From the NCBI RefSeq assembly GCF_000309385.1, contig NZ_JH976537.1:2535866-2599865 (forward strand): DNA of 64,000 nucleotides. Reading direction: 5' to 3'. This stretch comes from Nodosilinea nodulosa PCC 7104 (GTDB lineage: Bacteria; Cyanobacteriota; Cyanobacteriia; Phormidesmidales; Phormidesmidaceae). The notes below the pieces were generated by a model. It did no database searches, was not told where the DNA came from, and saw only the letters and a program-made list of their open reading frames with translations. Below, piece by piece: positions 1-64,000 of the stretch (positions within the stretch are counted from its first letter, which is position 1; each line of letters starts with the position of its first letter). The translations under genes were made by a program, and so were the position numbers.

Positions 1-137
1 CCACGCGGGTCTTCTAGTTCAGCAAAGTGTGATTCCCACTGCTGCTGAATGGAGTTAGCATCGGTAGCCGCGCTCAAGGGTGGCTTGGTCTGACCGGCTT
101 TAGCCGTCTCTTCATTGGGAGCAAAGCCTTGGCTCAT
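1..137 (-). CDS. N-terminal fragment of a protein, possibly an ISAs1-type transposase
   Basis: An open frame starts with ATG at 137 and runs off the left edge of the window. It encodes about 45 residues ending in HFAELEDPR. An acidic 'LxDPR' turn near the N-terminus is typical of the DDE_Tnp_1-associated domain of ISAs1-family transposases, so that is my best guess. The evidence is a single short motif and the rest of the gene is not visible. No terminal inverted repeat can be checked on the right side. It could equally be an unrelated hypothetical protein. Confidence 0.4.
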   Translation of the reverse strand, partial: MSQGFAPNEETAKAGQTKPPLSAATDANSIQQQWESHFAELEDPR

Positions 138-226
138 GGGGACTCGCTAAGGGTCGCAGTGATAGCATGCCCCTAGCATGTCACAGACCTATTTTTCTTG
201 CGCTTACCCTGCCACGGATGAACCCA

Positions 227-526
227 TTACTTTCCCATGAGCTGAGAAAACCTGAATTCATGAATTCTCTTTACTAATCTTTGTTGCGCATTTTCAAGAA
301 TATTGCGCGCCTCATTTAGTGCGTCCAGGAAATCATTGAAGAGAAATTTCGGTGAAAAACTAGTAGTAATATAATCTACCAAAATCTCTATTTCTATTAG
401 ATTATTGCCTCTATCCTTGTTGATTTGAGCAATCTGCTCTCCTTTGTACGAGATTTCAACAGTAATTTTTTCGTATCTTGAGTCACTAAAGCGAATAATT
501 TCGAAGCCCGAATCCATAATGACCAT
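227..526 (-). CDS. Hypothetical small protein, AT-rich
   Basis: A 99-residue protein that I do not recognise. It has a beta-rich first half (alternating hydrophobics, KITVEISYKGEQIAQI) and a helical, charged second half ending in HEFRFSQLMGK. Its codon use is clearly more AT-rich than the neighbouring glycoside hydrolase-like gene, which suggests transfer. It sits between the edge fragment and that gene and shares its orientation. The start may be the second Met, three residues in. No domain can be assigned. Confidence 0.55.
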   Translation of the reverse strand: MVIMDSGFEIIRFSDSRYEKITVEISYKGEQIAQINKDRGNNLIEIEILVDYITTSFSPKFLFNDFLDALNEARNILENAQQRLVKRIHEFRFSQLMGK

Positions 527-586
527 GGCGCTGCTTACCTCTTTGATCTAGGATTTTTTGTGGCGATCGCCCAGCGCACCTCATCT

Positions 587-2833
587 CTATGGTTCAGTTC
601 TCTCCCCGTAGGTCAGCAGCTGCTCGATCGCAGTCAGTCGGTACTGCCACGATTGCAGCCGGTAGCTGCTGTTTGCGGTATCGATCAAAATCCCCTGCTT
701 GAGGGGGGCACGCACCCTGGCCAGGCCGACTTCGACGGTTTCTAAATGCCGCCGCGACGGCTCCTGGGCCAGGGTTTCAAACTCGCGGCCCAGATCGTTC
801 ACCGCCCCGATCCAGGGAGTCAGGGTGTCGCGGTCCATCCACAGGCGATCGTTGGCCAGCAGCCAGCTCCACTCGCGCTGGAGCGCCTGATAGCGGCTCA
901 GGGCCATGGCGTAGGGCGTCGTAGGGCCGGGTTCTTCACGGCTCTGGGTCTGCCCCAGCACGGCGCTCAGTTCGGTGTTGAAATCGTTGGCGGCAAACAG
1001 GGCGTAGCCGGGGGTGGGCAGGTCGCGGCTGGCCTGCATTTGGTCGAGGGTGGCAGCATTCGACAGGTTTAGCAGCCGAATGGCCGGTATGAGCAGGGTT
1101 GAGCCAAAGGATTCATCCACCAGCCAGGGGGAGACGATCTGCTCAAAGCGGCTGGTGTCGCCCGCGTAGCTCATCAGCACAATCCAGTCGAGGTAGCCAG
1201 CCCTGGCCCAGGCGCCCCAGTCTTGCTGAATGCGCTGGAGGCGGTCGTGCTCGCCGATGGGAAACACCGCTGCCGACAGGATTAGGTCGGGGCGGTGCCG
1301 CCGCAGGGTGCTGGAGATGGTTTCCACAAACGAGGTCACCTGCTGCACCCGGAACCCGGTCCAGCGATCCCACAGCACCTGTTGCTGAATCTGCTGGTTG
1401 CGGTCCAATTCACCGCTGGGGCGCGGACTGAGGGTCATCGGATCGACCCCGCTAATGCTCTGGAACCGCCAGCGAGCAACTTCGCCGTAGCCGTAGGTGC
1501 GGTTGGCCCCAGGGTCCTGAAAGGGGTAGCGAATGTAGTCGAGCTGGAGACCGTCGACATCGTAGTCGGTGACAATTTCGGTCATCAGCCGGGTCAGGTA
1601 GCTGCGCACCTCGGGGTTGGCGGGGTCTAGAAAAGGTTTGTCTTGCCCGCGCGGAATGGGACTGCCGCTGTTGTCGTAGGCGGCCCAGTCGGGGTGGCGA
1701 GACAGCACCGGGCCGAGGTAGTCGGCGGGCTGGTTGAGCAGCCGGTTGTGGCGCTGGTTGCCCGCCGCAAACACCCACACCCAGGCGTGCAGGGTCATGC
1801 CCCGCGCGTGGGCCAGTTCAACGGCGGCGGCCAGGGGGTCCCAGCCGCGGGTGAGGGGGTTTTGCTCGGGGGCTACCTGGCTGGGGTAGATGGTGTAGCC
1901 CGCATTGACGGTTTCAAAGAACACGGTGTTGATGCCAGCGGCGGCCAGCTGATCAAACACGCGGCTGAGTCCCTGGGGCGACTTGGCCCCGACAATGGTG
2001 CCGCGATCGAGCCACACGGCGCGAATTTCTCCCTCATCCACGGGGCGATCGGTGGGGAAGTTGTCCCACAGGGCGGTGCGGACGGCCAGCCAGCGATCGC
2101 GCACCTCGCTGTGCTTGCCCGCCGCCAGCAGGCCATCCCACTCGTTCAACAGCTGCTGGGCCTCCCCCAGGGCGGGGTGCAAAACCGTTCCCTGGCCACC
2201 GCCAATATTGACCCGATCGGCGGCAGCGGTCAGCACGGGCTGGTGCTCAGGCAGCGTTAGCACCGTTGCCGCCTCGAGGGAACGGGCCATAATCAGGGCG
2301 CTTTCAAAGCGGCCAATCAGGTTTTTGAGCTCCTGCTCCATGGCCAAAAACACCACCGGGCTGGGGGGTCGCCCGGTGGGCGACAGCTCAATGACCGCCG
2401 GGGCAACCTGCTCGGCGGGGTCGCCTGTGGTGGGGCCGGAAGACTCTGCCCCATCGCCTGGGGCGGCAGGCTGAACTATCTGGGGCCGCTGGGAGGGCGG
2501 CGGCGGAGGAATGGCCGGCACATGGGTAGGCCGTCGACCGGGCCTGGTTTCGGGCATCGCGGCAGCCCCCGCTTCAGCGGCAGGTAGTGGCGGCACCTCA
2601 CTCTCCTCAAGGGCGCGGCTGTCTTCAGGGCCAATCTCTTCAGGGGCGATAGTGAAGTCCGGCCCTTCTGAATCCACCCCCCCGGTGGGGGCATCAGTGT
2701 CGGCAGGCTGCTCAAGCGCGGGGGCGTCGGACTGGGCATAGGCCGGTAGCTGGGGCATGCCCCAGCCGCCGACTAACCCTGCGATTGTCACCAGCAAAAG
2801 GCCCTTAACCGGCTGCTGTGTCCCTGGCTGCAT
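587..2833 (-). CDS. Glycoside hydrolase-like family 10 (DUF187/GHL10) exported protein
   Basis: About 748 residues. The N-terminus has a hydrophobic stretch (LLLVTIAGLVGGW) ending in AYAQS, consistent with a signal peptide. A Pro/Glu-rich low-complexity linker (about 40-165) follows, then a TIM-barrel region opening with IRAVWLDRGTIVGA and containing DVDGLQLDYIRYPF, the hallmark of GHL10/DUF187. This family is related to glycoside hydrolases, probably acting on cell-wall or exopolysaccharide glycans; the substrate is unknown. The open frame extends to a GTG at 2854, but the ATG at 2833 (or GTG at 2836) lies downstream of an AGGAGG sequence and fits better as the start. The gene stands alone. 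Confidence 0.85.
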   Translation of the reverse strand: MQPGTQQPVKGLLLVTIAGLVGGWGMPQLPAYAQSDAPALEQPADTDAPTGGVDSEGPDFTIAPEEIGPEDSRALEESEVPPLPAAEAGAAAMPETRPGRRPTHVPAIPPPPPSQRPQIVQPAAPGDGAESSGPTTGDPAEQVAPAVIELSPTGRPPSPVVFLAMEQELKNLIGRFESALIMARSLEAATVLTLPEHQPVLTAAADRVNIGGGQGTVLHPALGEAQQLLNEWDGLLAAGKHSEVRDRWLAVRTALWDNFPTDRPVDEGEIRAVWLDRGTIVGAKSPQGLSRVFDQLAAAGINTVFFETVNAGYTIYPSQVAPEQNPLTRGWDPLAAAVELAHARGMTLHAWVWVFAAGNQRHNRLLNQPADYLGPVLSRHPDWAAYDNSGSPIPRGQDKPFLDPANPEVRSYLTRLMTEIVTDYDVDGLQLDYIRYPFQDPGANRTYGYGEVARWRFQSISGVDPMTLSPRPSGELDRNQQIQQQVLWDRWTGFRVQQVTSFVETISSTLRRHRPDLILSAAVFPIGEHDRLQRIQQDWGAWARAGYLDWIVLMSYAGDTSRFEQIVSPWLVDESFGSTLLIPAIRLLNLSNAATLDQMQASRDLPTPGYALFAANDFNTELSAVLGQTQSREEPGPTTPYAMALSRYQALQREWSWLLANDRLWMDRDTLTPWIGAVNDLGREFETLAQEPSRRHLETVEVGLARVRAPLKQGILIDTANSSYRLQSWQYRLTAIEQLLTYGERTEP

Positions 2834-3122
2834 CACTATCTCATCCCTCCTCACACGGCGCTAATTGTGGCACAGGCCAGCTGATCTGGCGCTGAATCAG
2901 GGGGGAGGCTGGCCTCAATCTCTGACCGATATCACATCCTCCGCTGGGTTTGGGTGATGTAGTGGCTCCACACACTCTCCCTCAGTCCAGAAAATGCCCT
3001 TAGCCCCGTACCACCTCTTTAGTCAGCCCACTACGCTGACAGACTAACCATAAGGAAGCCCCTACTCCTACCCGGCTAGTGACCTAAATGGCGCCCTGCA
3101 TTTGGTGAGAAATGCTAAGGTA

Positions 3123-3137
3123 TTATACAAAGTATAA
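3123..3137. promoter_or_regulatory. Palindromic operator candidate upstream of the MazE-like antitoxin
   Basis: A perfect inverted repeat TTATAC-AAA-GTATAA lies 13 bases before the chosen antitoxin start. MazE/AbrB-fold antitoxins usually repress their own operon through such palindromes, so this is a plausible autoregulatory site overlapping the promoter or leader. Confidence 0.45.
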
Positions 3138-3150
3138 CTTGGCCATCGGT

Positions 3151-3402
3151 ATGGATATTCAACTGAAAAAGTGGGGTAACAGCTTGGGACTACGCATTCC
3201 CCATCGGTTGGCGGAGAGTTTTGGCTTGGATGAAACCTCTACGGTAGAGATACTGGAGGCCGATGGGGCGCTGTTGATTCGAAAAAAGATGGTAGCGGTC
3301 TCTTTAGAGGAGCTTTTAGCCAGTATTCCTGAAGATTTTCGTTATTCCACCGATGGGGATGACTTTACAACTAGTGGGCCACAAGGGCAGGAATTGCTCT
3401 AG
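3151..3402 (+). CDS. MazE-like (AbrB/SpoVT fold) antitoxin
   Basis: An 83-residue protein starting MDIQLKKWGNSLGLRIP, the classic swapped-hairpin AbrB/MazE DNA-binding signature (about residues 1-45). An acidic C-terminal tail (about 55-83) probably wraps the toxin. The frame is open back to an ATG at 3112, but the family always begins at the MDIQ-type start and the palindrome at 3123 would then lie upstream, so I use 3151. Fifteen bases separate it from the toxin gene, indicating a two-gene operon. Confidence 0.88.
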   Translation: MDIQLKKWGNSLGLRIPHRLAESFGLDETSTVEILEADGALLIRKKMVAVSLEELLASIPEDFRYSTDGDDFTTSGPQGQELL

Positions 3403-3417
3403 GAAAGGGGATCTGGA

Positions 3418-3759
3418 ATGCAGCTTCGTCGGGGTGAAGTGATTCGTGTCAATTTGAACCCCATCCAGGGGAGAGAGCAAATGGGCGAAGCGCGCCCCTG
3501 TTTGGTGTTGAGTCAGACAGCCTTTAATGCGGCTAGGAATGGCCTGGTGATTGTCTCGCCCATTACCAGCGTGGTTAAACCTGAAATAAAGACGCTGATT
3601 CCAATTCCGGAGGGGTTTCGGGTCAGAGGGTCGGTCATTGCTGAACAGGTTCGCACGCTGGATCTGAACCACCGCTGGTGGCGCAGTACTGAGGAATGTT
3701 TGCCATCTGCCGTGGTGGATCAGGTGGTGGCAACGCTGCATTTGCTCATTGGGGCCTAG
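3418..3759 (+). CDS. MazF/PemK-family endoribonuclease toxin
   Basis: 113 residues of normal family length. It begins with RRGEVIRVNLNPIQGREQMGEARPCLVLS, matching the MazF beta-barrel (GxI/VxxVxxxPxxGxExxxxRPxLVLS). Family members cleave single-stranded RNA at short motifs and are neutralised by the antitoxin encoded just upstream. The conserved Arg-Pro and the downstream VSPITS strand are present, so the toxin looks intact. It is co-transcribed with the MazE-like gene. Confidence 0.9.
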   Translation: MQLRRGEVIRVNLNPIQGREQMGEARPCLVLSQTAFNAARNGLVIVSPITSVVKPEIKTLIPIPEGFRVRGSVIAEQVRTLDLNHRWWRSTEECLPSAVVDQVVATLHLLIGA

Positions 3760-3965
3760 GCCACAGATTAAGCTGTACCCTGCCATTGTTCGGTGGGCAG
3801 CCTGGCTCGTTGAACCGCAACTGGCCAATGGAAATCGGCACATTGGCAGGCAAGTTGAGCTAGCCCTGGGCTGGGCTTTGAGCTGCTGTAGGTGTTCGGG
3901 CAGGGCGCTGCTGCTTGAAAATTCATAGCGTCAGTTGTTGATGGGCGGTGCCGCCAAAATAGCCG

Positions 3966-5201
3966 CTACTGGCTCACGACTACCGGCAACCGCACCGTAA
4001 ACGTCGTGCCCTGATCTACCCGGCTGGTAACCTTGATGGTGCCCTGCTGGAGCTGCACAAACTGCTTCACAATGCTCAGCCCCAGGCCCGTTCCCGGAAT
4101 ATTGCTGACGTTTTGGCCCCGATGAAACGGCTCGAACAGCAGCTTGCGATCGCCGGTCGGAATGCCAATACCCTCGTCTTGCACCTTGATAATGACCTGG
4201 CCGCGCTGCTTGGTGAGCCTGAGCCAGATCGGGTTTTGGTCTGGGGTGTAGCGAATGGCGTTGGACAGCAGGTTGCTGAGGATCGATCGCAGCAGTCGCT
4301 CATCCAGGCAGGCCAGCACCTGGCGACTGCGGCACGCCAGCTGAATCGGCACGGGTCGCCGGTAGTCGCCCTCGGCCAGCAGGTCCTGGCAAAAGGTGAC
4401 CAGATCGAGGGGGCGCGGGTTCACCGCCAGCACCTTGGCCTCGATTTTGCCGATCACCAGAATGTCGTCGATCATCTGGGTCATGCGCTCGACGTTGGCG
4501 TTGATGGTGAGCAGGTAGTCGGTTTTTTCGTCGGGGCGCAGCTGGGTGTCGTAGCGGTTCAGCGAGGACACCGTCAGGGCGATATTGTTGAGCGGGTTGC
4601 GAAACTCGTGGCAGACCATGGAGACAAAGCGCGATCGCATGTCGCTCAGCTGCCGCAGCTGTTGATTTGCCGCCTGAAGCTCGGCAGTGCGCTCCTGCAC
4701 CTTTTGCTCTAGCTCCTCGTTGGCCCGCTGCAAAATCTCCTCCGCCCACCGCCGCTGGGTAATGTCGCGGAAGGTCACCACCGTGCCAATCAGCTGCCCG
4801 TCCTCATCGCGCATGGGCGTGCTGATATACTCCACCGGAAAGCTGGTGCCGTCTTTGCGCCAAAACACCTCGTTGGTAATGTGCTTGATGCCGCCGTCTT
4901 GAAAGGCCGCGTAGATGGGGCAGTCCTCGCGCTGGTAGGGGCTGCCGTCGGCGAGGGAGTGGTGCAGCACCGCGTGCATCGACTGGCCGATCAGCTCCTC
5001 CATCGACCAGCCGATCATGGCAGCGGCGGCGGGGTTGACAAAGGTGACATGGCCGTCGAGATCCAGCCCGTAAATGCCCTCCCCCACCGCATTGAGAATC
5101 AGCTGGTGCTGACGGCGCAGGTGCTCTAGCTCCTGCCCCAGAGGCTCTTCGGCAGCGCTGGGGGAGGCATCTCGCTGGGGCAGCCAGTAGGTTTGGGCCA
5201 T
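3966..5201 (-). CDS. PAS-domain sensor histidine kinase
   Basis: 411 residues with no membrane segment, so probably cytosolic. It has one PAS domain with its PAC extension (about 30-150), a coiled-coil linker (150-190), a HisKA H-box with phospho-acceptor His198 in VCHEFRNPLNN, and a HATPase_c domain (about 285-408) with N, G1 and G2 boxes (NAIRYTP, DEGIGIP, GTGLGLS). It is divergent from the REC-AraC regulator at 5608, about 400 bases away, which is a plausible partner. The signal sensed is unknown. Confidence 0.9.
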   Translation of the reverse strand: MAQTYWLPQRDASPSAAEEPLGQELEHLRRQHQLILNAVGEGIYGLDLDGHVTFVNPAAAAMIGWSMEELIGQSMHAVLHHSLADGSPYQREDCPIYAAFQDGGIKHITNEVFWRKDGTSFPVEYISTPMRDEDGQLIGTVVTFRDITQRRWAEEILQRANEELEQKVQERTAELQAANQQLRQLSDMRSRFVSMVCHEFRNPLNNIALTVSSLNRYDTQLRPDEKTDYLLTINANVERMTQMIDDILVIGKIEAKVLAVNPRPLDLVTFCQDLLAEGDYRRPVPIQLACRSRQVLACLDERLLRSILSNLLSNAIRYTPDQNPIWLRLTKQRGQVIIKVQDEGIGIPTGDRKLLFEPFHRGQNVSNIPGTGLGLSIVKQFVQLQQGTIKVTSRVDQGTTFTVRLPVVVSQ

Positions 5202-5467
5202 TGGGGCAGAGATAACGGCAGGTGGAGAAATTTAAGGTTGCAGCTCGGCCAACTTGGGCTAGAAGCAGAGGGTTGACCCCGGCCCCAGTTGGCACGGAAT
5301 GTATTTCTGTATACAACAACCCGTCTTCTTACAGTTTACTAAGAACTATAGGGCAACGAATCACACTCAAATAGTAAGCGTTTATGGACGCCTTTTTTAG
5401 GTTGCTCTAGCTGAGGGATAGCCTCCAGATTGCAGCCGGTCTTGGGCCAGCATAACGGCGTTGGGCA

Positions 5468-5484
5468 ATAGCTGTAACAGCTAT
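5468..5484. promoter_or_regulatory. Perfect 17-bp palindrome in the kinase/regulator intergenic region
   Basis: ATAGCTGT-A-ACAGCTAT is a perfect palindrome with a one-base centre, 124 bases upstream of the REC-AraC gene. It lies in the 406-base divergent region 5202-5607, where nothing else structured was found. It may be an operator for the regulator or for a global factor. No half-site repeat was seen near the cyn genes. Confidence 0.35.
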
Positions 5485-5607
5485 AGATTGGCGCTATCGA
5501 TCGACATTTGATCAACTTTTCTCAGCCGGGTCTAATTCCAAAGCTGAGCCATAAGACGGTGGGACGCAAGCAAATAATTTAGCACAGCAGTAGGTGCTGC
5601 CCCTGGG

Positions 5608-6417
5608 ATGAAAACCATTTTAATCATTGAGGACGAGGCCCAAACCCGCAACCTTTTTCTAAAGTGTTTGGAGTTTGAAGGCTTTCGCGCCGTAGGGGCC
5701 AGCAACGGCACTGCGGGGGTCAGTCTGGCCCAGCAGCACAGCCCCGATCTGGTGGTCTGCGACATCATGATGCCCGATATGGACGGTTACTCGGTGCTCT
5801 CTACCCTGCGCAAATCGCACCGAACAGCGCTAATTCCCCTGATTTTTCTCACCGCCAAGGTGACCATGGCCGACCTGCGCCGGGGCATGGACCTGGGGGC
5901 CGACGACTACCTGACCAAGCCCTGCACCGTAGAGCAGTTTTTGGCCGCCATCGACGGTCGCCTCAAGCGCCAGGAGCAGCTTTCGCAGATCTACGGCACG
6001 GGCGATCGCGATCGGGAGACGCGATCGCGCCCCGGTCCCCTTCCCCAAGCGAACCCGGCCCCAGCGCCCAGCATTTTTCCGGTCTGCCCCAGGCTAGCCA
6101 GCGTGTTTCGCTATATTGAAGCCCACTACCGCCAGCCCATCAGCCTCAGCGACGTGGCCCAGGAAGCCGGATACTCGCCCGCCTACCTCACCAATCTGGT
6201 GCAGGAACTCACCGGGCGCACCATCAAACAGTGGATTATCGAGCGGCGCATGGCCCAGGCCAGAACCCTGCTGGCCACCACCACCCAGTCGGTGCGCCAC
6301 ATTGCCGAAACCTCAGGCTATAGCGATGCGGGCTATTTCACCCGCCAGTTTCGCCAGTTTCACAACCTTTCTCCCCAGGACTGGCGGCGACAATCTGTAG
6401 CAAAAACAACAGATTAG
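5608..6417 (+). CDS. Response regulator with AraC-type DNA-binding output domain
   Basis: 269 residues. The receiver domain (1-120) has the acidic pair in IIEDE, phospho-acceptor Asp52 in VVCDIMMPDMDG and the conserved Lys in YLTKP. A Pro-rich linker (about 130-155) precedes a double helix-turn-helix AraC domain (about 160-262; VAQEAGYSPAYLTNLVQE and IAETSGYSDAGYFTRQFRQF). The start is the ATG giving MKTILIIEDE. It lies directly upstream of the cyanate operon in the same orientation and opposite a PAS kinase, so it could control cyn expression. That is inference from position only. Confidence 0.92.
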   Translation: MKTILIIEDEAQTRNLFLKCLEFEGFRAVGASNGTAGVSLAQQHSPDLVVCDIMMPDMDGYSVLSTLRKSHRTALIPLIFLTAKVTMADLRRGMDLGADDYLTKPCTVEQFLAAIDGRLKRQEQLSQIYGTGDRDRETRSRPGPLPQANPAPAPSIFPVCPRLASVFRYIEAHYRQPISLSDVAQEAGYSPAYLTNLVQELTGRTIKQWIIERRMAQARTLLATTTQSVRHIAETSGYSDAGYFTRQFRQFHNLSPQDWRRQSVAKTTD

Positions 6418-6574
6418 CCCCTATTTTGAGCACCAAAACTAACTTGCTAAAGAAAATCCTACTAGGTTCAAAAATTGATCCAATGTGGTTCTAAAGAGAG
6501 CCTGCTATGGTCCTAAATAACTAACTTGTTTGATCGCAAACAAAGCAGTTTTGTCGCATTCAGGCTGGCGGTTT

Positions 6575-8209
6575 ATGGTCATAGCAACAGCAGCAAAGTC
6601 ACTCAGTGACTGGGGTAATTTATCGAGTCATCGTTCAGCGGCGGCGCTGTTGGGGCAGCCCTGTCAAACCTGCGGCGTCGTGCATTTTTCCCGCGACCAC
6701 TCGCAGTTTTTAGAAACCATGCCCCAGGACCCCGTAGACATGGTGGACGACCTGGTCAAGATGGGGCTCTACAACGGCAGTCAGCTTCGGGCGGCCAATT
6801 CGGTCAACGCCTACGAGCTGAGAAAGGCGCTGTTTCTCAAAAATGTAGGCCGCAACGACCCCAGCCGCGAGCGGCTGATTTTGGCCCTGTGCAAGCAGGC
6901 CGGGGGGCTAGAAAATGCCTTTGCTGCTGCCTTCGGCCCCCAGGCCGGGCTGTTCTTTGCCGACTCGGTGCGCAACAGCGGGGCCACCCGGCGAGAGTTT
7001 TTGCGCAACATGGCTGTGGGGGCGGCCCTGGTCAGCCTGGCGAGCTGCGCCAGCGGTCCCGCCACCGACGCCGAGGCCGAGGCTCCGGTGGAAACCGGCG
7101 ATCTGGAGAAAACCGATATCCAGGTGGGCTTTATTCCCATTACCTGCGCCACGCCCATCATCATGTCGGAGCCCCTGGGCTTTTACAAGAAGTACGGCTT
7201 CAACGCCAAGGTGGTGAAAATGCCCAGCTGGGGTGCGGTGCGTGACTCTGCGATCGCGGGCGAACTCGACGCCTACCACATGCTGGCCCCCATGCCCATC
7301 GCCATGACCCTGGGCCTGGGTTCGGCGGCCTTTGGGGTCAAGCTGGCCAGCATTGAAAATATCAACGGCCAGGCGATTACCGTCGCCGAGCGCCACAAGG
7401 GCCAGGTCAACGGTCCCGAAGACTTCAAAGGCTTTGTAATTGGGGTGCCCTTCCCCTACTCGATGCACAACCTGCTGCTGCGCTACTACCTGGCCTCGGG
7501 GGGCCTCGACCCCGACGTGGACGTGCAGATTCGCCCGGTGCCCCCGCCGGACAGCATTGCCCAGCTAATTGCGGGCGACATCGACGCCATGCTGATGCCC
7601 GACCCCTTTAACCAGCGGGCCGTATACGAAGGGGCAGGCTATATCCACATGCTGACCAAAGAGCTGTGGGATGGCCATCCCTGCTGCGCCTTTGCCGCCA
7701 GCGACCAGTGGATTGGCGAAAACCCCAACACCTTCCGCGCCCTCAACAAAGCCATTATTGAGGCGGCCGCCTACGCCCAGGAGCCCACCAACCGCCCCGA
7801 AATTGCGGCGGCCATCTCCGATCGCGCCTTCCTCAACCAGCCCACGGAAGTCGTTGAGGCGGTGCTCACCGGCAAGTTCGACGACGGCAACGGCAACAGC
7901 CTCGACGTGCCCGATCGCATCGGCTTTGACCCCTACCCCTGGCAGAGCTTCGCCAAGTGGATCTCCTCACAGCTGGTGCGCTGGGACTTGCAGGGCGACG
8001 GCAAAGCCGCCCAGGAGATTACCGATGACACCTACGCCAGCGTCGGCAAAGACGTGTTTTTGACCGACCTGGCCCGCGACCTGGCCAAGGAGCTGGGCCA
8101 AAACCCGCCCACCGAAACCAACCGGGAAGAAAAACTGGCCTTTGACACCTTTGACCCCAACGCCCCCAGCGCCTACGTCAAAGCGCAGATCGACAAGTTT
8201 GGCGTGTAG
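6575..8209 (+). CDS. cynA: CynA-like cyanate/nitrate ABC transporter substrate-binding lipoprotein with N-terminal extension
   Basis: 544 residues from the ATG at 6575; the frame is open back to a TTG at 6530. The C-terminal ~380 residues are a NrtA/CmpA/CynA-type periplasmic binding protein (VGFIPITCATPIIMSE, PSWGAVRDSAIAGELD, LMPDPFNQRAVYEG). A twin-arginine lipoprotein signal (RREFLRN, then LASC with Cys158) sits internally, after about 138 extra residues. That extension has a CQTC pair (30-33) and a helical DPVDMVDDLVKMG segment. Position ahead of permease, ATPase and cyanase genes supports cyanate as substrate. Nitrate or nitrite is possible but less likely. Confidence 0.85.
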   Translation: MVIATAAKSLSDWGNLSSHRSAAALLGQPCQTCGVVHFSRDHSQFLETMPQDPVDMVDDLVKMGLYNGSQLRAANSVNAYELRKALFLKNVGRNDPSRERLILALCKQAGGLENAFAAAFGPQAGLFFADSVRNSGATRREFLRNMAVGAALVSLASCASGPATDAEAEAPVETGDLEKTDIQVGFIPITCATPIIMSEPLGFYKKYGFNAKVVKMPSWGAVRDSAIAGELDAYHMLAPMPIAMTLGLGSAAFGVKLASIENINGQAITVAERHKGQVNGPEDFKGFVIGVPFPYSMHNLLLRYYLASGGLDPDVDVQIRPVPPPDSIAQLIAGDIDAMLMPDPFNQRAVYEGAGYIHMLTKELWDGHPCCAFAASDQWIGENPNTFRALNKAIIEAAAYAQEPTNRPEIAAAISDRAFLNQPTEVVEAVLTGKFDDGNGNSLDVPDRIGFDPYPWQSFAKWISSQLVRWDLQGDGKAAQEITDDTYASVGKDVFLTDLARDLAKELGQNPPTETNREEKLAFDTFDPNAPSAYVKAQIDKFGV

Positions 8210-8304
8210 GCAGAGGGCGATCGTTCCCTGGTATCTGGCCTGAGCCAGGGGCCAAGCCAGGGGAACCTGCACCGCTGCGGACGCATTAAAAGGAGGTATT
8301 CACT

Positions 8305-9144
8305 ATGGCGGTAACCAACGCCACACCGGGTTTAGTAACCAACGAGAGGCAGGAGTCTCTGCTACAAAACGAGAACGTGCAGGCCTTTGGGCTATTCATG
8401 CTCTCCCTGGGGCTGTTTCTGCTGTTTTGGGAGGTGGGGGCCAGGGCGGGCTGGTTTGTGAAGGGCGTGCCCACCGCCAGCGAAACCCTGAAGGAGTTTT
8501 GGTGGTGGGTCACCAACCCTTTTTACAACAACGGCCCTAACGATCTGGGCATCGGCTGGAACCTGTTGATCAGCCTGCGCCGGGTGGCGATCGGCTACAT
8601 TCTGGCCTCGCTGGTGGCGGTGCCCCTGGGCATTTTGATCGGCATTTCGCCGGTCGCCTACAAGGCCTTTAACCCCTACGTGCAGCTGCTCAAGCCGGTG
8701 TCGCCGCTGGCCTGGCTGCCCCTGGGCCTGTACCTGCTGCGCGACTCTGAAAAGACCGGGGTGTTCATCATCTTTATCTCCAGCATTTGGCCGACGCTGA
8801 TCAACACCGCTTTTGGGGTGGCCAGCGTGGATAAAGACTACCTGGATGTGGCCAATACCCTGGGGGCCTCCCGCCTGCGCACCATCGTCAAGGTGATTAT
8901 TCCGGCGGCGCTGCCCAACATTGTCTCGGGGCTGCGGATCAGCATGGGCATTGCCTGGCTGGTGATCGTGGCGGCGGAAATGCTGCTGGGCACGGGCCTG
9001 GGTTATTTCATCTGGAACGAGTGGAACAATCTGTCGATCGCCAATATTTTGGTGGCCATTTTCATCATTGGCCTGGTGGGGCTGCTGCTGGATAGCCTGT
9101 TTGCGGCCCTGGAGAAGTTTGTTGCCTTTGGTCGAAACTCATGA
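8305..9144 (+). CDS. cynB: Cyanate ABC transporter permease (NrtB/CynB family)
   Basis: 279 residues with about six hydrophobic segments and the BPD_transp_1 EAA loop ([30 protein letters not shown]). It is closest in type to NrtB/CmpB permeases. A strong ribosome-binding site AAGGAGG lies eight bases before the ATG and fixes the start. Its stop overlaps the start of the ATPase gene (ATGA), indicating translational coupling. It would form the membrane channel for the substrate delivered by CynA. Confidence 0.88.
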
Positions 9145-10025
9145 GACTTGCACCCGTGAATAGCGTTGCTTCCTTAGATCAACCCTCGGCCTCGTCGCAG
9201 CTGTCGGTGCGCCATGTAACCAAGGTCTTCCCCGGCAAAAAGGGCCTGTTTAACAAGCTCTCGGGCAAGACCAGCCGCGACTTTGTGGCCGTTGAGAATA
9301 TCAGCTTGGACATCGAGCCCAACACCTTTGTCACCATTATTGGCCCCTCGGGCTGCGGCAAATCGACCCTGCTGAACATGATTGCGGGCCTCAGCCCGAT
9401 TTCTGGCGGCGAGATTTTGCTGAACGGGGTGCCGATTACCGGGCCGGGGCCTGACCGGGGCATGGTGTTTCAAAACTACGCCCTGATGCCCTGGATGACG
9501 GTGGAGGAAAACCTGCGGTTTGCGGTAGAAACCGTGGACCCCAAGACTTCGCCCAAAAAGCGCGATCGCATCCTCAAGGAGCACATTCAGCTGGTCGGCC
9601 TCACCGGGGCCGAGCGCAAGCACCCCCACGAGCTCTCCGGCGGCATGCGCCAGCGGGTCGGCATCGCCCGCGCCCTGGCCATCAACCCCCAAATTCTGCT
9701 CATGGATGAGCCCTTCGGTGCCCTCGACGCCCTCACCCGAGGCTTCTTGCAGGACGAGATCGAGCGGATCTGGGAACAGCAGCGCAAGACCGTGATCATG
9801 ATTACCCACAGCATCGAAGAGGCGCTCTTGCTGAGCGATCGCATCGTCATGATGACCCGCGGCCCCGCCGCCCGCATCGACGAAATTCTGGAGGTGCCCT
9901 TCCCCCGGCCCCGCAACCGCGAGACCATCGAGCAGCACCCCGCCTACCACGCCCTCAAGGCCGAGATGGAGAGCCACCTGTTCCGCGAAACCCGAGCGGT
10001 AGAGGCGGCGCGGGTGGGAGGATGA
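9141..10025 (+). CDS. cynD: Cyanate ABC transporter ATP-binding protein (NrtD/CynD family)
   Basis: 294 residues. It has Walker A (GPSGCGKST), Q-loop (QNYALMPW), ABC signature ([16 protein letters not shown]), Walker B ([12 protein letters not shown]) and the switch His (ITHSIEEAL), so a complete ABC ATPase. The domain order and the tyrosine-containing [10 protein letters not shown] region match NrtD-type subunits. The ATG overlaps the permease stop by four bases. An insertion-like [13 protein letters not shown] segment near residue 35 is typical of this transporter subfamily. Confidence 0.9.
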
Positions 10026-10248
10026 GGGAGACGGGGGAGATGGGGGGATGGGGGAGATGGGGAAACCCCGGACACCCCGTAGGGTGGGTTAGGCGATCGC
10101 TCAATCCTGGCTCCCTTTACACCATTTTCGCTCCGCCGTAACCCACCATCCCCCTCGCCCCAACCCCGTAGGGCGGGCATTGCCCGCCATCCCTTCCCCG
10201 GCACAAACCAACTTTTCCCAAGTCGTATCCAACCCAAGACGTATCCAA
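10026..10248. repeat. G-rich tract and two short dispersed palindromes between cynD and cynS
   Basis: The spacer opens with a purine-rich microsatellite (GGGGGAGATGGGG-type, 10026-10066). Two inverted repeats of a family seen elsewhere in the window follow: GTAGGGTGGGTTA paired with TAACCCACC (10079-10150), and GTAGGGCGGGCATTGCCCGCC (about 10169-10190). They may form hairpins in the cynABD-cynS transcript, giving unequal expression of transporter and enzyme. No promoter was recognised. Confidence 0.45.
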
Positions 10249-10261
10249 GAGGATCTGAACC

Positions 10262-10705
10262 ATGGCTATTTCCCCCGTTACCGAAACCCTGCTGGCCGCC
10301 AAAAAAGCCGCTGGCCTCTCCTTTGCCGACCTCGAAGCCAAGGTCGGCTGCGACGAAGTCTGGATCGCGTCGGTGTTCTACCGCCAGGCCAGCGCCTCGG
10401 TGGAAGAAGCCACCAAAATCATCGAGGCGATCGGGGCCGATGCCTCTCTAATCGAGGCCCTGACCGAGTTTCCCGTCAAGGGTGGCCTCGACCCGGTGGT
10501 ACCCACCGACCCGCTGATCTACCGCTTCTACGAGATCATGCAGGTCTACGGCATGCCGATCAAAGCCGTGGTGCACGAAAAATTTGGCGACGGCATTATG
10601 AGCGCCATCGACTTCACCATCGACGTCGAAAAAGAAGAAGACCCCAAGGGCGATCGCGTCAAGGTGATCATGAACGGCAAATTCCTGCCCTACAAAAAGT
10701 GGTGA
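10262..10705 (+). CDS. cynS: Cyanate hydratase (cyanase)
   Basis: 147 residues, close to the usual family length. It converts cyanate plus bicarbonate to ammonia and CO2. The N-terminal helical domain (1-75) and the C-terminal catalytic domain are both present. The catalytic triad is visible as Arg88 and Glu91 in [14 protein letters not shown] and Ser114 in [13 protein letters not shown]. The C-terminus FLPYKKW is intact. A GAGG sequence lies nine bases before the ATG. Together with the upstream transporter it makes a complete cyanate assimilation operon. Confidence 0.97.
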
Positions 10706-10864
10706 GGTCGATTGCCGATTTTGGATTGGCGATTTTGGCCGGAGCCAGCCTGCGATCGCAAGCTCTATACGGTAGCAAGGTTTGGTCGGTGAACAAACTG
10801 GCCTAAAGTTTCTCTCCGCGTCCTGACTCACAACTCCTAAGGCTGTTGGCCAAGGCTGACAGCC

Positions 10865-10912
10865 TTTCCTATACCTTCCCCACCTTCCCCATCTCCCCCA
10901 CTCATCCACCCC
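10865..10912 (+). repeat. Polypyrimidine tract upstream of the NTF2-like gene
   Basis: A C/T-only-like run built from CCTTCCCC and CATCTCCCCCA units directly precedes the ATG at 10914 and replaces any recognisable ribosome-binding site. The same kind of sequence occurs at 19207, 53480 and inside the modBC linker. Confidence 0.5.
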
Positions 10913-10913
10913 T

Positions 10914-11381
10914 ATGCCCACTCCCATCGTCCCCCCGTTTACCCGAGAAACCGCGATCGCCAAAGCCCGCATGGCCGAAAACGCCTGGAACAGCCGCGAC
11001 CCCGATCGCGTCGCCCTGGCCTACACCGAAGACAGCCACTGGCGCAACCGGGCCGAAATCTTCCAGGGGCGCGACGCCATTCGCGAATTTCTGCGCCGCA
11101 AGTGGGACAAAGAACTCGACTACCGCCTGGTCAAAGAAGTGTGGGCCTACGCCGACAACCGCATCGCCGTGCGCTTTCAGTACGAGTGGCACGACGACGC
11201 CGGGCAGTGGTACCGCGCCTACGGCAACGAAAACTGGGAATTCGACGAAAACGGCCTGATGCGCCGCCGCGAGGCCAGCATCAACGACAAGCCCATTGCC
11301 GAGTCAGACCGCCGCTTCTTCTGGGATACCTCCGGCCCTCGCCCAGAGGATCATCCGGGGCTAATTAACTCGCCGGTTTAA
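10914..11381 (+). CDS. NTF2-like family protein (DUF1348)
   Basis: 155 residues forming a single cone-fold NTF2-like domain. Recognisable features are [30 protein letters not shown], the QYEWHD strand and [18 protein letters not shown]. This DUF1348 branch has no firmly established function; members may bind or isomerise small molecules. It follows cynS in the same direction, so a role in cyanate or nitrogen metabolism is possible but unproven. It has no signal peptide. The upstream polypyrimidine tract leaves the translation start without a clear ribosome-binding site. Confidence 0.85.
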
Positions 11382-11400
11382 TCCGCTAGCGATGAGACGC

Positions 11401-11760
11401 TCAATAGTTCCACTGATTTAGCACGATAAACTGATTGGCCATAGGTACTCCTGAAGCTTCGAGGTTGCCTATGGCCGCTGCGATCGCCTGATAGCTCATA
11501 TTTTTATCGGGTTCAGCATCTTGATAGACAGCCAATATGCCGAAATGAGTGGTTATAGACTGATGCAAATCCAGAAAATCATTGCAGTTTCGGGTTAACA
11601 ATACTCGGCGTTGCTGGGCGGCATAATCCAGTACCACATCATCCGCAGCACCTCCGATGCCAGCCTCATTAATAGTTCGAATATCATGACCTGCTGCCCT
11701 TAAAAGGTTAACCAAGAATTTCGCCTGACTATCTTCGTCAAGCAGCAGGGCTAGGCTCAA
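11401..11760 (-). CDS. DUF5615 PIN-like toxin
   Basis: 119 residues from a TTG at 11760, chosen because AAGGAG lies six to seven bases upstream and the family starts right at LLLDEDS. It has the PIN-like acidic residues in LLLDEDSQAKF, a GIGGAADD segment and LLTRNCNDFLDLH. It probably acts as an RNase-type toxin partnered with the DUF433 protein encoded just upstream, whose 3' end it overlaps by 23 bases. The open frame extends further upstream, but that part lies inside the antitoxin gene. Confidence 0.75.
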   Translation of the reverse strand: MSLALLLDEDSQAKFLVNLLRAAGHDIRTINEAGIGGAADDVVLDYAAQQRRVLLTRNCNDFLDLHQSITTHFGILAVYQDAEPDKNMSYQAIAAAIGNLEASGVPMANQFIVLNQWNY

Positions 11761-12127
11761 GAGAAACTCCTTTTTCCTGCATGCGGTGGCGCTCTTCTTC
11801 TGCTTCAAATCTCAGCAGATCTTGGTGAGCCTCACAGTACTGAATGGCTTCCTGGATGACCACAAGCGGTAAGTCCCAATTGTCTGCAGCTTGCTCTGGA
11901 GTCATACCGTTAGTCAGCATATCTCGCCAAATACTAGACGCCAACAGCTTACGCCCTTTAATAAAAAGTTGCTTTCGCCATGGATGGGGGCGAGCTACTA
12001 AAAATTGCCAATCTTCTGGCTGAGGCAGCCCCTGGAGCGATTGAATGATAGTGCTCACTAGCTCAAGTCGATCTTGAGCTGGCAATTGGGTAATTTGTGT
12101 TTTGAGATCTTGAAGCGACATGGACAC
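11738..12127 (-). CDS. DUF433-like antitoxin
   Basis: 129 residues. The central part (WRDMLTNGMTPEQAADNWDLPLVVIQEAIQYCEAHQDLL) matches the DUF433 winged-helix domain, usually the antitoxin of DUF5615/PIN-like toxins. An N-terminal helical segment (LQDLKTQITQLPAQDRLELVSTII) is often seen in cyanobacterial members. The gene overlaps the toxin downstream, which supports a translationally coupled pair. Regulation is probably by autorepression, though I saw no palindrome in the promoter. Confidence 0.78.
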   Translation of the reverse strand: MSMSLQDLKTQITQLPAQDRLELVSTIIQSLQGLPQPEDWQFLVARPHPWRKQLFIKGRKLLASSIWRDMLTNGMTPEQAADNWDLPLVVIQEAIQYCEAHQDLLRFEAEEERHRMQEKGVSLEPSPAA

Positions 12128-12193
12128 TCCACAGAAGTTTTTATGCTCAAAGCTACGAAATATAGGACTTGTAAACCTTCAAAAGAAACTCAT

Positions 12194-12796
12194 TCACCAA
12201 ATTCTAGCCGTTTGCAATGCAAAGCCTGGCAGCTGAGGGTCTGCGGAAACGGTGTCGGGGTTCTCTAAAATTTCCGCTGCTTGATTGGGGCGGTAGAGGT
12301 GAACCTGGCGGGTTTTGCGATCGATTAACCAGCCCAGAGAGGCACCATTGGCTAGATATTCTTCCATTTTGGCCTCAAGCCTGCTGAGGGCATCGCTGGC
12401 AGACCGCAACTCCACCACAAAGTCTGGGCACAGGGGCGCAAAGGAAGACTTTTCGGCTTCCGTTAGCGCATTCCAGCGCTCTAAGCGCACCCAGGCGGCA
12501 TTGGGGGAACGGGTGGCACCATTGGGCAGGGTGAATCCGGCACTGGAGTCGAAGGCTTCGCCGGTACCATCTACGTCGGCCCAGTTGGCCAACTGCTGAG
12601 CAATTTTGAGGTTGCGGTTGCCGGTGTCAGAAAAGGCAGGCGGCATGACAATCACCTCTCCTGTCGCCGATCGCTCAATCCGCAGATCGCGATTGGCCTG
12701 GCAGAACGCATAAAATTCTGCTGTTGTCATTTCAGCGCTGGTCGGGAAGTTGACCTTTAGGGGTACGCTTTCAGTCTGAATCAGCAGCGTGGTCAT
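12194..12796 (-). CDS. Uma2-family (DUF820) putative endonuclease
   Basis: About 200 residues from the ATG giving MTTLLIQTES; the frame is open to 12829. It has a PD-(D/E)XK-like core with CPDFVVELRS followed by EAKMEEYLANGASLGWLID, the usual DUF820/Uma2 signature. Cyanobacteria carry many copies of this family and their role is not settled; nuclease activity is predicted from the fold. A second, divergent family member lies at 45616. It stands alone near a toxin-antitoxin pair, but no functional link is evident. Confidence 0.82.
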   Translation of the reverse strand: MTTLLIQTESVPLKVNFPTSAEMTTAEFYAFCQANRDLRIERSATGEVIVMPPAFSDTGNRNLKIAQQLANWADVDGTGEAFDSSAGFTLPNGATRSPNAAWVRLERWNALTEAEKSSFAPLCPDFVVELRSASDALSRLEAKMEEYLANGASLGWLIDRKTRQVHLYRPNQAAEILENPDTVSADPQLPGFALQTARIW

Positions 12797-12943
12797 CGGT
12801 CGCCCCAGTCTCTGCAATGGGCCAATCATAGCCTAACCGCATGGGCCGTCGGTTTGTGCAGCTTTTCTTTCCCTGGATAGACCTCAGCGGTGCCAACCTC
12901 TGGGATGCTAGAGGGCAAACATCGCACACGGTGGGGATTTTCT

Positions 12944-13849
12944 ATGGCGGCAATGAATCAGTTCAGAACCTTAGCACTGCTGGCGCTACTCAGCGGGCTG
13001 ATCGTGCTGGCGGGCTACCTGCTGGTGGGCGATGAAACCGGCCTCTACTACGGGCTGGGCTTTGCCGCCGTGAGCAGCTTTGGCTCGTGGTACTACTCCG
13101 ACAAGGCAGCGCTGGCGGCATTTAAGGCCCAGCCCACGCCGCGAGAAGAGGCCCCAGAGCTGTTTGAGCGACTAGAGCGGCTGAGCGATCGCGCCGGCAT
13201 TCCCACCCCGACTCTGTATCTGGTGCCGTCGGAGTCGCCCAACGCCTTTGCCACTGGGCGCGACCCCAACCACGCCGCGATCGCCCTCACCAAAGGCATC
13301 GTTGACCTCTTGCCTGACGACGAGCTAGACGCCGTTATTGCCCACGAACTCACCCACGTGCGCAACCGCGACACCCTGACCCAGGCGGTGGCGGGCACCC
13401 TGGCCGGGTCGCTGACCTTTTTGGGCCGCATTCTCACCCTGGGGGCACTGTACTTTCCCATGGCGCGGGCGGGCGGCAGGCGCGGCAACAACCCCATCGC
13501 GATTCTCTTTCTACTGGTGGTGGGGCCATTTGCCGCCGGGCTAATTCGCATGGCTATTTCACGGACGCGGGAGTACGCCGCCGATGCCGGGGCCGCCGAA
13601 ATTACCGGCAACCCCCTGGCCCTGGTGCGCGCCTTAGAAAGACTGGAGGAGATGGGGCAGAAGGTGCCCATTCACGGCAACCCCGCCTTTGCGCCGCTGT
13701 TCATCATCAACCCGCTCTCTAAGGATGGAATGATGACGCTGTTTATGACCCACCCCTCCACGGACGATCGCGTTCAGCGCCTGAAGGCAATGGCCGCTGA
13801 AATCGCTGGCAGCACCGCCAATACTAAAGAGCTAAGCTCAAGTGTTTAG
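12944..13849 (+). CDS. htpX: HtpX-type M48 membrane zinc metalloprotease
   Basis: About 301 residues from the ATG at 12944 (a second ATG is at 12953; the frame is open to 12890). Two N-terminal membrane segments (LALLALLSGLIVLAGYLLV and the following GLYYGLGFAAVSSFGS) precede the zinc site HELTHVRNRDTL. Two more hydrophobic segments follow, then the third ligand Glu in SRTREYAADAGAAE. Family members degrade misfolded membrane proteins. The C-terminal THPSTDDRVQRLKAM motif is intact. The gene looks complete and is monocistronic. Confidence 0.92.
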   Translation: MAAMNQFRTLALLALLSGLIVLAGYLLVGDETGLYYGLGFAAVSSFGSWYYSDKAALAAFKAQPTPREEAPELFERLERLSDRAGIPTPTLYLVPSESPNAFATGRDPNHAAIALTKGIVDLLPDDELDAVIAHELTHVRNRDTLTQAVAGTLAGSLTFLGRILTLGALYFPMARAGGRRGNNPIAILFLLVVGPFAAGLIRMAISRTREYAADAGAAEITGNPLALVRALERLEEMGQKVPIHGNPAFAPLFIINPLSKDGMMTLFMTHPSTDDRVQRLKAMAAEIAGSTANTKELSSSV

Positions 13850-13888
13850 ATGACCCAGGAGATAGGATAGCGTGCACTGTACATCAGC

Positions 13889-14014
13889 CACGGCATCGAG
13901 TATGAGGGATGTTCACTGCCCCAAGCTGCACAGATTGCTGGTCAGACCAGCACACGTATGGTGGCAGAAACCTACGGACACATGCTAAATCAACCTAGAT
14001 TACCCAAATTCTAA
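13889..14014 (+). pseudogene. C-terminal remnant of a tyrosine recombinase/integrase
   Basis: A 41-codon stretch ending in a stop reads as the C-terminal end of a site-specific recombinase: EGCSLPQAAQIAGQTSTRM then VAETYGHMLNQPR, with the catalytic Tyr in ETYGHM. No upstream catalytic domain or start is present, so it is a truncated relic. It marks the left side of the AT-rich segment carrying the P-loop NTPase. Confidence 0.6.
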
Positions 14015-14084
14015 ACAAAAGACTATTTTCTTGGTTAGTAAAGACTCAACGGGTTAGGAAAAGAGTCGCAGATGTATTCCATCA

Positions 14085-15893
14085 CTAATCAACCTGATTT
14101 TCTAAATCAATCCCATACAAATTTTGAACCCTTACTCTATTGATATTGCTATCTTTTGCAAATAATTTAAGGGCAGATTTAAGGTTTTCAAGAATAAGCC
14201 TGTATTTTGCATTAGTATCATTATCCTGACCTTTGCTACGAAAGTAGGTCAGAGCATCATATAGTTTCACAACAAATAGTTGTTCCTCGATATTTACATC
14301 TTCACCTGAATACTGCGCATTCATCCTATTTATCCAATCCAAAATATCAGATGGACTCAGAGAACAGAGAAAATCTATTTGTTCTATACGGTGGCTTTGT
14401 TTCTGTGTAATATGAGTCAAAACACTATCAAGGTTACTGTATTCATACATTTCGATTCGAGCGTTCTCAACCTTTTCTGAAAGAAGCTTATTCTTAATGT
14501 TGCTCCGACCGAAAGAAGGGTCAGAAGCTATGTCTTTAATAACATCTGGATTAACTTGACAATATTCTTCAATATACGAGTCTGTGTTCTCCTCTAAAAG
14601 ATCTAGCAATGTCATTAACTTTGAAAAGTCACTAAAGAATATTTTCTGTAGTCCTATAGCCAAAAGATCATGAGATGCTTGCACTATTTCTTTCTGGTTA
14701 TCACGTAGGGAGTATTGATACATTTCGAATACATTCTTGACACGCTGCCTGTATTGGTATTTCTTTTCCTTTTCGTTCTCTTCCGATATGTTTTTAATAA
14801 AATCGTCTTCATCCAATAAGTATCCGTATTGAATGAGATTAATGATATTTTCATCATACTTAGCTTCACTTATCGGCAGATTGAGGAGGACTTCATCCAG
14901 CCAACGCTTTTCGTGTTCCGTATACCCAGAGTCATCTGGGTCTTTATATATATTTGCTAGCATGTAACCATGCGAGCCTAAACTTTGTTTCACAAATGGC
15001 AGAGATAGTTGTTGGTCAGACTCAAGAAAAGCCCACGAATAAAGAGCTAGATGAGCTGCCATCTCTACCTTTACAGCATCTTCACAAGGATTCGTGTATT
15101 CCTGAATGTGCTCTATCGCCCACTTGAATCGCTTAAAAATCCTGATATTAACAGAGCCTAGACACTTAAAAATTTGCAGTATTCTCTCAAAGTAAAGCTC
15201 TTCTCCAGAAAAAACTTTTAGGATATTTTCTTGTATGCTCGGTGAATATCTAACTTCAACATCAGCAGTTTTTTCTCTATATTTTTTGAAGTCAATAGCA
15301 TTCTCTTCGTCTAATTTTTCTTCGTTTAGAATGACAACGACTTTGCACTTCCTCTGAAGGCTTAATTCATTGATTAGCCCCATCACTTGACCAACTTCTA
15401 AATCATTTTGCTTCCGCTCGAAATCGTCAATACAAACAAGGTAGTCAAAGATGAGGCTTTCTCTATATTGCCCGTAGAATTCCGAAATAAACCCTAATTG
15501 AAGACCTCCCCATCTCGCACCATTTAATACTTTTATAATAGTCGCAAGTTTGGATTCTAGTTGCCTCGCTTTTTTCCCATATAGGAGCTGAAATACCTGG
15601 TTCTGCTCGTTTGCAAATTCTTCTATTTTCTTTATTGATGATCCACTGTTATCTATGATTTTGGCGGAACTCTGAATCCTTTCTCTCAACTGGTTTATAT
15701 TAGACACTCCAAATAAAGAGACGTATGAATAAGCTAGATTTTCGACTTCTTTTTGATTTAACTTTTCGCTGATATAGCTTTCCCAAAAATAGGTTTTCCC
15801 TATCCCCCATTCACCTCTCATGAATAAAACATTCGTCGTTTCATTTTTTAGAAATGAGTTTAATGTTTTCTCTATTTTATCTGTTTCACTCAT
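14085..15893 (-). CDS. KAP-type/AAA P-loop NTPase, possible conflict protein
   Basis: 602 residues. Walker A GEWGIGKT is at 27-34 and a Walker B-like LVCIDDFER at about 152-160. A VVVILNEEKLDEE strand with sensor-like Asn follows. The rest is helical with no membrane segment. The overall look is that of KAP/STAND-like NTPases such as those seen in phage-defence and plasmid-linked islands, but I cannot name a subfamily. Codon use is strongly AT-rich (many AAA, AAT, ATA codons) compared with neighbours. An integrase remnant lies at its 3' side and tRNA-Val about 300 bases beyond its 5' side, arguing for horizontal acquisition. Confidence 0.7.
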   Translation of the reverse strand: MSETDKIEKTLNSFLKNETTNVLFMRGEWGIGKTYFWESYISEKLNQKEVENLAYSYVSLFGVSNINQLRERIQSSAKIIDNSGSSIKKIEEFANEQNQVFQLLYGKKARQLESKLATIIKVLNGARWGGLQLGFISEFYGQYRESLIFDYLVCIDDFERKQNDLEVGQVMGLINELSLQRKCKVVVILNEEKLDEENAIDFKKYREKTADVEVRYSPSIQENILKVFSGEELYFERILQIFKCLGSVNIRIFKRFKWAIEHIQEYTNPCEDAVKVEMAAHLALYSWAFLESDQQLSLPFVKQSLGSHGYMLANIYKDPDDSGYTEHEKRWLDEVLLNLPISEAKYDENIINLIQYGYLLDEDDFIKNISEENEKEKKYQYRQRVKNVFEMYQYSLRDNQKEIVQASHDLLAIGLQKIFFSDFSKLMTLLDLLEENTDSYIEEYCQVNPDVIKDIASDPSFGRSNIKNKLLSEKVENARIEMYEYSNLDSVLTHITQKQSHRIEQIDFLCSLSPSDILDWINRMNAQYSGEDVNIEEQLFVVKLYDALTYFRSKGQDNDTNAKYRLILENLKSALKLFAKDSNINRVRVQNLYGIDLENQVD

Positions 15894-16202
15894 GATTTGA
15901 ATTTGCTCTGATTTCTGTTTTTTGCCATCTTGTCGATTGGCTGCACAATAAGATCAATCGCATTAATGACTAATTGAAGTCCTATTCTCAGGGCTAATGC
16001 AAGATATTGGCTAGTTATAAAGGAGACGGCGTCGAATAGAAAGCCACCTTTTCACTTGCAGGCTGGTCACTACCTAGATAGCCTGCTTTGTCCCATGCAC
16101 ACAATCTGCACACAAAAAACTATCTCAAGAAGCTCCACCAAGTATAAGCAAGACTACATAGAAGTTGCCTGAAAGCTTGGATATAAAGGCTATAAGCCTT
16201 AA
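15894..16202. other. Intergenic stretch between the NTPase gene and tRNA-Val
   Basis: 309 bases, AT-rich on the gene side. It contains a direct repeat (ATGCACACAATCTGCACACA, about 16095-16114) of a type often found near integrase or attachment regions. I found no open frame with coding character and no duplicate of the tRNA 3' end, so a formal attachment site is not demonstrated. Confidence 0.35.
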
Positions 16203-16276
16203 TGGACGTAACTGGACTCGAACCAGTGACCCCCACGATGTCAACGTGGTGCTCTAACCAACTGAGCTATACGTCC
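16203..16276 (-). tRNA. tRNA-Val (anticodon GAC)
   Basis: 74 nt cloverleaf on the minus strand. The acceptor GGACGTA pairs with TACGTCC and the discriminator is A. The D-arm AGCTCAGTTGGTTAGAGC, anticodon stem CCACG/CGTGG with loop TTGACAT (anticodon GAC), and T-arm with GGTTCGAGTCC are all present. The 3' CCA is not encoded. Its 3' end points toward the AT-rich island, the usual geometry for integration into a tRNA gene. Confidence 0.95.
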
Positions 16277-16335
16277 TTGCAGAGGATGAATTTAGCACAT
16301 CCCCGGGCGCGATCGCAACCTGCGATCGCGTTTTG

Positions 16336-17553
16336 CTAATGGGCTAGGGCGGGCTGAACCCCGATGGGGTTTAGCAGCAGCGGCCCATCCTGCTTTTGCG
16401 CCGTGGTCACCTGCAGGGCCGCCAGAGCCGTGCCCTGGTAGTAGTAGGTCAAAATCTGCTGGTAGGGTCGGCCCTGGAGCGCCAGCGCCCGCGCGCCCCA
16501 TTGGCTCATGCCCAGGCCGTGGCCATAGCCGCGCCCGTTAACTTGCAGGGTGTCGCCCGCCAGGGAGACCGAGCACAGCGCGCTGCGTAGCCCCAAGGCC
16601 TGACGAAACTCGGTGCCGGTCAGGGTGCGGGTGCCCTGGCTGCCCTGGAGCCGAATGGACATAATCCGACCATGGGGAGTGGCCCGCTCGGTAGCGACGC
16701 TTTGCAGGCGGCCAATGCCGGAAATGCGCTGACCAATCTGCTGGGTGGAGAACGTCGCCGACCAGTGAAACGTCGGGGCATCTTGATCAAAGTCGGGCAC
16801 GGCGCGCAGGTAGGGGGTAGGGCGCTGCCAGACATCCTCAGAATTTTCGGTATAGCCGCCAGAGGAGGAATGAAACACCGCCTCAATGATTTGCCCGCCG
16901 TAGGTCAGCACCTGGCCCTGGGTCGCGTTGACGGCAGCCTGCACCGCCGGGGTTTCGCCCGCCAGCCCCTCGTACACCTGGCTGGCGGTGGTGCTGGCAA
17001 CATCAAACAGATCGCCCTGGGTGCGATCGCGGCGGTACAGCGCGTAGGAGCGGGCCGCCACCGCCTGGGCCTTCAGAGCCTCCTGGGGCCAGCTGGCAGG
17101 CATTTCACCACCGACTACACCGTAGAGGTAGGCCTCCAGATCGACCCAGTTGACGGCCGTAACCTTGCCGTCGGTGGGCACCACCAGCACCCGACCCCGA
17201 TACCATTTGTCATTGATAAAGACATAGCCGCCGCCGGTTGGCTCCACCCAAAAGGCCTGACCTTGCCAGTCGGCCAGGCGCAGCCCGCCCCCGCCGGGGG
17301 TAATGGTAACCGCGCGCCCCTGGGGAATTTGGCCCACCCCCTGGCCCGATGCATTTTTGATTACCGCCGGGGTAGAGCTGCCGACCACCGCCTGGTTCAG
17401 GTGATCGCCAATGGCCACCCGCATTTCGACGATCGCCTGAGCGGGCAGGGCCGCCAGCCACCACACCACCGACAGGCCGAGGCCGTGGGCTAAAAAGCCT
17501 CGGGTGCGGTTGACCAGCGGCCTAAAGAAAGAGGGTTGGCGAAGTAGGGTCAT
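16336..17553 (-). CDS. SpoIID/LytB-domain protein, exported
   Basis: 405 residues from the ATG giving MTLLRQPSFF; the frame is open to 17784, but that part overlaps the amidase gene. A signal peptide (ARGLGLSVVWWLAALPAQAIV region) is followed by an N-terminal beta domain and the SpoIID domain, with the conserved segment GGEMPASWPQEALKAQAVAARSYALYR and YHSSSGG-like FHSSSGGYTENSEDVW. The C-terminal GRGYGHGLGMSQWGARALA is diagnostic. SpoIID proteins are lytic transglycosylases on denuded glycan in Bacillus; cyanobacterial homologues probably remodel peptidoglycan. It pairs with the amidase gene upstream in the same orientation. Confidence 0.88.
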   Translation of the reverse strand: MTLLRQPSFFRPLVNRTRGFLAHGLGLSVVWWLAALPAQAIVEMRVAIGDHLNQAVVGSSTPAVIKNASGQGVGQIPQGRAVTITPGGGGLRLADWQGQAFWVEPTGGGYVFINDKWYRGRVLVVPTDGKVTAVNWVDLEAYLYGVVGGEMPASWPQEALKAQAVAARSYALYRRDRTQGDLFDVASTTASQVYEGLAGETPAVQAAVNATQGQVLTYGGQIIEAVFHSSSGGYTENSEDVWQRPTPYLRAVPDFDQDAPTFHWSATFSTQQIGQRISGIGRLQSVATERATPHGRIMSIRLQGSQGTRTLTGTEFRQALGLRSALCSVSLAGDTLQVNGRGYGHGLGMSQWGARALALQGRPYQQILTYYYQGTALAALQVTTAQKQDGPLLLNPIGVQPALAH

Positions 17554-17725
17554 CGGCGGAGGCAGAACGTAGAAGAACTCGTGCGGACGTGGAACAGCCG
17601 GACATCGGACAACGTTTTTTACGGTATCATCGATGCCTGGGCCTGGCACAACAGGATCCAATACCTGCCTATGACGGCGCTGCCGCTGGTGGGTTGCCGC
17701 CCTAAGGCCACTTTTACCGCTGGCC

Positions 17726-19084
17726 CTAGGGCGGCACGATAGAGTCGTAGAGCCGCCGCAAAAAGGCCAGGATTTTGCGCCCATACTCCGGGTCGGCGCT
17801 CCAGCGACCGCTGAGCTGATCCACCAAGGGCGCTACCCCCCGCACCACGAACAAAAAGCGGGGGTCTACCTGGCGCTGCACCAGCGGGTCGAGGCTGGCG
17901 TAGGCCTTGAGGTGCTGAATTTGGGCGCGCGTCCCCACCCGCGCGCTGGGAAAGGACGACCCCTCCGGCCCGCCCGTGGGCGAGCCGATACCGCCAAAGT
18001 TGTTTTGGGCCGGATTCAGGCTGCCGCCAAAGTTGAGGGAGTTGGTCTCCACCAGCATTTGGCAGAAGGCGATGTCGTGGTTGACCCCTTCGATCGCGGC
18101 CTCTTCGCGATACAGCTTGGGCAGATCGCCGTAGGTGTTGACGGCGGCGGGGTTGACGCTTTGCAGAAACAACTTCAGCTGCGTCTCCGAGGTGCTGCCA
18201 ATGCCCATGATGCGATCGATCGAGCCGGGGCAAAACTGGGCGCCCGTGCGCGATCGCAGCCGCAGCGTGCGGGTGGCCGCATCCCAGGTCACCGATACGT
18301 TGTAGGCTTGCAGGTCGACCGCCTTCATGTAGACCACGTTGGCGTAGCGAATGCGGTTAATGTTGGGGGATGTGGCCGCATCGACGCCCAGCAGGTCGGC
18401 GATATCGATGGGAATGTAGGAATTGTTGTTGACGATAATGCCGGTTTCGGGATAAATGCCGCCGTTGAGATTGATTCTAAATTCGGGCAGGTTGCCCCCC
18501 GGCGCGGTGGGAATGTCGTTACCCACGGCCCGGCTCCAGGAGGCCAGCCCGTCGGCAATGCCCAGGGCCACATCGCGCCGCTGCCGCTGAATAATGGCCA
18601 AATCTTGAGGGTTACTCAGGTAGCCCACCTCCATCAGCAGCGAGGGGCAGCCCAGGTTGCGGCAAAAGGGCAGCATGCCCGTGGGCGATTCGGTGTCGGG
18701 CTTTACGCCCCGGCTGGGCAGCTGCGTCACCCGCCGAATCAGGGCCAGCAGCACCAGCTCGGCATGGGTGCGGCGCACGTCGTTTTTGGCAATGTAAAAC
18801 ACCGCCGCACCCCGCACCCCTGGGTCGCTAAAGGCCCCGGCGTGAATTTCGAGAGCCACATCTTCGGGGCGGCAGCGGGCGTTGATCCAGCTCAGGGTTT
18901 GGGCGGCACTGAGGTCGTCGGGCACAGAGAGCACCGAAAAACTGCGCGACCTGAGCTCAGCCACCACCAGGTCGCGAATCTGAATCATCTCCGCCGCCTC
19001 GGTAGTGTTGGGCAGCACAGCACCGGGGTCCACCACCCCATCCTCAAAGCCCCCGTGACCCGCCGAGATAAAAATCTGTGCCAT
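17726..19084 (-). CDS. N-acetylmuramoyl-L-alanine amidase with C-terminal glucosaminidase-like domain
   Basis: 452 residues. An Amidase_3 domain (1-180) shows the zinc ligands His9 (SAGHGG), a Glu in the NTTEAAE helix and His in LEIHAGAF, plus the catalytic Glu in LMEVGYLSN. A copper-amine-oxidase-N/stalk-like middle region (about 205-285) is followed by a glucosaminidase-type domain (about 310-452; FCQMLVETNSLNFGG, NNFGGIG). It has no obvious signal peptide, which is odd for a wall hydrolase. It sits just upstream of the SpoIID gene, so the two may act together on peptidoglycan. Confidence 0.87.
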   Translation of the reverse strand: MAQIFISAGHGGFEDGVVDPGAVLPNTTEAAEMIQIRDLVVAELRSRSFSVLSVPDDLSAAQTLSWINARCRPEDVALEIHAGAFSDPGVRGAAVFYIAKNDVRRTHAELVLLALIRRVTQLPSRGVKPDTESPTGMLPFCRNLGCPSLLMEVGYLSNPQDLAIIQRQRRDVALGIADGLASWSRAVGNDIPTAPGGNLPEFRINLNGGIYPETGIIVNNNSYIPIDIADLLGVDAATSPNINRIRYANVVYMKAVDLQAYNVSVTWDAATRTLRLRSRTGAQFCPGSIDRIMGIGSTSETQLKLFLQSVNPAAVNTYGDLPKLYREEAAIEGVNHDIAFCQMLVETNSLNFGGSLNPAQNNFGGIGSPTGGPEGSSFPSARVGTRAQIQHLKAYASLDPLVQRQVDPRFLFVVRGVAPLVDQLSGRWSADPEYGRKILAFLRRLYDSIVPP

Positions 19085-19206
19085 ATAGAACCGAATGCTT
19101 AGACGCTCTGGGCAGAATCATACCTAGGAAATGGGGAAGTGGCGTGGGTAGTGAGGGAGGGGAAGGTGGGGAGGATGGGGAAGATGAGGAAAGCAGGGGG
19201 CTGTTC

Positions 19207-19276
19207 TCCCCTCATCCCCTCATCCCCTCATCCCCTCATCCCCTCATCCCCTCATCCCCTCACCCCCTCACCCCTC
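19207..19276 (+). repeat. 8-bp minisatellite (CCCCTCAT units)
   Basis: About eight to nine head-to-tail copies of CCCCTCAT, degenerating to CCCCTCAC, overlap the 3' end of the acetyltransferase gene. A purine-rich run (GGGGAAGATGAGG-type) precedes it. It is likely to vary in copy number through slippage. Confidence 0.8.
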
Positions 19277-19765
19277 CATTCCCCCAAACGCCTCCAACGC
19301 CTCCCCCGCCACCCGGCAGATCTGCCACTCGGGCTTAATCTCAGCGCCCATGCTCTGGTAAAACTCGATCGCGGGGGTGTTCCAGTCCAGCACGTTCCAT
19401 TCCAGGCGGCCACAGCCTCGCTCCAGGGCCAGTTTGCCCAGGTACACCAGCAGCGCTTTGCCAATGCCCTGGCGGCGGTAGTCGGGGTAGACAAACAGGT
19501 CTTCGAGATAAATGCCCGGCTTCATTAAAAAGGTTGAAAAGTTGTGGAAGAACAGGGCCAGGCCTGCGGGCTTGCCGTCGACCCAGGCCAGTACCGCCTC
19601 GACGTAGGGGCGATCGCCAAACAGAGCCGCCGCCAGATCGTCGGGGCTGCCGGTGACTTCGTGGGCCAGCTTTTCGTAGTCGGCTAGGGCTTTGATCAGC
19701 GCTACCAGGGCGGGCAGGTCGGCGGGGGTAGCGGGGCGGATGGCGAGGGTGGATGGGGTAGGCAT
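19268..19765 (-). CDS. GNAT-family N-acetyltransferase (diamine acetyltransferase-like)
   Basis: 165 residues covering one GNAT fold. The acetyl-CoA loop is RRQGIGKAL within LEDLFVYPDYRRQGIGKALLVYLGKLA. FYQSMGAEIKPEW gives the beta-bulge tail. LADYEKLAHEVTGSPDDL near the N-terminus and LFFHNFSTFLMKPGIYLEDLFV match the spermidine/spermine or diamine acetyltransferase branch. The substrate is not certain. The last few codons run into the minisatellite, so the C-terminus may be length-variable. Confidence 0.88.
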   Translation of the reverse strand: MPTPSTLAIRPATPADLPALVALIKALADYEKLAHEVTGSPDDLAAALFGDRPYVEAVLAWVDGKPAGLALFFHNFSTFLMKPGIYLEDLFVYPDYRRQGIGKALLVYLGKLALERGCGRLEWNVLDWNTPAIEFYQSMGAEIKPEWQICRVAGEALEAFGGMEG

Positions 19766-19884
19766 GGTGGAGATGGGTGGGCGAGTGGGTGGGTAGGCGG
19801 GTGGATGGGTGGATGGGTGTAGTATACGTGTACCTTGATGGGGCAGTGGCCTGGGATGGGTGGGGCGGAGTTTAGTTTAGGAGA

Positions 19885-21417
19885 ATGGGGATGCCAGCGG
19901 CAATCGGCATAATTTTAGGACTGGTGCTCGGCGCTGGCGTTGCGGGTTTACTGTTGGCCAGCCGTCTGCAAACCGTGCGGGAGCGGACCAGGGCCGAAAT
20001 GGCGGGCGATCGCGCCAGCCTGATCGAGCGGCTGCACCACAAAGACCAGCACATTGAAGAACTGCGGACGGTGCAGCGAGACCTCCAGGGCCAGCTCGAC
20101 TACAGCCGCCACGAGCTGCGCGACGAAGCCAGCCGCCGCGCCACTGCTGAGGCCCAGATGGGTCGACTGGGGGAGCTGGAGCAGGCGCTGGGCGATCGCG
20201 CCACCCAGCTATCCCACACCCAGCAGGAAAATTCGCTGCTGCGGGCCAAGCTGGCCGAGCTGCAAACCCAGCTGGCCCACGCCCACAGCGCCACTCAGGA
20301 AAAAGTCGCCCTGCTCGACCAGGCCCAGCAGCGGCTGGCCCATACGTTCCAGGCGCTGTCTGCCGATGCCCTGGCACGCAACAACCAGTCATTTTTGGAG
20401 CTGGCCCAAGCGACACTATCGAGCTTTCAGTCCCAGGCGGAGGGCAGTTTGAATCTGCGCCAGCAGGCGATCGACTCGCTGGTGGGGCCGCTGAGGGATT
20501 CTTTGGAAAAGGTGGATGGCAAGCTGCAATCGCTGGAGCGCGATCGCGTCTCGGCCTACGCCAGCCTCACCGAGCAGGTCAAATCGCTGGCCATTAGCCA
20601 AAACCAGCTCCAGGGCGAAACCGCCAACCTGGTCAAGGCGCTGCGAGCCCCCCAGGTGCGGGGCCGCTGGGGTGAAATGCAGCTGCGCCGCGTGGTCGAA
20701 ATGGCGGGCATGATCGAGTACTGCGACTTTGTCGAGCAGCCCACGGTGGAGGCCGAGGGCGGGCGGCTACGCCCCGATATGGTGATCAAGCTGCCCAACG
20801 GACGGCAGATTATTGTTGACTCAAAAGCGCCTTTGCAGGGGTATTTGGAATCGCTGGAAGCGACCGATGAGGCAACCCGGCGCGATCGCCTCGCCGCCCA
20901 CGCCCGCCAGGTGCGCACCCACCTCACCCAGCTGGGGGCCAAAGCCTACTGGGACCAGTTCGACGATTCGCCGGAGTTTGCGGTGCTGTTTTTGCCGGGC
21001 GAAACCTTCTTTAGCGCCGCCCTGGAGCACGACCCGCAGCTGATCGAGTACGGCGTCAGCCAGAGCGTAATTTTGGCCACGCCGACCACGCTAATTGCCC
21101 TGCTGAAGGCGATCGCCTACGGCTGGCGGCACGAAAAAATGGCCGAAAACGCCCAGATGGTCAGCGCCCTGGGCCGCGAACTGTACGATCGCATGGCCAT
21201 TCTCACCAATCACATGGTGAAGCTGCGCCGGGGGCTGGATGCCTCGGTCAAGGCCTTTAACCAGACGGCGGGCTGCCTGGAGAGCCGGGTGCTGGTGACG
21301 ACGCGCAAGTTCAAAGAGCTGGGGGCGGCTGGGGGCGAGGCGATTGAAACGCTGGAAGGGTGCGATCGCATCCCCCGCCGCCTATCGGGGGAACCCGCTG
21401 ACGCCGAAGACGCATAA
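19885..21417 (+). CDS. rmuC: RmuC-family DNA recombination protein
   Basis: 510 residues. An N-terminal membrane anchor ([20 protein letters not shown]) is followed by a long coiled coil (about 30-220, rich in Q, L, E, A) and the RmuC nuclease-like domain: [39 protein letters not shown] and the [21 protein letters not shown] region. RmuC limits inversions between short inverted repeats in E. coli. The start could be either of two ATGs (19885 or 19891); AGGAG lies directly upstream, which favours the second by spacing. Confidence 0.93.
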
Positions 21418-21689
21418 CTTTTCAACCGTTGTAGGGTGAGCACTGCTCACCATTCCCCTAGGTATGTCAGTAGGGTGCATTCGCGGCCTAAAGCAAACCC
21501 TGCAATATGCAACGCTCTTTGCCCTGACCGCAATGCACCGCCAGCGTCAAGCGAGAGGCCCGACATTGTGAGCGGTGCATTGCGGCCTGAAAGCTCAATC
21601 TTGGGGGGGCCATCCTCACCACTCACAAGGATGCGGTGCGATCGCGCCTAGGTTGCCTTTCTGGTAGTCAAGGCTAGAATCTGAATGAT
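21418..21689. repeat. Intergenic short dispersed repeats (GTAGGGTGAGCA family)
   Basis: It contains GTAGGGTGAGCACTGCTCACC (about 21431-21451), a palindrome of the family seen at 10079, 26504 and 39947. After it comes a GTAGGGTGCATTCGCGG segment whose GTGCATTGCGG motif recurs about 110 bases later, probably forming a larger imperfect hairpin. No coding sequence is evident. Confidence 0.5.
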
Positions 21690-21731
21690 TTGCCCTATAA
21701 AAAAACCTCTAGCCCCCTTTGTGCGTTTGGC

Positions 21732-24569
21732 ATGGATGAAACCGACCTATTTGAGAGGGCTACCGCAATACTCAAGACAGCGTGGGAAAATCCCGACTGG
21801 TTTATTTATGGGCTGACGGTGCTCTCGGCGTCTGGGTTTGCTGCTTGGCGGTGGCTACTACCTCGATTAAAGTCATCTACACCGCCAGCACCTATCGACC
21901 CATCATTTCCCTTTGAGGTGATTAAGCCCAGGAGCGAGGGTGTCTTAAAAAGACTGATGGGTTCAGAGCAGGCCGATGGTGACCCTTTAGCCGATTTCAA
22001 CATTCCCTACCAGCAGCGGCGGCCAGAACTGTCGATACAGCAACAACTCGAAGGATTGTTAGAGGTGCACCGCTGGCTGCTGATCTTGGGTCGCACGGGG
22101 CTAGGCAAAACCCGCGAAGCAGGTGAACTAGCCACACGCCTCAATAGCGAAGGCTGGACGGTGCTCAAACTCAAGAACCACGAACAACTGACGGTGCCAA
22201 CCCAGTTTCCGGCAGAGGTGGTGGGCCACCAACCCAAACTAATCTTTTTTCTCGATAATCTGAACCAGGCCATGAACCTGGGCGCTGAGGCCAGTCGTGA
22301 CGCTCAAGGCAACTTGCCCAGTGCCCTGAAGCAGCCTCTACAAGAGCGCCTGCAAGAAACCCTAGAATTTTTTGAGCGCAGTTGCGGCAATGACCGCATT
22401 CGAGTGGTTGCCACAGCCCGTGATGAGACTATTGCCGAAAAGCCGGGACAACCCAGCGAGTGGGATAAGTTAGCGATCGAAAAATATCCTCAATTCTGGA
22501 GCCAGTTTTGCCAACATCCACTGCCAGTGCCTGCGGAAACCGCCATTGAGGCGGTGCTGGCCCAAACTACTGAGCGGGCCAGCTTGTCTGCCAAAGTCGA
22601 AGACTTTGCCCCCATCGCCCAACGCAACGATGGCACCTTTAGAAACGTCGTCGAAAACCTGGAGCGAGCCAAAAGCCGCAGCTTGGTCGTTTCTACCGCC
22701 ACCTACAAAGAGACCCTGAGAGGAACCTGGCAAAGCCGCTATCAAGCAGCCACTAGCCGCGATAAAACCGCAGGGTGTATTTACGATGCCGTTGATCTAC
22801 TGCGCCAGTGCAATGTGGAGCTGCAAGATATAACGGTACTGCCCACCGCAGCCCTGCTGGCCCAGAAAACTAGGCTATGGCAGTTTTGGCCTCGCTACAA
22901 AATTCGTCAGGGTTTGCAGCGTCTAAAGGATACAGAGCGTATTTTGCAGCCCAGAGATGGGCAAATAGAAGCCAAGGGCTACACAGTTGCGGTGAACGAA
23001 AACTTAGCCAGCCTTGGCAAGCTGCTAATTGACCTCTCAAGACGATACCCAAATCAGCTAGAGAATGCTTTGACAGGTTTTGTGGTAGCTGCTGTAGGGT
23101 TGGAGCGGTACAAAACAGCATTACTTGCCAATAGTCGGTTGACTAAACTTCAGCCCCAAAGCGACGTTGTTTGGTACAACCAGGCCTGGCTAAAAAACTC
23201 AATCGGCCAAAAAGAAGCGGCGATCGCCTGCTGTGACGCAGCCCTGGCGATCAAACCCGACTATCACGAAGCGCTCTACAACAAAGGGGTAGCGCTGTCT
23301 GCCTTGGGCCGAAAGCAGGAGGCCATTGCCAGCTACGACGCGGCCCTGGCGATCAAACCCGACCTTCACGAAGCGCTCAACAACAAAGGGACTGCGCTGT
23401 CTGCCTTGGGCCGAAAGGAGGAGGCCATTGCCAGCTACGACGCGGCCCTGGCGATCAAACCCGACTATCACACAGCGCTCAACAACAAAGGGACTGCGCT
23501 GTCTGACTTGGGCCGACAGGAGGAGGCCATTGCCAGCTACGACGCGGCCTTGGCGATCAAACCCGACTATCACGAAGCGCTCTACAACAAAGGGAATGCG
23601 CTGTCTGCCTCGGGCCGAAAGGAGGAGGCCATTGCCAGCTACGACGCGGCCTTGGCGATCAAACCCGACTATCACGAAGCGCTCTACAACAAAGGGGTAG
23701 CGCTGTCTGACTTGGGCCGAAAGCAGGAGGCCATTGCCAGCTACGACGCGGCCCTGGCGATCAAACCCGACCTTCACGAAGCGCTCAACAACAAAGGGAC
23801 TGCGCTGTCTGCCTCGGGCCGAAAGGAGGAGGCCATTGCCAGCTACGACGCGGCCCTGGCGATCAAACCCGACTTGCACGACGCGCTCAACAACAAAGGG
23901 ACTGCGCTGTCTGCCTTGGGCCGACAGGAGGAGGCCATTGCCAGCTACGACGCGGCCCTAGCGATCAAACCCGACAAGCACGACGCGCTCAACAACAAAG
24001 GGACTGCGCTGTCTGCCTTGGGCCGAAAGGAGGAGGCCATTGCCAGCTACGACGCGGCCTTGGCGATCAAACCCGACTTGCACGAAGCGCTCAACAACAA
24101 AGGGAATGCGCTGGATGACTTGGGCCGAAAGGAGGAGGCCATTGCCAGCTACGACGCGGCCCTGGCGATCAAACCCGACTATCACGACGCGCTCAACAAC
24201 AAAGGGTTAGCGCTGTCTGCCTTGGGCCGATACGAAGAGGCGATCGAATGTTGTGACCAGATTCTCTCAGCCAACTCTGACTATTTCTCAGCCTGGGGAA
24301 TTCGAGGAATGGCATTAGCTAGCCTTGGTCGTTTTGAAGAAGCTCTTTCTAGCTACGACAAAGCTTTGTCAATTCAACCCGATAGCAGCTACGCCATTTA
24401 TAAAAAAGCCTGTTGCTACGGTCTCCAGGGCAATGCCGACAACGCGCTCCCCGCTTTGCAAGCTGCCATTGCCCTAAACCCCAAATACCGCGATATGGCC
24501 AAAACTGACACCGACTTCGACCCCATCCGCCCCAACGCGCGGTTTCAAGCGTTGTTGGAGGGGGCGTAA
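21732..24569 (+). CDS. Membrane-anchored P-loop NTPase with C-terminal TPR array
   Basis: 945 residues from the ATG at 21732 (the frame opens at a TTG at 21690). One membrane segment (about 24-43) is followed by an NTPase domain with Walker A GRTGLGKT (120-127) and Walker B LIFFLDN (about 170-176). An all-helical middle leads to 12 TPR units (about 490-900), ten of them almost identical (EAIASYDAALAIKPD...NNKGTALSALGRKE). The architecture resembles STAND-type signalling ATPases, in which the repeats sense a trigger. The effector is not obvious. The identical repeats imply recent expansion or ongoing recombination. Confidence 0.75.
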   Translation: MDETDLFERATAILKTAWENPDWFIYGLTVLSASGFAAWRWLLPRLKSSTPPAPIDPSFPFEVIKPRSEGVLKRLMGSEQADGDPLADFNIPYQQRRPELSIQQQLEGLLEVHRWLLILGRTGLGKTREAGELATRLNSEGWTVLKLKNHEQLTVPTQFPAEVVGHQPKLIFFLDNLNQAMNLGAEASRDAQGNLPSALKQPLQERLQETLEFFERSCGNDRIRVVATARDETIAEKPGQPSEWDKLAIEKYPQFWSQFCQHPLPVPAETAIEAVLAQTTERASLSAKVEDFAPIAQRNDGTFRNVVENLERAKSRSLVVSTATYKETLRGTWQSRYQAATSRDKTAGCIYDAVDLLRQCNVELQDITVLPTAALLAQKTRLWQFWPRYKIRQGLQRLKDTERILQPRDGQIEAKGYTVAVNENLASLGKLLIDLSRRYPNQLENALTGFVVAAVGLERYKTALLANSRLTKLQPQSDVVWYNQAWLKNSIGQKEAAIACCDAALAIKPDYHEALYNKGVALSALGRKQEAIASYDAALAIKPDLHEALNNKGTALSALGRKEEAIASYDAALAIKPDYHTALNNKGTALSDLGRQEEAIASYDAALAIKPDYHEALYNKGNALSASGRKEEAIASYDAALAIKPDYHEALYNKGVALSDLGRKQEAIASYDAALAIKPDLHEALNNKGTALSASGRKEEAIASYDAALAIKPDLHDALNNKGTALSALGRQEEAIASYDAALAIKPDKHDALNNKGTALSALGRKEEAIASYDAALAIKPDLHEALNNKGNALDDLGRKEEAIASYDAALAIKPDYHDALNNKGLALSALGRYEEAIECCDQILSANSDYFSAWGIRGMALASLGRFEEALSSYDKALSIQPDSSYAIYKKACCYGLQGNADNALPALQAAIALNPKYRDMAKTDTDFDPIRPNARFQALLEGA
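23319..24236 (+). repeat. 102-bp coding tandem repeat (nine near-identical TPR units)
   Basis: Nine consecutive 102-base units, each encoding one 34-residue TPR, keep near-identical DNA, beginning GAGGCCATTGCCAGCTACGA each time. Variation is confined to a few codons after KPD (Tyr, Leu or Lys; then His; then Glu, Asp or Thr) and in the TALSALGR segment. The phase is exact, so unit gain or loss keeps the reading frame. A further diverged unit lies on each side. Confidence 0.92.
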
Positions 24570-24760
24570 GCGTTAGTACCCCTTGCTGATTGGGAAAAAC
24601 GTAGTTATCCAGCCTCGCCAAATCGCTGCCATGGGGTGGGGGACGGCATGGAAAAACGAGTTCTATCGTGCCAACGCTCTAGCGTTGATACCATTTCCCC
24701 AGATGCTCCTGCATCTACTGAATACGGGACGCAGGAGCGCTATCGTGGGCATTCCAAAGC

Positions 24761-25127
24761 CACTCGCATACCCACCCCTGCCCCTCCCAGGAGGGGATCT
24801 GCGCCACCATCCCCTCCTGGGAGGGATGCCCGCAGGGCGGGGTGGGTCAGTCTCAGCCATAAGAGAAGTTTCCCGCATCAAAAGCCACTCGCAGACCCAC
24901 CCCTGCCCCTCCCTGGAGGGGATTTTCGCCATCATCCCCTCCCAGGGAGGGGTGCCCGCAGGGCGGGGTGGGCCAGTCTCAGCCATGCGAGAAGTTTCCC
25001 GCATCAAAAGCCACTCGTAGACCCACCCCTACCCCTCCCAAGAGGGGATTTGCGCCATCATCCCCTTTTGGGAGGGGTGCCCGCAGGGCGGGGTGGGTCC
25101 AGTTTCAGTTATGAGGAGGATTCGTCA
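24761..25127. repeat. Three tandem copies of a 125-bp palindromic intergenic repeat
   Basis: Copies start at 24761, 24886 and 25012 (period 125-126). Each has CCACTCG, CCCACCCCTGCCCCTCCC, an internal inverted repeat CCTCCCAGGAGGGG against CCCCTCCTGGGAGGG, and GCCCGCAGGGCGGGGTGGG. The third copy is slightly decayed and runs into the 3' end of the DUF559 gene. Each unit should fold into a strong hairpin. Confidence 0.88.
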
Positions 25128-25482
25128 CCCATGCTGCGATCGCCTGAAGCACAGCCTCCGTCTGATAAATAACCTCATCATCGCGGAATCTTAAAAATCT
25201 GATGCCGTAGGCTTCTAGCCTAGCCTGGCGGTACTGGTCTTGCTCCTGGGCTTCTTCGCTGTCATGGGAGGAACCGTCGATTTCAATGGCTAGCCATAGC
25301 TTCTTGCAGTAGAAGTCAACGATGTACTCATCAATGGGCTTCTGGCGATCGAAGTCAAAGCCATGCATTTGCTTGCCTTTCAAGTGTTGCCACAAAATCA
25401 CTTCCGAACGGGTCATGTTTTGCCGCAGTTGGCGGGCAATTTGCTTTAACTGTCGGTTGTAGGGCAAAAAGTTAGGGAACAT
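25105..25482 (-). CDS. DUF559-domain protein (Vsr-like endonuclease fold)
   Basis: 125 residues from the ATG giving MFPNFLPYNRQ. The frame is open to 25536, but residues before MFPN do not look conserved. Motifs ARQLRQNMTRSEVILWQHLK, FDRQKPIDEYIVDFYC, LAIEIDGSSHD and FLRFRDDEV match DUF559, a restriction/very-short-patch-repair-like nuclease fold with acidic residues in VDFYC and IEIDG. The cellular role is unknown; such genes are scattered in cyanobacteria and often mobile. Its 3' end borders the 125-bp repeat array. Confidence 0.85.
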   Translation of the reverse strand: MFPNFLPYNRQLKQIARQLRQNMTRSEVILWQHLKGKQMHGFDFDRQKPIDEYIVDFYCKKLWLAIEIDGSSHDSEEAQEQDQYRQARLEAYGIRFLRFRDDEVIYQTEAVLQAIAAWVTNPPHN

Positions 25483-25753
25483 GATGCAAATGACTTGTTC
25501 TGCACTGAAAATGCCCAAAATGCCCCACCCCTGCATCTCCTTGAAAGGGGTCTATAACAGTGGGACGGGCGGCTGTGGGGCCTCACCCTGGGGCTCATTG
25601 GCACCGCCTGGACGGCCTCTTCGCGGCCTCGGCGGTAGTCATCACCCGCATTTTGTCGGCGGGCAATTAGCAATCCATTCTCCTTGCGCCTGTACGGTTG
25701 TTCTACAAGAGCACTTGCTGTACCGTATCTTTGCGGGGAATGTAATCTAGGAC

Positions 25754-25787
25754 GGGCGTAGGGGAAGCAGCAACTTCCCCTGCGCCC
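25754..25787. repeat. Strong intergenic hairpin (14-bp stem)
   Basis: GGGCGTAGGGGAAG pairs with CTTCCCCTGCGCCC across a six-base loop, with one G.T pair. It lies in the 440-base gene-free stretch 25483-25922. There is no T-run after it, so it is more likely a dispersed palindromic repeat than an intrinsic terminator. Confidence 0.55.
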
Positions 25788-25888
25788 TAAGACATCCCAG
25801 CTTAAACCGGGTAAGTGAGATGCCCTAGGTGCATTCTAGGAGCTAGCGTCTTCGTTTACCGTTCTTTGGGACAGCGCTAGAGCGTTCC

Positions 25889-25915
25889 CCGTTTTCCTTC
25901 ACCCGAAAACGGAGA
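25889..25915 (+). promoter_or_regulatory. Leader hairpin overlapping the ribosome-binding site of the 79-residue protein gene
   Basis: CCGTTTTC (25889-25896) pairs with GAAAACGG (25905-25912). The last two G's of the 3' arm belong to the GGAG ribosome-binding site (25911-25914), eight bases before the ATG. Pairing could lower translation; the structure is predicted by eye. Confidence 0.4.
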
Positions 25916-25922
25916 CAACCGC

Positions 25923-26162
25923 ATGACTTTTCAACCCTTGGGGCAGCCCGGCCTGCCCGCCTCGTTTGCCCTGCCCGCCCATCGGCCCGATCGCCTCACG
26001 CACATACTGCTGGGCGACTACGCCGCCGTCATCGAAGCCATCAACCGCATGGAAGTGCTGCGCTACTGCGATCGCGTGGCATGGATTGAGCCCATCCCCA
26101 CCGGCCGCAGCGGCGAATACATCAGCGTGATGACCCGCCGCCTGGTAACCCCAGACGACTAG
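25923..26162 (+). CDS. Conserved small hypothetical protein
   Basis: 79 residues that I do not recognise by name. The sequence LTHILLGDYAAVIEAINRMEVLRYCDRVAWIEPIPTGRSGEYISVMTRRL reads as one alpha-beta unit and looks like a real small cyanobacterial protein: GC-rich codons, a good ribosome-binding site GGAG and several HIP1-like GCGATCGC sites. The opposite-strand frame over the same DNA (25899-26210) lacks a comparable start. No function can be proposed. Confidence 0.65.
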   Translation: MTFQPLGQPGLPASFALPAHRPDRLTHILLGDYAAVIEAINRMEVLRYCDRVAWIEPIPTGRSGEYISVMTRRLVTPDD

Positions 26163-26170
26163 GAAATCTC

Positions 26171-26246
26171 GTAGGCTGGGTGAAACGAAGCGGAACCCAA
26201 CAAGGGTCATCGATGTTGGGTTCCGCTAGCGCTTCACCCAACCTAC
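26171..26246. repeat. Long imperfect inverted repeat, REP/MITE-like
   Basis: GTAGGCTGGGTGAA and CGGAACCCAACA on the left match TGTTGGGTTCCG and TTCACCCAACCTAC on the right, around a short loop, making a hairpin of about 76 bases. It follows the small protein gene by eight bases and has the look of a dispersed palindromic repeat. Confidence 0.75.
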
Positions 26247-26825
26247 CGTCGGCAAAAAATAGGCTGGTCTCACGTTTAGCGAAGCCAGCCTATAAAGAGT
26301 TTTCAGTTTACAGACATTTGAGTAGTGCTCCCTAACGGTTGACTCTCCTGAATTGCCCAAATCCCTAGGCCATTCTCACGCGGTAAAAGAAGGTGCTTTA
26401 AGGCGTTCTACTTCAGGATTAAAACCGTTCCGATCCCCCCGGCTCCCCTTAAAAAGGGGGGTGATGTCTATTCAAAGTCTCCCTTTTCAAGGGGGATTTA
26501 GTAGGGTGGGCACTGCCCACCATTCTCCTCAGCGACCAGCCGAAATCCTCAATCGGTCTTTCCTAGCCCTGGCCATAGCCCAACCGTCATCAGGCTACAC
26601 CTCTGCGGCGCTTCTTGGCTTGGCCTAATAGCGTTTTTAGGTGGCTTTTAGAATAGAGGACGTGATTTAGAAGAAAAGCGGTTAAATGCGGAGGAAAAAG
26701 GATTTAGTGGTGATCAGCGCCCACCCTACTTACCTTGAAATATGCCGCAAGGTAGACCGAGAAATCTGAGAAAATCTGCCATAATCCCGGAGCCACCATT
26801 ATTTTTCCAAAAGGAACCTACGGGT
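26247..26825. other. Intergenic region before the amylase gene
   Basis: 579 bases without a convincing gene. It contains CCCCTTAAAAAGGGGGG (about 26449-26462), CCCTTTTCAAGGGGGA (about 26483-26498) and the dispersed palindrome GTAGGGTGGGCACTGCCCACC (about 26502-26522). The only open frame here (26353-26628) consists of these repeats. An AAAGGAA sequence near 26810 may be the ribosome-binding site of the amylase gene. Confidence 0.5.
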
Positions 26826-28304
26826 ATGTCAGAGCCTAACGGCGTGATGATGCAGTATTTTCATTGGTACATTGAGCCCGATGGAAAGCTTTGGCAAGAG
26901 TTTGCCGAAAACGTCAAAGATCTGGCCGATGCTGGTATTACGTCTGTATGGTTACCGCCCGCCTACAAAGGCAATGCTGGCGGTTTCGACGTGGGCTACA
27001 GCGTTTACGACCTGTACGATTTGGGCGAATTTGACCAGAAAGGCAGCGTTCGCACCAAATATGGCACTAAAGACGAGTATATTCAGGCCGTAAAAGCGGC
27101 TAAAGAGGCGGGCATTCGGGTCTATGCCGATGTGGTATTCAACCACATGGTCGGCGGTGATGAAACCGAAGAGGTGGAAGCTACCCCCCTCAACCCCGAC
27201 AACCGCAACGAAGCCATTGACGAAAATCGCACCGTCAAAGTTTGGACGCACTTTAAGTTTCCCGGTCGCCAGGGCAAATATTCCGATATGGAATGGCACT
27301 GGTGGCATTTTGATGCCGTGGATTACGACGAATACAACCCCGATTACAACGCCGTTTACTTGTTTAAAGGCAAGTCCTTTGACGAGAATGTTGACCTCGA
27401 AAAAGGGGCCTTTGACTACCTGATGGGCTGCGACCTCGATATGGAATTCGACGAGGTGCGCGACGCGCTGAAAGCCTGGGGAGCCTGGTATACCGACATC
27501 ACTCAGGTCGATGGTTTTCGCTTTGATGCCGTGAAGCACGTGCGGGCGGGCTTTTTTCCCCACTGGCTTCAGCACTGCCGGAAGGAGGCGGGGCGCAGGC
27601 TGTTTGCGGTGGGTGAGTACTGGTCTTACGAAATTGAGGCGCTGCACCACTTTATCGATGTCACCGGGGGCGATGTGCACCTGTTTGATGCCCCGCTGCA
27701 CTACAACTTCAGCGAGGCCAGCAAAGCAGGCGGCGACTACGATCTCACCACCATTTTCGACAACACCCTGGTGAAAGAGCAGCCCGCCCTGGCCGTTACC
27801 CTGGTTGACAACCACGACTCCCAGCCGCTGCAATCGCTGGAATCGGTAGTAGAACCCTGGTTTAAGCCCCTGGCCTACGCGCTAATTCTGCTGCGGCAGG
27901 ATGGCTACCCCTGCATTTTCTACGCCGACTACTACGGCGCTCACTACAAAGACAACGGCAACGACGGCGGCGAATACGAGATCTGGCTCGACAGCCACAA
28001 ATGGCTGATTGACAAGTTCTTGCACGTGCGCCGCACCTACGCCTTTGGCGACCAGTACGACTACTTCGACCACCCCAGCACCATTGGCTGGACCCGGCTG
28101 GGCAGCGAAGAGAACCCCGGCGGCATGGCGGTGGTGCTAACTAACGGCGACGATGGCCGCAAGTGGATGGAGGTGGGCCAGCCCAACCGCACCTACTACG
28201 ACATCACCGAGCATGTGAGTGAGCCGGTTACCACCAACGACGAGGGCTGGGCTGAGTTTAGCTGCCAGGCCGGGTCGGTCTCGGTGTGGGTGCCGAAGGA
28301 GTAG
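26826..28304 (+). CDS. Cytoplasmic alpha-amylase (GH13, AmyA-like)
   Basis: 492 residues from the ATG giving MSEPNGVMMQYFHWY; the frame opens upstream at 26742 in repeat-derived sequence. The GVMMQYFHWY start, ADVVFNHMVGGD, the catalytic nucleophile Asp in VDGFRFDAVKHV, acid Glu in FAVGEYWS and VDNHDSQP transition-state Asp are all present. There is no signal peptide, so it acts on intracellular glycogen or maltodextrins. The C-terminal beta domain ends with GSVSVWVPK. It is monocistronic; the next gene begins 130 bases later. Confidence 0.95.
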   Translation: MSEPNGVMMQYFHWYIEPDGKLWQEFAENVKDLADAGITSVWLPPAYKGNAGGFDVGYSVYDLYDLGEFDQKGSVRTKYGTKDEYIQAVKAAKEAGIRVYADVVFNHMVGGDETEEVEATPLNPDNRNEAIDENRTVKVWTHFKFPGRQGKYSDMEWHWWHFDAVDYDEYNPDYNAVYLFKGKSFDENVDLEKGAFDYLMGCDLDMEFDEVRDALKAWGAWYTDITQVDGFRFDAVKHVRAGFFPHWLQHCRKEAGRRLFAVGEYWSYEIEALHHFIDVTGGDVHLFDAPLHYNFSEASKAGGDYDLTTIFDNTLVKEQPALAVTLVDNHDSQPLQSLESVVEPWFKPLAYALILLRQDGYPCIFYADYYGAHYKDNGNDGGEYEIWLDSHKWLIDKFLHVRRTYAFGDQYDYFDHPSTIGWTRLGSEENPGGMAVVLTNGDDGRKWMEVGQPNRTYYDITEHVSEPVTTNDEGWAEFSCQAGSVSVWVPKE

Positions 28305-28438
28305 TGAGGTGAAACTCGACTCACCCCCATCCATCGACAATTTATGACCAATTTGTAGAGGCATTGCGCTGCGATGTCTCTGCAAACTGGAGTTATCCAG
28401 ACAGGTTTTTCTGTCGATATAGGTCTTGGCCTAACGAA

Positions 28439-29614
28439 ATGTTTATGCTCCAGACTCTCGCAACCTCTACGACGACCTTTGTGCAGCGAGCGGCCCAGAT
28501 GGCCGATACGTTTGCCCAGGAAGCTGCTTGCACTGACTACCCCGGTGGGTTTCCGGTAGAGGCGTTTGAGCGGCTGGCCGAGGAAGGGTTTCTGGTGGCT
28601 CCGCTGCGTCAGGCGCTGGGGGGGTGCGGGTTGGGAATTGAGGCGGCGTCAACCCACGACCTGCTGCGATCGCTCAAGCACATTGGCCGGGGCAATCTGG
28701 CGGTGGGGCGGGTGTATGAGGGCCATGTCAACGCTCTGCAGCTGGTGCAAACCTTTGGCACCGCAGAGCAGGTTGAGCGCTACGGGCGAGAGGTGCGCGA
28801 TCGCCACAAGCTGTTTGGCGTATGGAACGCTGAAGATGCCGAAGGCTTGACGCTAGTTCCCCTGGGGGATGGTTGCTACCGGCTGGAGGGCGCTAAAACG
28901 TTCTGCTCTGGCGCGGGCTATGTGGAGCGGCCCTTTGTCAACGGCAAGCTGCCCGATGGCCGCTGGCAGATGGCGATTGTGCCCATGGATGAGGTCAGCA
29001 CCCGGTGGGATCGCGACTGGTGGCAGCCGATGGGGATGCGGGCGACCGCCAGCTACAAAATCGACTTTACCGGCGTCGAGATCGGGGCGAAAGACTTGAT
29101 TGGCCAGCCCGGCGACTATCTGCGGCAGCCCTGGCTGAGCGCCGGAGTGGTGCGGTTTGCGGCGGTTCAGCTGGGCGGGGCTGAGGCGATTTTTGACCTG
29201 ACGCGGCAGTACCTGCAAGCCGAGCAGCGCACCGAGCACCCCTACCAGCAGGAGCGGCTGGGGCAAATGGCGATCGCCCTGGAGGCGGGCCAGCTCTGGC
29301 TGCGCGGGGCGGCAGACCACATTGCCGCCTACGACGCTCAGTTTGGCGGCAGTCCGCAGGTGGTTCATCCCCACCAGGCAAAGCTTCTGGCCTACGCCAA
29401 CATGATGCGCACCGCAATCGAGCAAATTTGCATGGAGACGATGCAGCTCTGCCAGCGATCGGTGGGTACGCGGGGGCTGCTGCCCAGCCACGCCATCGAG
29501 CGGGTGATTCGCGATTTGACCCTGTACCTGCGTCAGCCCGCCTACGATGCCGCGATCGCAGGCGTGGGGGCCTACGTGCTGGCCCAAACCACCCCGGCAG
29601 ATAGCCTATGGTAG
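28439..29614 (+). CDS. Acyl-CoA dehydrogenase-like flavoprotein
   Basis: 391 residues from the ATG giving MFMLQTLATS (a second ATG lies two codons later; the frame opens at 28364). The three-domain acyl-CoA dehydrogenase fold is visible: helical N-domain, beta domain with LEGAKTFCSGAGYV and MGMRATASYKIDFTGVEI, and a helical C-domain. I cannot identify the usual catalytic Glu of fatty acyl-CoA dehydrogenases in the C-domain, so it may catalyse another flavin reaction. The stop overlaps the PIG-L gene start by seven bases, opening a tight cassette of modifying enzymes. Confidence 0.85.
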   Translation: MFMLQTLATSTTTFVQRAAQMADTFAQEAACTDYPGGFPVEAFERLAEEGFLVAPLRQALGGCGLGIEAASTHDLLRSLKHIGRGNLAVGRVYEGHVNALQLVQTFGTAEQVERYGREVRDRHKLFGVWNAEDAEGLTLVPLGDGCYRLEGAKTFCSGAGYVERPFVNGKLPDGRWQMAIVPMDEVSTRWDRDWWQPMGMRATASYKIDFTGVEIGAKDLIGQPGDYLRQPWLSAGVVRFAAVQLGGAEAIFDLTRQYLQAEQRTEHPYQQERLGQMAIALEAGQLWLRGAADHIAAYDAQFGGSPQVVHPHQAKLLAYANMMRTAIEQICMETMQLCQRSVGTRGLLPSHAIERVIRDLTLYLRQPAYDAAIAGVGAYVLAQTTPADSLW

Positions 29615-30357
29615 CCGCCAGCGTCTCCCCCCTCAGCCATCCAGACATTCTGCCGCTGCGATCGCTGCCTACCGAGGCCCCAGTGCTGGTGGTCGCCCCC
29701 CACCCCGACGACGAAACCCTGGGCTGTGGCGGCGCGATCGCGGCTCTGCGCGCCCAGGGGCAGTCGGTCTCGGTGCTGGTGGTCAGCGATGGTACGCGAT
29801 CGCACCCCCGCTCCCGGCTGTACCCTGCGCCCCGGCTGGCCCAGGTGCGCCAGGCCGAAACCCTGGCGGCCCTGAGTCTGCTGGGGGTGGCGACGAGCCA
29901 GGTCGTGTTTTTGGGACTGCCTGACGGCGCGGTGCCAGCGGGTGTATCGCGCGACAATCCACTGGCTCAGGTAGCCCTGGATCGATGTCAAAACTACCTG
30001 GCCCAGGTTACTCCCGGCACTGTTTTTCTGCCCTATCGCCACGACCCGCATCGCGACCATCGGGCCACCTGGAGCCTGATGCAGGCCGCGATCGCCGGTC
30101 TCCCCGAGCCGCCCCGCCAGATCGAATATCCAATCTGGGACTGGGACCCGACGCAGCGCCAGCCCCTAGAGGGTCGCTATCGGCCCTGGCGGCTGGAAAT
30201 CGCCCCGTTTGTAGACCTCAAGCGCCGGGCGATCGCCTGCTACCGCTCCCAGACCACCGACCTGATTGCCGACGACCCCACCGGCTTTCGCCTGTCGCCG
30301 GAACTGATCGCCAATTTTCTCCATCCCTGGGAAATTTTCTTGGAGCCTGTCCCATGA
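29608..30357 (+). CDS. PIG-L family N-deacetylase
   Basis: 249 residues with the LmbE/PIG-L zinc motif HPDDE (32-36, in VVAPHPDDETLGCGG) and the downstream HDPHRDH (145-151), which supplies further zinc ligands. The family removes N-acetyl groups from N-acetylglucosaminyl conjugates. It is sandwiched between the acyl-CoA dehydrogenase-like and methyltransferase genes, overlapping both by a few bases (ATGA at the 3' side). The substrate is probably an amino-sugar conjugate made by this cassette. Confidence 0.92.
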   Translation: MVAASVSPLSHPDILPLRSLPTEAPVLVVAPHPDDETLGCGGAIAALRAQGQSVSVLVVSDGTRSHPRSRLYPAPRLAQVRQAETLAALSLLGVATSQVVFLGLPDGAVPAGVSRDNPLAQVALDRCQNYLAQVTPGTVFLPYRHDPHRDHRATWSLMQAAIAGLPEPPRQIEYPIWDWDPTQRQPLEGRYRPWRLEIAPFVDLKRRAIACYRSQTTDLIADDPTGFRLSPELIANFLHPWEIFLEPVP

Positions 30358-30935
30358 CCCAACCCTCCCTCGGCGCCGACTTTTTTGAGCAGCTCTACCG
30401 GGCCGATGCCGACCCCTGGCAGTTTGAAACCAGCCCCTACGAGGCGGCCAAATATGCCGCTACCCTGGCGGCCTTACCCCGGCCCCGCTACGCCTCAGCC
30501 TTTGAAATTGGCGGTTCCATCGGCGTGCTGACCGCCCAGCTGGCAACCCGCTGCGACTCGCTGCTGTCGGTCGATCTCTCGACGGTGGCCCAAGCCCAGG
30601 CCATTCAGCGCTGCCAGCACCTGCCCCAGGTGCGCTTTGAGATTATGAACGTGCCCCACGACTACCCCAGCGATCGCTTCGACCTGATTTTGCTGTCGGA
30701 AGTGGGCTACTACTGGAGCTGGGCCGACCTGCGTCAGGCCCAGGCGCAGATTTACAATTCCCTGCTGCCCGGCGGCCACCTGCTGCTGGTGCACTGGGTT
30801 CACGATGCGCCCAGCTACCCACTACGGGGCGACGACGTCCACGAGGCATTCAAGGACTTTGCCGCTTCCCGATTCCGCCACCTGCACGACGGGCGCACCG
30901 AAGACTATCGGCTCGATCTCTATGAGCGTCTCTAG
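30354..30935 (+). CDS. NodS-like SAM-dependent methyltransferase
   Basis: 193 residues from the ATG at 30354, which overlaps the PIG-L stop. The frame is open further upstream inside PIG-L, so the short form is right. ADPWQFETSPYEAAKYAATLAAL followed by AFEIGGSIGVLTAQLA (SAM-binding loop) is the NodS signature, a family that N-methylates the deacetylated sugar of Nod factors. Its 3' end overlaps the convergent glycosyltransferase gene by four bases. It probably methylates the amine exposed by the PIG-L enzyme. Confidence 0.88.
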   Translation: MTQPSLGADFFEQLYRADADPWQFETSPYEAAKYAATLAALPRPRYASAFEIGGSIGVLTAQLATRCDSLLSVDLSTVAQAQAIQRCQHLPQVRFEIMNVPHDYPSDRFDLILLSEVGYYWSWADLRQAQAQIYNSLLPGGHLLLVHWVHDAPSYPLRGDDVHEAFKDFAASRFRHLHDGRTEDYRLDLYERL

Positions 30936-32179
30936 CTCAGGCCGGCGGCGATCGGGCTCTGCTGACGCAGGCGATACAGTCGCAGGCGCAGGTCGGCGAT
31001 CGCCTTGTCGATCGCAACGCTGCCCCACTGCTGTTGCCAAAGGCCGACGGTCTGCCGCTCCTGCTCGATCTGCTGATCCAGCTCCATAAAGGAGGAGGAT
31101 TGCTCCACCGCCTGCTGTAGCCTCGTCAGGGGCACGGCCAGATGAGTGGCCAGAGTCGCCAAGGATGGCCCGACCAGCACGGGTCGGCCGGTCGAATAGC
31201 ATCGCCAGTAGCGGCGCAGGTCGCGCCGCGCCCGCAGTTTTGCCTCCACCGCCGCCCCCGGCTCCACCAAAAATACCTGCTGCCGCTGGCTGAGATGCTG
31301 AAACTGGGCCAGGCGATCGGCGAGCCCCAGGCTGGCGCGGCCCTGCTGGCGGGCCGAGGTGGTCGCCCGCATCAAAACGCTGTGGCGAACCCTAGCTCCC
31401 AGGGCCAAGAGCGCTTTGTGAAACGCCACATCCTCACCCGTGGGCAGGGGAGGCAGCCCCCCGGCTAGGGCATACATCTGGTAGGTAACGGCGAAATTGG
31501 CCCCAAAAAACTGATAGTGCCGGGGCGGACAGTCGAACGGGTCGGGGTCTAAATGATCTTCCAGCTGCTTGATCAGGTATCGATAGCCCACAAACCGAAG
31601 GTAGGTCGCCCGCGTCTGAACATCCAGGGCATGGCGCTCGGCCCGCTGGGTCACGGTGCGGCCCCCCACGGCATCGGCCCCCCGCTCAAACTCGTAGAGC
31701 ATCGCCGCGATCCACCGCTTGTCCACCGTGCTGTCGCCGTCGGTAGAAGCGATGATACCGACGGACTGCCCCACCCAGCAGCGGCGGCGATAGGCCTCAT
31801 CCATCAAAATTTGGCGCACCCGACCAATGTGGGCATCTTCAGGGGACAGAGACTGCTCAATGAGATGAAGCTGGAACTCAGGATGCTGACGGGCAAACTG
31901 GCGAACAATCGCCGCCGACTCATCAGTACAGTTGTTAGCAAAAACAATCACTTCGTATTGGCTTGGGGGAATAGGATGGCCCTGAAAATCGACCTGATGG
32001 GCCAGAGCCGACAGGGTCATGCGCAGGGTTTTTGCCTCATCGCGCACGGGCACAATGACAGAAATCAGGCTCTGGGGCAGCGGCAGCCTGCGGACTAAAA
32101 GAGGCACCGAAAAAGTGGCAGTTAGATGTAATTTATTCGGCCAAAAATCAGGAATTGCTTCTTTGCAATTACTTTGCAT
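30932..32179 (-). CDS. Glycosyltransferase family 2 protein
   Basis: 415 residues. The GT-A nucleotide-sugar fold is shown by LISVIVPVRDEAKTL (about 39-53), NNCTDES, and the metal-binding DGD in IIASTDGDSTVDKRW (147-149), plus a TGEDVAF acceptor motif. No membrane segment is evident. It is convergent with, and overlaps, the methyltransferase, completing a four-gene set of glycosyltransferase, deacetylase, N-methyltransferase and acyl-CoA dehydrogenase-like enzyme. The product is unknown. Confidence 0.88.
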   Translation of the reverse strand: MQSNCKEAIPDFWPNKLHLTATFSVPLLVRRLPLPQSLISVIVPVRDEAKTLRMTLSALAHQVDFQGHPIPPSQYEVIVFANNCTDESAAIVRQFARQHPEFQLHLIEQSLSPEDAHIGRVRQILMDEAYRRRCWVGQSVGIIASTDGDSTVDKRWIAAMLYEFERGADAVGGRTVTQRAERHALDVQTRATYLRFVGYRYLIKQLEDHLDPDPFDCPPRHYQFFGANFAVTYQMYALAGGLPPLPTGEDVAFHKALLALGARVRHSVLMRATTSARQQGRASLGLADRLAQFQHLSQRQQVFLVEPGAAVEAKLRARRDLRRYWRCYSTGRPVLVGPSLATLATHLAVPLTRLQQAVEQSSSFMELDQQIEQERQTVGLWQQQWGSVAIDKAIADLRLRLYRLRQQSPIAAGLS

Positions 32180-32361
32180 ACCAATCCTTTTCGGAAATCA
32201 ATTTTAGGCGCAGCCCTAAGAACTTTTCAAAAAGCTTCTGGGCGCACTACAGGATTCCTTCAGGGTAGGTTTTGGCTATAAAATTTGTTATCTTTCTTTC
32301 GGGAGGTTTGCTGTTTTTTGCAGGATTTTCAGGTCTTCCCCAGGATATAGCCCTAGTCACA

Positions 32362-32450
32362 TTGGTTATAATATCCAGAAACCCTATCAACGCTCAAACG
32401 CTTGAACGTTCCTAGGAGACATGGTTTAACCAGGCTGGCTACAGCTACAG
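32362..32450 (+). repeat. Nested-palindrome intergenic element, copy A
   Basis: The 24-bp core at 32388-32411 is a slightly decayed form of a palindrome with half-site GAACGTTCAAAC. An outer arm TTGGTTA (32362-32368) matches TAACCA on the right; TTAACCAG (32426-32433) lies exactly 14 bases after the core and is followed by a shared ACAGCTA tail. A TATAAT (32367-32372) overlaps the left arm and could be a -10 box. It sits in the 347-base gap between the GT2 and truB genes. Copies B and C are at 38940 and 48797. Confidence 0.8.
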
Positions 32451-32526
32451 ATGGGCAGCAAGGCTCACTTAAATAAAACAGTAAGTTACAGTTTTTTTCT
32501 ATTTCTTTAGGCCGAAAAAAACCCCA

Positions 32527-33414
32527 CTAAAGCACCATTTTTGCCTTTAGAATTGGCCCTGTTTCCCGCTCTTCGAGTTGTGCAATGCCTAGGAACGTAC
32601 CCCGATCCAGGGCAACGATTCGATAGGGCTGCTCTGGAGCTATGGGTTCGGTCGGCGGAAACTTCTGCCCCTGCTGCCAGCGCAGGGCTAAATCGGCGGG
32701 CAGGGCGATCGCGGGCAGATGCACCAGCGCGATCGCCGGGTCAACCAGCTCAAAGGCCTGCTTGTTAACCAGATCCGCCACTGTTTCTAGGCTGAGGCTG
32801 GCCGCTAGGTCAAAGCCGCCGCTGCGGGTGCGGGTGAGGTGGGCCAGGGTGGCCCCGGTGCCGAGGCGATCGCCCAAATCCCGCGCGATCGAGCGAATGT
32901 AGGTGCCGGGGCCGCAGTCGATATCGAGGGTAAGCTCGGGCTGGTCGCCGGGCCGCCAGTGCTGGGCCGTTAGCTGGTGAATGACCACTGTGCGGGTGGG
33001 CGGGGTGACGGCTCGGCCCTTGCGGGCCAGATCGTAGAGCCGCTGCCCCTGCACCTGAATGGCGCTGAAGGCGGGCGGCACCTGCTCGATCGCGCCCTCA
33101 AACTCGGGCAGTACGGCGGCGATATCCGCCGGGGTGAGGTGTTCGGCAGGACGCTGGGTGAGGGTGTCGCCTTCCAGGTCATCGGTGGTGGTGGTGAGGC
33201 CAAAGCGAATGACGGCCCGGTAGGCCTTGCCCTCGGGCAGGTAGGGCAGCAGGCGCGTCGCTCGCCCCACCGCAATGGGCAGCACCCCTTCGGCCAGGGG
33301 GTCGAGCGTACCGCCGTGGCCCACTTTTTTAATATCCAACAGCCGCCGCACCGCCCCAACGCAGTCGTGGGAACTCATGCCCTGAGGCTTATGGAGACTC
33401 AAAAATCCCTGCAC
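32527..33414 (-). CDS. truB: tRNA pseudouridine-55 synthase
   Basis: 295 residues. The TruB motif GHGGTLDPLAEGVLPIAVGRATRLL has the catalytic Asp38. KPQGMSSHD, KAYRAVIRFGLTTTTDDLEGD and DCGPGTYIRSIARDLG are all in place. It makes pseudouridine 55 in the T-loop of tRNAs. The C-terminal PUA-like extension is short, as in many bacterial enzymes. The gene is intact and stands alone, with a nested-palindrome element just beyond its 3' end. Confidence 0.96.
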   Translation of the reverse strand: MQGFLSLHKPQGMSSHDCVGAVRRLLDIKKVGHGGTLDPLAEGVLPIAVGRATRLLPYLPEGKAYRAVIRFGLTTTTDDLEGDTLTQRPAEHLTPADIAAVLPEFEGAIEQVPPAFSAIQVQGQRLYDLARKGRAVTPPTRTVVIHQLTAQHWRPGDQPELTLDIDCGPGTYIRSIARDLGDRLGTGATLAHLTRTRSGGFDLAASLSLETVADLVNKQAFELVDPAIALVHLPAIALPADLALRWQQGQKFPPTEPIAPEQPYRIVALDRGTFLGIAQLEERETGPILKAKMVL

Positions 33415-33545
33415 GTAAATCCCCGCACGCTATTTAATCCTGCGTTGCTCCCCACTCTTTAGATTAAGGCCCTGGGCGATCGCGGTGCCCAAATACCGAT
33501 GCTTGGATTTACTGGTTCTCCTAATTATCCAACGATTACCCAGCG

Positions 33546-34217
33546 CTAAAGATGACCAGCGGCCTCGCCCCAGACCTCCGCCAGGCGGCGATCGCGCCCG
33601 CAGGCCGTGCGATAAAACTTGTAGCGCACCGGATGAGTGAGGTAGTAGTTCTGGTGGTAGTCTTCGGCGGGGTAAAAGGTCTGGGCGGGTTCAATAGTGG
33701 TGACGATCGGATTGTCCTGGAACTGGGGTTCGGCATTCAGCGCCTGCCTAGAGGCTTCGGCGAGCTGTTGCTGCTCCTCGCCATTGACAAAGATTTTGGC
33801 CCGGTACTGGCTGCCCTTATCGCAAAACTGGCCGCGATCGTCCAAGGGGTCGATATTGCGCCAAAAAACCTGGAGCAGCGTGGCGTAGGTAACTCTGGCT
33901 GGGTCGTACACCACGTCTACCGCTTCCACGTGGCCAGTGCCCCCGGCAGAGACTTCTTCGTAGGTGGGGTTAACGGTGTCGCCGCCGGTATAGCCGGAGG
34001 TGGTAGAGAGCACCCCGTCGATCTCGTCAAAGGGTTTTTCCATGCACCAAAAGCAGCCCCCGGCAAAGATGGCGGTGGACTGATTCTCGGTGGAAATCTC
34101 GTCCGCTGCGGGCATTGAGTCAGCGGTGGCGTGGAAGGGCAGCGCATCCCAGGCCAGCCCCAGCGCGGCCACCACAAGCAATCCCAACACCAATCTGCGT
34201 ATTGTCGCCATCACCAC
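33546..34217 (-). CDS. msrA: Peptide-methionine (S)-S-oxide reductase, exported
   Basis: 223 residues. The MsrA motif is AIFAGGCFWCMEKPFDEIDGV, with the catalytic Cys55. STTSGYTGGDTVNPTYEEVSAGGTGHVEAV and YFYRTACG-like YKFYRTACGRDRRL follow in order. An N-terminal hydrophobic stretch (LVLGLLVVAALGLAWDALPF) indicates a signal peptide or anchor, so the enzyme probably repairs oxidised periplasmic proteins. The start is either of two ATGs two codons apart. It is monocistronic. Confidence 0.94.
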   Translation of the reverse strand: MVMATIRRLVLGLLVVAALGLAWDALPFHATADSMPAADEISTENQSTAIFAGGCFWCMEKPFDEIDGVLSTTSGYTGGDTVNPTYEEVSAGGTGHVEAVDVVYDPARVTYATLLQVFWRNIDPLDDRGQFCDKGSQYRAKIFVNGEEQQQLAEASRQALNAEPQFQDNPIVTTIEPAQTFYPAEDYHQNYYLTHPVRYKFYRTACGRDRRLAEVWGEAAGHL

Positions 34218-34305
34218 AGTCTATGTCTCTTTACGTCATGTATCAGCTTACGCCAACGGTCTGAGAATCTCCTGAACCGGGAGCCCAGGGCCTAGGGGCT
34301 GTGGG

Positions 34306-36354
34306 CTAGCGGTTAGGCCTAGAGGCCCCAGCGCTGAGGCTAATCACGCCGTACCAGTCGGGGTTGTCGGTGGCGGTGGCGGCGGCATCGGCGGCGTAGT
34401 TATCCATAAAGGTGGGCCACTGCCCCAGGGCGCGGGCCTGGGGAAACCTGGAAGGATTGCGGTCGGCGATTGGGCCGCCGGAGCGATCGGCAAAGGTCTC
34501 GCGCAGCGCCGCCGGAGCGGGCACAAAGAGGGCACCGCCCTTGCCCTGGCCTGGATTGGCCCCCTCGCCTGGAATCGCGCCGTTGCCCTCAAACACCGTG
34601 TTGTGCAAAATCAGCCGCCCCGCCTTGAGGAAGATCGCTCCCCCCAGGCCGCCGCCACCGCCGCCCTGGCCCACGGCCCCAGCGCCACCGCCAAAGCCAC
34701 CGCTCCCCGGCTTGCCGGGGGTGCCGGGCAGGCCGTAGTAGCCGCCGTCGCCGCCCCAGCCCCCAGCCCCGCCGCCGCCGCCAAAGCCGCCGTTGCCGCC
34801 GTTGCCGCCGCCGCCGCCGTTGCCGCCCGTGGCCGTGGGTGCCTCGGCATTGCCGCCGCGCCCGCCGTTGCCCGCGTTGCCCACCCCGCCCAGGCCGCCA
34901 CCGCCGCTGAAGGTGGCCACCCCCATGGTGCCCAGGTCGCCCGCCGGGCCGCTGCCGCCAAACATGCCGATACCGCCGTTGCCGCCATCGCCGCCGTTGC
35001 CGCCGTTGCCCCCTTCGGCCCCGCCGTTGCCGCCGTTGCCGCCGTTGCCCGCATTGCCCAGGCCGCCAAAGCCGCCGCCGCCCGCAAAGGCGATCGTGCC
35101 AATGCCGCCGACGCCAATGCCGTTGATGCCCGCCATCGCGCCCCGGTTGGCGTTGAAGCGATCGTCCACGGTGTCGATGGTGAAGCCTTTGGGGGTGAGG
35201 CCCTTGGGGGAAGTGGGCAGCGAGTCTTCCTGGTGGATGCCGATGCCGTTGACGCCTGCGATCGCGCCCCGATTCAGCGTATATTTCTGCTTTTCTAGCC
35301 GAATTGCGGTGTTTTCAGGCTCCTGGGGAAGAATGCTGTCGCCGCCCACCGCCTGATTATCCACAAAGCGCATGTTGGCCAGGGTGACCTTGCCGCCGTT
35401 GATCAGCAGGCCGCCCCCCATCCCGGCGCTGCCCCCGGCCCCAGCCTCCCCGTCGTCGCCAGCGGCGAGGCCATCGGCCACGGTGAAGTCGCGCAGGGTG
35501 ACATCCCCCGCCTCGACCACCAGCACCCGGTGGGCCTGCTGACCGCTGAGAATGTCGTCGCCGTCGCCGACCAAAAACAGGCCGCCGCGAATGGGGGGCA
35601 GGGTGCTCTCCAGGGCAATGGTGCCCCTGATGGCTGCCAGGGAAATCAGATCGTCTTCGGGGGTTTGGTTGGCCAGTTCAATGGCCTCCCGCAGGGTGCC
35701 GGGGCCTCTATCGGCGGTGGAGGTAACGGCGACTTGCTTGAGAACTCCTGCGATCGGGGCGGATAGCCAGGGCACCGGGGTTTCGATCTGGCCAACGGTG
35801 GTTTCGAGCTGCCAGTCGCCGCCCTGATCGGGGTTGCCGCTGACGGTGGTCGAGGCCGCAATATCGGCGCTGGTTGCCTGCTGAAGCTGCTGCAAAAAGG
35901 CTTGCCCGATCGCTCCCTGACCCACCTCACAGCCGTAGAGCAGGACATCGGCCCCGGCTGGCAGGGACGTTTGCCAGCGGGCCAGATCGTGGCGGTAGGC
36001 GGCCAAATTGGCCATATTCAGCGTGGCATGCCCCAGGGTCAACTGCCCGGGGCTGCCGTGGCTGACCAGGTGCAGGGCGGTGGGATGGTAGTGGGCCAGG
36101 GCTCGGGTGATGGGGGCAAGGCCCTGGCGATCGCCGACAATCACTAAATGCTGATGGGGGGACAGGCGCGATCGCCAGGCGGCCGCGCCTGCCTCAGCCA
36201 CGAGAGCCTGGTCCACGGCCACAATCTCAGACGGCGCAGGTGGCGCGATCGCCCCCATCCAACCCAGCGCGACAGCTAATGCTGCGGCCAGCCACAGCCC
36301 CTGCCAAGGCCGTTTATCTGCGTTGACTGCCCCTGCCCGCCCATGCTTACCCAT
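34306..36354 (-). CDS. DUF4347-domain protein with Gly-rich (GGNGGNGG) region
   Basis: 682 residues. After a hydrophobic N-terminal segment comes a DUF4347 domain (about 45-195; LHLVSHGSPGQL, DVLLYGCEVGQG), then a right-handed beta-helix-like region starting VTSTADRGPGTLREAIELAN. A roughly 180-residue glycine/asparagine-rich stretch resembles PE_PGRS or collagen-like repeats. Two partly duplicated segments (NRGAIAGVNGIGI and NRGAMAGINGIGV) precede it. DUF4347 is common at the N-terminus of large surface or adhesion proteins. Secretion to the cell surface is likely; the function is unknown. Confidence 0.82.
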   Translation of the reverse strand: MGKHGRAGAVNADKRPWQGLWLAAALAVALGWMGAIAPPAPSEIVAVDQALVAEAGAAAWRSRLSPHQHLVIVGDRQGLAPITRALAHYHPTALHLVSHGSPGQLTLGHATLNMANLAAYRHDLARWQTSLPAGADVLLYGCEVGQGAIGQAFLQQLQQATSADIAASTTVSGNPDQGGDWQLETTVGQIETPVPWLSAPIAGVLKQVAVTSTADRGPGTLREAIELANQTPEDDLISLAAIRGTIALESTLPPIRGGLFLVGDGDDILSGQQAHRVLVVEAGDVTLRDFTVADGLAAGDDGEAGAGGSAGMGGGLLINGGKVTLANMRFVDNQAVGGDSILPQEPENTAIRLEKQKYTLNRGAIAGVNGIGIHQEDSLPTSPKGLTPKGFTIDTVDDRFNANRGAMAGINGIGVGGIGTIAFAGGGGFGGLGNAGNGGNGGNGGAEGGNGGNGGDGGNGGIGMFGGSGPAGDLGTMGVATFSGGGGLGGVGNAGNGGRGGNAEAPTATGGNGGGGGNGGNGGFGGGGGAGGWGGDGGYYGLPGTPGKPGSGGFGGGAGAVGQGGGGGGLGGAIFLKAGRLILHNTVFEGNGAIPGEGANPGQGKGGALFVPAPAALRETFADRSGGPIADRNPSRFPQARALGQWPTFMDNYAADAAATATDNPDWYGVISLSAGASRPNR

Positions 36355-36598
36355 AGATTGAGGAAAAAAACATCCCTAACGGTAAAAATACTGATCTGCC
36401 GTCGCTAAGGAAAGGCTAACTTGAGCAATTCTTTAGCGATCGCAGATTTATTCCGGTATTTCTTCAGCTTGAGAACTTTCTCAGCCCGCTTTAAGGACCA
36501 ACTTTGTATGATTAGGAAATGTCGCCGTCGCGGCAGTACCCTGCGTCACCTGAGTTCCATGGGCCCATGTTCCCCCTGCCCCAGAGGTTAAGCCCCCT

Positions 36599-37306
36599 GT
36601 GATTTTATCGTCTCCGCCTACCATTAACCGCAGCAAGTCTCTGTATGAGCAGGTGTACCACGCGCTGCGATCGGCTATTTTAACCGGCGCGCTTTCCCCC
36701 GGCGATCGCCTGGTAGAAACCCAGCTGGCCGAGTGGCTCCAGGTCAGCCGCACCCCCCTGCGCGAGGCCCTGCGCCAGCTCCAGCAGGACGGCCTGGTCA
36801 CCGCCGATGTCAGCGGCGGGCTGCGGGTGACCACCATTACCGCCGCCGATGCCGAAGAACTCTACGACTGCCGGCTGGCCCTGGAGGCGCTGGCGGTAGC
36901 CGGGGCCTGCGCCTACGCCACCGACGCTCAGCTGGAGGCGATCGAGGCCTGTGTGGCCAAGGCCGAAGGGGCCACCGCCAACAGCCACGGCAGCCTCTCC
37001 CACGAAAGCCTGCTCGATGTCGACTACCAGTTCCACCACCTCATTGCCGAAAGCTCGGGCAATCGGCGGCTGGTGTCGCTGCTCGACACGCTGTTTGACG
37101 CCATGGCCCTGCTGCGAATCCAGACCCTCCAGCAAAACCCCAACGTGCTGGATATTCGCCTGGAGCATCGCCAGATCTACGAGGCCATTCTCGATCGCGA
37201 TCGCGACGGGGCGGTGGCGGCCATTACCCAACACCTGCGCGCCAGCAAAACCCGCGTGATCAAAGAAATTGAAGGCCTCGTCCCGGCGGCGGCGGTCAAA
37301 CCCTAA
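36599..37306 (+). CDS. GntR-family transcriptional regulator (FCD/FadR subfamily)
   Basis: 235 residues from a GTG start. A winged helix-turn-helix (about 12-78) contains LYEQVYHALRSAILTGALSPGDRL and QVSRTPLREALRQLQQDGLV. An FCD effector domain (about 85-225) has metal-ligand-like Asp and His residues in DVDYQFHHLI and HRQIYEAI. FadR-type regulators respond to small carboxylic acids. No obvious target gene adjoins it; the next gene is a small conserved protein 86 bases downstream. The ligand is unknown. Confidence 0.92.
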   Translation: MILSSPPTINRSKSLYEQVYHALRSAILTGALSPGDRLVETQLAEWLQVSRTPLREALRQLQQDGLVTADVSGGLRVTTITAADAEELYDCRLALEALAVAGACAYATDAQLEAIEACVAKAEGATANSHGSLSHESLLDVDYQFHHLIAESSGNRRLVSLLDTLFDAMALLRIQTLQQNPNVLDIRLEHRQIYEAILDRDRDGAVAAITQHLRASKTRVIKEIEGLVPAAAVKP

Positions 37307-37392
37307 GGGGGGTCTTTTGCGCCCCCCATCGGCAGCGGGGATCGCACTCTGGTACGATTTTGAGGCCCCTACACTGAGCAGGAACAGCCGCT

Positions 37393-37680
37393 ATGTCTGA
37401 GCCTTTAACCACCGGAGCTGATGCCGTCGATGCCGCGATCGCGCGCGGCATTGACCTCGACGGCACCCCCATTCCCGCCGCCAAGCTCGATCTCTACCAC
37501 ACCGTCATGGGCAAAGAAGCCGGGCGGCAGCGCAGCGGTGTCTCTAACTCGATGCGATCGCGCATCGTCCGCATCGGGGCCAAGCACTTTTCCCAGGATG
37601 ACCTCAACGCCATGCTGCAAGAGGCCGATTTTGCTCCCCTTAAGGACAAAGAGATCGCCTATTTCTACGGCGGTAAGTAA
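37393..37680 (+). CDS. Conserved small hypothetical protein
   Basis: 95 residues, hydrophilic and mostly helical, ending DFAPLKDKEIAYFYGGK. It looks like a conserved cyanobacterial protein of unknown function. The central part (GVSNSMRSRIVRIGAKHFSQDDLNAMLQEADF) may form a small helical bundle. It follows the GntR gene in the same direction, but an operon is uncertain. It has good GC-rich codon use and a clear ATG start. Confidence 0.7.
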   Translation: MSEPLTTGADAVDAAIARGIDLDGTPIPAAKLDLYHTVMGKEAGRQRSGVSNSMRSRIVRIGAKHFSQDDLNAMLQEADFAPLKDKEIAYFYGGK

Positions 37681-37838
37681 TGCGGGTTTCTTTGGGCAGG
37701 GCTATTTGGGAGTGGGGGAGTACGGGAGTGGGGGCGAGGTCAGTAGCTGGGATCGAGGGAATTGGGGCTGGGACATCGGTTCAGAACCCGGTTCCTGGGC
37801 CGGAAGGTGTGGCGCAATGGCCTGTCCAGCAGTTCCTA

Positions 37839-38732
37839 TCAGTCGGTCAACTGCTCTACCTGGTGAAAGTTGCCGTAGTCGATCGATCGCCGCCCGTCGG
37901 GGGTTTGGCCCAAAATATCGGCAAACCGATGATCCCAGAGAATTTCGCTCGCCAGAAACGAGTGGCGGGCGTGGATGGTCTGGGATCTGGTTTCATCCAT
38001 GCCGGTGAGAATAATGATGATCTCACCGTTGACCTCCCCCAGGGAGGCTGATGTTTCGCCGTAGAGCGGGCTTTCGGGGGTAATGGCGTGCATGGCCGTC
38101 CAGCTGAGGGCAAACAGCGGCGTTTGGGCTCGCACCAGGGGCAAGTCGTAGAACCGACGAAAAAACTCGCCCTCGGCAGTGGTTTCGTCGCGCACCAGAG
38201 TCACCCACAGGCGGGCTTCGAGGATGCGGTTGCGGCGCTGGTTGGCGGTGCGAAACATCAGGGTTGGGGTGCCGTTGTGGGGCGCGATCACCGCATAGTT
38301 GCTGAACAAAATCCGAGCGGTGGGCAATGAGAACCGGGCAAAGCAGAGGCCCGTGGCCATGGCCAGCCAAATTAGCCCAACCAGGGCCTCTAGCACCACC
38401 AGCCAGTTGGCGTAGTTGGTCTGGGGGTACATGGCCCCGTAGCCAATGGAGGCCATGGTCTGCACGCTAAAGAACAGCGCATCGACAAAGGAGCCGGGGT
38501 GGGCGTGGGCGATATCCCCGGCATGGGCCAGGTAGGCCAGGGCAAAGGCGGTGTTAATGGCCAGATACGAGAGGGCCAGCATCGCTATAAATGCTGGCCA
38601 CGAAAGCTTGAGCAGGTGGTGATAGAGGTCTCGCCAGGGCGATCGCACCTCCCCCAAAATGACAATGTTGGGGGTCTCACCATCGCGCGCAACGAAGCGT
38701 GGGGGGGAACGCCGTTTGGGCTTCAGCAGCAT
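37839..38732 (-). CDS. KirBac-type inward-rectifier potassium channel
   Basis: About 297 residues from the ATG giving MLLKPKRRS; a GTG at 38765 extends it by 11. It has two membrane helices (about FIAMLALSYLAINTAFALAYL and the second, WLVVLEALVGLIWLAMATGLCF) flanking a pore loop with the filter MASIGYGAMYP. A cytoplasmic immunoglobulin-like domain follows (TPTLMFRTANQRRNRILEARLWVTLV ... ILTGMDETRSQTIHARHSF), diagnostic for KirBac. It conducts K+ under control of its cytoplasmic domain. Filter residues IGYG are intact. A nested-palindrome element lies upstream. Confidence 0.92.
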   Translation of the reverse strand: MLLKPKRRSPPRFVARDGETPNIVILGEVRSPWRDLYHHLLKLSWPAFIAMLALSYLAINTAFALAYLAHAGDIAHAHPGSFVDALFFSVQTMASIGYGAMYPQTNYANWLVVLEALVGLIWLAMATGLCFARFSLPTARILFSNYAVIAPHNGTPTLMFRTANQRRNRILEARLWVTLVRDETTAEGEFFRRFYDLPLVRAQTPLFALSWTAMHAITPESPLYGETSASLGEVNGEIIIILTGMDETRSQTIHARHSFLASEILWDHRFADILGQTPDGRRSIDYGNFHQVEQLTD

Positions 38733-38939
38733 GGCAACTAGCGGTTGGAGAAATGGCTCCGGCACCTATCAGCATACCTCCCACAATGAAGCCCCAGGTT
38801 CTGCCGTCGGGAAGCCAGACGCCTGGGCTACCGAACAGAGAACTCTGAGACCTCTACAGAATTGGCTGGCCCCGTGCAGTACAGCCCAATGCTTGCAGCC
38901 CAAAGGCTTTAGGGCAAACGGTGTATAGCCATAATTATG

Positions 38940-39026
38940 CTGGTTAGTACATCCACAAACCCCATGAACGTTCAAACGTTTAAACGTTCATAACAGATCT
39001 GTCTTAACCAGATTGACTACAGCCAT
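38940..39026 (+). repeat. Nested-palindrome intergenic element, copy B
   Basis: Left arm CTGGTTA (38940-38946), 24-bp core at 38966-38989 (half-site GAACGTTCAAAC, one mismatch), then exactly 14 bases, then TTAACCAG (39004-39011) and an ACTACAGCCAT tail. The outer arms are inverted repeats of each other. It lies in the 339-base gap between the KirBac and SDR genes. The left flank (GGTTA...ATCCA.AAACCCC.AT) also matches copy A. Confidence 0.85.
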
Positions 39027-39071
39027 ACCCCACCAGCGGCAAAACCGCAGTACCCGCATGCCAGCGATCGC

Positions 39072-39815
39072 CTAGCCTTCCGCCGAGCTGGCTTCGACCA
39101 CGTTGGCGGCAAAGCTGGCGTAGGCGGCGCCCACTTGTTTTGCCACCGTGTCGGGAAAGAGGTGAAATTTGCCGTCCTTCAGCGCCGTCACGACCCCCTC
39201 GCCAACTAAAGACGGCGGCTCGGCGATTTCACCCAGCCCGGCGTCGTTGGCCATATCGGTGGCAATGGGGCCGGGGTGCACGCTGACCACAGTAGTCCCC
39301 TGATCGGCCAGCTTGTCGCGCAGGGCCTGGGTAATCGAGTAGGCCGCTGCCTTGGAAGCGCTATAGGTGGCAAAGTCGGCAAAAGTTCTGAGCGAGGCCA
39401 CCGAGTTGAGCTGCACAAAAGCGCCGCCGCCGTTGGCTTTCAGCACCTGGGCAAAGGCCTGGGCCATGCGCAGCAGGCCAAACACGTTCATCTCAATTTC
39501 GAATTGCAGCGCCTCGATCGCGTCCTCGGCCAGGGGGCCAGCGTTGCGCAGCACCCCGGCGTTGTTGACCACCAGTTCCACATCGGTCGCGGTTTGGGCC
39601 GCCTGGGCAATGGTGTCGGGCTGAGCCAGATCGAAGGGAATGGGGACGACGCGATCGCCGTAGGCCTCCACTAGGGCCTGGGCCGAATCGAGATTACGCA
39701 CGGCAGCGTAGAGCTTGGTGGCCCCGTGCTGGAGGAGAGATTCTGCGATCGCTTTACCAATGCCACGGTTGGCCCCGGTTACCAGAGCGACTTTACCGCT
39801 TACGTCAAATGTCAT
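39072..39815 (-). CDS. Short-chain dehydrogenase/reductase
   Basis: 247 residues of a classical SDR: Rossmann motif TGANRGIG (13-20), NNAG (84-87), Ser138, Tyr151 and Lys155 (YSASK). The absence of a basic residue in some key positions leaves NAD versus NADP open. The substrate is unknown. It lies downstream of GST and cysH in the same orientation and might belong to a TetR-1 controlled detoxification transcript, though gaps of 105-190 bases separate the genes. Confidence 0.9.
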
Positions 39816-40007
39816 GGGATTACCTTCAGAGGGAAAAAGAACAGTACCTGACAGAAGAAATCTAAAGCTTGGGCCTGAAAATGCGCTGAAGAAGCTTAAA
39901 ACGAGCTGAGAATGTCAGGGGTTGGCCTGCTGCTGTGCGGAGATCAGGTGGGCAACGCCCACCCTATGGAACTACGGATCGGCTGTTTAGAGCATCACGG
40001 CCCAGGT

Positions 40008-40661
40008 TTAGCCCTGGGCTACGGTGCCAAACTGGCTCTGGAAGTCTGCACCCAGCAGATTCATGCCAACTTGCACGGCGGGGCGGGCCGCGATCGCATC
40101 CACCCAGCGCTGCACGTTAGGGAACTCGTCGAAGGTCAGCCCCATGTAGGGCGTGGTGGCCGCACTCACCCAGGGATAGGTGGCGATGTCGGCAATGGAG
40201 TAGTCGCCCGCCAGGTAGGGGGTTTTAGCCAGCTGGTCCTCCATCACGCCCAGCAGCCGCTGCACTTCTTTTTCGTAGCGATTGATGGCGTAGGGCAGCT
40301 TTTCGGGGGCAAAGTTGCGAAAGTGACCAAGTTGGCCAAACATGGGGCCAACGCTCGCCATCTGGAACATCAGCCACTCAATTGTTTTAATCCGCGCCGC
40401 TGTTTCCGTCGGCAGCAGCTTGCCGCCCTTCTCGGCCAGGTAGATCAAAATTGCCCCGGACTCAAAGACCGCCAGATCGTCATGGTCGCGATCGACAATG
40501 GCCGGAATTTTGTTGTTGGGGCTAATGGCCAAAAACTCGGGGGCAAACTGTTCGTCTTTAGTAATGTTCACCGAGTGAATGGTGTAGGGCATTTGCAATT
40601 CTTCCAGCAGAATGGCGGGCTTGCGCCCGTTGGGGGTCGTAAACGTATACAGATCAATCAT
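40008..40661 (-). CDS. Glutathione S-transferase (YfcG/Ure2-like)
   Basis: 217 residues: thioredoxin-like N-domain (YTFTTPNGRKPAILLEEL, then KIPAIVD and FESGAILIYLAE, the glutathione gamma-Glu site) and an all-helical C-domain. The TPNGRK and FESGAIL motifs place it with YfcG/Ure2p-type nu-class enzymes, which act as disulfide reductases or peroxidases. It lies 105 bases downstream of cysH in the same direction. A link between cysteine supply and glutathione-dependent detoxification is attractive but unproven. Confidence 0.92.
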   Translation of the reverse strand: MIDLYTFTTPNGRKPAILLEELQMPYTIHSVNITKDEQFAPEFLAISPNNKIPAIVDRDHDDLAVFESGAILIYLAEKGGKLLPTETAARIKTIEWLMFQMASVGPMFGQLGHFRNFAPEKLPYAINRYEKEVQRLLGVMEDQLAKTPYLAGDYSIADIATYPWVSAATTPYMGLTFDEFPNVQRWVDAIAARPAVQVGMNLLGADFQSQFGTVAQG

Positions 40662-40688
40662 TGGGATACCTCCAGAATGGTGTTGCTT

Positions 40689-40714
40689 GTAGGGGTAAAC
40701 AGTTGTTTGCCCCT
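40689..40714. repeat. Short dispersed palindrome (GTAGGGGTAAACAG family)
   Basis: GTAGGGGTAAACAGTTGTTT followed by GCCCCT forms a small hairpin between cysH and the GST gene. A nearly identical copy is at 54359-54384. Confidence 0.6.
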
Positions 40715-40766
40715 GTCTAGGTCATGCCGAATTTCAAAAACATCCAGACGCCTCAAGTAGCCGTCA

Positions 40767-41534
40767 TTACGCTAGGTGAATGCCGCACTCCTGCTTCAGC
40801 CCGTGGAAGCGGGTGTCGCGCTCATCCAGGTCGCTGGCCATAAGGGGGCGGCTCGAATGCCAGTCGCCCACGGTGACATAGCCCTGGTCAAAGAAGGGGT
40901 GGTAGGGCAGGTCGTGGGCTTGCAGGTAGTCGTAGATATCCTTCGAAGTCCAGTGCAATATCGGCAGAATTTTGTGGATACCGTACTGATGGCCCACAAT
41001 ATCGAGGGTTTTGCGGTGGTCGGTCTGCTGCGATCGCAGCCCCGCCAGCCAGGCCGTCGCCCCCAGTTCCCGCAGCGCCCGCTGCATCGGCTCGACCTTG
41101 CGAATTTGGTCGTACTGGTTGAGGGCTTCCACGCTTTCTTCAGCCCACAGCTTGCCGTATAAGGCCTCCATATGGGCCGGGCTGAGGAGCGATTGGTAGA
41201 CCTTCAGGTTCAGCCCCAGCCGCCGGGTCAGCGCGTCGGCAAAGCGGTAGGTTTCCTCGGGCAGGTAGCCCGTATCAACCCAGATGACGGGGATATTGGG
41301 CACCGCCTGGGTGGCCAGGTGCAGCATTACCGCCGCCTGAATGCCAAAGCTGGTGCTCATCACCAGGCCCGAGCCAAAGGTGTCGGCGGCCCAGGCCACA
41401 ATGGCGGCGGCGGTTTTGGGCGTGGCCTCAGCGGCGGGCGGCTGCACCCAGCTCAAATTTTGGCCGGAGTTCAAGGCGCGAACCCCGCTGGGCAAGAGGT
41501 CTGCGTCGGGGGATGGGGCAAGGGTAGCAAGCAT
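40767..41534 (-). CDS. cysH: Phosphoadenylyl-sulfate (PAPS) reductase
   Basis: 255 residues. It has the PP-loop-like [38 protein letters not shown] and the catalytic C-terminal ECGIHL with Cys250. It lacks the paired Cys motifs that bind an iron-sulfur cluster in APS reductases, so PAPS is the likely substrate; electrons come from thioredoxin. GGAGG lies seven bases before the ATG. Its promoter carries TetR-type operators, so it seems induced by a ligand rather than by sulfur status alone. Confidence 0.95.
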
Positions 41535-41588
41535 GCAAGCGCCTCCTCAAAAGGCTGAAATTCTAGGGTGTGCCGGGCACAACCTGTA

Positions 41589-41638
41589 TAGAACGGTCTG
41601 TCTATGTTGATTATGTAGACAGGTCTGTCTATTGTCAA
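41589..41638 (-). promoter_or_regulatory. cysH promoter with two TetR-1 operators
   Basis: On the minus strand TTGACA (41633-41638) and CATAAT (41610-41615) form a sigma-70-like promoter with a 17-base spacer. The spacer is filled by the palindrome TAGACAGGTCTGTCTA (41616-41631). A second, imperfect copy TAGAACGGTCTGTCTA (41589-41604) lies just downstream at about the transcription start. The same 16-bp site occurs in front of the TetR-1 gene. Confidence 0.75.
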
Positions 41639-41656
41639 TCCTCTCTCAGCAACTTC

Positions 41657-42544
41657 TTAGCTGCGCGGCTGGGCAAAAAACTCCAAAACCGCCTGGCAAA
41701 AGGCCTCCGGGGCGTCCTGCTGCACCCAGTGGGAGACTCCCGCCAGGCCGTGGAAGTGGGCGGTGGGAATTTCGCTGGCGAGGCGCTGGCCGTCCTCGGC
41801 CTTTTGCCAGGGGTCGTCCAGGCCCCAGAGCACCAGGGTGGGGGCGGTAATGCTGCCGTGGCGATCGACCAGGGCCATGGTCTGGTTGGCGTTGAGGGCG
41901 GCAGCATTGCGAATCAGGCTGAGCTTGCCCTCTTCATCGGCCCAGGGAGCAATGATCCCGGCCCGAAATTCAGGGGTGAGCTGAGCTGGATTCGACAGAC
42001 CCGCCGCCAGGGTTTCCTCCAGGGCCGCCACCAAATCCGCCACCGGGCGGCCCTTCCAGCGCAGGGGATGGCCAAAGTCGAGCATATCGTCGTCAAAGCG
42101 GTCGTAGCAGACCGAGTTCGTGATTACCAGCCGCCGAACTAGACTTGCGTGCTCGATCGCCAAAATCAGCGCCACCGCGCCGCCCGTATCGTGGCCCACC
42201 ACATCCACCCGGTCTAGCCCCAGCGCGGCCAGCAGGGCCACCACCATACGGGCCTGGTCCTGGAAGGAGCGATCGAAGCGATCGCGTCGGTCGCTCCAGC
42301 CGTGGCCCAAAAAGTCGGGAGCCAGCACCCGGTAGCCCGCCTGCACCAGGGGCGGAATTACCCCATGATAGAGATAGCCCCAGGTGGGAATGCCGTGCAG
42401 CAGCAGCACCGTGCCCCGCTGGGCCGCGCCCGCGTCAATATAGCGAATGGTGACGGGGATGTGGGCCACCTGCGACAGCACAATTTCCCGCTGGGCGGCT
42501 CTAAACGCTTGCCAGGTGGACCAGGGACGGACGGTTGCGGGCAT
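41657..42544 (-). CDS. Alpha/beta hydrolase, haloalkane dehalogenase/epoxide hydrolase-like
   Basis: 295 residues. HGIPTWGYLYHGVIPPL (oxyanion region with the dehalogenase-type Trp) is followed by the nucleophile elbow VVGHDTGGAVAL with Asp119, then a cap domain and GLAGVSHWVQQDAPEAF with the catalytic His. An Asp nucleophile plus HGxPTW points to haloalkane dehalogenase or epoxide hydrolase activity. The gene is divergent from TetR-1 with an operator between them, the usual arrangement for a ligand-induced detoxification enzyme. The true substrate is unknown. Confidence 0.9.
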   Translation of the reverse strand: MPATVRPWSTWQAFRAAQREIVLSQVAHIPVTIRYIDAGAAQRGTVLLLHGIPTWGYLYHGVIPPLVQAGYRVLAPDFLGHGWSDRRDRFDRSFQDQARMVVALLAALGLDRVDVVGHDTGGAVALILAIEHASLVRRLVITNSVCYDRFDDDMLDFGHPLRWKGRPVADLVAALEETLAAGLSNPAQLTPEFRAGIIAPWADEEGKLSLIRNAAALNANQTMALVDRHGSITAPTLVLWGLDDPWQKAEDGQRLASEIPTAHFHGLAGVSHWVQQDAPEAFCQAVLEFFAQPRS

Positions 42545-42594
42545 GGCAAAACTCTGTAACGCTGGGCAGACGGGCCGCCGGAGACTAGGATAGT

Positions 42595-42621
42595 ATATAG
42601 ACAGACCTGTCTATATGGTAA
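42595..42621. promoter_or_regulatory. Divergent hydrolase/TetR-1 promoter with 22-bp palindromic operator
   Basis: A perfect 22-bp palindrome at 42595-42616 contains the core TAGACAGACCTGTCTA. For the hydrolase gene, TTACCA (42616-42621) and TATACT (42592-42597), read on the minus strand, flank it with an 18-base spacer. The repressor would therefore block both the hydrolase and its own gene, which starts at 42628. Confidence 0.7.
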
Positions 42622-42627
42622 GTTTTC

Positions 42628-43215
42628 ATGGCTCGTGCTTCGTCCGCTTCTCGCCCCTGCGCCCGCGATCGCATTCTGGCGGCGGCCTCTGAGCTGTTTT
42701 ATAACGAGGGCGTCCACAGCGTCGGCATCGATCGCATCATTGCCGAGTCGGGGGTGGCCAAAATGTCGCTCTACAACCATTTCAAGTCCAAAGATGCGCT
42801 GATCGCCGCCTGGCTCGACGAGCAGCACCGGGGCTGGCGCCAGTGGTTTCAGGAGGCGATCGCCCGCCACGCCGAAGCCTCCGGCGAGTCGCCCCTGCTG
42901 GCCATTTTCGACGCCCTGCGCGAGTGGATCGAGAAGCCCAACTTTCGCGGCTGCGCCTTCATCAACTCAGCGGTGGAATTGGTCGATGCCGAGCACCCCG
43001 GCTACCAGATCACTTTGGATCATCAGCAGGCGATCGCCGACCACATTCTCACCCTGGTCAAAGCCGCCAACCTGCCCAACCCCGAAGACCTGGCCAAGCA
43101 GCTGCTGATTTTAATGCAGGGAGCCACCGTCGTCGCCATGATGCACGGCTGCCCCAACGCCGCCGGCCAGGCCAAAGCCGCCGCCGCCGTTTTGATTGAG
43201 ACGGCTTCCCAATAA
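42628..43215 (+). CDS. TetR-family repressor (TetR-1)
   Basis: 195 residues. The N-terminal HTH is typical: RDRILAAASELFYNEGVHSVGIDRIIAESGVAKMSLYNHFKSKDALI. The C-terminal ligand domain has NFRGCAFINSAVELVDAEHP, seen in a TetR subgroup. It is divergent from the alpha/beta hydrolase. The palindromic site in the shared promoter recurs twice before cysH, defining a small predicted regulon. The inducer is probably a hydrophobic xenobiotic or a related metabolite. Confidence 0.92.
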   Translation: MARASSASRPCARDRILAAASELFYNEGVHSVGIDRIIAESGVAKMSLYNHFKSKDALIAAWLDEQHRGWRQWFQEAIARHAEASGESPLLAIFDALREWIEKPNFRGCAFINSAVELVDAEHPGYQITLDHQQAIADHILTLVKAANLPNPEDLAKQLLILMQGATVVAMMHGCPNAAGQAKAAAAVLIETASQ

Positions 43216-43400
43216 CCTGGTACTGCTGGACGGAAATCAAGCCACCGCTCCAACTCCCCTGGCTCCCTAGCTCCCCTGCCTCCCTGCGATCGGCCATAGT
43301 CCAGAAACTTATGCCGCAGCCTACTAGCTATTGCCATCGAGACTAAGGCGACCCTGAAGTGCCTTATGTCCTCGTTCTTGATTAGGCAATGCTGCGCTAC

Positions 43401-43449
43401 TTGCCAAGCTCAAATTATTTGGCTAGAATTTGGTTGTTCGGCCAACCAA
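43401..43449 (+). promoter_or_regulatory. TetR-2 promoter and operator
   Basis: TTGCCA (43401-43406) and TAGAAT (43424-43429) with a 17-base spacer are followed at once by TTGGTTG-N6-CAACCAA (43430-43449), a perfect inverted repeat at the likely transcription start. A matching site precedes the epimerase gene at 44093. Confidence 0.68.
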
Positions 43450-43468
43450 TAGCCTCTAAGGAGCCTGG

Positions 43469-44056
43469 ATGAGTAAAAAAGCCGCATCGGCTGGCGCAAA
43501 CAATCGATCGCTGATTGTGTCTGCGGCCTACCAACTCCTGGCTCAAGAGGGGTACGATGCGGCCACCATGAAGGAAATTGCCCAGGTAGCCGGGGTCGCC
43601 CCTGGCCTCATTCACTATTACTTCAACAGCAAAGACCAGCTCTTGCAGGAGGTACTCTATACAGCCGGAGAACGCTATGTAAACGAGGTGGAGCGGTGGT
43701 GCAGCACCCTGTCTGCCCAGCAACTGCTGGAAACGACCTTCACCGAGCCTAAGCAACGGGTGATGCGTGAGCCAGAGTGGTTTCGGCTGCGCTGCGAGCT
43801 GTTTGCCCTGGGGCTGCGCAATCCTAACTTTCACGAGGCCGTGCAGGTCATGCTCGCCACTGGGCGGCAGTGCATTACCCGGCTGGTAAAGCAAATAGCG
43901 GGAGATGCGATCGCCAATCCAGAAGCCACGGCGGCTGTATTGCTAGCCGCGTTTGACGGTCTAGCGCTGCAAAAGCTGGCAGATCCCGCGTTTGATTTAG
44001 ATAGCGCCTATCAGACCTTGCTTCAAATGTTTATGGCTCAGCTGGATGAGCCGTAG
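43469..44056 (+). CDS. TetR-family repressor (TetR-2)
   Basis: 195 residues. HTH region NRSLIVSAAYQLLAQEGYDAATMKEIAQVAGVAPGLIHYYFNSKDQLL, then an all-helical effector domain. AAGGAG lies close upstream of the ATG. An operator-like inverted repeat overlaps its own start site, and a near-identical one precedes the next gene, so it probably represses both itself and the epimerase-DUF1772 pair. It is unrelated to TetR-1 outside the HTH. Confidence 0.92.
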   Translation: MSKKAASAGANNRSLIVSAAYQLLAQEGYDAATMKEIAQVAGVAPGLIHYYFNSKDQLLQEVLYTAGERYVNEVERWCSTLSAQQLLETTFTEPKQRVMREPEWFRLRCELFALGLRNPNFHEAVQVMLATGRQCITRLVKQIAGDAIANPEATAAVLLAAFDGLALQKLADPAFDLDSAYQTLLQMFMAQLDEP

Positions 44057-44092
44057 CCCAGGCTATGGGCAGCTCTCTCTTTTTGATCGCTT

Positions 44093-44112
44093 TTGGTTGG
44101 TTGACCAACTAA
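44093..44112 (+). promoter_or_regulatory. TetR-2 operator before the epimerase gene
   Basis: TTGGTTG-GTTGAC-CAACTAA has the same 7-6-7 geometry as the site before TetR-2, with one mismatch between arms, 20 bases before the epimerase start. It supports control of that gene by TetR-2. Confidence 0.62.
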
Positions 44113-44131
44113 TTCTAAAAGGAATCTCATC

Positions 44132-45019
44132 ATGGATGTTTTAGTGACCGGAGCAACAGGGTATATCGGCAGCGCGATCGCGCGCGCCCTACCATCAGCG
44201 GGCCATACCGTAATCGGCCTGGCGCGATCGGAAGCGGCGGCCAAAAAGCTTGAAACGCTTGGGGTACGGCCTTTGGCTGGAGATTTACATCAGCCCCAGA
44301 CGCTGGCTCAGGCGGCGCACCACGCCGATGCGGTGATCCACGCAGCCTCTACTGGTGACGCGCAAATGGCCAATGCCGAGCGGTTGGCGGTCAACATCTT
44401 CCTCGACAGTCTGGCAGGGACGGGTAAGCCATTTATCTATACAACGGGAACCTGGCTGCTGGGCAACACCGGCGATCGCCTAACCGATGAGGCCGCGCCG
44501 CTTGATCCCACACCGCTGATTGCCTGGCGGGCCGAGCTGGAGGCCCAGGTTTTGGCGGCCTGCGATCGCCAGATTCGCACCATCGTCATTCGTCCAGCGC
44601 TGGTGTATGGCCGGGGCGGTGGCCTGGTGGCAATGCTAGTGGAGTCTGGGCATCAGCACGGGGTGGTGCAGTTTATCGGCTCAGGCGATAACCGCTGGAC
44701 TCTGGTGCATGTCGATGATCTGGCTCGCTGTTACGTAGCCGCTCTAGAGCGGGCCTCGGCGGGTTCGCTGTTTATTGCCGCCGACAGGCAGGTCGTCACG
44801 CTGCGAGAGATTGCTGAAGCCGCCAGCTATGCCGCCAATATTCCTGGTCGCATTCAAGCCTGGCCACTGGATGAAGCGCGCCTGGCCATGGGGCCTTTTG
44901 CCGATGCCCTCGCTCTTGATCAACAGGTGAGTGGCGAAAAAGCCAGAACGGCCCTGAGCTGGCAACCGCAAGCCGTCTCATTACTCAATGATCTCAGGGA
45001 GGGATCCTATGTTAGCTGA
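44132..45019 (+). CDS. NAD-dependent epimerase/dehydratase-like protein
   Basis: 295 residues of an extended SDR/NAD(P)-binding fold: VTGATGYIGSAIARAL at the N-terminus, DAVIHAAST, YTTGTWLLG and RPALVYGRGGG. The usual YxxxK is not obvious (the expected Tyr region reads TGTWLLGN), so it may be an atypical member or a reductase/sensor. An AAAAGGAA sequence precedes the ATG. It overlaps the DUF1772 gene by 11 bases and shares the TetR-2 operator, giving a two-gene unit. Confidence 0.87.
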   Translation: MDVLVTGATGYIGSAIARALPSAGHTVIGLARSEAAAKKLETLGVRPLAGDLHQPQTLAQAAHHADAVIHAASTGDAQMANAERLAVNIFLDSLAGTGKPFIYTTGTWLLGNTGDRLTDEAAPLDPTPLIAWRAELEAQVLAACDRQIRTIVIRPALVYGRGGGLVAMLVESGHQHGVVQFIGSGDNRWTLVHVDDLARCYVAALERASAGSLFIAADRQVVTLREIAEAASYAANIPGRIQAWPLDEARLAMGPFADALALDQQVSGEKARTALSWQPQAVSLLNDLREGSYVS

Positions 45020-45470
45020 TGGGTTGCTGGGGCTGGCCATTTTGTCGGCAGGAGTGGTTTACGGTGTGGACGTGTTTTTTGCGGTGGTGGGGCGATCGGC
45101 CCTGGCGGCCAGTGAGGAGGGGGCGATCGCCAACGTGATGGCCCATTTACACCAGGTTGCCGATGCCCGCATGCCGATCTTTGGTGCGCTAGGAATGCTG
45201 ACAACCGCCGCATTTGTCGTCGCTAGCGTTGTCGGGACGCCTTCAAGCTGGCTGGCACTGATGGCCCTGGCGGGCTTGCTCGTTCAGCTGGGCCTGTACC
45301 TGAGAGTGGCTAAACCCGTCAACGAAGTTATGAAGGCCGCTGTACAGCAGGGAACAATTCCCGACAATGTTCGCGCCCTGCAAAACCGATGGGATAGCGT
45401 GATTGTGGGGCGCGCCCTCGCCATGACCTGGGCGATCGGGTGTCTCCTGCTGGCAAGGGCGTTTCGCTAA
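45009..45470 (+). CDS. DUF1772-like small membrane protein
   Basis: 153 residues with four hydrophobic segments (LADGLLGLAILSAGVVYGVDVFF, FGALGMLTTAAFVVASVV, WLALMALAGLLVQLGLYL and ALAMTWAIGCLLLA). The layout and LQNRWDSVIVGRAL near the C-terminus fit DUF1772/anthrone oxygenase-type membrane proteins. The start is the ATG at 45009, with GGGAGG just upstream, inside the epimerase gene's last codons. It is probably co-regulated by TetR-2. The biochemical role is unknown. Confidence 0.72.
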   Translation: MLADGLLGLAILSAGVVYGVDVFFAVVGRSALAASEEGAIANVMAHLHQVADARMPIFGALGMLTTAAFVVASVVGTPSSWLALMALAGLLVQLGLYLRVAKPVNEVMKAAVQQGTIPDNVRALQNRWDSVIVGRALAMTWAIGCLLLARAFR

Positions 45471-45615
45471 CTCCGAGGGAATTGGATGGGATCTCAGCAA
45501 TATGCTGGGATCCCTAATTCTCTACTAGAGCCCCTCGCCAACCCTACTGTCCCGTCAGGCTCGAGTTTTCCCGGCGGGCTATCCTACAGATAAGCGCTTG
45601 TCCACGGAGGCATCC

Positions 45616-46353
45616 ATGACCGCCCTCTGGCCCCAGGCCACCACTACCTACCCCAGCTCCGACGGTGAACCCGTGGCCGAAACCTACGCCCACCTCTACG
45701 CTCTGCTAATTACGCTGGAGGTACTGCGGCAGTATGTCGCCGGACGACGAGCAACAGTGCTGGGTAATCAGTTCATGTACTACGCCCAGGGGTTCCCCAG
45801 GCTGCGGGTAGCCCCTGATGTAATGGTGATTTTTGAGGTGGAGCCTGGGGGGCGCGACAACTACAAAATTTGGGAAGAGGGCCGGGTGCCGTCGGTCATT
45901 TTTGAAATGACTTCCGCCAGCACCCGCCAGCAGGACGAAGTGGAGAAAAAGACCCTCTACGAAGGACTGGGAGTGCAGGAATACTGGCTGTTTGACCCCA
46001 AGGGCGAATGGATCGCCGAGCAGCTCAAGGGCTACCGCCTGCGAGATGAGGTCTACGCACCAATTGCAGACGGCTGTAGCGAACCGCTGGGCCTGCGTTT
46101 GGAAATCGACGGCGGACTGATCGCCTTTTATCGTCAGGACACAGGCGAGAAGCTGCTGATCCCCGATGAGCTGGCGATCGCCCTCAGGCAAGAGGCCCTG
46201 CGCAGGCAGCAGGCCGAACAACAGGCGGCGGCGGCAGAACGAAGGGCGGCGGCGGCAGAACGAGAGTTGGAAGAGTTGAAGTCCAGGCTGCGCGATTCGC
46301 AAAGCGATCCGTCCCGGAATCGCGGCATTGACCCCGACACCCTGCTTAGCTAA
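45616..46353 (+). CDS. Uma2-family (DUF820) putative endonuclease
   Basis: 245 residues from the ATG at 45616, which has GGAGG five bases upstream (a TTG at 45598 is the open-frame start). The DUF820 core is clear: RVAPDVMVIFEVEPGGRDNYKIWEEGRVPSVIFEMTSASTRQQDEVEKKTLYEGLGVQEYWLFDP. A C-terminal Ala/Arg/Glu-rich helix (AEQQAAAAERRAAAAERELEELKSRL) is a predicted coiled coil typical of this cyanobacterial subgroup. The function is unproven. Confidence 0.88.
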   Translation: MTALWPQATTTYPSSDGEPVAETYAHLYALLITLEVLRQYVAGRRATVLGNQFMYYAQGFPRLRVAPDVMVIFEVEPGGRDNYKIWEEGRVPSVIFEMTSASTRQQDEVEKKTLYEGLGVQEYWLFDPKGEWIAEQLKGYRLRDEVYAPIADGCSEPLGLRLEIDGGLIAFYRQDTGEKLLIPDELAIALRQEALRRQQAEQQAAAAERRAAAAERELEELKSRLRDSQSDPSRNRGIDPDTLLS

Positions 46354-46515
46354 ATCTCTCCCTACCTCTGGCGAAAACTAACCTGACTTTCCGGAAAGCC
46401 AGCCCGTCGCGGTGAGGGACTTGGCGGCGCGGCAGCCCAGCTCAGATCTGCACCCCATGCAGCGACCTTGGGCATCCTAAACCAGACCGTCCTTATTTGA
46501 TTGCGATACAACGCT

Positions 46516-47616
46516 ATGGTGGCTCGTACCTTTGGTTGCTTTGGTTCTGCACTGGTTACCGTGGCTGGGCTAGCGGGTGCCGTTTGGGTGCTCAACCTGC
46601 CCTACCCCATGATTCGCTGGCCCGTGGCCAAGACGGCTCCCCTGATCCTGCTGCCCAGCTACATCAAGATGGACAACGACTATCGGCAGGCGGTATCGCT
46701 GGTGGCCCAGGCCGACCAGCTGGTGAACCAGGCCACCTCCGCCAGCGACATTGAGCTGGGCGAAGAAAAAGTCCATCAGGCCCAGGAGCATTTGGACGGT
46801 CTGCCCGTATGGTTTTTGGGCTATTACCCCACGGCCTACTGTGGGTTTGTCGGCTGCCGGTGGCAGTTCACCCTAGACGAGTTTGAGGCCGCCCGATCTG
46901 AAATTGGCCGCATGGAAGCGGTGGTGTTTCAGGAGCGCAACGCCCAGCATTTGCTCGAAGAAGGCACGCTGGCCGTCGATGGAGCAGAGCAGGCCTTTCA
47001 AGCTGCCCAATCGGGTACCGATCGCGCCACCGCCCTGAGCACCTGGCAGCGGGGCATGGATAAGCTCAACGAAATTCCGCCCGAAACCCTGGCCGGACGG
47101 CAGTCGGCCACCAAGCTCGAAGCCTACCAGCGCGACTACCAGCAGGTGACAGGCAGTGTTGCCGGGGGCGATCGCTCCAACACCCTGGTCGATGCCGCCA
47201 AAGCCTTTGCCTACCAGGCCGCGATCGCCGGGCAAAATCCACCCCACCCCGCCGATACCTGGGCGCGGGCGGCAGAGCTGTGGGAAACCGCGATCGCGCG
47301 CCTCAACGACATCCCCGTTCAAGACCCCGGCTACAGCGAGGCTCAAATTCTGCTGGCCCAGTATCAGGCCAACCTTGGCATTGTTCAGGAAAATGTCGCC
47401 AAGGAAGAAGCCTCCGCCAGAGCCCTGGATAACGCCACCGAAAAAAGCACTCGGATGCTGGCCCAAAACCTGGAAGGCATGGAGCGCAACCAGATCGCCA
47501 GCCTCATGCAGGACATCATCAACGATTTGGAAAAAGTACAGCCCAATACCACCAGCTACCCCAAAGCCAGCGCCATGCTCACCTCGGCCAATCAAAAGCT
47601 AGCCCAGCTCAAGTAG
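46516..47616 (+). CDS. Hypothetical membrane-anchored helical protein
   Basis: 366 residues from the ATG giving MVARTFGCFG (the frame opens at a TTG at 46501). One N-terminal membrane segment (GSALVTVAGLAGAVWVLNLPYPM) is followed by a long soluble helical domain with tandem WxxAxxxLxxI-type helical hairpins (STWQRGMDKLNEIPPETLAGR, ELWETAIARLNDIPVQDPGY), resembling TPR-like units. A small Cys-containing FLGYYPTAYCGFVGCRWQF segment lies near 110-130. It is probably periplasmic or lumenal. I do not recognise the family by name. Confidence 0.72.
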   Translation: MVARTFGCFGSALVTVAGLAGAVWVLNLPYPMIRWPVAKTAPLILLPSYIKMDNDYRQAVSLVAQADQLVNQATSASDIELGEEKVHQAQEHLDGLPVWFLGYYPTAYCGFVGCRWQFTLDEFEAARSEIGRMEAVVFQERNAQHLLEEGTLAVDGAEQAFQAAQSGTDRATALSTWQRGMDKLNEIPPETLAGRQSATKLEAYQRDYQQVTGSVAGGDRSNTLVDAAKAFAYQAAIAGQNPPHPADTWARAAELWETAIARLNDIPVQDPGYSEAQILLAQYQANLGIVQENVAKEEASARALDNATEKSTRMLAQNLEGMERNQIASLMQDIINDLEKVQPNTTSYPKASAMLTSANQKLAQLK

Positions 47617-47862
47617 CGGCCAACACAGCCACAGCAAGAGCGGCATCCTTCCACTATTCCAACCGTTTAGGCAACGGTGATGAACTGTTACTGCGGTCCG
47701 TAGGGGTAGCCATTTTCACCTTAAAATCATCACCATCTGCTTCTGGAGATCGGGGCTGAGCGCGTCAGGGATGTTGTGCTTCATTGCAAACCCAGTTGGG
47801 TCTCCGGAAGTAAGCCGGGTGCAGGTGTATTTAATGTCGAAACTAACCGCGAACCCCACCCC

Positions 47863-48795
47863 ATGCTGAAGCTCGCCGACCTGCAACTGGGCCAAAAATT
47901 TACGCTGCTGCTGCTGCTTGTGTTTTTGGGCGGCATTGTTGCCAGCAGCATCGCCCTATCCTCAGTTTTAAACCAAAACGCCCAGGCCCAGCTGACCACC
48001 AAAGCACTGATGCTGATGGAAACCATGAACTCCGTGCGCGATTACACGAGTAACCAGGTAAAACCGGAGCTTGCCGATCGCCTCAGCACCGAGTTTTTGC
48101 CCGAAACAATCCCGGCCTATTCCGCCCGCGAGGTGTTTGAAACCTTTCGCGCCAACCCCATCTACGCCGACTTTTTCTACAAAGAAGCCACCCTCAACCC
48201 CACCAACCTGAGAGATAAGGCCGATGGCTTTGAGGCTCAGCTGGTTGAGAACTTCAACCAGCAGGGCACCACCCAGGAAATCAGTGGGTTTCGCTCGACC
48301 CCAGCGGGGGACCTGTACTACATTGCCCGCCCGATTAAAATTAGCAAGCCCAGCTGTCTGGAGTGCCACAGCACCCCCGCCGCCGCCCCGGCCAGCATGA
48401 TCGAGCGCTACGGCACTAACAACGGATTTGGCTGGAATCTCGATGACATTGTTGGCGCTCAGGTGATTTCTGTGCCCGCCGAAAAGGTTCTAAAAAGCGC
48501 CCGCCAGTCTCTTTTGCTCATTCTCGGCATTTTTGTGATTGCGTTTTCGGTGGCGATCGTGCTGGTCAATCTTTGGCTCAAGCGCTACGTGGTGCGCCCG
48601 CTCAACCGCATGGCCCTGGCCGCCGAAGCCGCCAGCATGGGAGACCCCGGTGCAGAGTTTATCGTCAAGTCTAAGGACGAAGTGGGCAAGCTGGCCGAAG
48701 CCTTTAACCGCATGCAGCTGAGTTTGCAGATGGCCATGCAGCGCCTCGATCGCTACCGCGAAGGGCGGCGCAATTCCGATGATTTTTCCAAATAA
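47863..48795 (+). CDS. Tll0287-like (DUF3365) haem-binding sensor with HAMP domain
   Basis: 310 residues from the ATG giving MLKLADLQLG (the frame opens at 47776). An N-terminal membrane helix (FTLLLLLVFLGGIVASSIAL) is followed by a periplasmic DUF3365/Tll0287 domain with a CLECH haem-c motif (SCLECHSTPAAA). A second membrane helix (LLLILGIFVIAFSVAIVLVNLWL) and a HAMP domain (about 245-295) complete it. It ends about 15 residues after HAMP with no kinase or cyclase output, so signalling needs a partner. The convergent cyclase-kinase gene is the nearest candidate. Confidence 0.87.
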   Translation: MLKLADLQLGQKFTLLLLLVFLGGIVASSIALSSVLNQNAQAQLTTKALMLMETMNSVRDYTSNQVKPELADRLSTEFLPETIPAYSAREVFETFRANPIYADFFYKEATLNPTNLRDKADGFEAQLVENFNQQGTTQEISGFRSTPAGDLYYIARPIKISKPSCLECHSTPAAAPASMIERYGTNNGFGWNLDDIVGAQVISVPAEKVLKSARQSLLLILGIFVIAFSVAIVLVNLWLKRYVVRPLNRMALAAEAASMGDPGAEFIVKSKDEVGKLAEAFNRMQLSLQMAMQRLDRYREGRRNSDDFSK

Positions 48796-48796
48796 T

Positions 48797-48876
48797 ATAG
48801 CTGTGCCCAGTCTGGTTAAGACCTGTCTCCCAGGAACGTTCAAACGTTTGAACGTTCGTAGGGGTTCTGAAGGGCA
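48797..48876 (-). repeat. Nested-palindrome intergenic element, copy C (reverse orientation)
   Basis: It has a perfect 24-bp palindrome at 48834-48857 (half-site GAACGTTCAAAC). On the minus strand it is followed after exactly 14 bases by TTAACCAG (48812-48819) and a CACAGCTAT tail, as in copies A and B. The outer left arm is not conserved here. It occupies the short gap between two convergent genes. Confidence 0.85.
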
Positions 48877-48918
48877 TTGTGCCGAGCGGGCCGCCCAGGG
48901 GGCAAACCCGACTGGCCC

Positions 48919-50955
48919 TTACTGCATCTGGTGGCGAAAATCCTCGGCCTTTTTGCGGTCGGGGATTTCGGCGGCCAGACGGGTGACGAGTTCCTGAGCG
49001 GAAAGATGGGGAAAATCGGCCAGGGTATCGTCGACTAGATACCTGGCCATGGGGCCAATGCAGCGGGTCAGGGTCTGCCGACAGCGGCTGATAAAGTCCG
49101 CGCTGGGGCGATCGCCCGTGGAAGAGTGCTGCTCAGACAGCTGGCCCGATGGCTCGGCCAAGCCCTGGGAGGCCGCTTCGGGGCCGACGGAATGATCGTC
49201 TACAGCCACCTGAATGCGGCTGATAAAGTCCGTGGCCTGCCGCCCATTCGACAGCTGGCTGGCCAAAATATCGACGAACTCCTCCGGGGTGGCCTGGGGA
49301 TATTGGTCGATCATTTCTTCGACAATGACGCTGGCCATGGGGCCAATGCAGCGGGCCAGCTCGTGGCGGCAGGTCTCTATAAATGCGGAGTGGTGCAGTT
49401 CTGAGGCCGCGATGCTCGGGTCGGCAGCGGTGGGAACCTCGGCGCGATGCACGGCCTGCGTCCAAGCCGGTGCCACCATGATGGGAGAGCTGGGCGCCAC
49501 GGCGGCGGCCAGGGGAGCCAGGCGCTGCACAACCTCGGCGGCCGACTGAAAGCGGGCCTTTGGCTTTTGCTGCACCAGCTGGGTGAGAATGGCTTCCAGG
49601 GTGGGGCTGAGGCTGACGTAGGATTGCCAGCGCCACTCCAGCGAGTCCTGGTCGATTAAAGCTCTCGGATAGCGGCCCGTCAGCAGCACGATCGCCGTTA
49701 CCCCCAGGGCGTAGAGATCGCTGCACGGAAAACACTGGCCCAGGTGAATTTGCTCCGGCGGCGAGTAGCCAAACTTGCCCACCATGGTGGCCGGTTGACC
49801 ATCGTCGGCGGGGGCCATTTCATCGGATAGCAGGGTGCTGATGGCGTCGCTGACCAGGCCAAAATCGATCAGCACGGGCAGGTTGCGATCGCGGCAGTAC
49901 ATGATATTGTCCGGCGAAATATCGCGGTGCACAATATTCAAGCTGTGCAGATACTCCAGCACTCGCAGCATCTGCATCAGCCACTGGATCACCTCCGCCT
50001 CAGAAAACTGGCTACTTTGCTGGCGGCGCTGCTTAATCAGCTGGGAGTAAGGCACGCCGTCAATGTATTCCTGCACAATGAACAGGCGATTTTTTTGGGT
50101 AAAGCAGGCCAAAAACTTAGGCACCTGGGGATGGTCGAGCTGGTACAGGGTTTTGGCCTCTCGCTTAAAGAGGTCCAGCGCCTTTTGCAGGTTATGGCCC
50201 GATTTTTTGGTGGGAAAAAACTCCTTCAGCACGCAGGCTTCGCCAAACCGCTGGGAGTCTTCGACCAGATACGACCGGCCAAAGCCGCCCTGGCCCAACA
50301 CCCGCTGCACAACGTAGCGGCCCCCAATTTTGCTGCCCGGCGCTATGACCCTGCGATCGCCAGCTACATCTCCGGCAGGCTCAGGGGCAGTTTCAGCCGC
50401 AGGAGGTGCAGCGCTAGCCCCGTTGGCCACCTGCGGCAGCGCGTGGACATGGTAGGCCGGCACCAGATCCTGAATGTTTTTGAGCTGAAGCGGTCCGGCG
50501 TAGGTGACATCTAGATCGAGCCGTGACTTGACGACGTCGTAAACAATTTTAGAAATGCAGAGACCGCTGGGGTGCGCCTCGGTTTGCAGACGAGCGGCAA
50601 TGTTGACCCCATTTCCCATCACGTCGGACTGGCTAAAAAAGACATCCCCCAGGTGAATGCCAATGCGGTGCAGTAGCGCTGGCTCCCCCTCGGCGTTGGC
50701 GTTGAGGCGGGACAGTTCTTTTTGAATTTCCAGGCCGCAGCTCACGGCCTGCACAGCGCTGGCAAAGTACATCAACAGGCCATCGCCAGTCGATTTCAGC
50801 ACCTTGCCCTCAAACTGCTCGCAGAGCTTTTCCATCAGCTCCTGATCCCGCTGAAGCTGAGAGAGGGTCAACTCCTCATGCACCGACATGCGGGCGCTGA
50901 AGCCGACCGCATCGGTTAACATAATCGCGGCTAGGGTGCGATGTCCATGGTTCAC
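48919..50955 (-). CDS. Class III nucleotide cyclase-serine/threonine kinase fusion
   Basis: 678 residues. A class III cyclase homology domain (about 8-170) has both metal Asp residues (Asp15 in LTDAVGFS, Asp58 in KSTGDGLLMYF) and GNGVNIAARL. A serine/threonine kinase domain (about 213-480) has GQGGFGRSY, Lys244, HRDISPDN (HRD 343-345) and DFG (364-366). The C-terminus carries two copies of a ~57-residue helical domain with CIGPMA (about 540-596 and 621-678), resembling the domain appended to other bacterial kinases. No membrane segment. It could couple cyclic-nucleotide synthesis to protein phosphorylation. Confidence 0.9.
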   Translation of the reverse strand: MNHGHRTLAAIMLTDAVGFSARMSVHEELTLSQLQRDQELMEKLCEQFEGKVLKSTGDGLLMYFASAVQAVSCGLEIQKELSRLNANAEGEPALLHRIGIHLGDVFFSQSDVMGNGVNIAARLQTEAHPSGLCISKIVYDVVKSRLDLDVTYAGPLQLKNIQDLVPAYHVHALPQVANGASAAPPAAETAPEPAGDVAGDRRVIAPGSKIGGRYVVQRVLGQGGFGRSYLVEDSQRFGEACVLKEFFPTKKSGHNLQKALDLFKREAKTLYQLDHPQVPKFLACFTQKNRLFIVQEYIDGVPYSQLIKQRRQQSSQFSEAEVIQWLMQMLRVLEYLHSLNIVHRDISPDNIMYCRDRNLPVLIDFGLVSDAISTLLSDEMAPADDGQPATMVGKFGYSPPEQIHLGQCFPCSDLYALGVTAIVLLTGRYPRALIDQDSLEWRWQSYVSLSPTLEAILTQLVQQKPKARFQSAAEVVQRLAPLAAAVAPSSPIMVAPAWTQAVHRAEVPTAADPSIAASELHHSAFIETCRHELARCIGPMASVIVEEMIDQYPQATPEEFVDILASQLSNGRQATDFISRIQVAVDDHSVGPEAASQGLAEPSGQLSEQHSSTGDRPSADFISRCRQTLTRCIGPMARYLVDDTLADFPHLSAQELVTRLAAEIPDRKKAEDFRHQMQ

Positions 50956-51051
50956 ACTAGTCAGCTCCAGGGAGTTCTAAGGACGTTCAGGTCGCTGACG
51001 GAGGCAGAACTTCTCCGTTAGCGCGCGGTTGGATTCATCTATTAGCTTCAC

Positions 51052-51213
51052 CTATGGGGCGGTGATTTCCTGAAAGCAGTCCTGATGGTCGATGGCGTAG
51101 GCGTGGGCACCCCTGGGGTCTGATATTCGCTGGACCAGCGCTAGCGCATCTGTAACCACGCCTGCGATCGCGCCAGCAGCAACCAGCCCTAAATTTGATT
51201 CTATCCTACGCAT
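51052..51213 (-). CDS. Possible small secreted or membrane protein
   Basis: A 53-residue frame starts at an ATG at 51213 in the 322-base gap 50956-51277: MRRIESNLGLVAAGAIAGVV, then TDALALVQRISDPRGAHAYA and a short acidic tail. It combines a positively charged start, a hydrophobic core and a GC-rich codon pattern like the neighbours, which argues for coding. I see no clear ribosome-binding site and do not recognise the sequence, so it is only a candidate. Confidence 0.38.
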   Translation of the reverse strand: MRRIESNLGLVAAGAIAGVVTDALALVQRISDPRGAHAYAIDHQDCFQEITAP

Positions 51214-51277
51214 CAGCCGCTAGCGGCTTGACAGCTCACTCTCCCACCGTTCTTTGTCAAGGCTTTAGCTAAGCTAA

Positions 51278-52189
51278 TCAATTGCCCTTGGCAGCGGGCG
51301 CCCCAGGGGCACCAGACTCCAGAGTTAGCACCGCAGGCTGCTCTTTGACTCGCGACTCCAGGGGCCGCACTTTTTCGACCAGGGCAATGAGCTGGGTCAG
51401 ATCGGGCGGCGATGCATTGGGCACATAGCCCGCATCGGCAGTGATGTTAGAGGGCGCGCTCTGCATAGCCTGCTCAATGTACTGCTGCTGATTGCGATCG
51501 ACATTGGGGCTGATCAAAACGGCCCCCGGAGGAATGGCCCGGCTGGCATGCAAGACTCTAAACTCGCCCTCCTCAAAGGCCTTGCGCTGCTGCTGAAAGT
51601 CATCCTCTGACATAGCCCCCGCCGCCACCCGGCCATCGGCAATCCAGACCAGCATGGTCGCCGGGGTAGAGGCAAACTCAATTTTCGCCAGGGTCAGGCC
51701 GTAGAGATCGTAGAGGGGAAGATAATAGCCCGTAGCCGACCCTGCCTCGCCCAGGGCAATGGTCTGATTGGCCAGATCCCCCAGCCCTTGAAAGGAGCTA
51801 TCGTCGCGCACGACCAGCACAGACTTTTGCTTGGGCGGACCCAGGGTAGGAAAAATGGGCAGATAGTTGGCTTCAGCAATGGCAATGGCCGCCAACCCCG
51901 AGGGAGCAAACACCAGCGACCAGTTATCCGCCCGAATTTCCTCAACGGCACGAATCTCGTTGAAAACAGGCTCCAGCTCCACCACAGCGTGGAGCTGCTC
52001 TGCCAAATAGGTTTGAAAACGCTGGTATTTTTCTAAAGAGCTGGCCCCGTCGTCATAGCTCACCAGCCCTACGGTGAGGCGCATTGGCTGATCGGACACC
52101 TTAGCTGTGCCGCAGCCTACCGCCTGCAACAGCAGCACCGCCACCAGGCTGGCCAGACACAGGTTGCAAAACCGACGCAGTTGCCCCAT
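51278..52189 (-). CDS. PhnD/SsuA-like phosphate/phosphonate-binding lipoprotein
   Basis: 303 residues from the ATG giving MGQLRRFCNL; the frame is open to 52423, but that overlaps the thioredoxin gene. The signal peptide ends in LLLQAVGCG, a lipobox. The body is a PhnD-type periplasmic binding protein: LTVGLVSYDDGASSLEKYQRFQTYLAEQL, FAPSGLAAIAIAE, SVLVVRDDSSFQGLGDL and GSATGYYLPL. No permease or ATPase lies nearby, so it may be an orphan or a sensor component. The ligand is unknown. Confidence 0.85.
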   Translation of the reverse strand: MGQLRRFCNLCLASLVAVLLLQAVGCGTAKVSDQPMRLTVGLVSYDDGASSLEKYQRFQTYLAEQLHAVVELEPVFNEIRAVEEIRADNWSLVFAPSGLAAIAIAEANYLPIFPTLGPPKQKSVLVVRDDSSFQGLGDLANQTIALGEAGSATGYYLPLYDLYGLTLAKIEFASTPATMLVWIADGRVAAGAMSEDDFQQQRKAFEEGEFRVLHASRAIPPGAVLISPNVDRNQQQYIEQAMQSAPSNITADAGYVPNASPPDLTQLIALVEKVRPLESRVKEQPAVLTLESGAPGAPAAKGN

Positions 52190-52386
52190 GGTCTCCACAA
52201 AATAGTTGCTCGGGGTTGCCCCTGAGGAAGTCTGATCAAGTGTTTGCAGCTTAGATCGACGGGCCTCATAAATTGGATCTTCTTCGTATTCTGTGACGTT
52301 TTTGGGACGTTTTCTGGGACGTTTTTTGGGATGTTTTGCGGCCAGGAGAAATGGGGCAGGGAACCCTGCAACCACAGCCATAGCCT

Positions 52387-52968
52387 CTAGCCGAAGTAGG
52401 CAGGTTCGTTGCCCGGCGTCCACTTGATATTGCAGCCAATGCTGGGTTTTTGGTCGCCGGGCATGGCTTTGGCGGCCAGCACGGCATCGAGGGCGGCTCG
52501 CAGGTCTTTGCCGGTCACGGGCACGCCGTTGCTGGGGCGGCTGTCGTCGAGCTGGCCCCGGTAGGCCAGAGTTTTGGCCTGGTCAAACACAAAGAAATCG
52601 GGGGTGCAGGCGGCGGTGTAGGCCTTGGCGACCGCCTGGCTTTCGTCAAAGCAGTAGGGAAACGTGAAACCGACGGTTTTGGCCTGGGCTTTGAGGTGTT
52701 CTGGCCCATCCTGGGGATGGGTTTGCAGGCTGTTGGCGCTGATGGCGACAATGCCCACGCCCTTGGCACCGTAGTCCTGGCCAAGGCGGGCCAGCTCCTG
52801 CTCGACATGTTTAACAAAGGGGCAGTGGCGGCAGATAAACATCACCAGCAGGGCCGGGGCATCGGCAAAGGTGCCGAGGGTAATGGTATCGCCGCTGACC
52901 ACGTCGGTTAGCTCAAAGGCGGGGGCTGCGGTGCCCAGGGGCAGCATGGTAGATTCCACCATAACCAT
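52387..52968 (-). CDS. Thioredoxin-fold (AhpC/TSA-like) protein
   Basis: 193 residues. It starts with MLPLGTAAPAFELTDVVSGDTITL (a peroxiredoxin-like opening), followed by LLVMFICRHCPFVKHVEQEL with a CRHC redox pair in place of the usual CxxC thioredoxin site, and a second Cys in AACTPDFFVFD. It resembles the cyanobacterial/plant thioredoxin-domain family often described as peroxiredoxin-like or RedB-type. The start may be seven residues in, at MLPLG. It is monocistronic and probably acts in thiol redox control. Confidence 0.86.
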   Translation of the reverse strand: MVMVESTMLPLGTAAPAFELTDVVSGDTITLGTFADAPALLVMFICRHCPFVKHVEQELARLGQDYGAKGVGIVAISANSLQTHPQDGPEHLKAQAKTVGFTFPYCFDESQAVAKAYTAACTPDFFVFDQAKTLAYRGQLDDSRPSNGVPVTGKDLRAALDAVLAAKAMPGDQKPSIGCNIKWTPGNEPAYFG

Positions 52969-53028
52969 GGGTTGAGTCTCCAGGGTGAGTTTTCTTTATC
53001 GTACTGAATCGAACTGGGGGATCTGGCC

Positions 53029-53478
53029 ATGACCGCCGCCGCACTCAACGCCATTAAAAACTATCTGCCCCTGTCGCCGACCCTGGGCACAGCGGGGCAG
53101 CCTACCGCAGAGCAGTTTGAGGCCGTGGCCCAGGCGGGCTATACGGTGGTGATCAACCTGGCCCTGTCTACCTCAGACAACGCGATCGCCAACGAGGCAG
53201 AGCTAGTCAAAAGCCTGGGCATGACCCACTTTCACATTCCGGTGGTGTGGGAAGCGCCGACCCCGGTGGACTTGGAAATATTTTTTAAGGTGATGGACCG
53301 CAATCGCGATCTCAAAACCCTGGTCCACTGCGCTCTCAACATGCGCGTTTCGGCGTTTGTCTACCTCTACCAAATCCTGCGCCTGGGGATAGATCCCTCC
53401 GTAGCCGAGGTTGACCTGCACCGCATCTGGCAGCCCAACCCCACCTGGCAAGCCTTCATCGATCAATCCCTAAGCTAA
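53029..53478 (+). CDS. DUF442/protein-tyrosine-phosphatase-like protein
   Basis: 149 residues. A compact phosphatase-like fold has the P-loop HCALNMRVSAF, in which Cys and Arg are four residues apart as in DUF442 proteins. TAGQPTAEQFEAVAQAGYTVVINL at the N-terminus is diagnostic. DUF442 domains also occur fused to sulfide:quinone oxidoreductase-type partners such as Blh and can act on persulfides or phosphoesters; the activity here is not established. It is a single gene with a good ATG start. Confidence 0.85.
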   Translation: MTAAALNAIKNYLPLSPTLGTAGQPTAEQFEAVAQAGYTVVINLALSTSDNAIANEAELVKSLGMTHFHIPVVWEAPTPVDLEIFFKVMDRNRDLKTLVHCALNMRVSAFVYLYQILRLGIDPSVAEVDLHRIWQPNPTWQAFIDQSLS

Positions 53479-53479
53479 C

Positions 53480-53632
53480 CCACCCCCACCCCATCACCCC
53501 CCACCCCATCACTCCCCACCCCATCACTCCCACCTCCCCATCTCCCCCACCCTCCCCACCTCCCCATCTCCCCACCTCCCCCATCTCCCCACCTTCCCCA
53601 CTCCCCACATCCCCTCCCCTCCCTTAAAATGT
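53480..53632 (+). repeat. Long polypyrimidine tract upstream of the J-protein gene
   Basis: About 150 bases of nearly pure C/T with units CCCCACCCCATCA, CTCCCCACC and CATCTCCCCCA run up to the J-protein start codon at 53637. It is the longest member of the tract family also found at 10865 and in the modBC linker. Confidence 0.82.
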
Positions 53633-53636
53633 CTCT

Positions 53637-54347
53637 ATGCCATCAGAGACTCATTACCAAACCCTCGAAATTCACGAGACGGCGACCCAGGCGGAGATCA
53701 AGCGGGCCTATCGTCGTCTGGCCAAGCAGTTTCACCCCGATAGCCAGAGCACCCAGGCGTCGCACGATCGCATTGCCCGCATTAACACCGCCTACGAAGT
53801 GATTGGCGACCCGTCGCGGCGCACGGTGTACGACCAGCAGCGCCAGGGCTTTGTAGCGGCTGACCCGGTGGAGAGCGCCACCAACCGGGCCAAGCGCACC
53901 GCCGAAGCCCAGCAGGTATACCGCTACGCGCGGGAGGCCACGCAGTCTTCTGAAGCCCGAGAAGATGCCTGGCTCAAGCTGGTGTACGGCCCGGTAGACA
54001 GGCTGTTGGGCAAAATTATGTCGCCCCTGAGGGCGGAGATTCGCAAGCTGTCTGCCGACCCCTTCGACGATGAGCTGATGGAGGGGTTTATGGCCTATCT
54101 AGAGCAGGGGCGCACCTGGCTGGGGCAGGCCCAGGGCAAGTTTAATTCGATGGCGAACCCGGCCAGCACGGCGGGGGTAGCGGCGGATGTTTACCACTGC
54201 CTGGGGCTGCTGGAGGATGGGCTAGATGAGCTGGAGCGCTTCACCATGAGCTATGAGGAGAGCTACATTCACACCGGGGAAGAGCTGTTTCGGCGGGTGA
54301 AGCAGATTCGGGCCGAGGCAAAGGAGCGAGTAAAGCGGTTGGTGTAG
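53637..54347 (+). CDS. J-domain (DnaJ-type) protein
   Basis: 236 residues. The N-terminal J-domain (about 3-68) contains THYQTLEIHETATQAEIKRAYRRLAKQFHPDSQ, with the HPD tripeptide intact, and INTAYEVIGDPSRRTVYDQQ. The remaining ~165 residues are helical with no G/F or zinc-finger region, so it is a class C J-protein that recruits an Hsp70 to a specific client. The C-terminal helices match a cyanobacterial DnaJ-like subgroup. Its ATG follows the polypyrimidine tract with no obvious ribosome-binding site. Confidence 0.92.
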   Translation: MPSETHYQTLEIHETATQAEIKRAYRRLAKQFHPDSQSTQASHDRIARINTAYEVIGDPSRRTVYDQQRQGFVAADPVESATNRAKRTAEAQQVYRYAREATQSSEAREDAWLKLVYGPVDRLLGKIMSPLRAEIRKLSADPFDDELMEGFMAYLEQGRTWLGQAQGKFNSMANPASTAGVAADVYHCLGLLEDGLDELERFTMSYEESYIHTGEELFRRVKQIRAEAKERVKRLV

Positions 54348-54358
54348 AGTACGCCATC

Positions 54359-54384
54359 GTAGGGGCAAACAGTTGTTTGCCCTC
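54359..54384. repeat. Short dispersed palindrome (GTAGGGGCAAACAG family)
   Basis: GTAGGGGCAAACAGTTGTTT followed by GCCCTC matches the copy at 40689. Another dispersed hairpin, GTAGGGTGCATCCGCG paired with GCGATGCACC, lies at about 54602-54631, upstream of the RluA-type gene. Confidence 0.6.
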
Positions 54385-54646
54385 ATAGGTTTTTGCGACG
54401 CTCCGCTACCCTATGTTGGACATGGGTTGTTGGCTAAAGCCAAGCCTACCGCTGGGGACATTTCGATTGTCCCCAGACCCCCTCGACCAGGGCCGTGCCG
54501 CCGCCCTGGACCCAGCGGAAAGGATGTATCGATGGGCCAGTTTAAACCTCTGTTTTGCGCATTGGCCTGCTGGTAACCGTAATGGGTCTGAGCCATCAAC
54601 CTGTAGGGTGCATCCGCGCAGCGATGCACCATATTTGGGGTCTGTT

Positions 54647-55615
54647 ATGAATCAAGGGTGGGTTTACACCGATCGCATTAACAAAGCCGACACTGGTCTC
54701 TCGGTGCTCGACTTCTATAGCGATCGCTATTGTCACTCGACGCAGGCAGAATGGCGCGATCGCATTCTCTCGGGCCAAATTTGCCAGGATGGCCATCCTG
54801 TAGCTCCGGACGATCGCCTTCAGGCGGGGCAAACTTTGGCCTATCATAGGCCACCGTGGCAAGAGCCCGAGGCGCCGCTGGGGTTTAAGGTGCTGTACGA
54901 GGATGAGGATCTGGTGGCGATCGCCAAGCCCGCTGGCCTGCCCGTGCTCCCCGGCGGCAACTTTCTCACTCACACGCTGCTGCACCAGCTAAAGCTAAAG
55001 TACCCCGAGAATACCCCCATCCCTGTGCATCGGCTGGGGCGGGGCACCTCGGGGGTGATGGTGCTGGGCAGGTCGCCCCTGGCGCGATCGGTGCTCAGTC
55101 GCCAGCTGCGCGAATCTACTGCGGCGGCCTGCGATCCTCAAGCTCCCCACCCGATTCGCAAGACCTACCGCGCCCTAATTGGCCCCAGCAATTTGCCGGA
55201 TACCTTTACGCTGACAACGGCGATCGGCAAGGTCAATCATCCCGTCCTGGGGTATGTGTACGCCGCCAGCCCAACCGGCCTGCCCGCCTACAGCGATGGC
55301 AAGGTGCTGCACCGCACCCCAACCTCTACCCTTCTGGAAGTCACCATTCGCACCGGGCGCCCCCACCAAATTCGCATCCACCTGGCCGCTGCCGGATTTC
55401 CCCTCTTGGGCGACCCGCTCTATGGGGTTGGTGGAGTGCCCCTAGCACTGGAAGCTTCCCCAAATGGAAAGATTCCAGTGCCAGGGGATGTTGGCTACCA
55501 TCTCCATGCTTACCAATTGAACCTAGAGCATCCCAGGACTCAGAAGGCTATGGAGTTAATTAGTGAGCCTCCAAAGATTTTGCAACATCTCTATTCCACA
55601 TTCCACCAGGCTTGA
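54647..55615 (+). CDS. RluA-family pseudouridine synthase-like protein lacking the catalytic Asp
   Basis: 322 residues from the ATG giving MNQGWVYTDRI; the frame opens at 54413 in repeat DNA. An S4-like N-terminal region is followed by the RluA fold (VLYEDEDLVAIAKPAGLPVLPGG, RPHQIRIHLAAAGFPLLGDPLYG). The catalytic motif reads HRLGRGTSG (128-136): Gly131 replaces the invariant Asp of HRLDxxTSG, with codon GGG in the DNA. A similar change is known to me in some plant organellar family members. It may be catalytically altered or act as an RNA-binding protein. Confidence 0.88.
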   Translation: MNQGWVYTDRINKADTGLSVLDFYSDRYCHSTQAEWRDRILSGQICQDGHPVAPDDRLQAGQTLAYHRPPWQEPEAPLGFKVLYEDEDLVAIAKPAGLPVLPGGNFLTHTLLHQLKLKYPENTPIPVHRLGRGTSGVMVLGRSPLARSVLSRQLRESTAAACDPQAPHPIRKTYRALIGPSNLPDTFTLTTAIGKVNHPVLGYVYAASPTGLPAYSDGKVLHRTPTSTLLEVTIRTGRPHQIRIHLAAAGFPLLGDPLYGVGGVPLALEASPNGKIPVPGDVGYHLHAYQLNLEHPRTQKAMELISEPPKILQHLYSTFHQA

Positions 55616-56297
55616 GTCAACACTTAGATCTTCATTGGATGCCTTGAATCTGTAATCGTACTTAGCCAGGGCCTTGCCAAAGAATAGGTTCAAATGTACC
55701 ATTATTTTATAGTTCAATTGAACTATAGGGTGTGTCGCCATATTTCCCTTTACTTCATCTCCTATCACAAGGAAAAGTGCATTATGACCCCCTATACAAG
55801 ATTTAAAGATGCTTCAGAGGATAATCAGGGCCGCGGCTGTAGTACCGATTCTTCGGTTACTAAGGCAAAAGAGTCATACGATCGACGAGCCGAGGATGCT
55901 GAAGCTACTTTACGAGACAAGCAAGCTAGCGAGCGAGCGTCTTACAGAAATGCTTGATCTTCTAAGAAGTTAGCTAGTGACTCACGGTTCGCTTATTTTT
56001 TCTTAGTGTTCCATGAGTTAACCAAACACTATATGTATAGCCCAAAGGTATGTTTGCCAGTTACCTCAATTAGGTGATTAAAGATCCACAAGGTGTGCGT
56101 TTAGCAATACCCTTGATTAAGGGCTAACAACCATATTCCACCATAATCTGAAAAGTCGTTTCAAAACGAGCGAACCGAGAGTTTTAAATAGTCTGGTTAA
56201 AGATTCAATAAAGATAGTCGATAAGGCTATAAAAGTGTCCTGATTTATTATTTTTATTGTGTATATGGAATCGGCAGTTAGTTTTGGAGCCGATACC
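55616..56297. other. AT-rich stretch with one candidate small gene
   Basis: The base composition drops sharply after the RluA-type gene. Apart from the 57-codon frame at 55784, the sequence from 55958 to 56297 holds no frame with coding character. It has AT-rich inverted segments (for example GGGCTAACAACC and AAAGTCGTTTC) but nothing I can assign. It is probably part of the same transferred segment as the TIR pair. Confidence 0.4.
55784..55957 (+). CDS. Possible small hydrophilic protein
   Basis: 57 residues starting MTPYTRFKDASEDNQGRG, very hydrophilic, with a charged helix KAKESYDRRAEDAEATLRDK. AAGGA lies ten bases before the ATG. The frame is open further upstream to 55694. I do not recognise it. 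The composition is AT-rich and the case for coding is weak beyond the ribosome-binding site and continuous charged helix. Confidence 0.35.
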   Translation: MTPYTRFKDASEDNQGRGCSTDSSVTKAKESYDRRAEDAEATLRDKQASERASYRNA

Positions 56298-56471
56298 ATG
56301 TCCTTTGATGATTGTCTTGACAAGGCTAGAGAGCTCAAAAGGCAAGGATGCAATAATGAGGATATACTACAAATATTGATGCAGTACTGTAAGGCTGCTA
56401 GCGAAGCTGAGCGTGCATTAAAGGAACTGCAGGCAGAAGAACGCAGAAGATTTAATTCCAACGAGTTTTAG
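56298..56471 (+). CDS. Small helical protein of unknown function
   Basis: 57 residues from the ATG giving MSFDDCLDKARELKRQGCNN; an earlier ATG at 56259 adds 13. The sequence is a clean amphipathic helix pair (DILQILMQYCKAASEAERALKELQAEERRRF). It is convergent with the coiled-coil gene of the TIR pair, ending 30 bases from it. A role in that system, for instance as an antitoxin or adaptor, is conceivable only from position. An antisense frame over the same DNA looks like a shadow. Confidence 0.45.
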   Translation: MSFDDCLDKARELKRQGCNNEDILQILMQYCKAASEAERALKELQAEERRRFNSNEF

Positions 56472-56501
56472 CTTACCTTTCTATGAGCAAGAATGATCGT
56501 A

Positions 56502-57530
56502 CTATTCTTGCTCATAGAAAGGCAGCTGAGAAATCAAATAATCAATGCAATCACTTGCGAGTTTTCTGCTAGCGGCATCAAAACGTCCAGACATATCTCT
56601 ATCAATAGCATCCTTGATTAAGGAAAATGCTGCCGCATAAACTCGGTGATCAAAAACCAAAGGAATTTCAGGAGAATCCAATATATCATGCCTTCCCCAT
56701 TTCAGGCAATGAGAAATTTGCTCTAAAAACTGATATATGGAAAAGCAAAAATAACTAACCTTCTCAGGATTTGTGCTGCTTTCAATGTCTGGGAAAGCCT
56801 TCAACGCCTCGCGGCCAAAGCGCTTTGCTAAAGCCTTTCGAGTTCTGTCAATCCAAACGGCAATTCCGGCTGACTCTTCGAGGTCTTGAATGAAATCTTC
56901 AAGAATTTTTAACTCGCTTTGCTTGCATCTTCTTTCCTGAACAAGCTTCTCTATAGCGCTAGGATTTAGCAATTTTTCGCTCTCAATCCTAAGGCTTTCA
57001 ATCTTCTTGACTAGATTTTCTTTGCCCTCTTCTAAAAGACTTTTTGCAGCGGAGTGAAGCTTATCTAATCTGTAGTTGAAATCATTTAAAGAATGGATTT
57101 CCTGTTTTAATATTGTAAATGCATTCTGCTGGGTGGTGCTCAAATATCCTTTTTTGTCGAAATTTTCTATTAGTCTTAAGTCAGAATTAACTTGCTTGAT
57201 TTGTTCGGAATCCACCTTTAGGATTTCTAGTGGTCGCCTCTCTAGATGCCTGAATATCGCACCACCTGATAAATCATTGGCACTCTTAATTGCAGACACC
57301 AGCATGTCAATAGAATTTTGGTCTAAATTATGGTTGATAATATCCCCGATATGGATTTCGGAAGCCTGTCCTACGGTAACGCCATATTTTCCAAGCTGGA
57401 TAGCTGCGTTATGAGGGTTTTCAATCAAATCACATCTAAGCTTCTGAATAGTCTCCTCATCTAAACTACTATCTAAATAATTGGAGTCATCATAGGATTC
57501 TGAACTTTTCATGCTGCACCACTGAAGCAT
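56502..57530 (-). CDS. Coiled-coil protein with I-x-I-G-D motif, TIR partner
   Basis: 342 residues, no recognised family. The N-terminal part has VTVGQASEIHIGDIINHN (about 51-68), a short beta motif of the kind found at interaction interfaces in bacterial conflict proteins. A long coiled coil (about 105-215; LEEGKENLVKKIESLRIESEKLL) follows, and a helical C-terminal domain with DRTRKALAKRFGREALKAFPDIE. It is AT-rich. It lies 184 bases downstream of the TIR gene on the same strand. The TIR protein ends with a similar NIRIGDNYND, suggesting the two interact. Confidence 0.6.
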   Translation of the reverse strand: MLQWCSMKSSESYDDSNYLDSSLDEETIQKLRCDLIENPHNAAIQLGKYGVTVGQASEIHIGDIINHNLDQNSIDMLVSAIKSANDLSGGAIFRHLERRPLEILKVDSEQIKQVNSDLRLIENFDKKGYLSTTQQNAFTILKQEIHSLNDFNYRLDKLHSAAKSLLEEGKENLVKKIESLRIESEKLLNPSAIEKLVQERRCKQSELKILEDFIQDLEESAGIAVWIDRTRKALAKRFGREALKAFPDIESSTNPEKVSYFCFSIYQFLEQISHCLKWGRHDILDSPEIPLVFDHRVYAAAFSLIKDAIDRDMSGRFDAASRKLASDCIDYLISQLPFYEQE

Positions 57531-57714
57531 TACAGAAGTACGGATATAGTCAACGCCGAACTTCTATTATCATTTTGCTTTTAAGCAGGGAACTTGAGGA
57601 TTATCCTAATCCTTATTTTTGATTACCTGTAATCAAATTTTCGCAGACAGGTTGGTTGTCAATGAAAACAAATTAAGCTCTGGCAGGATTTTGTGCGCCG
57701 CAACAGCTAGGCAG

Positions 57715-58326
57715 TCAGTCATTATAGTTATCACCAATACGAATATTTTTGGCTTTATCAATCTTGGTATTATTTTTTCCAAATTGATAAGTTACGTTGT
57801 TACTTGATCCCGCTATGTTGCCATCCCCCGAGATCAAAATGCTTCTTTCTGAATTGCCGCCGACTGAAATACTTCGATCACTATTTTCTTTGTTTTGCTG
57901 AGGATTCTCAAAGGGTTCCCGATTGCTTCCATCATTAGCTAGAACTGAGTTCAAATCCCGAATGAGAGAGATGATACCCATAACGTAATCTTGCTCTGTA
58001 GTCAAATTCCTGTAGTGCAACTGCTTGAGTTCTGCTGGAACTTCACAGGGTGAAATTAGCAGAGGAATTATAAGCTTTTCGAGTGTTAGAGCAGTCTCCC
58101 ATTCCCATTCCACATATTCAGACACCACGGCAGCAGGAGTTAGTAAAACTACCACTGCGTCTACGGCGCGCAGCGCTGCTCGAAGCTGTGTCTTTAAAAC
58201 CTTGCCACCTTCCATGGCTTCAATGTCGCGCCAAATCTGAAATCCTGCTTGTTCTAGCTCTGTTTTCAGGCGGGCGGCAGCGGCTTGACCGTCTTTGAGC
58301 GCATAAGACAGAAAAATGGTACCCAT
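57715..58326 (-). CDS. TIR-domain protein
   Basis: 203 residues. A TIR domain (about 1-135) opens with GTIFLSYALKDGQAAAARLKTELEQAGFQIWRD (box-1-like) and continues AVDAVVVLLTPAAVVSEYVEWEWETAL, where Glu77 is the likely NADase Glu. The tail (about 150-203) is low-complexity, beta-prone and Ser/Gly/Asn-rich (SDRSISVGGNSERSILISGDGN), ending NIRIGDNYND. TIR proteins in bacteria often deplete or process NAD+ during phage defence. There is no fused sensor domain, so the adjacent coiled-coil gene may supply the signal. Confidence 0.85.
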   Translation of the reverse strand: MGTIFLSYALKDGQAAAARLKTELEQAGFQIWRDIEAMEGGKVLKTQLRAALRAVDAVVVLLTPAAVVSEYVEWEWETALTLEKLIIPLLISPCEVPAELKQLHYRNLTTEQDYVMGIISLIRDLNSVLANDGSNREPFENPQQNKENSDRSISVGGNSERSILISGDGNIAGSSNNVTYQFGKNNTKIDKAKNIRIGDNYND

Positions 58327-58487
58327 AGGGACTAGCCTATAGAAAGATCATTGGTTCGTTCTACTTATTCCAAGATCTCAGGGAAAACACGGGTTAACGT
58401 TAAAGTAACACGTAACCTAAGCAAAGGTTGCTCAGGTCAGGATTTTTTGATCTTTAGTCAAAAAGTTACAGTGGTTCTGGCTTTTCT

Positions 58488-58892
58488 TCAGCGCGATCGC
58501 ACCATCAGCAGTTGATTGGACTGGGTAAAGCCGTACTTTTCGTAGAAAGGCTGCATTTCGGGTGTGCAAAAAAGCTGAATGCACTCCACCTCAGCAAGCT
58601 GAGGATGGGTGGTGATGTGCTCAATGAGTTTGGCGCCTAGTCCCTGGCCGCGATAGTCTGCCGCCACAATCACATCGAACACGATCGCCCGGTACACCCA
58701 ATCCGTCAGCACCCGGCAAAAGGCCGCTAGCCGCTGCGCCTCGTCATTCCACAGGCCAAAGAGCAGGTCGCTGTTGCTCAGCAGAGTGGGCACATCGTCC
58801 AGGGCACGTTCTTTGCTCCACCACTCCTGCAAGTACATCTGGTGAAGCTGCTCCACCTGAGTTGGGGTGAGCTGATGAATAAGGGTAAGCAT
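58488..58892 (-). CDS. GNAT-family acetyltransferase
   Basis: 134 residues. The acetyl-CoA loop is visible as YRGQGLGAKLIEHI in FDVIVAADYRGQGLGAKLIEHITTHPQL, with FCTPEMQPFYEKYGFTQ at the C-terminus. It resembles the small acetyltransferases related to YjdJ/ArgA-like GNATs; substrate unknown. The ATG start at 58892 gives MLTLIHQLTPTQVEQLHQMYLQEWW. It is monocistronic, next to the AT-rich TIR segment but with normal GC content. Confidence 0.88.
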   Translation of the reverse strand: MLTLIHQLTPTQVEQLHQMYLQEWWSKERALDDVPTLLSNSDLLFGLWNDEAQRLAAFCRVLTDWVYRAIVFDVIVAADYRGQGLGAKLIEHITTHPQLAEVECIQLFCTPEMQPFYEKYGFTQSNQLLMVRSR

Positions 58893-59174
58893 AGGTAGAT
58901 ATCGTTTCTTTAACAGTACGGTTATCCTGACCCAAAGGCTAAATCAAAAGGCTACGATCGGGGTATAGCCGAGCAAAAGACCTATCTTACTGCCGATGGC
59001 AAGGGTCAGGGCTATCGATACAGTTTATGCATAGCTACATTGCAGCCCCGTCACTTAGCTGGTGAAGCACGCGAGATTTGGGGGCAATTGGCTACTACCG
59101 CCAGCAACGGCTCAGGGGCAATGGCTCTCTGCGGCCCACTTTTGAGCATTGTCCTGGCACTGATCATCTATACC

Positions 59175-59187
59175 GGAGGATACCTCC
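59175..59187 (+). promoter_or_regulatory. Hairpin sequestering the ribosome-binding site of the pentapeptide gene
   Basis: GGAGG-ATA-CCTCC lies directly before the ATG at 59188. The GGAGG is the ribosome-binding site and its perfect complement follows after three bases, so the two could pair and hold the site closed. It lies at the end of the 295-base gene-free stretch 58893-59187, where no other feature was recognised. Confidence 0.4.
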
Positions 59188-59619
59188 ATGAAACGCACTT
59201 TGCTCGCTGGAGCGGCAGTTGCTATTCCTTTAATTTTTACTATGCCTGTCCAGGCCGAAAACCCGGCCCATGTGCAGCAGCTGCTAGAAACTAATCTCTG
59301 CCAGGGCTGCGATCTCTCTGGCGCAGACCTGGCTCAGGCCCACCTGATTGGGGCCGACCTGCGCGACTCCAATTTGCAGGGCACCAACCTTGCAGAGGCC
59401 AATTTAGAGGGGGCCGACCTCAGCCGCGCCGACCTCACCGGGGCCAACCTCAGCCGCGCTTTTTTGACCAATGCGCTGCTGCAAGATGCCACCCTCGACT
59501 GGGCCAACCTGACCGACGCCCGCGTCTACTTTGCCGACGTCACCGGGGCATCGCTACTGAACGCTGATCTAACCGGAGCCGAAATTGTCGGCACTCCCAT
59601 CAGCATTGGTGGAGATTAG
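59188..59619 (+). CDS. Exported pentapeptide-repeat protein
   Basis: 143 residues. A signal peptide (MKRTLLAGAAVAIPLIFTMPVQAEN) is followed by about 15 pentapeptide repeats of the A(D/N)LxX type (GADLAQAHLIGADLRDSNLQ). A CQGCDLSGADL pair of Cys residues precedes the array. These form a right-handed square beta-helix. The location is periplasm or thylakoid lumen. Family functions range from structural to enzyme-inhibiting and cannot be told here. It is monocistronic, with the hairpin described above at its start. Confidence 0.9.
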   Translation: MKRTLLAGAAVAIPLIFTMPVQAENPAHVQQLLETNLCQGCDLSGADLAQAHLIGADLRDSNLQGTNLAEANLEGADLSRADLTGANLSRAFLTNALLQDATLDWANLTDARVYFADVTGASLLNADLTGAEIVGTPISIGGD

Positions 59620-59688
59620 CCTGGGGCTATAGCTGCGACTGGTTTCCTTTCAGGCCTTTTAGGATTGATCTCTCCCAAGCCAACAGCC

Positions 59689-61716
59689 CTAAGCCAGCAG
59701 CATTAGCCGCTCTGGCGGTAGCACGACCGACCAGGGCAGAGGCATAGTCTTTAGAACAGTCCACTTGTCCTTAAAAACTTCTACCTGCACCTCGTAGTCG
59801 CCCGGGTGGCCGGGGGGATTGTGCAGCTTGAGGAATAGAGTCATGCGGTGAGGGGTTTCGCTGGTCATGGCTAGCCAGCAGGGAAATGTGTTCGGCAGGG
59901 CTGTGCCGCAGGCAGAGGGCGATTCAGCCATGAGAGCACCCGGAGATAGGGGGATGGCGCTGTGGTCTGGCGACAGCTCATGTCTGCGATCCAGCGAACT
60001 GGGGTGATTGGCTTTTGGGCGACCTTGCGGCTGGTTTGGGGCTGAAGGGATGAAGGTGTCTTCGCGGCCAAGGGCTTCTAAAAAGCCAAACTGGTGCGCG
60101 CGCATGCCGATATGGGTCAGGGCAGGGGGAATAGGATCGCTCACCTGCAGGGTGCAACCCCAATCCAGGGCATGGATGGTAGATGCATTGACGGCTACTG
60201 CCCGTGAAATATTTTTACAGCCAGTGAGTTTAGCGGCACTGACGGTTTGGGGATATTCCAGCACCCGATGCTTGGTGTCGCAGGTGCTGATGCGTCCCTG
60301 ATCCATGACCAGAAGATGGCTGCAAACCCGATAGGCTTCTTCGATATTGTGGGTCACCAGGAGGGTGACGCCGGGATATTGCTCCAGCCACAGCCGCAGG
60401 TCTCGCTCGATGAGGTAGCGCAGGTGGGTATCGAGGGCCGAGAACGGCTCATCCAGCAGCAGCACCTCGGGCTGGCTGGCCAGCACCCGCGCCATGGCCA
60501 CCCGCTGCTGCTGGCCACCGGAAAGCTGGCTGGGGTAGCGATGCTCTAACCCTTCAAGCTGCACGGCCCCTAGCTGGGCCTCAACAATCTGCCGCTGCCG
60601 CTGGGCCGAAAGGTTGGGGGGCAGGCCAAAGGCAATATTTTCGGCCACCGTGAGGTGGGGGAACAGGGCATAGTTTTGGAACAGAACGCCGACGCTGCGA
60701 TCGCGGCAGGGCAAGTTAACTCCCGTTTCTGAGTCAAACAGCACGCGCCCGTTCAGCACAATCCGCCCGGTGTCGGGCATTTCTGTGCCCGCAATGCACC
60801 GCAAAATCAGGCTCTTGCCCGCCCCGGAGGCCCCGAGCAGGCCCAGGGGCTGGCGATCGCTGCAAAAAGATACGTCGAGGGTGAAGCCAGGCAGGCGTTT
60901 GGTGAGGGTGACTGAGAGGTGGGGGGAGGTGGGCAGGGGAGATGGAGGAGATGGGGAAAATGGGGGAGTGGGGAAGGTTCTTTGGCGGGCGGCGGTACCA
61001 GTGTGCTTGGCCTGGCTGGCGTTCTGGCTGCGCGTCTGGCTGGATTTTCTGTCTCTGTTGCTCTGTCGCCCTCGCTGCCAGCGGTTTAACCAGACCAGCC
61101 CCCCTAAAGTAATCGCCAGAATAACGCCGGTCCAGGCGGCGGCTTCCCAAAAGGCTCCGGCCTCGACGGCAAAGTAGATGGCCATGGGAATGGTCTGGGT
61201 TTTGCCGGGAATATTGCCGGCCAGCATCAAGGTGGCACCAAATTCGCCCAGGGCGCGGGCAAAGGCAAGGGTGGTGCCGGCCAGCACGCCCGGCAGGGCC
61301 AGGGGTAGGGTAATACGCCAGAACAGCCGCAGTTCAGAGGCGCCCAGGGTGCGGGCCGCAGCTTGCAGGTTGTCGTCTATTTGCTCCAGCGACCCCAGCA
61401 CGGTTTTGTACATCAGCGGAAAGGCAACAACCGTGGCGGTGAGAACGGCGGCGTACCAGGTGAAGACAACGCTGCCCCCGGCGGCCTCCAGCAGGGCACC
61501 AATGGGGCCATGTTTGCCCACCAGCAGCAGCAGCAAAAACCCCAGCACCGTGGGCGGCAGCACCAGGGGGGCCAGGAAGCACCCGTCTAGCAGCGATTGC
61601 CAGCGCCCCCGATAGTGGTGCATAAACTCGGCGGCGGCCAGGCCCAGGCCAACGGTGAGCAAGGTGGCAATGACGGCAATGCGCAGGGAGATCCAGAGCG
61701 GGGAGAGATCGAGCAT
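59689..61716 (-). CDS. modBC: Fused molybdate ABC transporter permease-ATPase (ModBC)
   Basis: 675 residues from the ATG giving [11 protein letters not shown] (the frame opens at 61797). The permease half (1-215) has five or more membrane helices and the [19 protein letters not shown] loop typical of ModB. The ATPase half (about 265-500) has [44 protein letters not shown] and [14 protein letters not shown]-like C-terminal part follows ([14 protein letters not shown]). The ~50-residue linker is Ser/Pro/Arg/Thr-rich and encoded by a CCCCATCTCC-type polypyrimidine tract. It sits downstream of modA in the same orientation. Confidence 0.93.
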
Positions 61717-61837
61717 GGCATGGGTATTGATGGTGGAGCAGAGGTGGGGGAAGAGGGCAAAAGATGGGTCTGAAGTCTGTCTCGCACGTCGCCGCATCCC
61801 CCCGACGCCGCGTCTACCGCCTTCACTCTAGAGCTAA

Positions 61838-62644
61838 CTAAGACTGCGCCTGGCCAAAGCCGAACTCTGCAAAGGTCTTTTGGGCCTCATCTCCGGCCAG
61901 AAAGTCAATCAGGGTTTGGGCCGCCTCTGGATGGGGGCTGGCCTTTACCACCGCAATGGGATACACAATTGGCTGGTGAGAGCCAGCGGGGACAGTGGTC
62001 AGCACCTTGACGCGATCGGACAGGGCGGCGTCGGTGGCGTAGACCATGCCCAGTTCGGCGCTGCCGCTTTCGACGGCGCTCAGCACGCTGCGGACGTTGC
62101 TGCCGAAGACGAACTTGGGCCGCAGGGTTTCCAGCAGGTCCAGTTTGGTGAGCACTTGCTCGGCGTACTGCCCGGCGGGCACACTGCGAAACTCACCCAC
62201 GGCAAAGTGGGTAACGGCGGCATCCTTGAGCTGGGCGATGTCGGTAATGTCTAAGGTTGAAGCTTTGGGGGCAATCAGCACCAGGCTGTTGGTCACCAAG
62301 TTTCGCCGCGAGTCAGGCACAATTAACCCCTTGTCGGCCAGGGCATCCATCTGCTTGGCGGCGGCGGAGAAGAACAGGTCCGCCGGGGCACCCTGCTCAA
62401 TCTGCTGCTGTAGGGTGCCAGAAGAGCCAAAGTTGTAGTCCACGGCAATATTGGGATGGGCCTCGCGGAACTGGGGGGCGATCGCCTCCAGCACATCCTG
62501 CAAACTGGCGGCGGCGGACAGGGTAAGGGTAACGGTCTGGTCGGAACTCGGCCTGGAATTTAAGGGTGCTCCAGCACAGCTAATGGTCAGAAAACAGGCG
62601 ATCAGCCCGCTGAGGAAAGGAATTAAGAAGCGGCGGCGTTTCAT
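61838..62644 (-). CDS. modA: Molybdate-binding periplasmic lipoprotein
   Basis: 268 residues from the ATG giving MKRRRFLIPFLSG; the frame opens at 62713. An N-terminal hydrophobic stretch ends with LTISCAGA, a lipobox. The ModA core is clear: TLTLSAAASLQDVLEAIAPQF, FGSSGTLQQQIEQGAPADLFFSAAAKQMDALADKG, GAELGMVYATDAALSD-like SAELGMVYATDA and IVYPIAVVKASPHPEAAQTLIDFL. It captures molybdate (or tungstate) for the ModBC fusion encoded just downstream. Confidence 0.94.
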   Translation of the reverse strand: MKRRRFLIPFLSGLIACFLTISCAGAPLNSRPSSDQTVTLTLSAAASLQDVLEAIAPQFREAHPNIAVDYNFGSSGTLQQQIEQGAPADLFFSAAAKQMDALADKGLIVPDSRRNLVTNSLVLIAPKASTLDITDIAQLKDAAVTHFAVGEFRSVPAGQYAEQVLTKLDLLETLRPKFVFGSNVRSVLSAVESGSAELGMVYATDAALSDRVKVLTTVPAGSHQPIVYPIAVVKASPHPEAAQTLIDFLAGDEAQKTFAEFGFGQAQS

Positions 62645-63217
62645 GGTGCTAAACCCAAGGGAGATAAATTGAGCAAAAAGGAGATGGCATTCTAGTCGGG
62701 GCGGCCAATGCAAAGATAATCCGGGGAAGCGCAGAGCGGTTTGCCAACGCCGGGGTTTTCCTTCGGCTTCACCGTGACGTTAGTCACCCCCTGGTTGCCT
62801 GCGGCTATCTAATAGGATATTTGGCGAAAGCCCAATCTAGCTAAGTCCGGGGATTTACACCCTCCAGCCAGGCATTAGAGCAGATTCGCCGACAAAAACT
62901 TTTTAGCCTAGAGAAATGGGCGTTTATAAGCATTCACACTCTCTACAGTTATTGGACCAGACCAGAATCGAAAAAGCTGTATTAATTGAAACAATTAACG
63001 GGCAGAAAAGGTTTTTTACGCACAGAACTAATGGCGGCTTGGTAAGCATAAGAAATTCAAAATCAAATTCGTGAATCATCTTCAGATTTCGCCTCTGCCA
63101 GGTATATACTATTATTGTTCAATAGCCTGAAGCGAATCAGTTTCATGGCATTGAATTAGAGCAACCAAATGCCCAACTCATTTAAAACTAAAACCAAATC
63201 TAAAACTGGAGTTTTGC
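62645..63217. other. Divergent modA/mop intergenic region with palindromes
   Basis: 573 bases. TTAATTG-AAA-CAATTAA (62982-62998) is a perfect inverted repeat, a candidate ModE-like or other operator. GTGACGTTAGTCAC (about 62772-62785) is a hairpin in the modA leader, and the leader reads GGTGTAAATCC on the minus strand. I could not match these to a known riboswitch. GTATATAC at about 63102 may overlap the mop promoter. Confidence 0.4.
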
Positions 63218-63427
63218 ATGAAAATTAGCGCAAGAAATACCTTAAAAGGCACCGTTAAATCGGTCACGATGGGGGCCGTCAATGCAGAAATTGTCATTGA
63301 GGTAGCTGCTGGGTTAAGTATTACTTCAATTATTACCAAGGCCTCTGCAGAGCAGCTGGGCCTGGCCGTGGGAAGTGAAGCCTATGCCGTCATCAAAGCC
63401 TCCGATGTATTGATGGCGGTAGACTAG
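63218..63427 (+). CDS. mop: Molbindin (single-domain TOBE/Mop protein)
   Basis: 69 residues forming one Mop/TOBE domain: MKISARNTLKGTVKSVTMGAVNAEIVIEV, then SITSIITKASAEQLGLAVGSEAYAVIKASDVLMAVD. It binds molybdate as an oligomer and probably stores or buffers the oxyanion. GGAG lies seven bases before the ATG. Its start is on the opposite strand from modA, and its stop overlaps the methyltransferase gene on the other strand by four bases. Confidence 0.94.
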   Translation: MKISARNTLKGTVKSVTMGAVNAEIVIEVAAGLSITSIITKASAEQLGLAVGSEAYAVIKASDVLMAVD

Positions 63428-64000
63428 CGCCTGCGGGCCACAATATTGAACAAGTGCCAGTGTTTTTCTTCTCCCAGGGCGGTTCTGCCCGGATGCTCTT
63501 CTTCATCCAAAAGCTCAACTTCAAAGGGATGAAGAAGGGCCTCAACCTGCTGACGGGTGTGGTGGGTGACATCGGTATAGGCAGCCCAGGAATCGCGATC
63601 GCCAAACAAATGCCCGCAAAACCGACCGCCGGGCTTTAGCGCCACAGTAATTTCTTCCCACAGGTCAGCAAAGTGGTTGGGAAGGCAAAAGGGCAGGCTA
63701 AAGCTGGCGTTGATCAGGTCAACGTCTGGCGGCAAAACAATATTTTCAAAGGCCTGCACCCGCGTTTCCAGATAGCGGCGGTTGATGTCTTGCCGCTGGC
63801 GCAGCCGCGCGATCGCCTCAGGCTCTCCATCAATGACCAGCACGCGCCAGTTGCGGCGAAGGAGCTCAACGGTGTCGCGCCCGTCACCGCAGCCCAGGTC
63901 AACGGCATTTCTAATCGCCAGCGGCCCCTTTTCCTGGGATGATTCTGCCTCGAAGCGATCGAGCGCATTGAGCAACGTTTCGCGGGGAGGTCGGCCTTCT
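63424..64000 (-). CDS. Class I SAM-dependent methyltransferase, 5' end outside window
   Basis: At least 191 residues; the frame is open through the right edge (the visible start begins ...EGRPPRETLLNALDRFE) and the ORF-internal TTG at 63975 is probably not the real start. The SAM-binding motif is AVDLGCGDGRDTVELL, followed by DGEPEAIARL and VDLINASFSLPFC. YTDVTHHTRQQVEALL and the FNIVARR C-terminus fit the methyltransferases related to tellurite-resistance TehB-like proteins. The substrate is unknown. Confidence 0.83.
   Translation of the reverse strand, partial: EGRPPRETLLNALDRFEAESSQEKGPLAIRNAVDLGCGDGRDTVELLRRNWRVLVIDGEPEAIARLRQRQDINRRYLETRVQAFENIVLPPDVDLINASFSLPFCLPNHFADLWEEITVALKPGGRFCGHLFGDRDSWAAYTDVTHHTRQQVEALLHPFEVELLDEEEHPGRTALGEEKHWHLFNIVARRR

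Follow-up and report, generated by a model that had tools for sequence, protein, structure and literature searches.

The window analysed here is the whole 64,000-nucleotide stretch of the Nodosilinea nodulosa PCC 7104 genome, and all coordinates refer to it. It contains two adjacent minus-strand genes, one encoding a TIR protein (58326..57715) and the other a partner protein (57530..56502), which the ORF list places where the preliminary description had put them. That description also mentioned one adjacent small helical protein; the protein is present, but there are two, termed s1 and s2. The region is AT-rich, as had been said, with a GC content of 0.40 for 55700-58326 versus 0.58 for the window. 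The features are as follows.

54413-55615, plus strand: pseudouridine synthase gene, one flank of the inserted block
55616-58487: inserted block, between the pseudouridine synthase and GNAT genes
55784-55957, plus strand: s2, small protein of 57 aa, of the same family and strand as s1 (profile)
56298-56471, plus strand: s1, small helical protein of 57 aa, convergent with the partner gene (profile, AF2)
56476-56522: hairpin of 20 pairs, terminator-like, between the convergent s1 and partner genes and overlapping the partner stop codon
56502-57530, minus strand: partner gene, 342 aa as listed, with EAD10, a long helical coil and a predicted phycobiliprotein-like domain
56517-56951, minus strand: predicted phycobiliprotein-like (globin-fold) domain of the partner, about residues 194-338 (Pfam, AF2, Foldseek, VIA)
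56955-57209, minus strand: long helical stretch of the partner, about residues 108-192 (AF2 helices)
57288-57470, minus strand: EAD10 of the partner, residues 21-81, predicted alpha-beta-alpha (Pfam, secondary structure)
57715-58326, minus strand: putative TIR effector, 203 aa, with TIR_2 (residues 4-111), a linker and a C-terminal EAD10 core (Pfam)
57721-57810, minus strand: EAD10 core at the TIR C-terminus, residues 173-202 (Pfam, genome-wide profile search, alignment)
58488-58892, minus strand: GNAT gene, the other flank of the block

The probable true start of the partner gene is the second Met, at 57512, as judged from the homologue in genome G015 (G000 is the window's own genome in all genome-set counts). 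The hairpin region, 56465-56530, has a folding energy of -36.5 kcal/mol; the hairpin is absent from most of the relatives folded at that place. A scan for promoters and terminators gave chance-level results only.

The TIR protein matches TIR_2 (PF13676) with an E of 2.5e-21. Alignment pairs its Glu75, within VEWEWE, with the catalytic Glu of SARM1, in WVHKE, and Glu75 is retained in G015, in G005 and in the fusion protein of G022. By Pfam and alignment the window protein thus has a TIR domain with a catalytic-type Glu. Because of this alignment, cleavage of NAD+ upon clustering is the default expectation, and the protein is presumably an NAD+ hydrolase or a producer of an NAD-derived signal. 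TIR suicide modules are already known. In profile searches the TIR domain matches ThsB-type models, which is a likeness to the Thoeris system. The Thoeris partner, ThsA, has a SIR2 and a sensor domain, whereas the window partner shows no SIR2 or SLOG match at E<=1 (Pfam, PADLOC) and the window TIR carries an EAD; membership in Thoeris is rejected on the absence of the SIR2/SLOG match.

At the amino acid level, the two proteins share a short motif, as the preliminary description had noted from the ORF translations: the TIR protein ends in NIRIGDNYND, and residues 58-67 of the partner read EIHIGDIINH. A five-residue motif is by itself weak evidence. The bare motif [ILVF]x[ILV]GD is found in 13 of the 142 window ORFs of at least 100 aa, and the pairwise score of the TIR tail against the partner over 27 residues is attained by 12 of 5000 shuffles. 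Pfam places the motif within a domain. Residues 21-81 of the partner match effector-associated domain 10 (EAD10, PF19954) with an E of 5.6e-11 and 42.8 bits versus a cut-off of 24.1, and residues 173-202 of the TIR protein match it with an E of 9.7e-5 and 22.8 bits, just under that cut-off; the TIR tail covers only model positions of about 33-64 of 77. In a genome-wide search both matches are over the cut-off (45.0 and 24.4 bits), and the 6.9-Mb genome has no other EAD10 match at E<=0.1. Since Pfam finds EAD10 in both proteins, and by alignment, I-x-I-G-D is the core of EAD10, a known domain named by Kaur et al. (2020), and the motif is therefore not an undescribed one. It does lie where a coupling motif is expected, at the effector C-terminus and in the N-terminal EAD10 of the partner. 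The AF2 secondary structure of the partner EAD10 is predicted as alpha-beta-alpha with a small strand pair.

The C-terminal part of the partner was examined at the level of predicted structure. The AF2 model has 341 residues, is based on 9 sequences and has a mean pLDDT of 76, with values of 71-92 per ten-residue block over residues 201-340; its helices include residues 107-125 and 131-185. Foldseek returned 495 matches with the model at E<=10, none of them at E<=0.001, and the best had an E of 4.7e-3 with a probability of 1.00. By title, 46 of the best 50 of the 495 are phycobiliproteins or phycobilisome parts; the other four are smURFP, two chains termed 'Bacterial fluorescent protein' and one globin-coupled sensor. 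With smURFP and the 'Bacterial fluorescent protein' entry counted as phycobiliprotein derivatives, which they presumably are, the phycobiliprotein fold is found in 49 of the best 50 of the 495 matches. VIA gave the same kind of protein among the 50 matches listed, mostly over model residues 165-336 or 193-336, with Z values of 13.9-16.2, where helical models may reach a Z of 13 by chance. The globin-type phycobiliprotein fold is thus found on the predicted model only.

Support at the sequence level is independent of the AF2 model. The partner matches the phycobiliprotein family PF00502 with an E of 4e-4 and 20.8 bits, the cut-off being 22.2. Among 24 scanned proteins that carry the domain, seven match PF00502 (G000, G319a, G275, G114, G175, G198 and G085), two over the cut-off (G114, 25.8 bits over a partial stretch, and G198, 24.5 bits) and five below it; the other 17 show no match. 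Searched against the PDB, a profile built from 11 domains picks up phycobiliprotein alpha chains (best E 0.0087); it also hits a G263 protein that was named by eye as phycoerythrin-alpha-like (E 1.2e-5) and, at E 5e-4, a G355 protein with a PF00502 match. Against the 11 phycobiliproteins of its own genome, the domain reaches a probability of 60% and an E of 8.7e-5 in a profile-profile comparison; singly, one of the 11 is found by the domain profile at E 0.0016 and one at 0.016, the rest being noise. The C-terminal domain of about 140 residues is therefore predicted, from the model, to have a phycobiliprotein fold. The earlier statement that neither protein carries a recognised sensor domain does not hold for the partner in view of the Foldseek, VIA and PF00502 results, and a partner that is a plain coiled coil throughout is rejected on the fold found by Foldseek and VIA.

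The domain shares with phycobiliproteins the predicted fold and the weak but repeated profile matches, and differs from them in that a long coil connects it, in the window protein, to EAD10 and in having no Cys in the aligned chromophore column. The aligned Cys of phycobiliproteins is presumably the chromophore-binding cysteine. This column has Phe in 24 domains, Ile in one, Val in one and Cys in none of the 26 compared, a set that excludes G355 and G035b (the latter has no residue there) and still includes the near-duplicates G116/G172 and G275/G269. Since none of the 26 has Cys in the column, the usual pigment site looks lost. This is less certain in the window's clade. The window domain has Phe in the column and Cys one residue further; two of the three PDB alignments listed agree on the register and the third is shifted by one, and a shift of one residue would place Cys in the column for G000, G015, G022a and G227. 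Covalent binding of bilin at the usual site is thus unsupported, with a one-residue doubt about register for the window's clade, where bilin binding is still conceivable because of that doubt.

The distribution of the domain was followed in several collections. In relatives it forms part of TIR, trypsin, CHAT-like, phosphorylase and DUF4062 proteins. A scan of genome contigs gave nine loci, a low number because the scan was based on a single 9-residue pattern. In viral contigs scanned with the domain alignment, 20 stretches fit the pattern and none was a relative; tblastn of the partner against plasmid and phage collections gave no match at E 1e-5, and family-wide searches of 42 and 36 genomes revealed no further places of the domain.

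A search for co-occurrence in other genomes had been set beforehand as a test of the pair. The partner has matches in 5 of 57 genomes, its own included; the match of G027 is confined to the C-terminal domain. The pair recurs at the same site in G015, each gene with the motif, the partner being 67% and the TIR protein 73% identical. In G005 the TIR gene keeps its tail, and the contig ends after the first 46 partner residues. At the same site in G022 there is a single gene, in which TIR runs directly into the partner's coil and C-terminal domain without EAD10; EAD10 is likewise missing from a comparable TIR-coil-domain fusion in G181, which belongs to another family. The genes are accordingly a real pair, as first proposed: intact in G015, cut by a contig end in G005 and fused in G022 and G181. 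Between the window and G015, pN/pS is 0.21 for the TIR gene, 0.27 for the partner (0.19 in its phycobiliprotein-like part), 0.23 for s1 and 0.27 for s2, with silent sites near saturation in these comparisons.

EAD10 was sought at E<=1, 0.1 and 0.05 in 25 domain-bearing proteins. It is present in seven, all without a fused effector (G000, G015, G227, G319b, the identical protein of G116 and G172, counted once, G256, and G336, found by an EAD10 genome search). It is present in none of the 13 with a fused effector, which is TIR in seven (G022a, G022b, G181, G175, G127b, G319a and G114), trypsin in three (G027, G127a and G035b), and otherwise CHAT, just under the cut-off (G035a), phosphorylase (G052) or DUF4062 (G275). 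Five of the 25 have neither EAD10 nor an effector (G085, G198, G330, G354 and G382). The tally leaves out G263, G099 and G355, taken as ordinary phycobiliproteins (G355 by Pfam, G263 by eye from its sequence, G099 presumably), as well as an interrupted protein, G015:C47, and a broken copy, G269. The EAD10 domain protein of G227 has a ParA/MinD-like ATPase in place of a fused effector, and the adjacent TIR gene has no EAD10 match by Pfam; nor does Pfam find EAD10 in the caspase gene near the G116 partner. In the G319 cluster, a caspase ends in a similar tail (EAD10 E 9.1e-4, 19.7 bits, below the Pfam cut-off), and by this match an EAD10-like tail is not restricted to TIR effectors.

As set out in two papers (PMC7159879, PMC8195603), the EAD principle is that an EAD is found on both effector and control protein, or else the two are fused directly. 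Both arrangements occur: EAD10 is on both adjacent genes of the locus, and the same effector type is fused elsewhere. The tally of the 25 domain-bearing proteins, with EAD10 confined to those lacking a fused effector, agrees with the prediction of the principle. Because G022 fuses TIR to the partner without the motif, the motif seems to substitute for a covalent link, as the EAD principle predicts.

The genomic site provides information on mobility. The pseudouridine synthase flank gene is found in 23 of 26 genomes of the genus. In 12 congeneric genomes that do not have the block, GNAT follows the synthase after 35-212 bp, measured between match ends. The s2-s1/partner-TIR block follows the synthase in G000, G015 and G022, as the fusion in G022, and does so across a contig break in G005. 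The other seven synthase-bearing genomes show neither a closed site nor the block in the stretch examined, and one of these, G001, has a different TIR gene at the synthase site. On its far side the block is bordered by GNAT in G000 and G022. In G015 a pentapeptide gene follows the block and no GNAT gene was found at this border, and in G005 two further genes lie between the block and GNAT. On these arrangements, s2, s1, the partner and TIR come and go together; in G000 and G022 they are one insert.

The s1 and partner genes are arranged tail to tail. The AF2 model of s1 is a helical hairpin with a pLDDT of 88. When 388 genomes were searched with a profile of 14 small proteins, all encoded beside domain genes, matches were found in 15 at E<=0.01 and in 13 at E<1e-5. 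The weak matches of G288 and G315 (E 0.002 and 0.004), with no domain gene on the contig, are outside the 13. In 11 of the 13 genomes, all 23 small-protein matches are located beyond the 3′ end of the domain gene and are encoded on the other strand, the near one at a distance of 21-95 bp and the far one at 309-557 bp; G085 has one more, 180 bp away, which shares the frame of the near one. The matches of G005 and G208 are at a contig end, in an orientation that places the domain gene beyond it. The overlap of small-protein and domain genomes has a Fisher p of 8.6e-13 with a profile that was trained on such neighbours; the association is strict, but training and test loci overlap. A second profile, built from four small proteins of a different type, finds five places in 4 of the 388 genomes. 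Four are the cases on which it was trained, all convergent with a domain gene, and the fifth is in G323, where the contig stretch breaks off within the match. Convergent small ORFs, picked by eye without a chance control, also follow the domain genes of G198, G354, G114 and G382; that of G027 is doubtful, and the G035b sequence is too short to judge. The domain genes of G227, G022b, G181, G035a and G052 have no recognised small gene alongside. A fold search with s1 gave 53 matches at E<=10, the best with an E of 0.9 and none informative, and NblA is absent from the best 50 of the 53. Neither s1 nor s2 matches the NblA family PF04485 in Pfam at E<=1, and an hhalign probability of 0.1% together with this result leads to rejection of the small proteins as NblA. 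Because they are tied to the domain whatever the effector, s1 and s2 are best explained as regulators of the domain.

On balance, the locus is probably a horizontally moving four-gene conflict cassette of the abortive-infection or suicide type, with a TIR effector, a partner switch docked through EAD10, and s1 and s2 as regulators. For this cassette we infer NADase activity, binding through EAD10, a trigger and the regulatory role of the small proteins. The TIR protein would be the effector that hydrolyses NAD+ or makes an NAD-derived signal, and its EAD10 core would dock with the partner's N-terminal EAD10 through homotypic beta-strand contact. The partner may be the control component, in which the long coil would link the docking domain to the domain with the predicted phycobiliprotein fold. 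This last domain is probably a binding or sensing module that determines the oligomeric state, and a trigger would then bring the recruited TIRs together. The s1 and s2 proteins may specifically regulate the phycobiliprotein-like module, most likely by inhibiting it. This reading rests neither on the chromophore column nor on the far border of the block. It retains from the preliminary description, which proposed an NAD-depleting system, the pair, the coupling position of the motif and the small proteins, and gives up the undescribed motif and the lack of a sensor domain.

Perhaps the cassette is instead a physiological switch for stress or cell fate, in which the domain reads the state of pigment or photosynthesis and TIR executes the response; this is possible, though clearly less probable than the conflict cassette. 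The domain resembles antenna proteins, the nine named loci of the genome-contig scan are cyanobacterial by title, and in the window's clade a Cys lies immediately next to the chromophore column. In addition, such a sensor role has been put forward for GUN4 in proteins of the same kinds (Kaur et al., 2020; PMC7159879). These GUN4-linked TIR, caspase and trypsin proteins of cyanobacteria likewise have a photosynthesis-related domain on the same effector types, although the domain is of another family than the phycobiliprotein-like one. However, a mobile cassette accounts better for the patchy distribution, the low GC and the sites that are closed in relatives, and the chromophore column is devoid of Cys in all 26 domains.

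It is also conceivable, but rather doubtful, that the EAD10 core is an amyloid signalling motif with templating of the BASS or RHIM type and not a folded docking domain. A short motif rich in Gly, Asn and Gln is located at the effector C-terminus and near the N-terminus of the neighbouring product, the layout that PMC7889193 describes for BASS motifs, which are also found with TIR domains. G256 has EAD10 at the N-terminus of an NB-ARC-TPR protein close to a partner homologue. The alpha-beta-alpha prediction for the partner EAD10 argues against such templating. Moreover, BASS amyloid pairs combine an NLR (PMC7889193) with a Bell or other effector, and the amyloid-signalling papers (PMC7889193, PMC8086366, PMC9815663) describe a similar layout with NLR partners. 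The window pair resembles BASS/Bell-NLR pairs in the shared short motif at the effector C-terminus and neighbour N-terminus; it differs in that Pfam finds no NB-ARC or NACHT match in the partner, which is thus no NLR, and in that the effector has no Bell domain.

A third proposal, quite unlikely, is that the domain is an immune decoy that mimics an antenna subunit, such that binding by NblA-type proteins, which cyanophages make to take phycobilisomes apart, trips TIR. It draws on the predicted phycobiliprotein fold and on cyanophage Ma-LMM01, which encodes an NblA transcribed early in infection; s1 and s2 also have the size and helix-loop-helix layout of NblA as given there (PMC4103541). The small-protein comparisons with NblA, namely the hhalign, Pfam and s1 fold searches described above, speak against it. 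That the genes are unrelated neighbours with a coincidental IGD motif is scarcely credible and is rejected, since, common as the bare motif is, the only EAD10 matches of the genome are in these two adjacent genes and the conserved pair and fusions are found elsewhere.

The conflict cassette, if confirmed, would link photosynthesis protein folds to bacterial immunity, and an antenna-fold control domain would be an addition to bacterial conflict systems. One chromosomal site, where the genes are split with the motif or fused without it, offers a natural experiment on the EAD principle, and the cassette is compact, has two mini-proteins and is transferable to laboratory strains. A wider proposal, itself unlikely, is that a phycobiliprotein-derived domain is a general cyanobacterial immune control module and antenna decoy, which would be coupled by fusion or EAD10 to TIR, caspase, trypsin, CHAT and phosphorylase-type effectors, would detect phage attack on the light-harvesting apparatus, and would be quieted by convergent helical mini-proteins, with a separate cognate pair in each clade. 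Should phage action on phycobilisomes be what the domain senses, light harvesting would be tied directly to immunity.

EAD10 and the coupling rule are already known, and for a phycobiliprotein-like control domain no earlier description was found in the open-access literature. In that literature, judged by the titles listed, there was no description of such a domain in conflict systems; the terms 'phycobilisome' and 'globin' have no occurrence in the main texts of PMC7159879 and PMC8195603, and 'phycobil' has none in PMC10907252. The cassette resembles the EAD-coupled conflict systems (Kaur et al., 2020; 2021) in that a small non-catalytic domain is on the effector and on the control protein, encoded by adjacent genes, and in that the same effector type is elsewhere fused directly to the control protein. 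It differs in that the control protein has a coil and a phycobiliprotein-like domain, and not VMAP, iSTAND, GAP1 or TPR-GreA/B-PIN, and in that convergent small proteins are present and MoxR/vWA is not; by Pfam, the TIR protein, the partner, s1, s2 and the genes of the inserted block have no VMAP/iSTAND vWA-MoxR components. Among the relatives, the domain gene is near AAA and vWA genes in G319 and near a VMAP gene in G275.

Throughout the Nodosilinea genome, TIR_2 has 21 matches at E<=0.001 (20 of them above the Pfam cut-off), and a match to EAD10 (effector-associated domain 10) accompanies just one of these, the TIR protein of the cassette. Between the convergent genes of the cassette lies a strong hairpin:

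window 56476-56522, hairpin of 20 pairs

When the same junction was folded in seven relatives, genome G275 also displayed a strong hairpin (-18.8 kcal/mol), and the other six gave -3.3 to -13.4 kcal/mol.

Features from the compared genomes are as follows.

L130:2713-4011 (G001), gene with two apparent TIR stretches, the second judged by eye
L031:3961-6465 (G256), EAD10-NB-ARC-TPR protein, i.e. an NLR with N-terminal EAD10
L026 (G319:C1:2558000-2571000), cluster with EAD10 and phycobiliprotein-like domain genes: caspase ending in an EAD10-like tail; AAA ATPase that may be of the MoxR type; vWA; FHA + phycobiliprotein-like domain + TIR + EAD9; EAD10 + phycobiliprotein-like domain; EAD10 + 402-aa protein; nSTAND1
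L036:4784-5083 (-) and L055:4272-4556 (-), convergent small proteins of a further type, 99 and 94 aa

The site after the pseudouridine synthase gene is possibly an insertion hot spot. The G001 gene is found 3′ of pseudouridine synthase, the place that the cassette occupies in the window.

In G256, the NLR gene and a gene for EAD10 + phycobiliprotein-like domain lie ∼2 kb apart. The EAD10 protein/nSTAND1 gene pair of the G319 cluster is also found in G116, and G336 has an EAD10 protein resembling that of the pair. The 99- and 94-aa small proteins, from G198 and G354, appear alike by eye, and their genes are located 3′ of phycobiliprotein-like genes.
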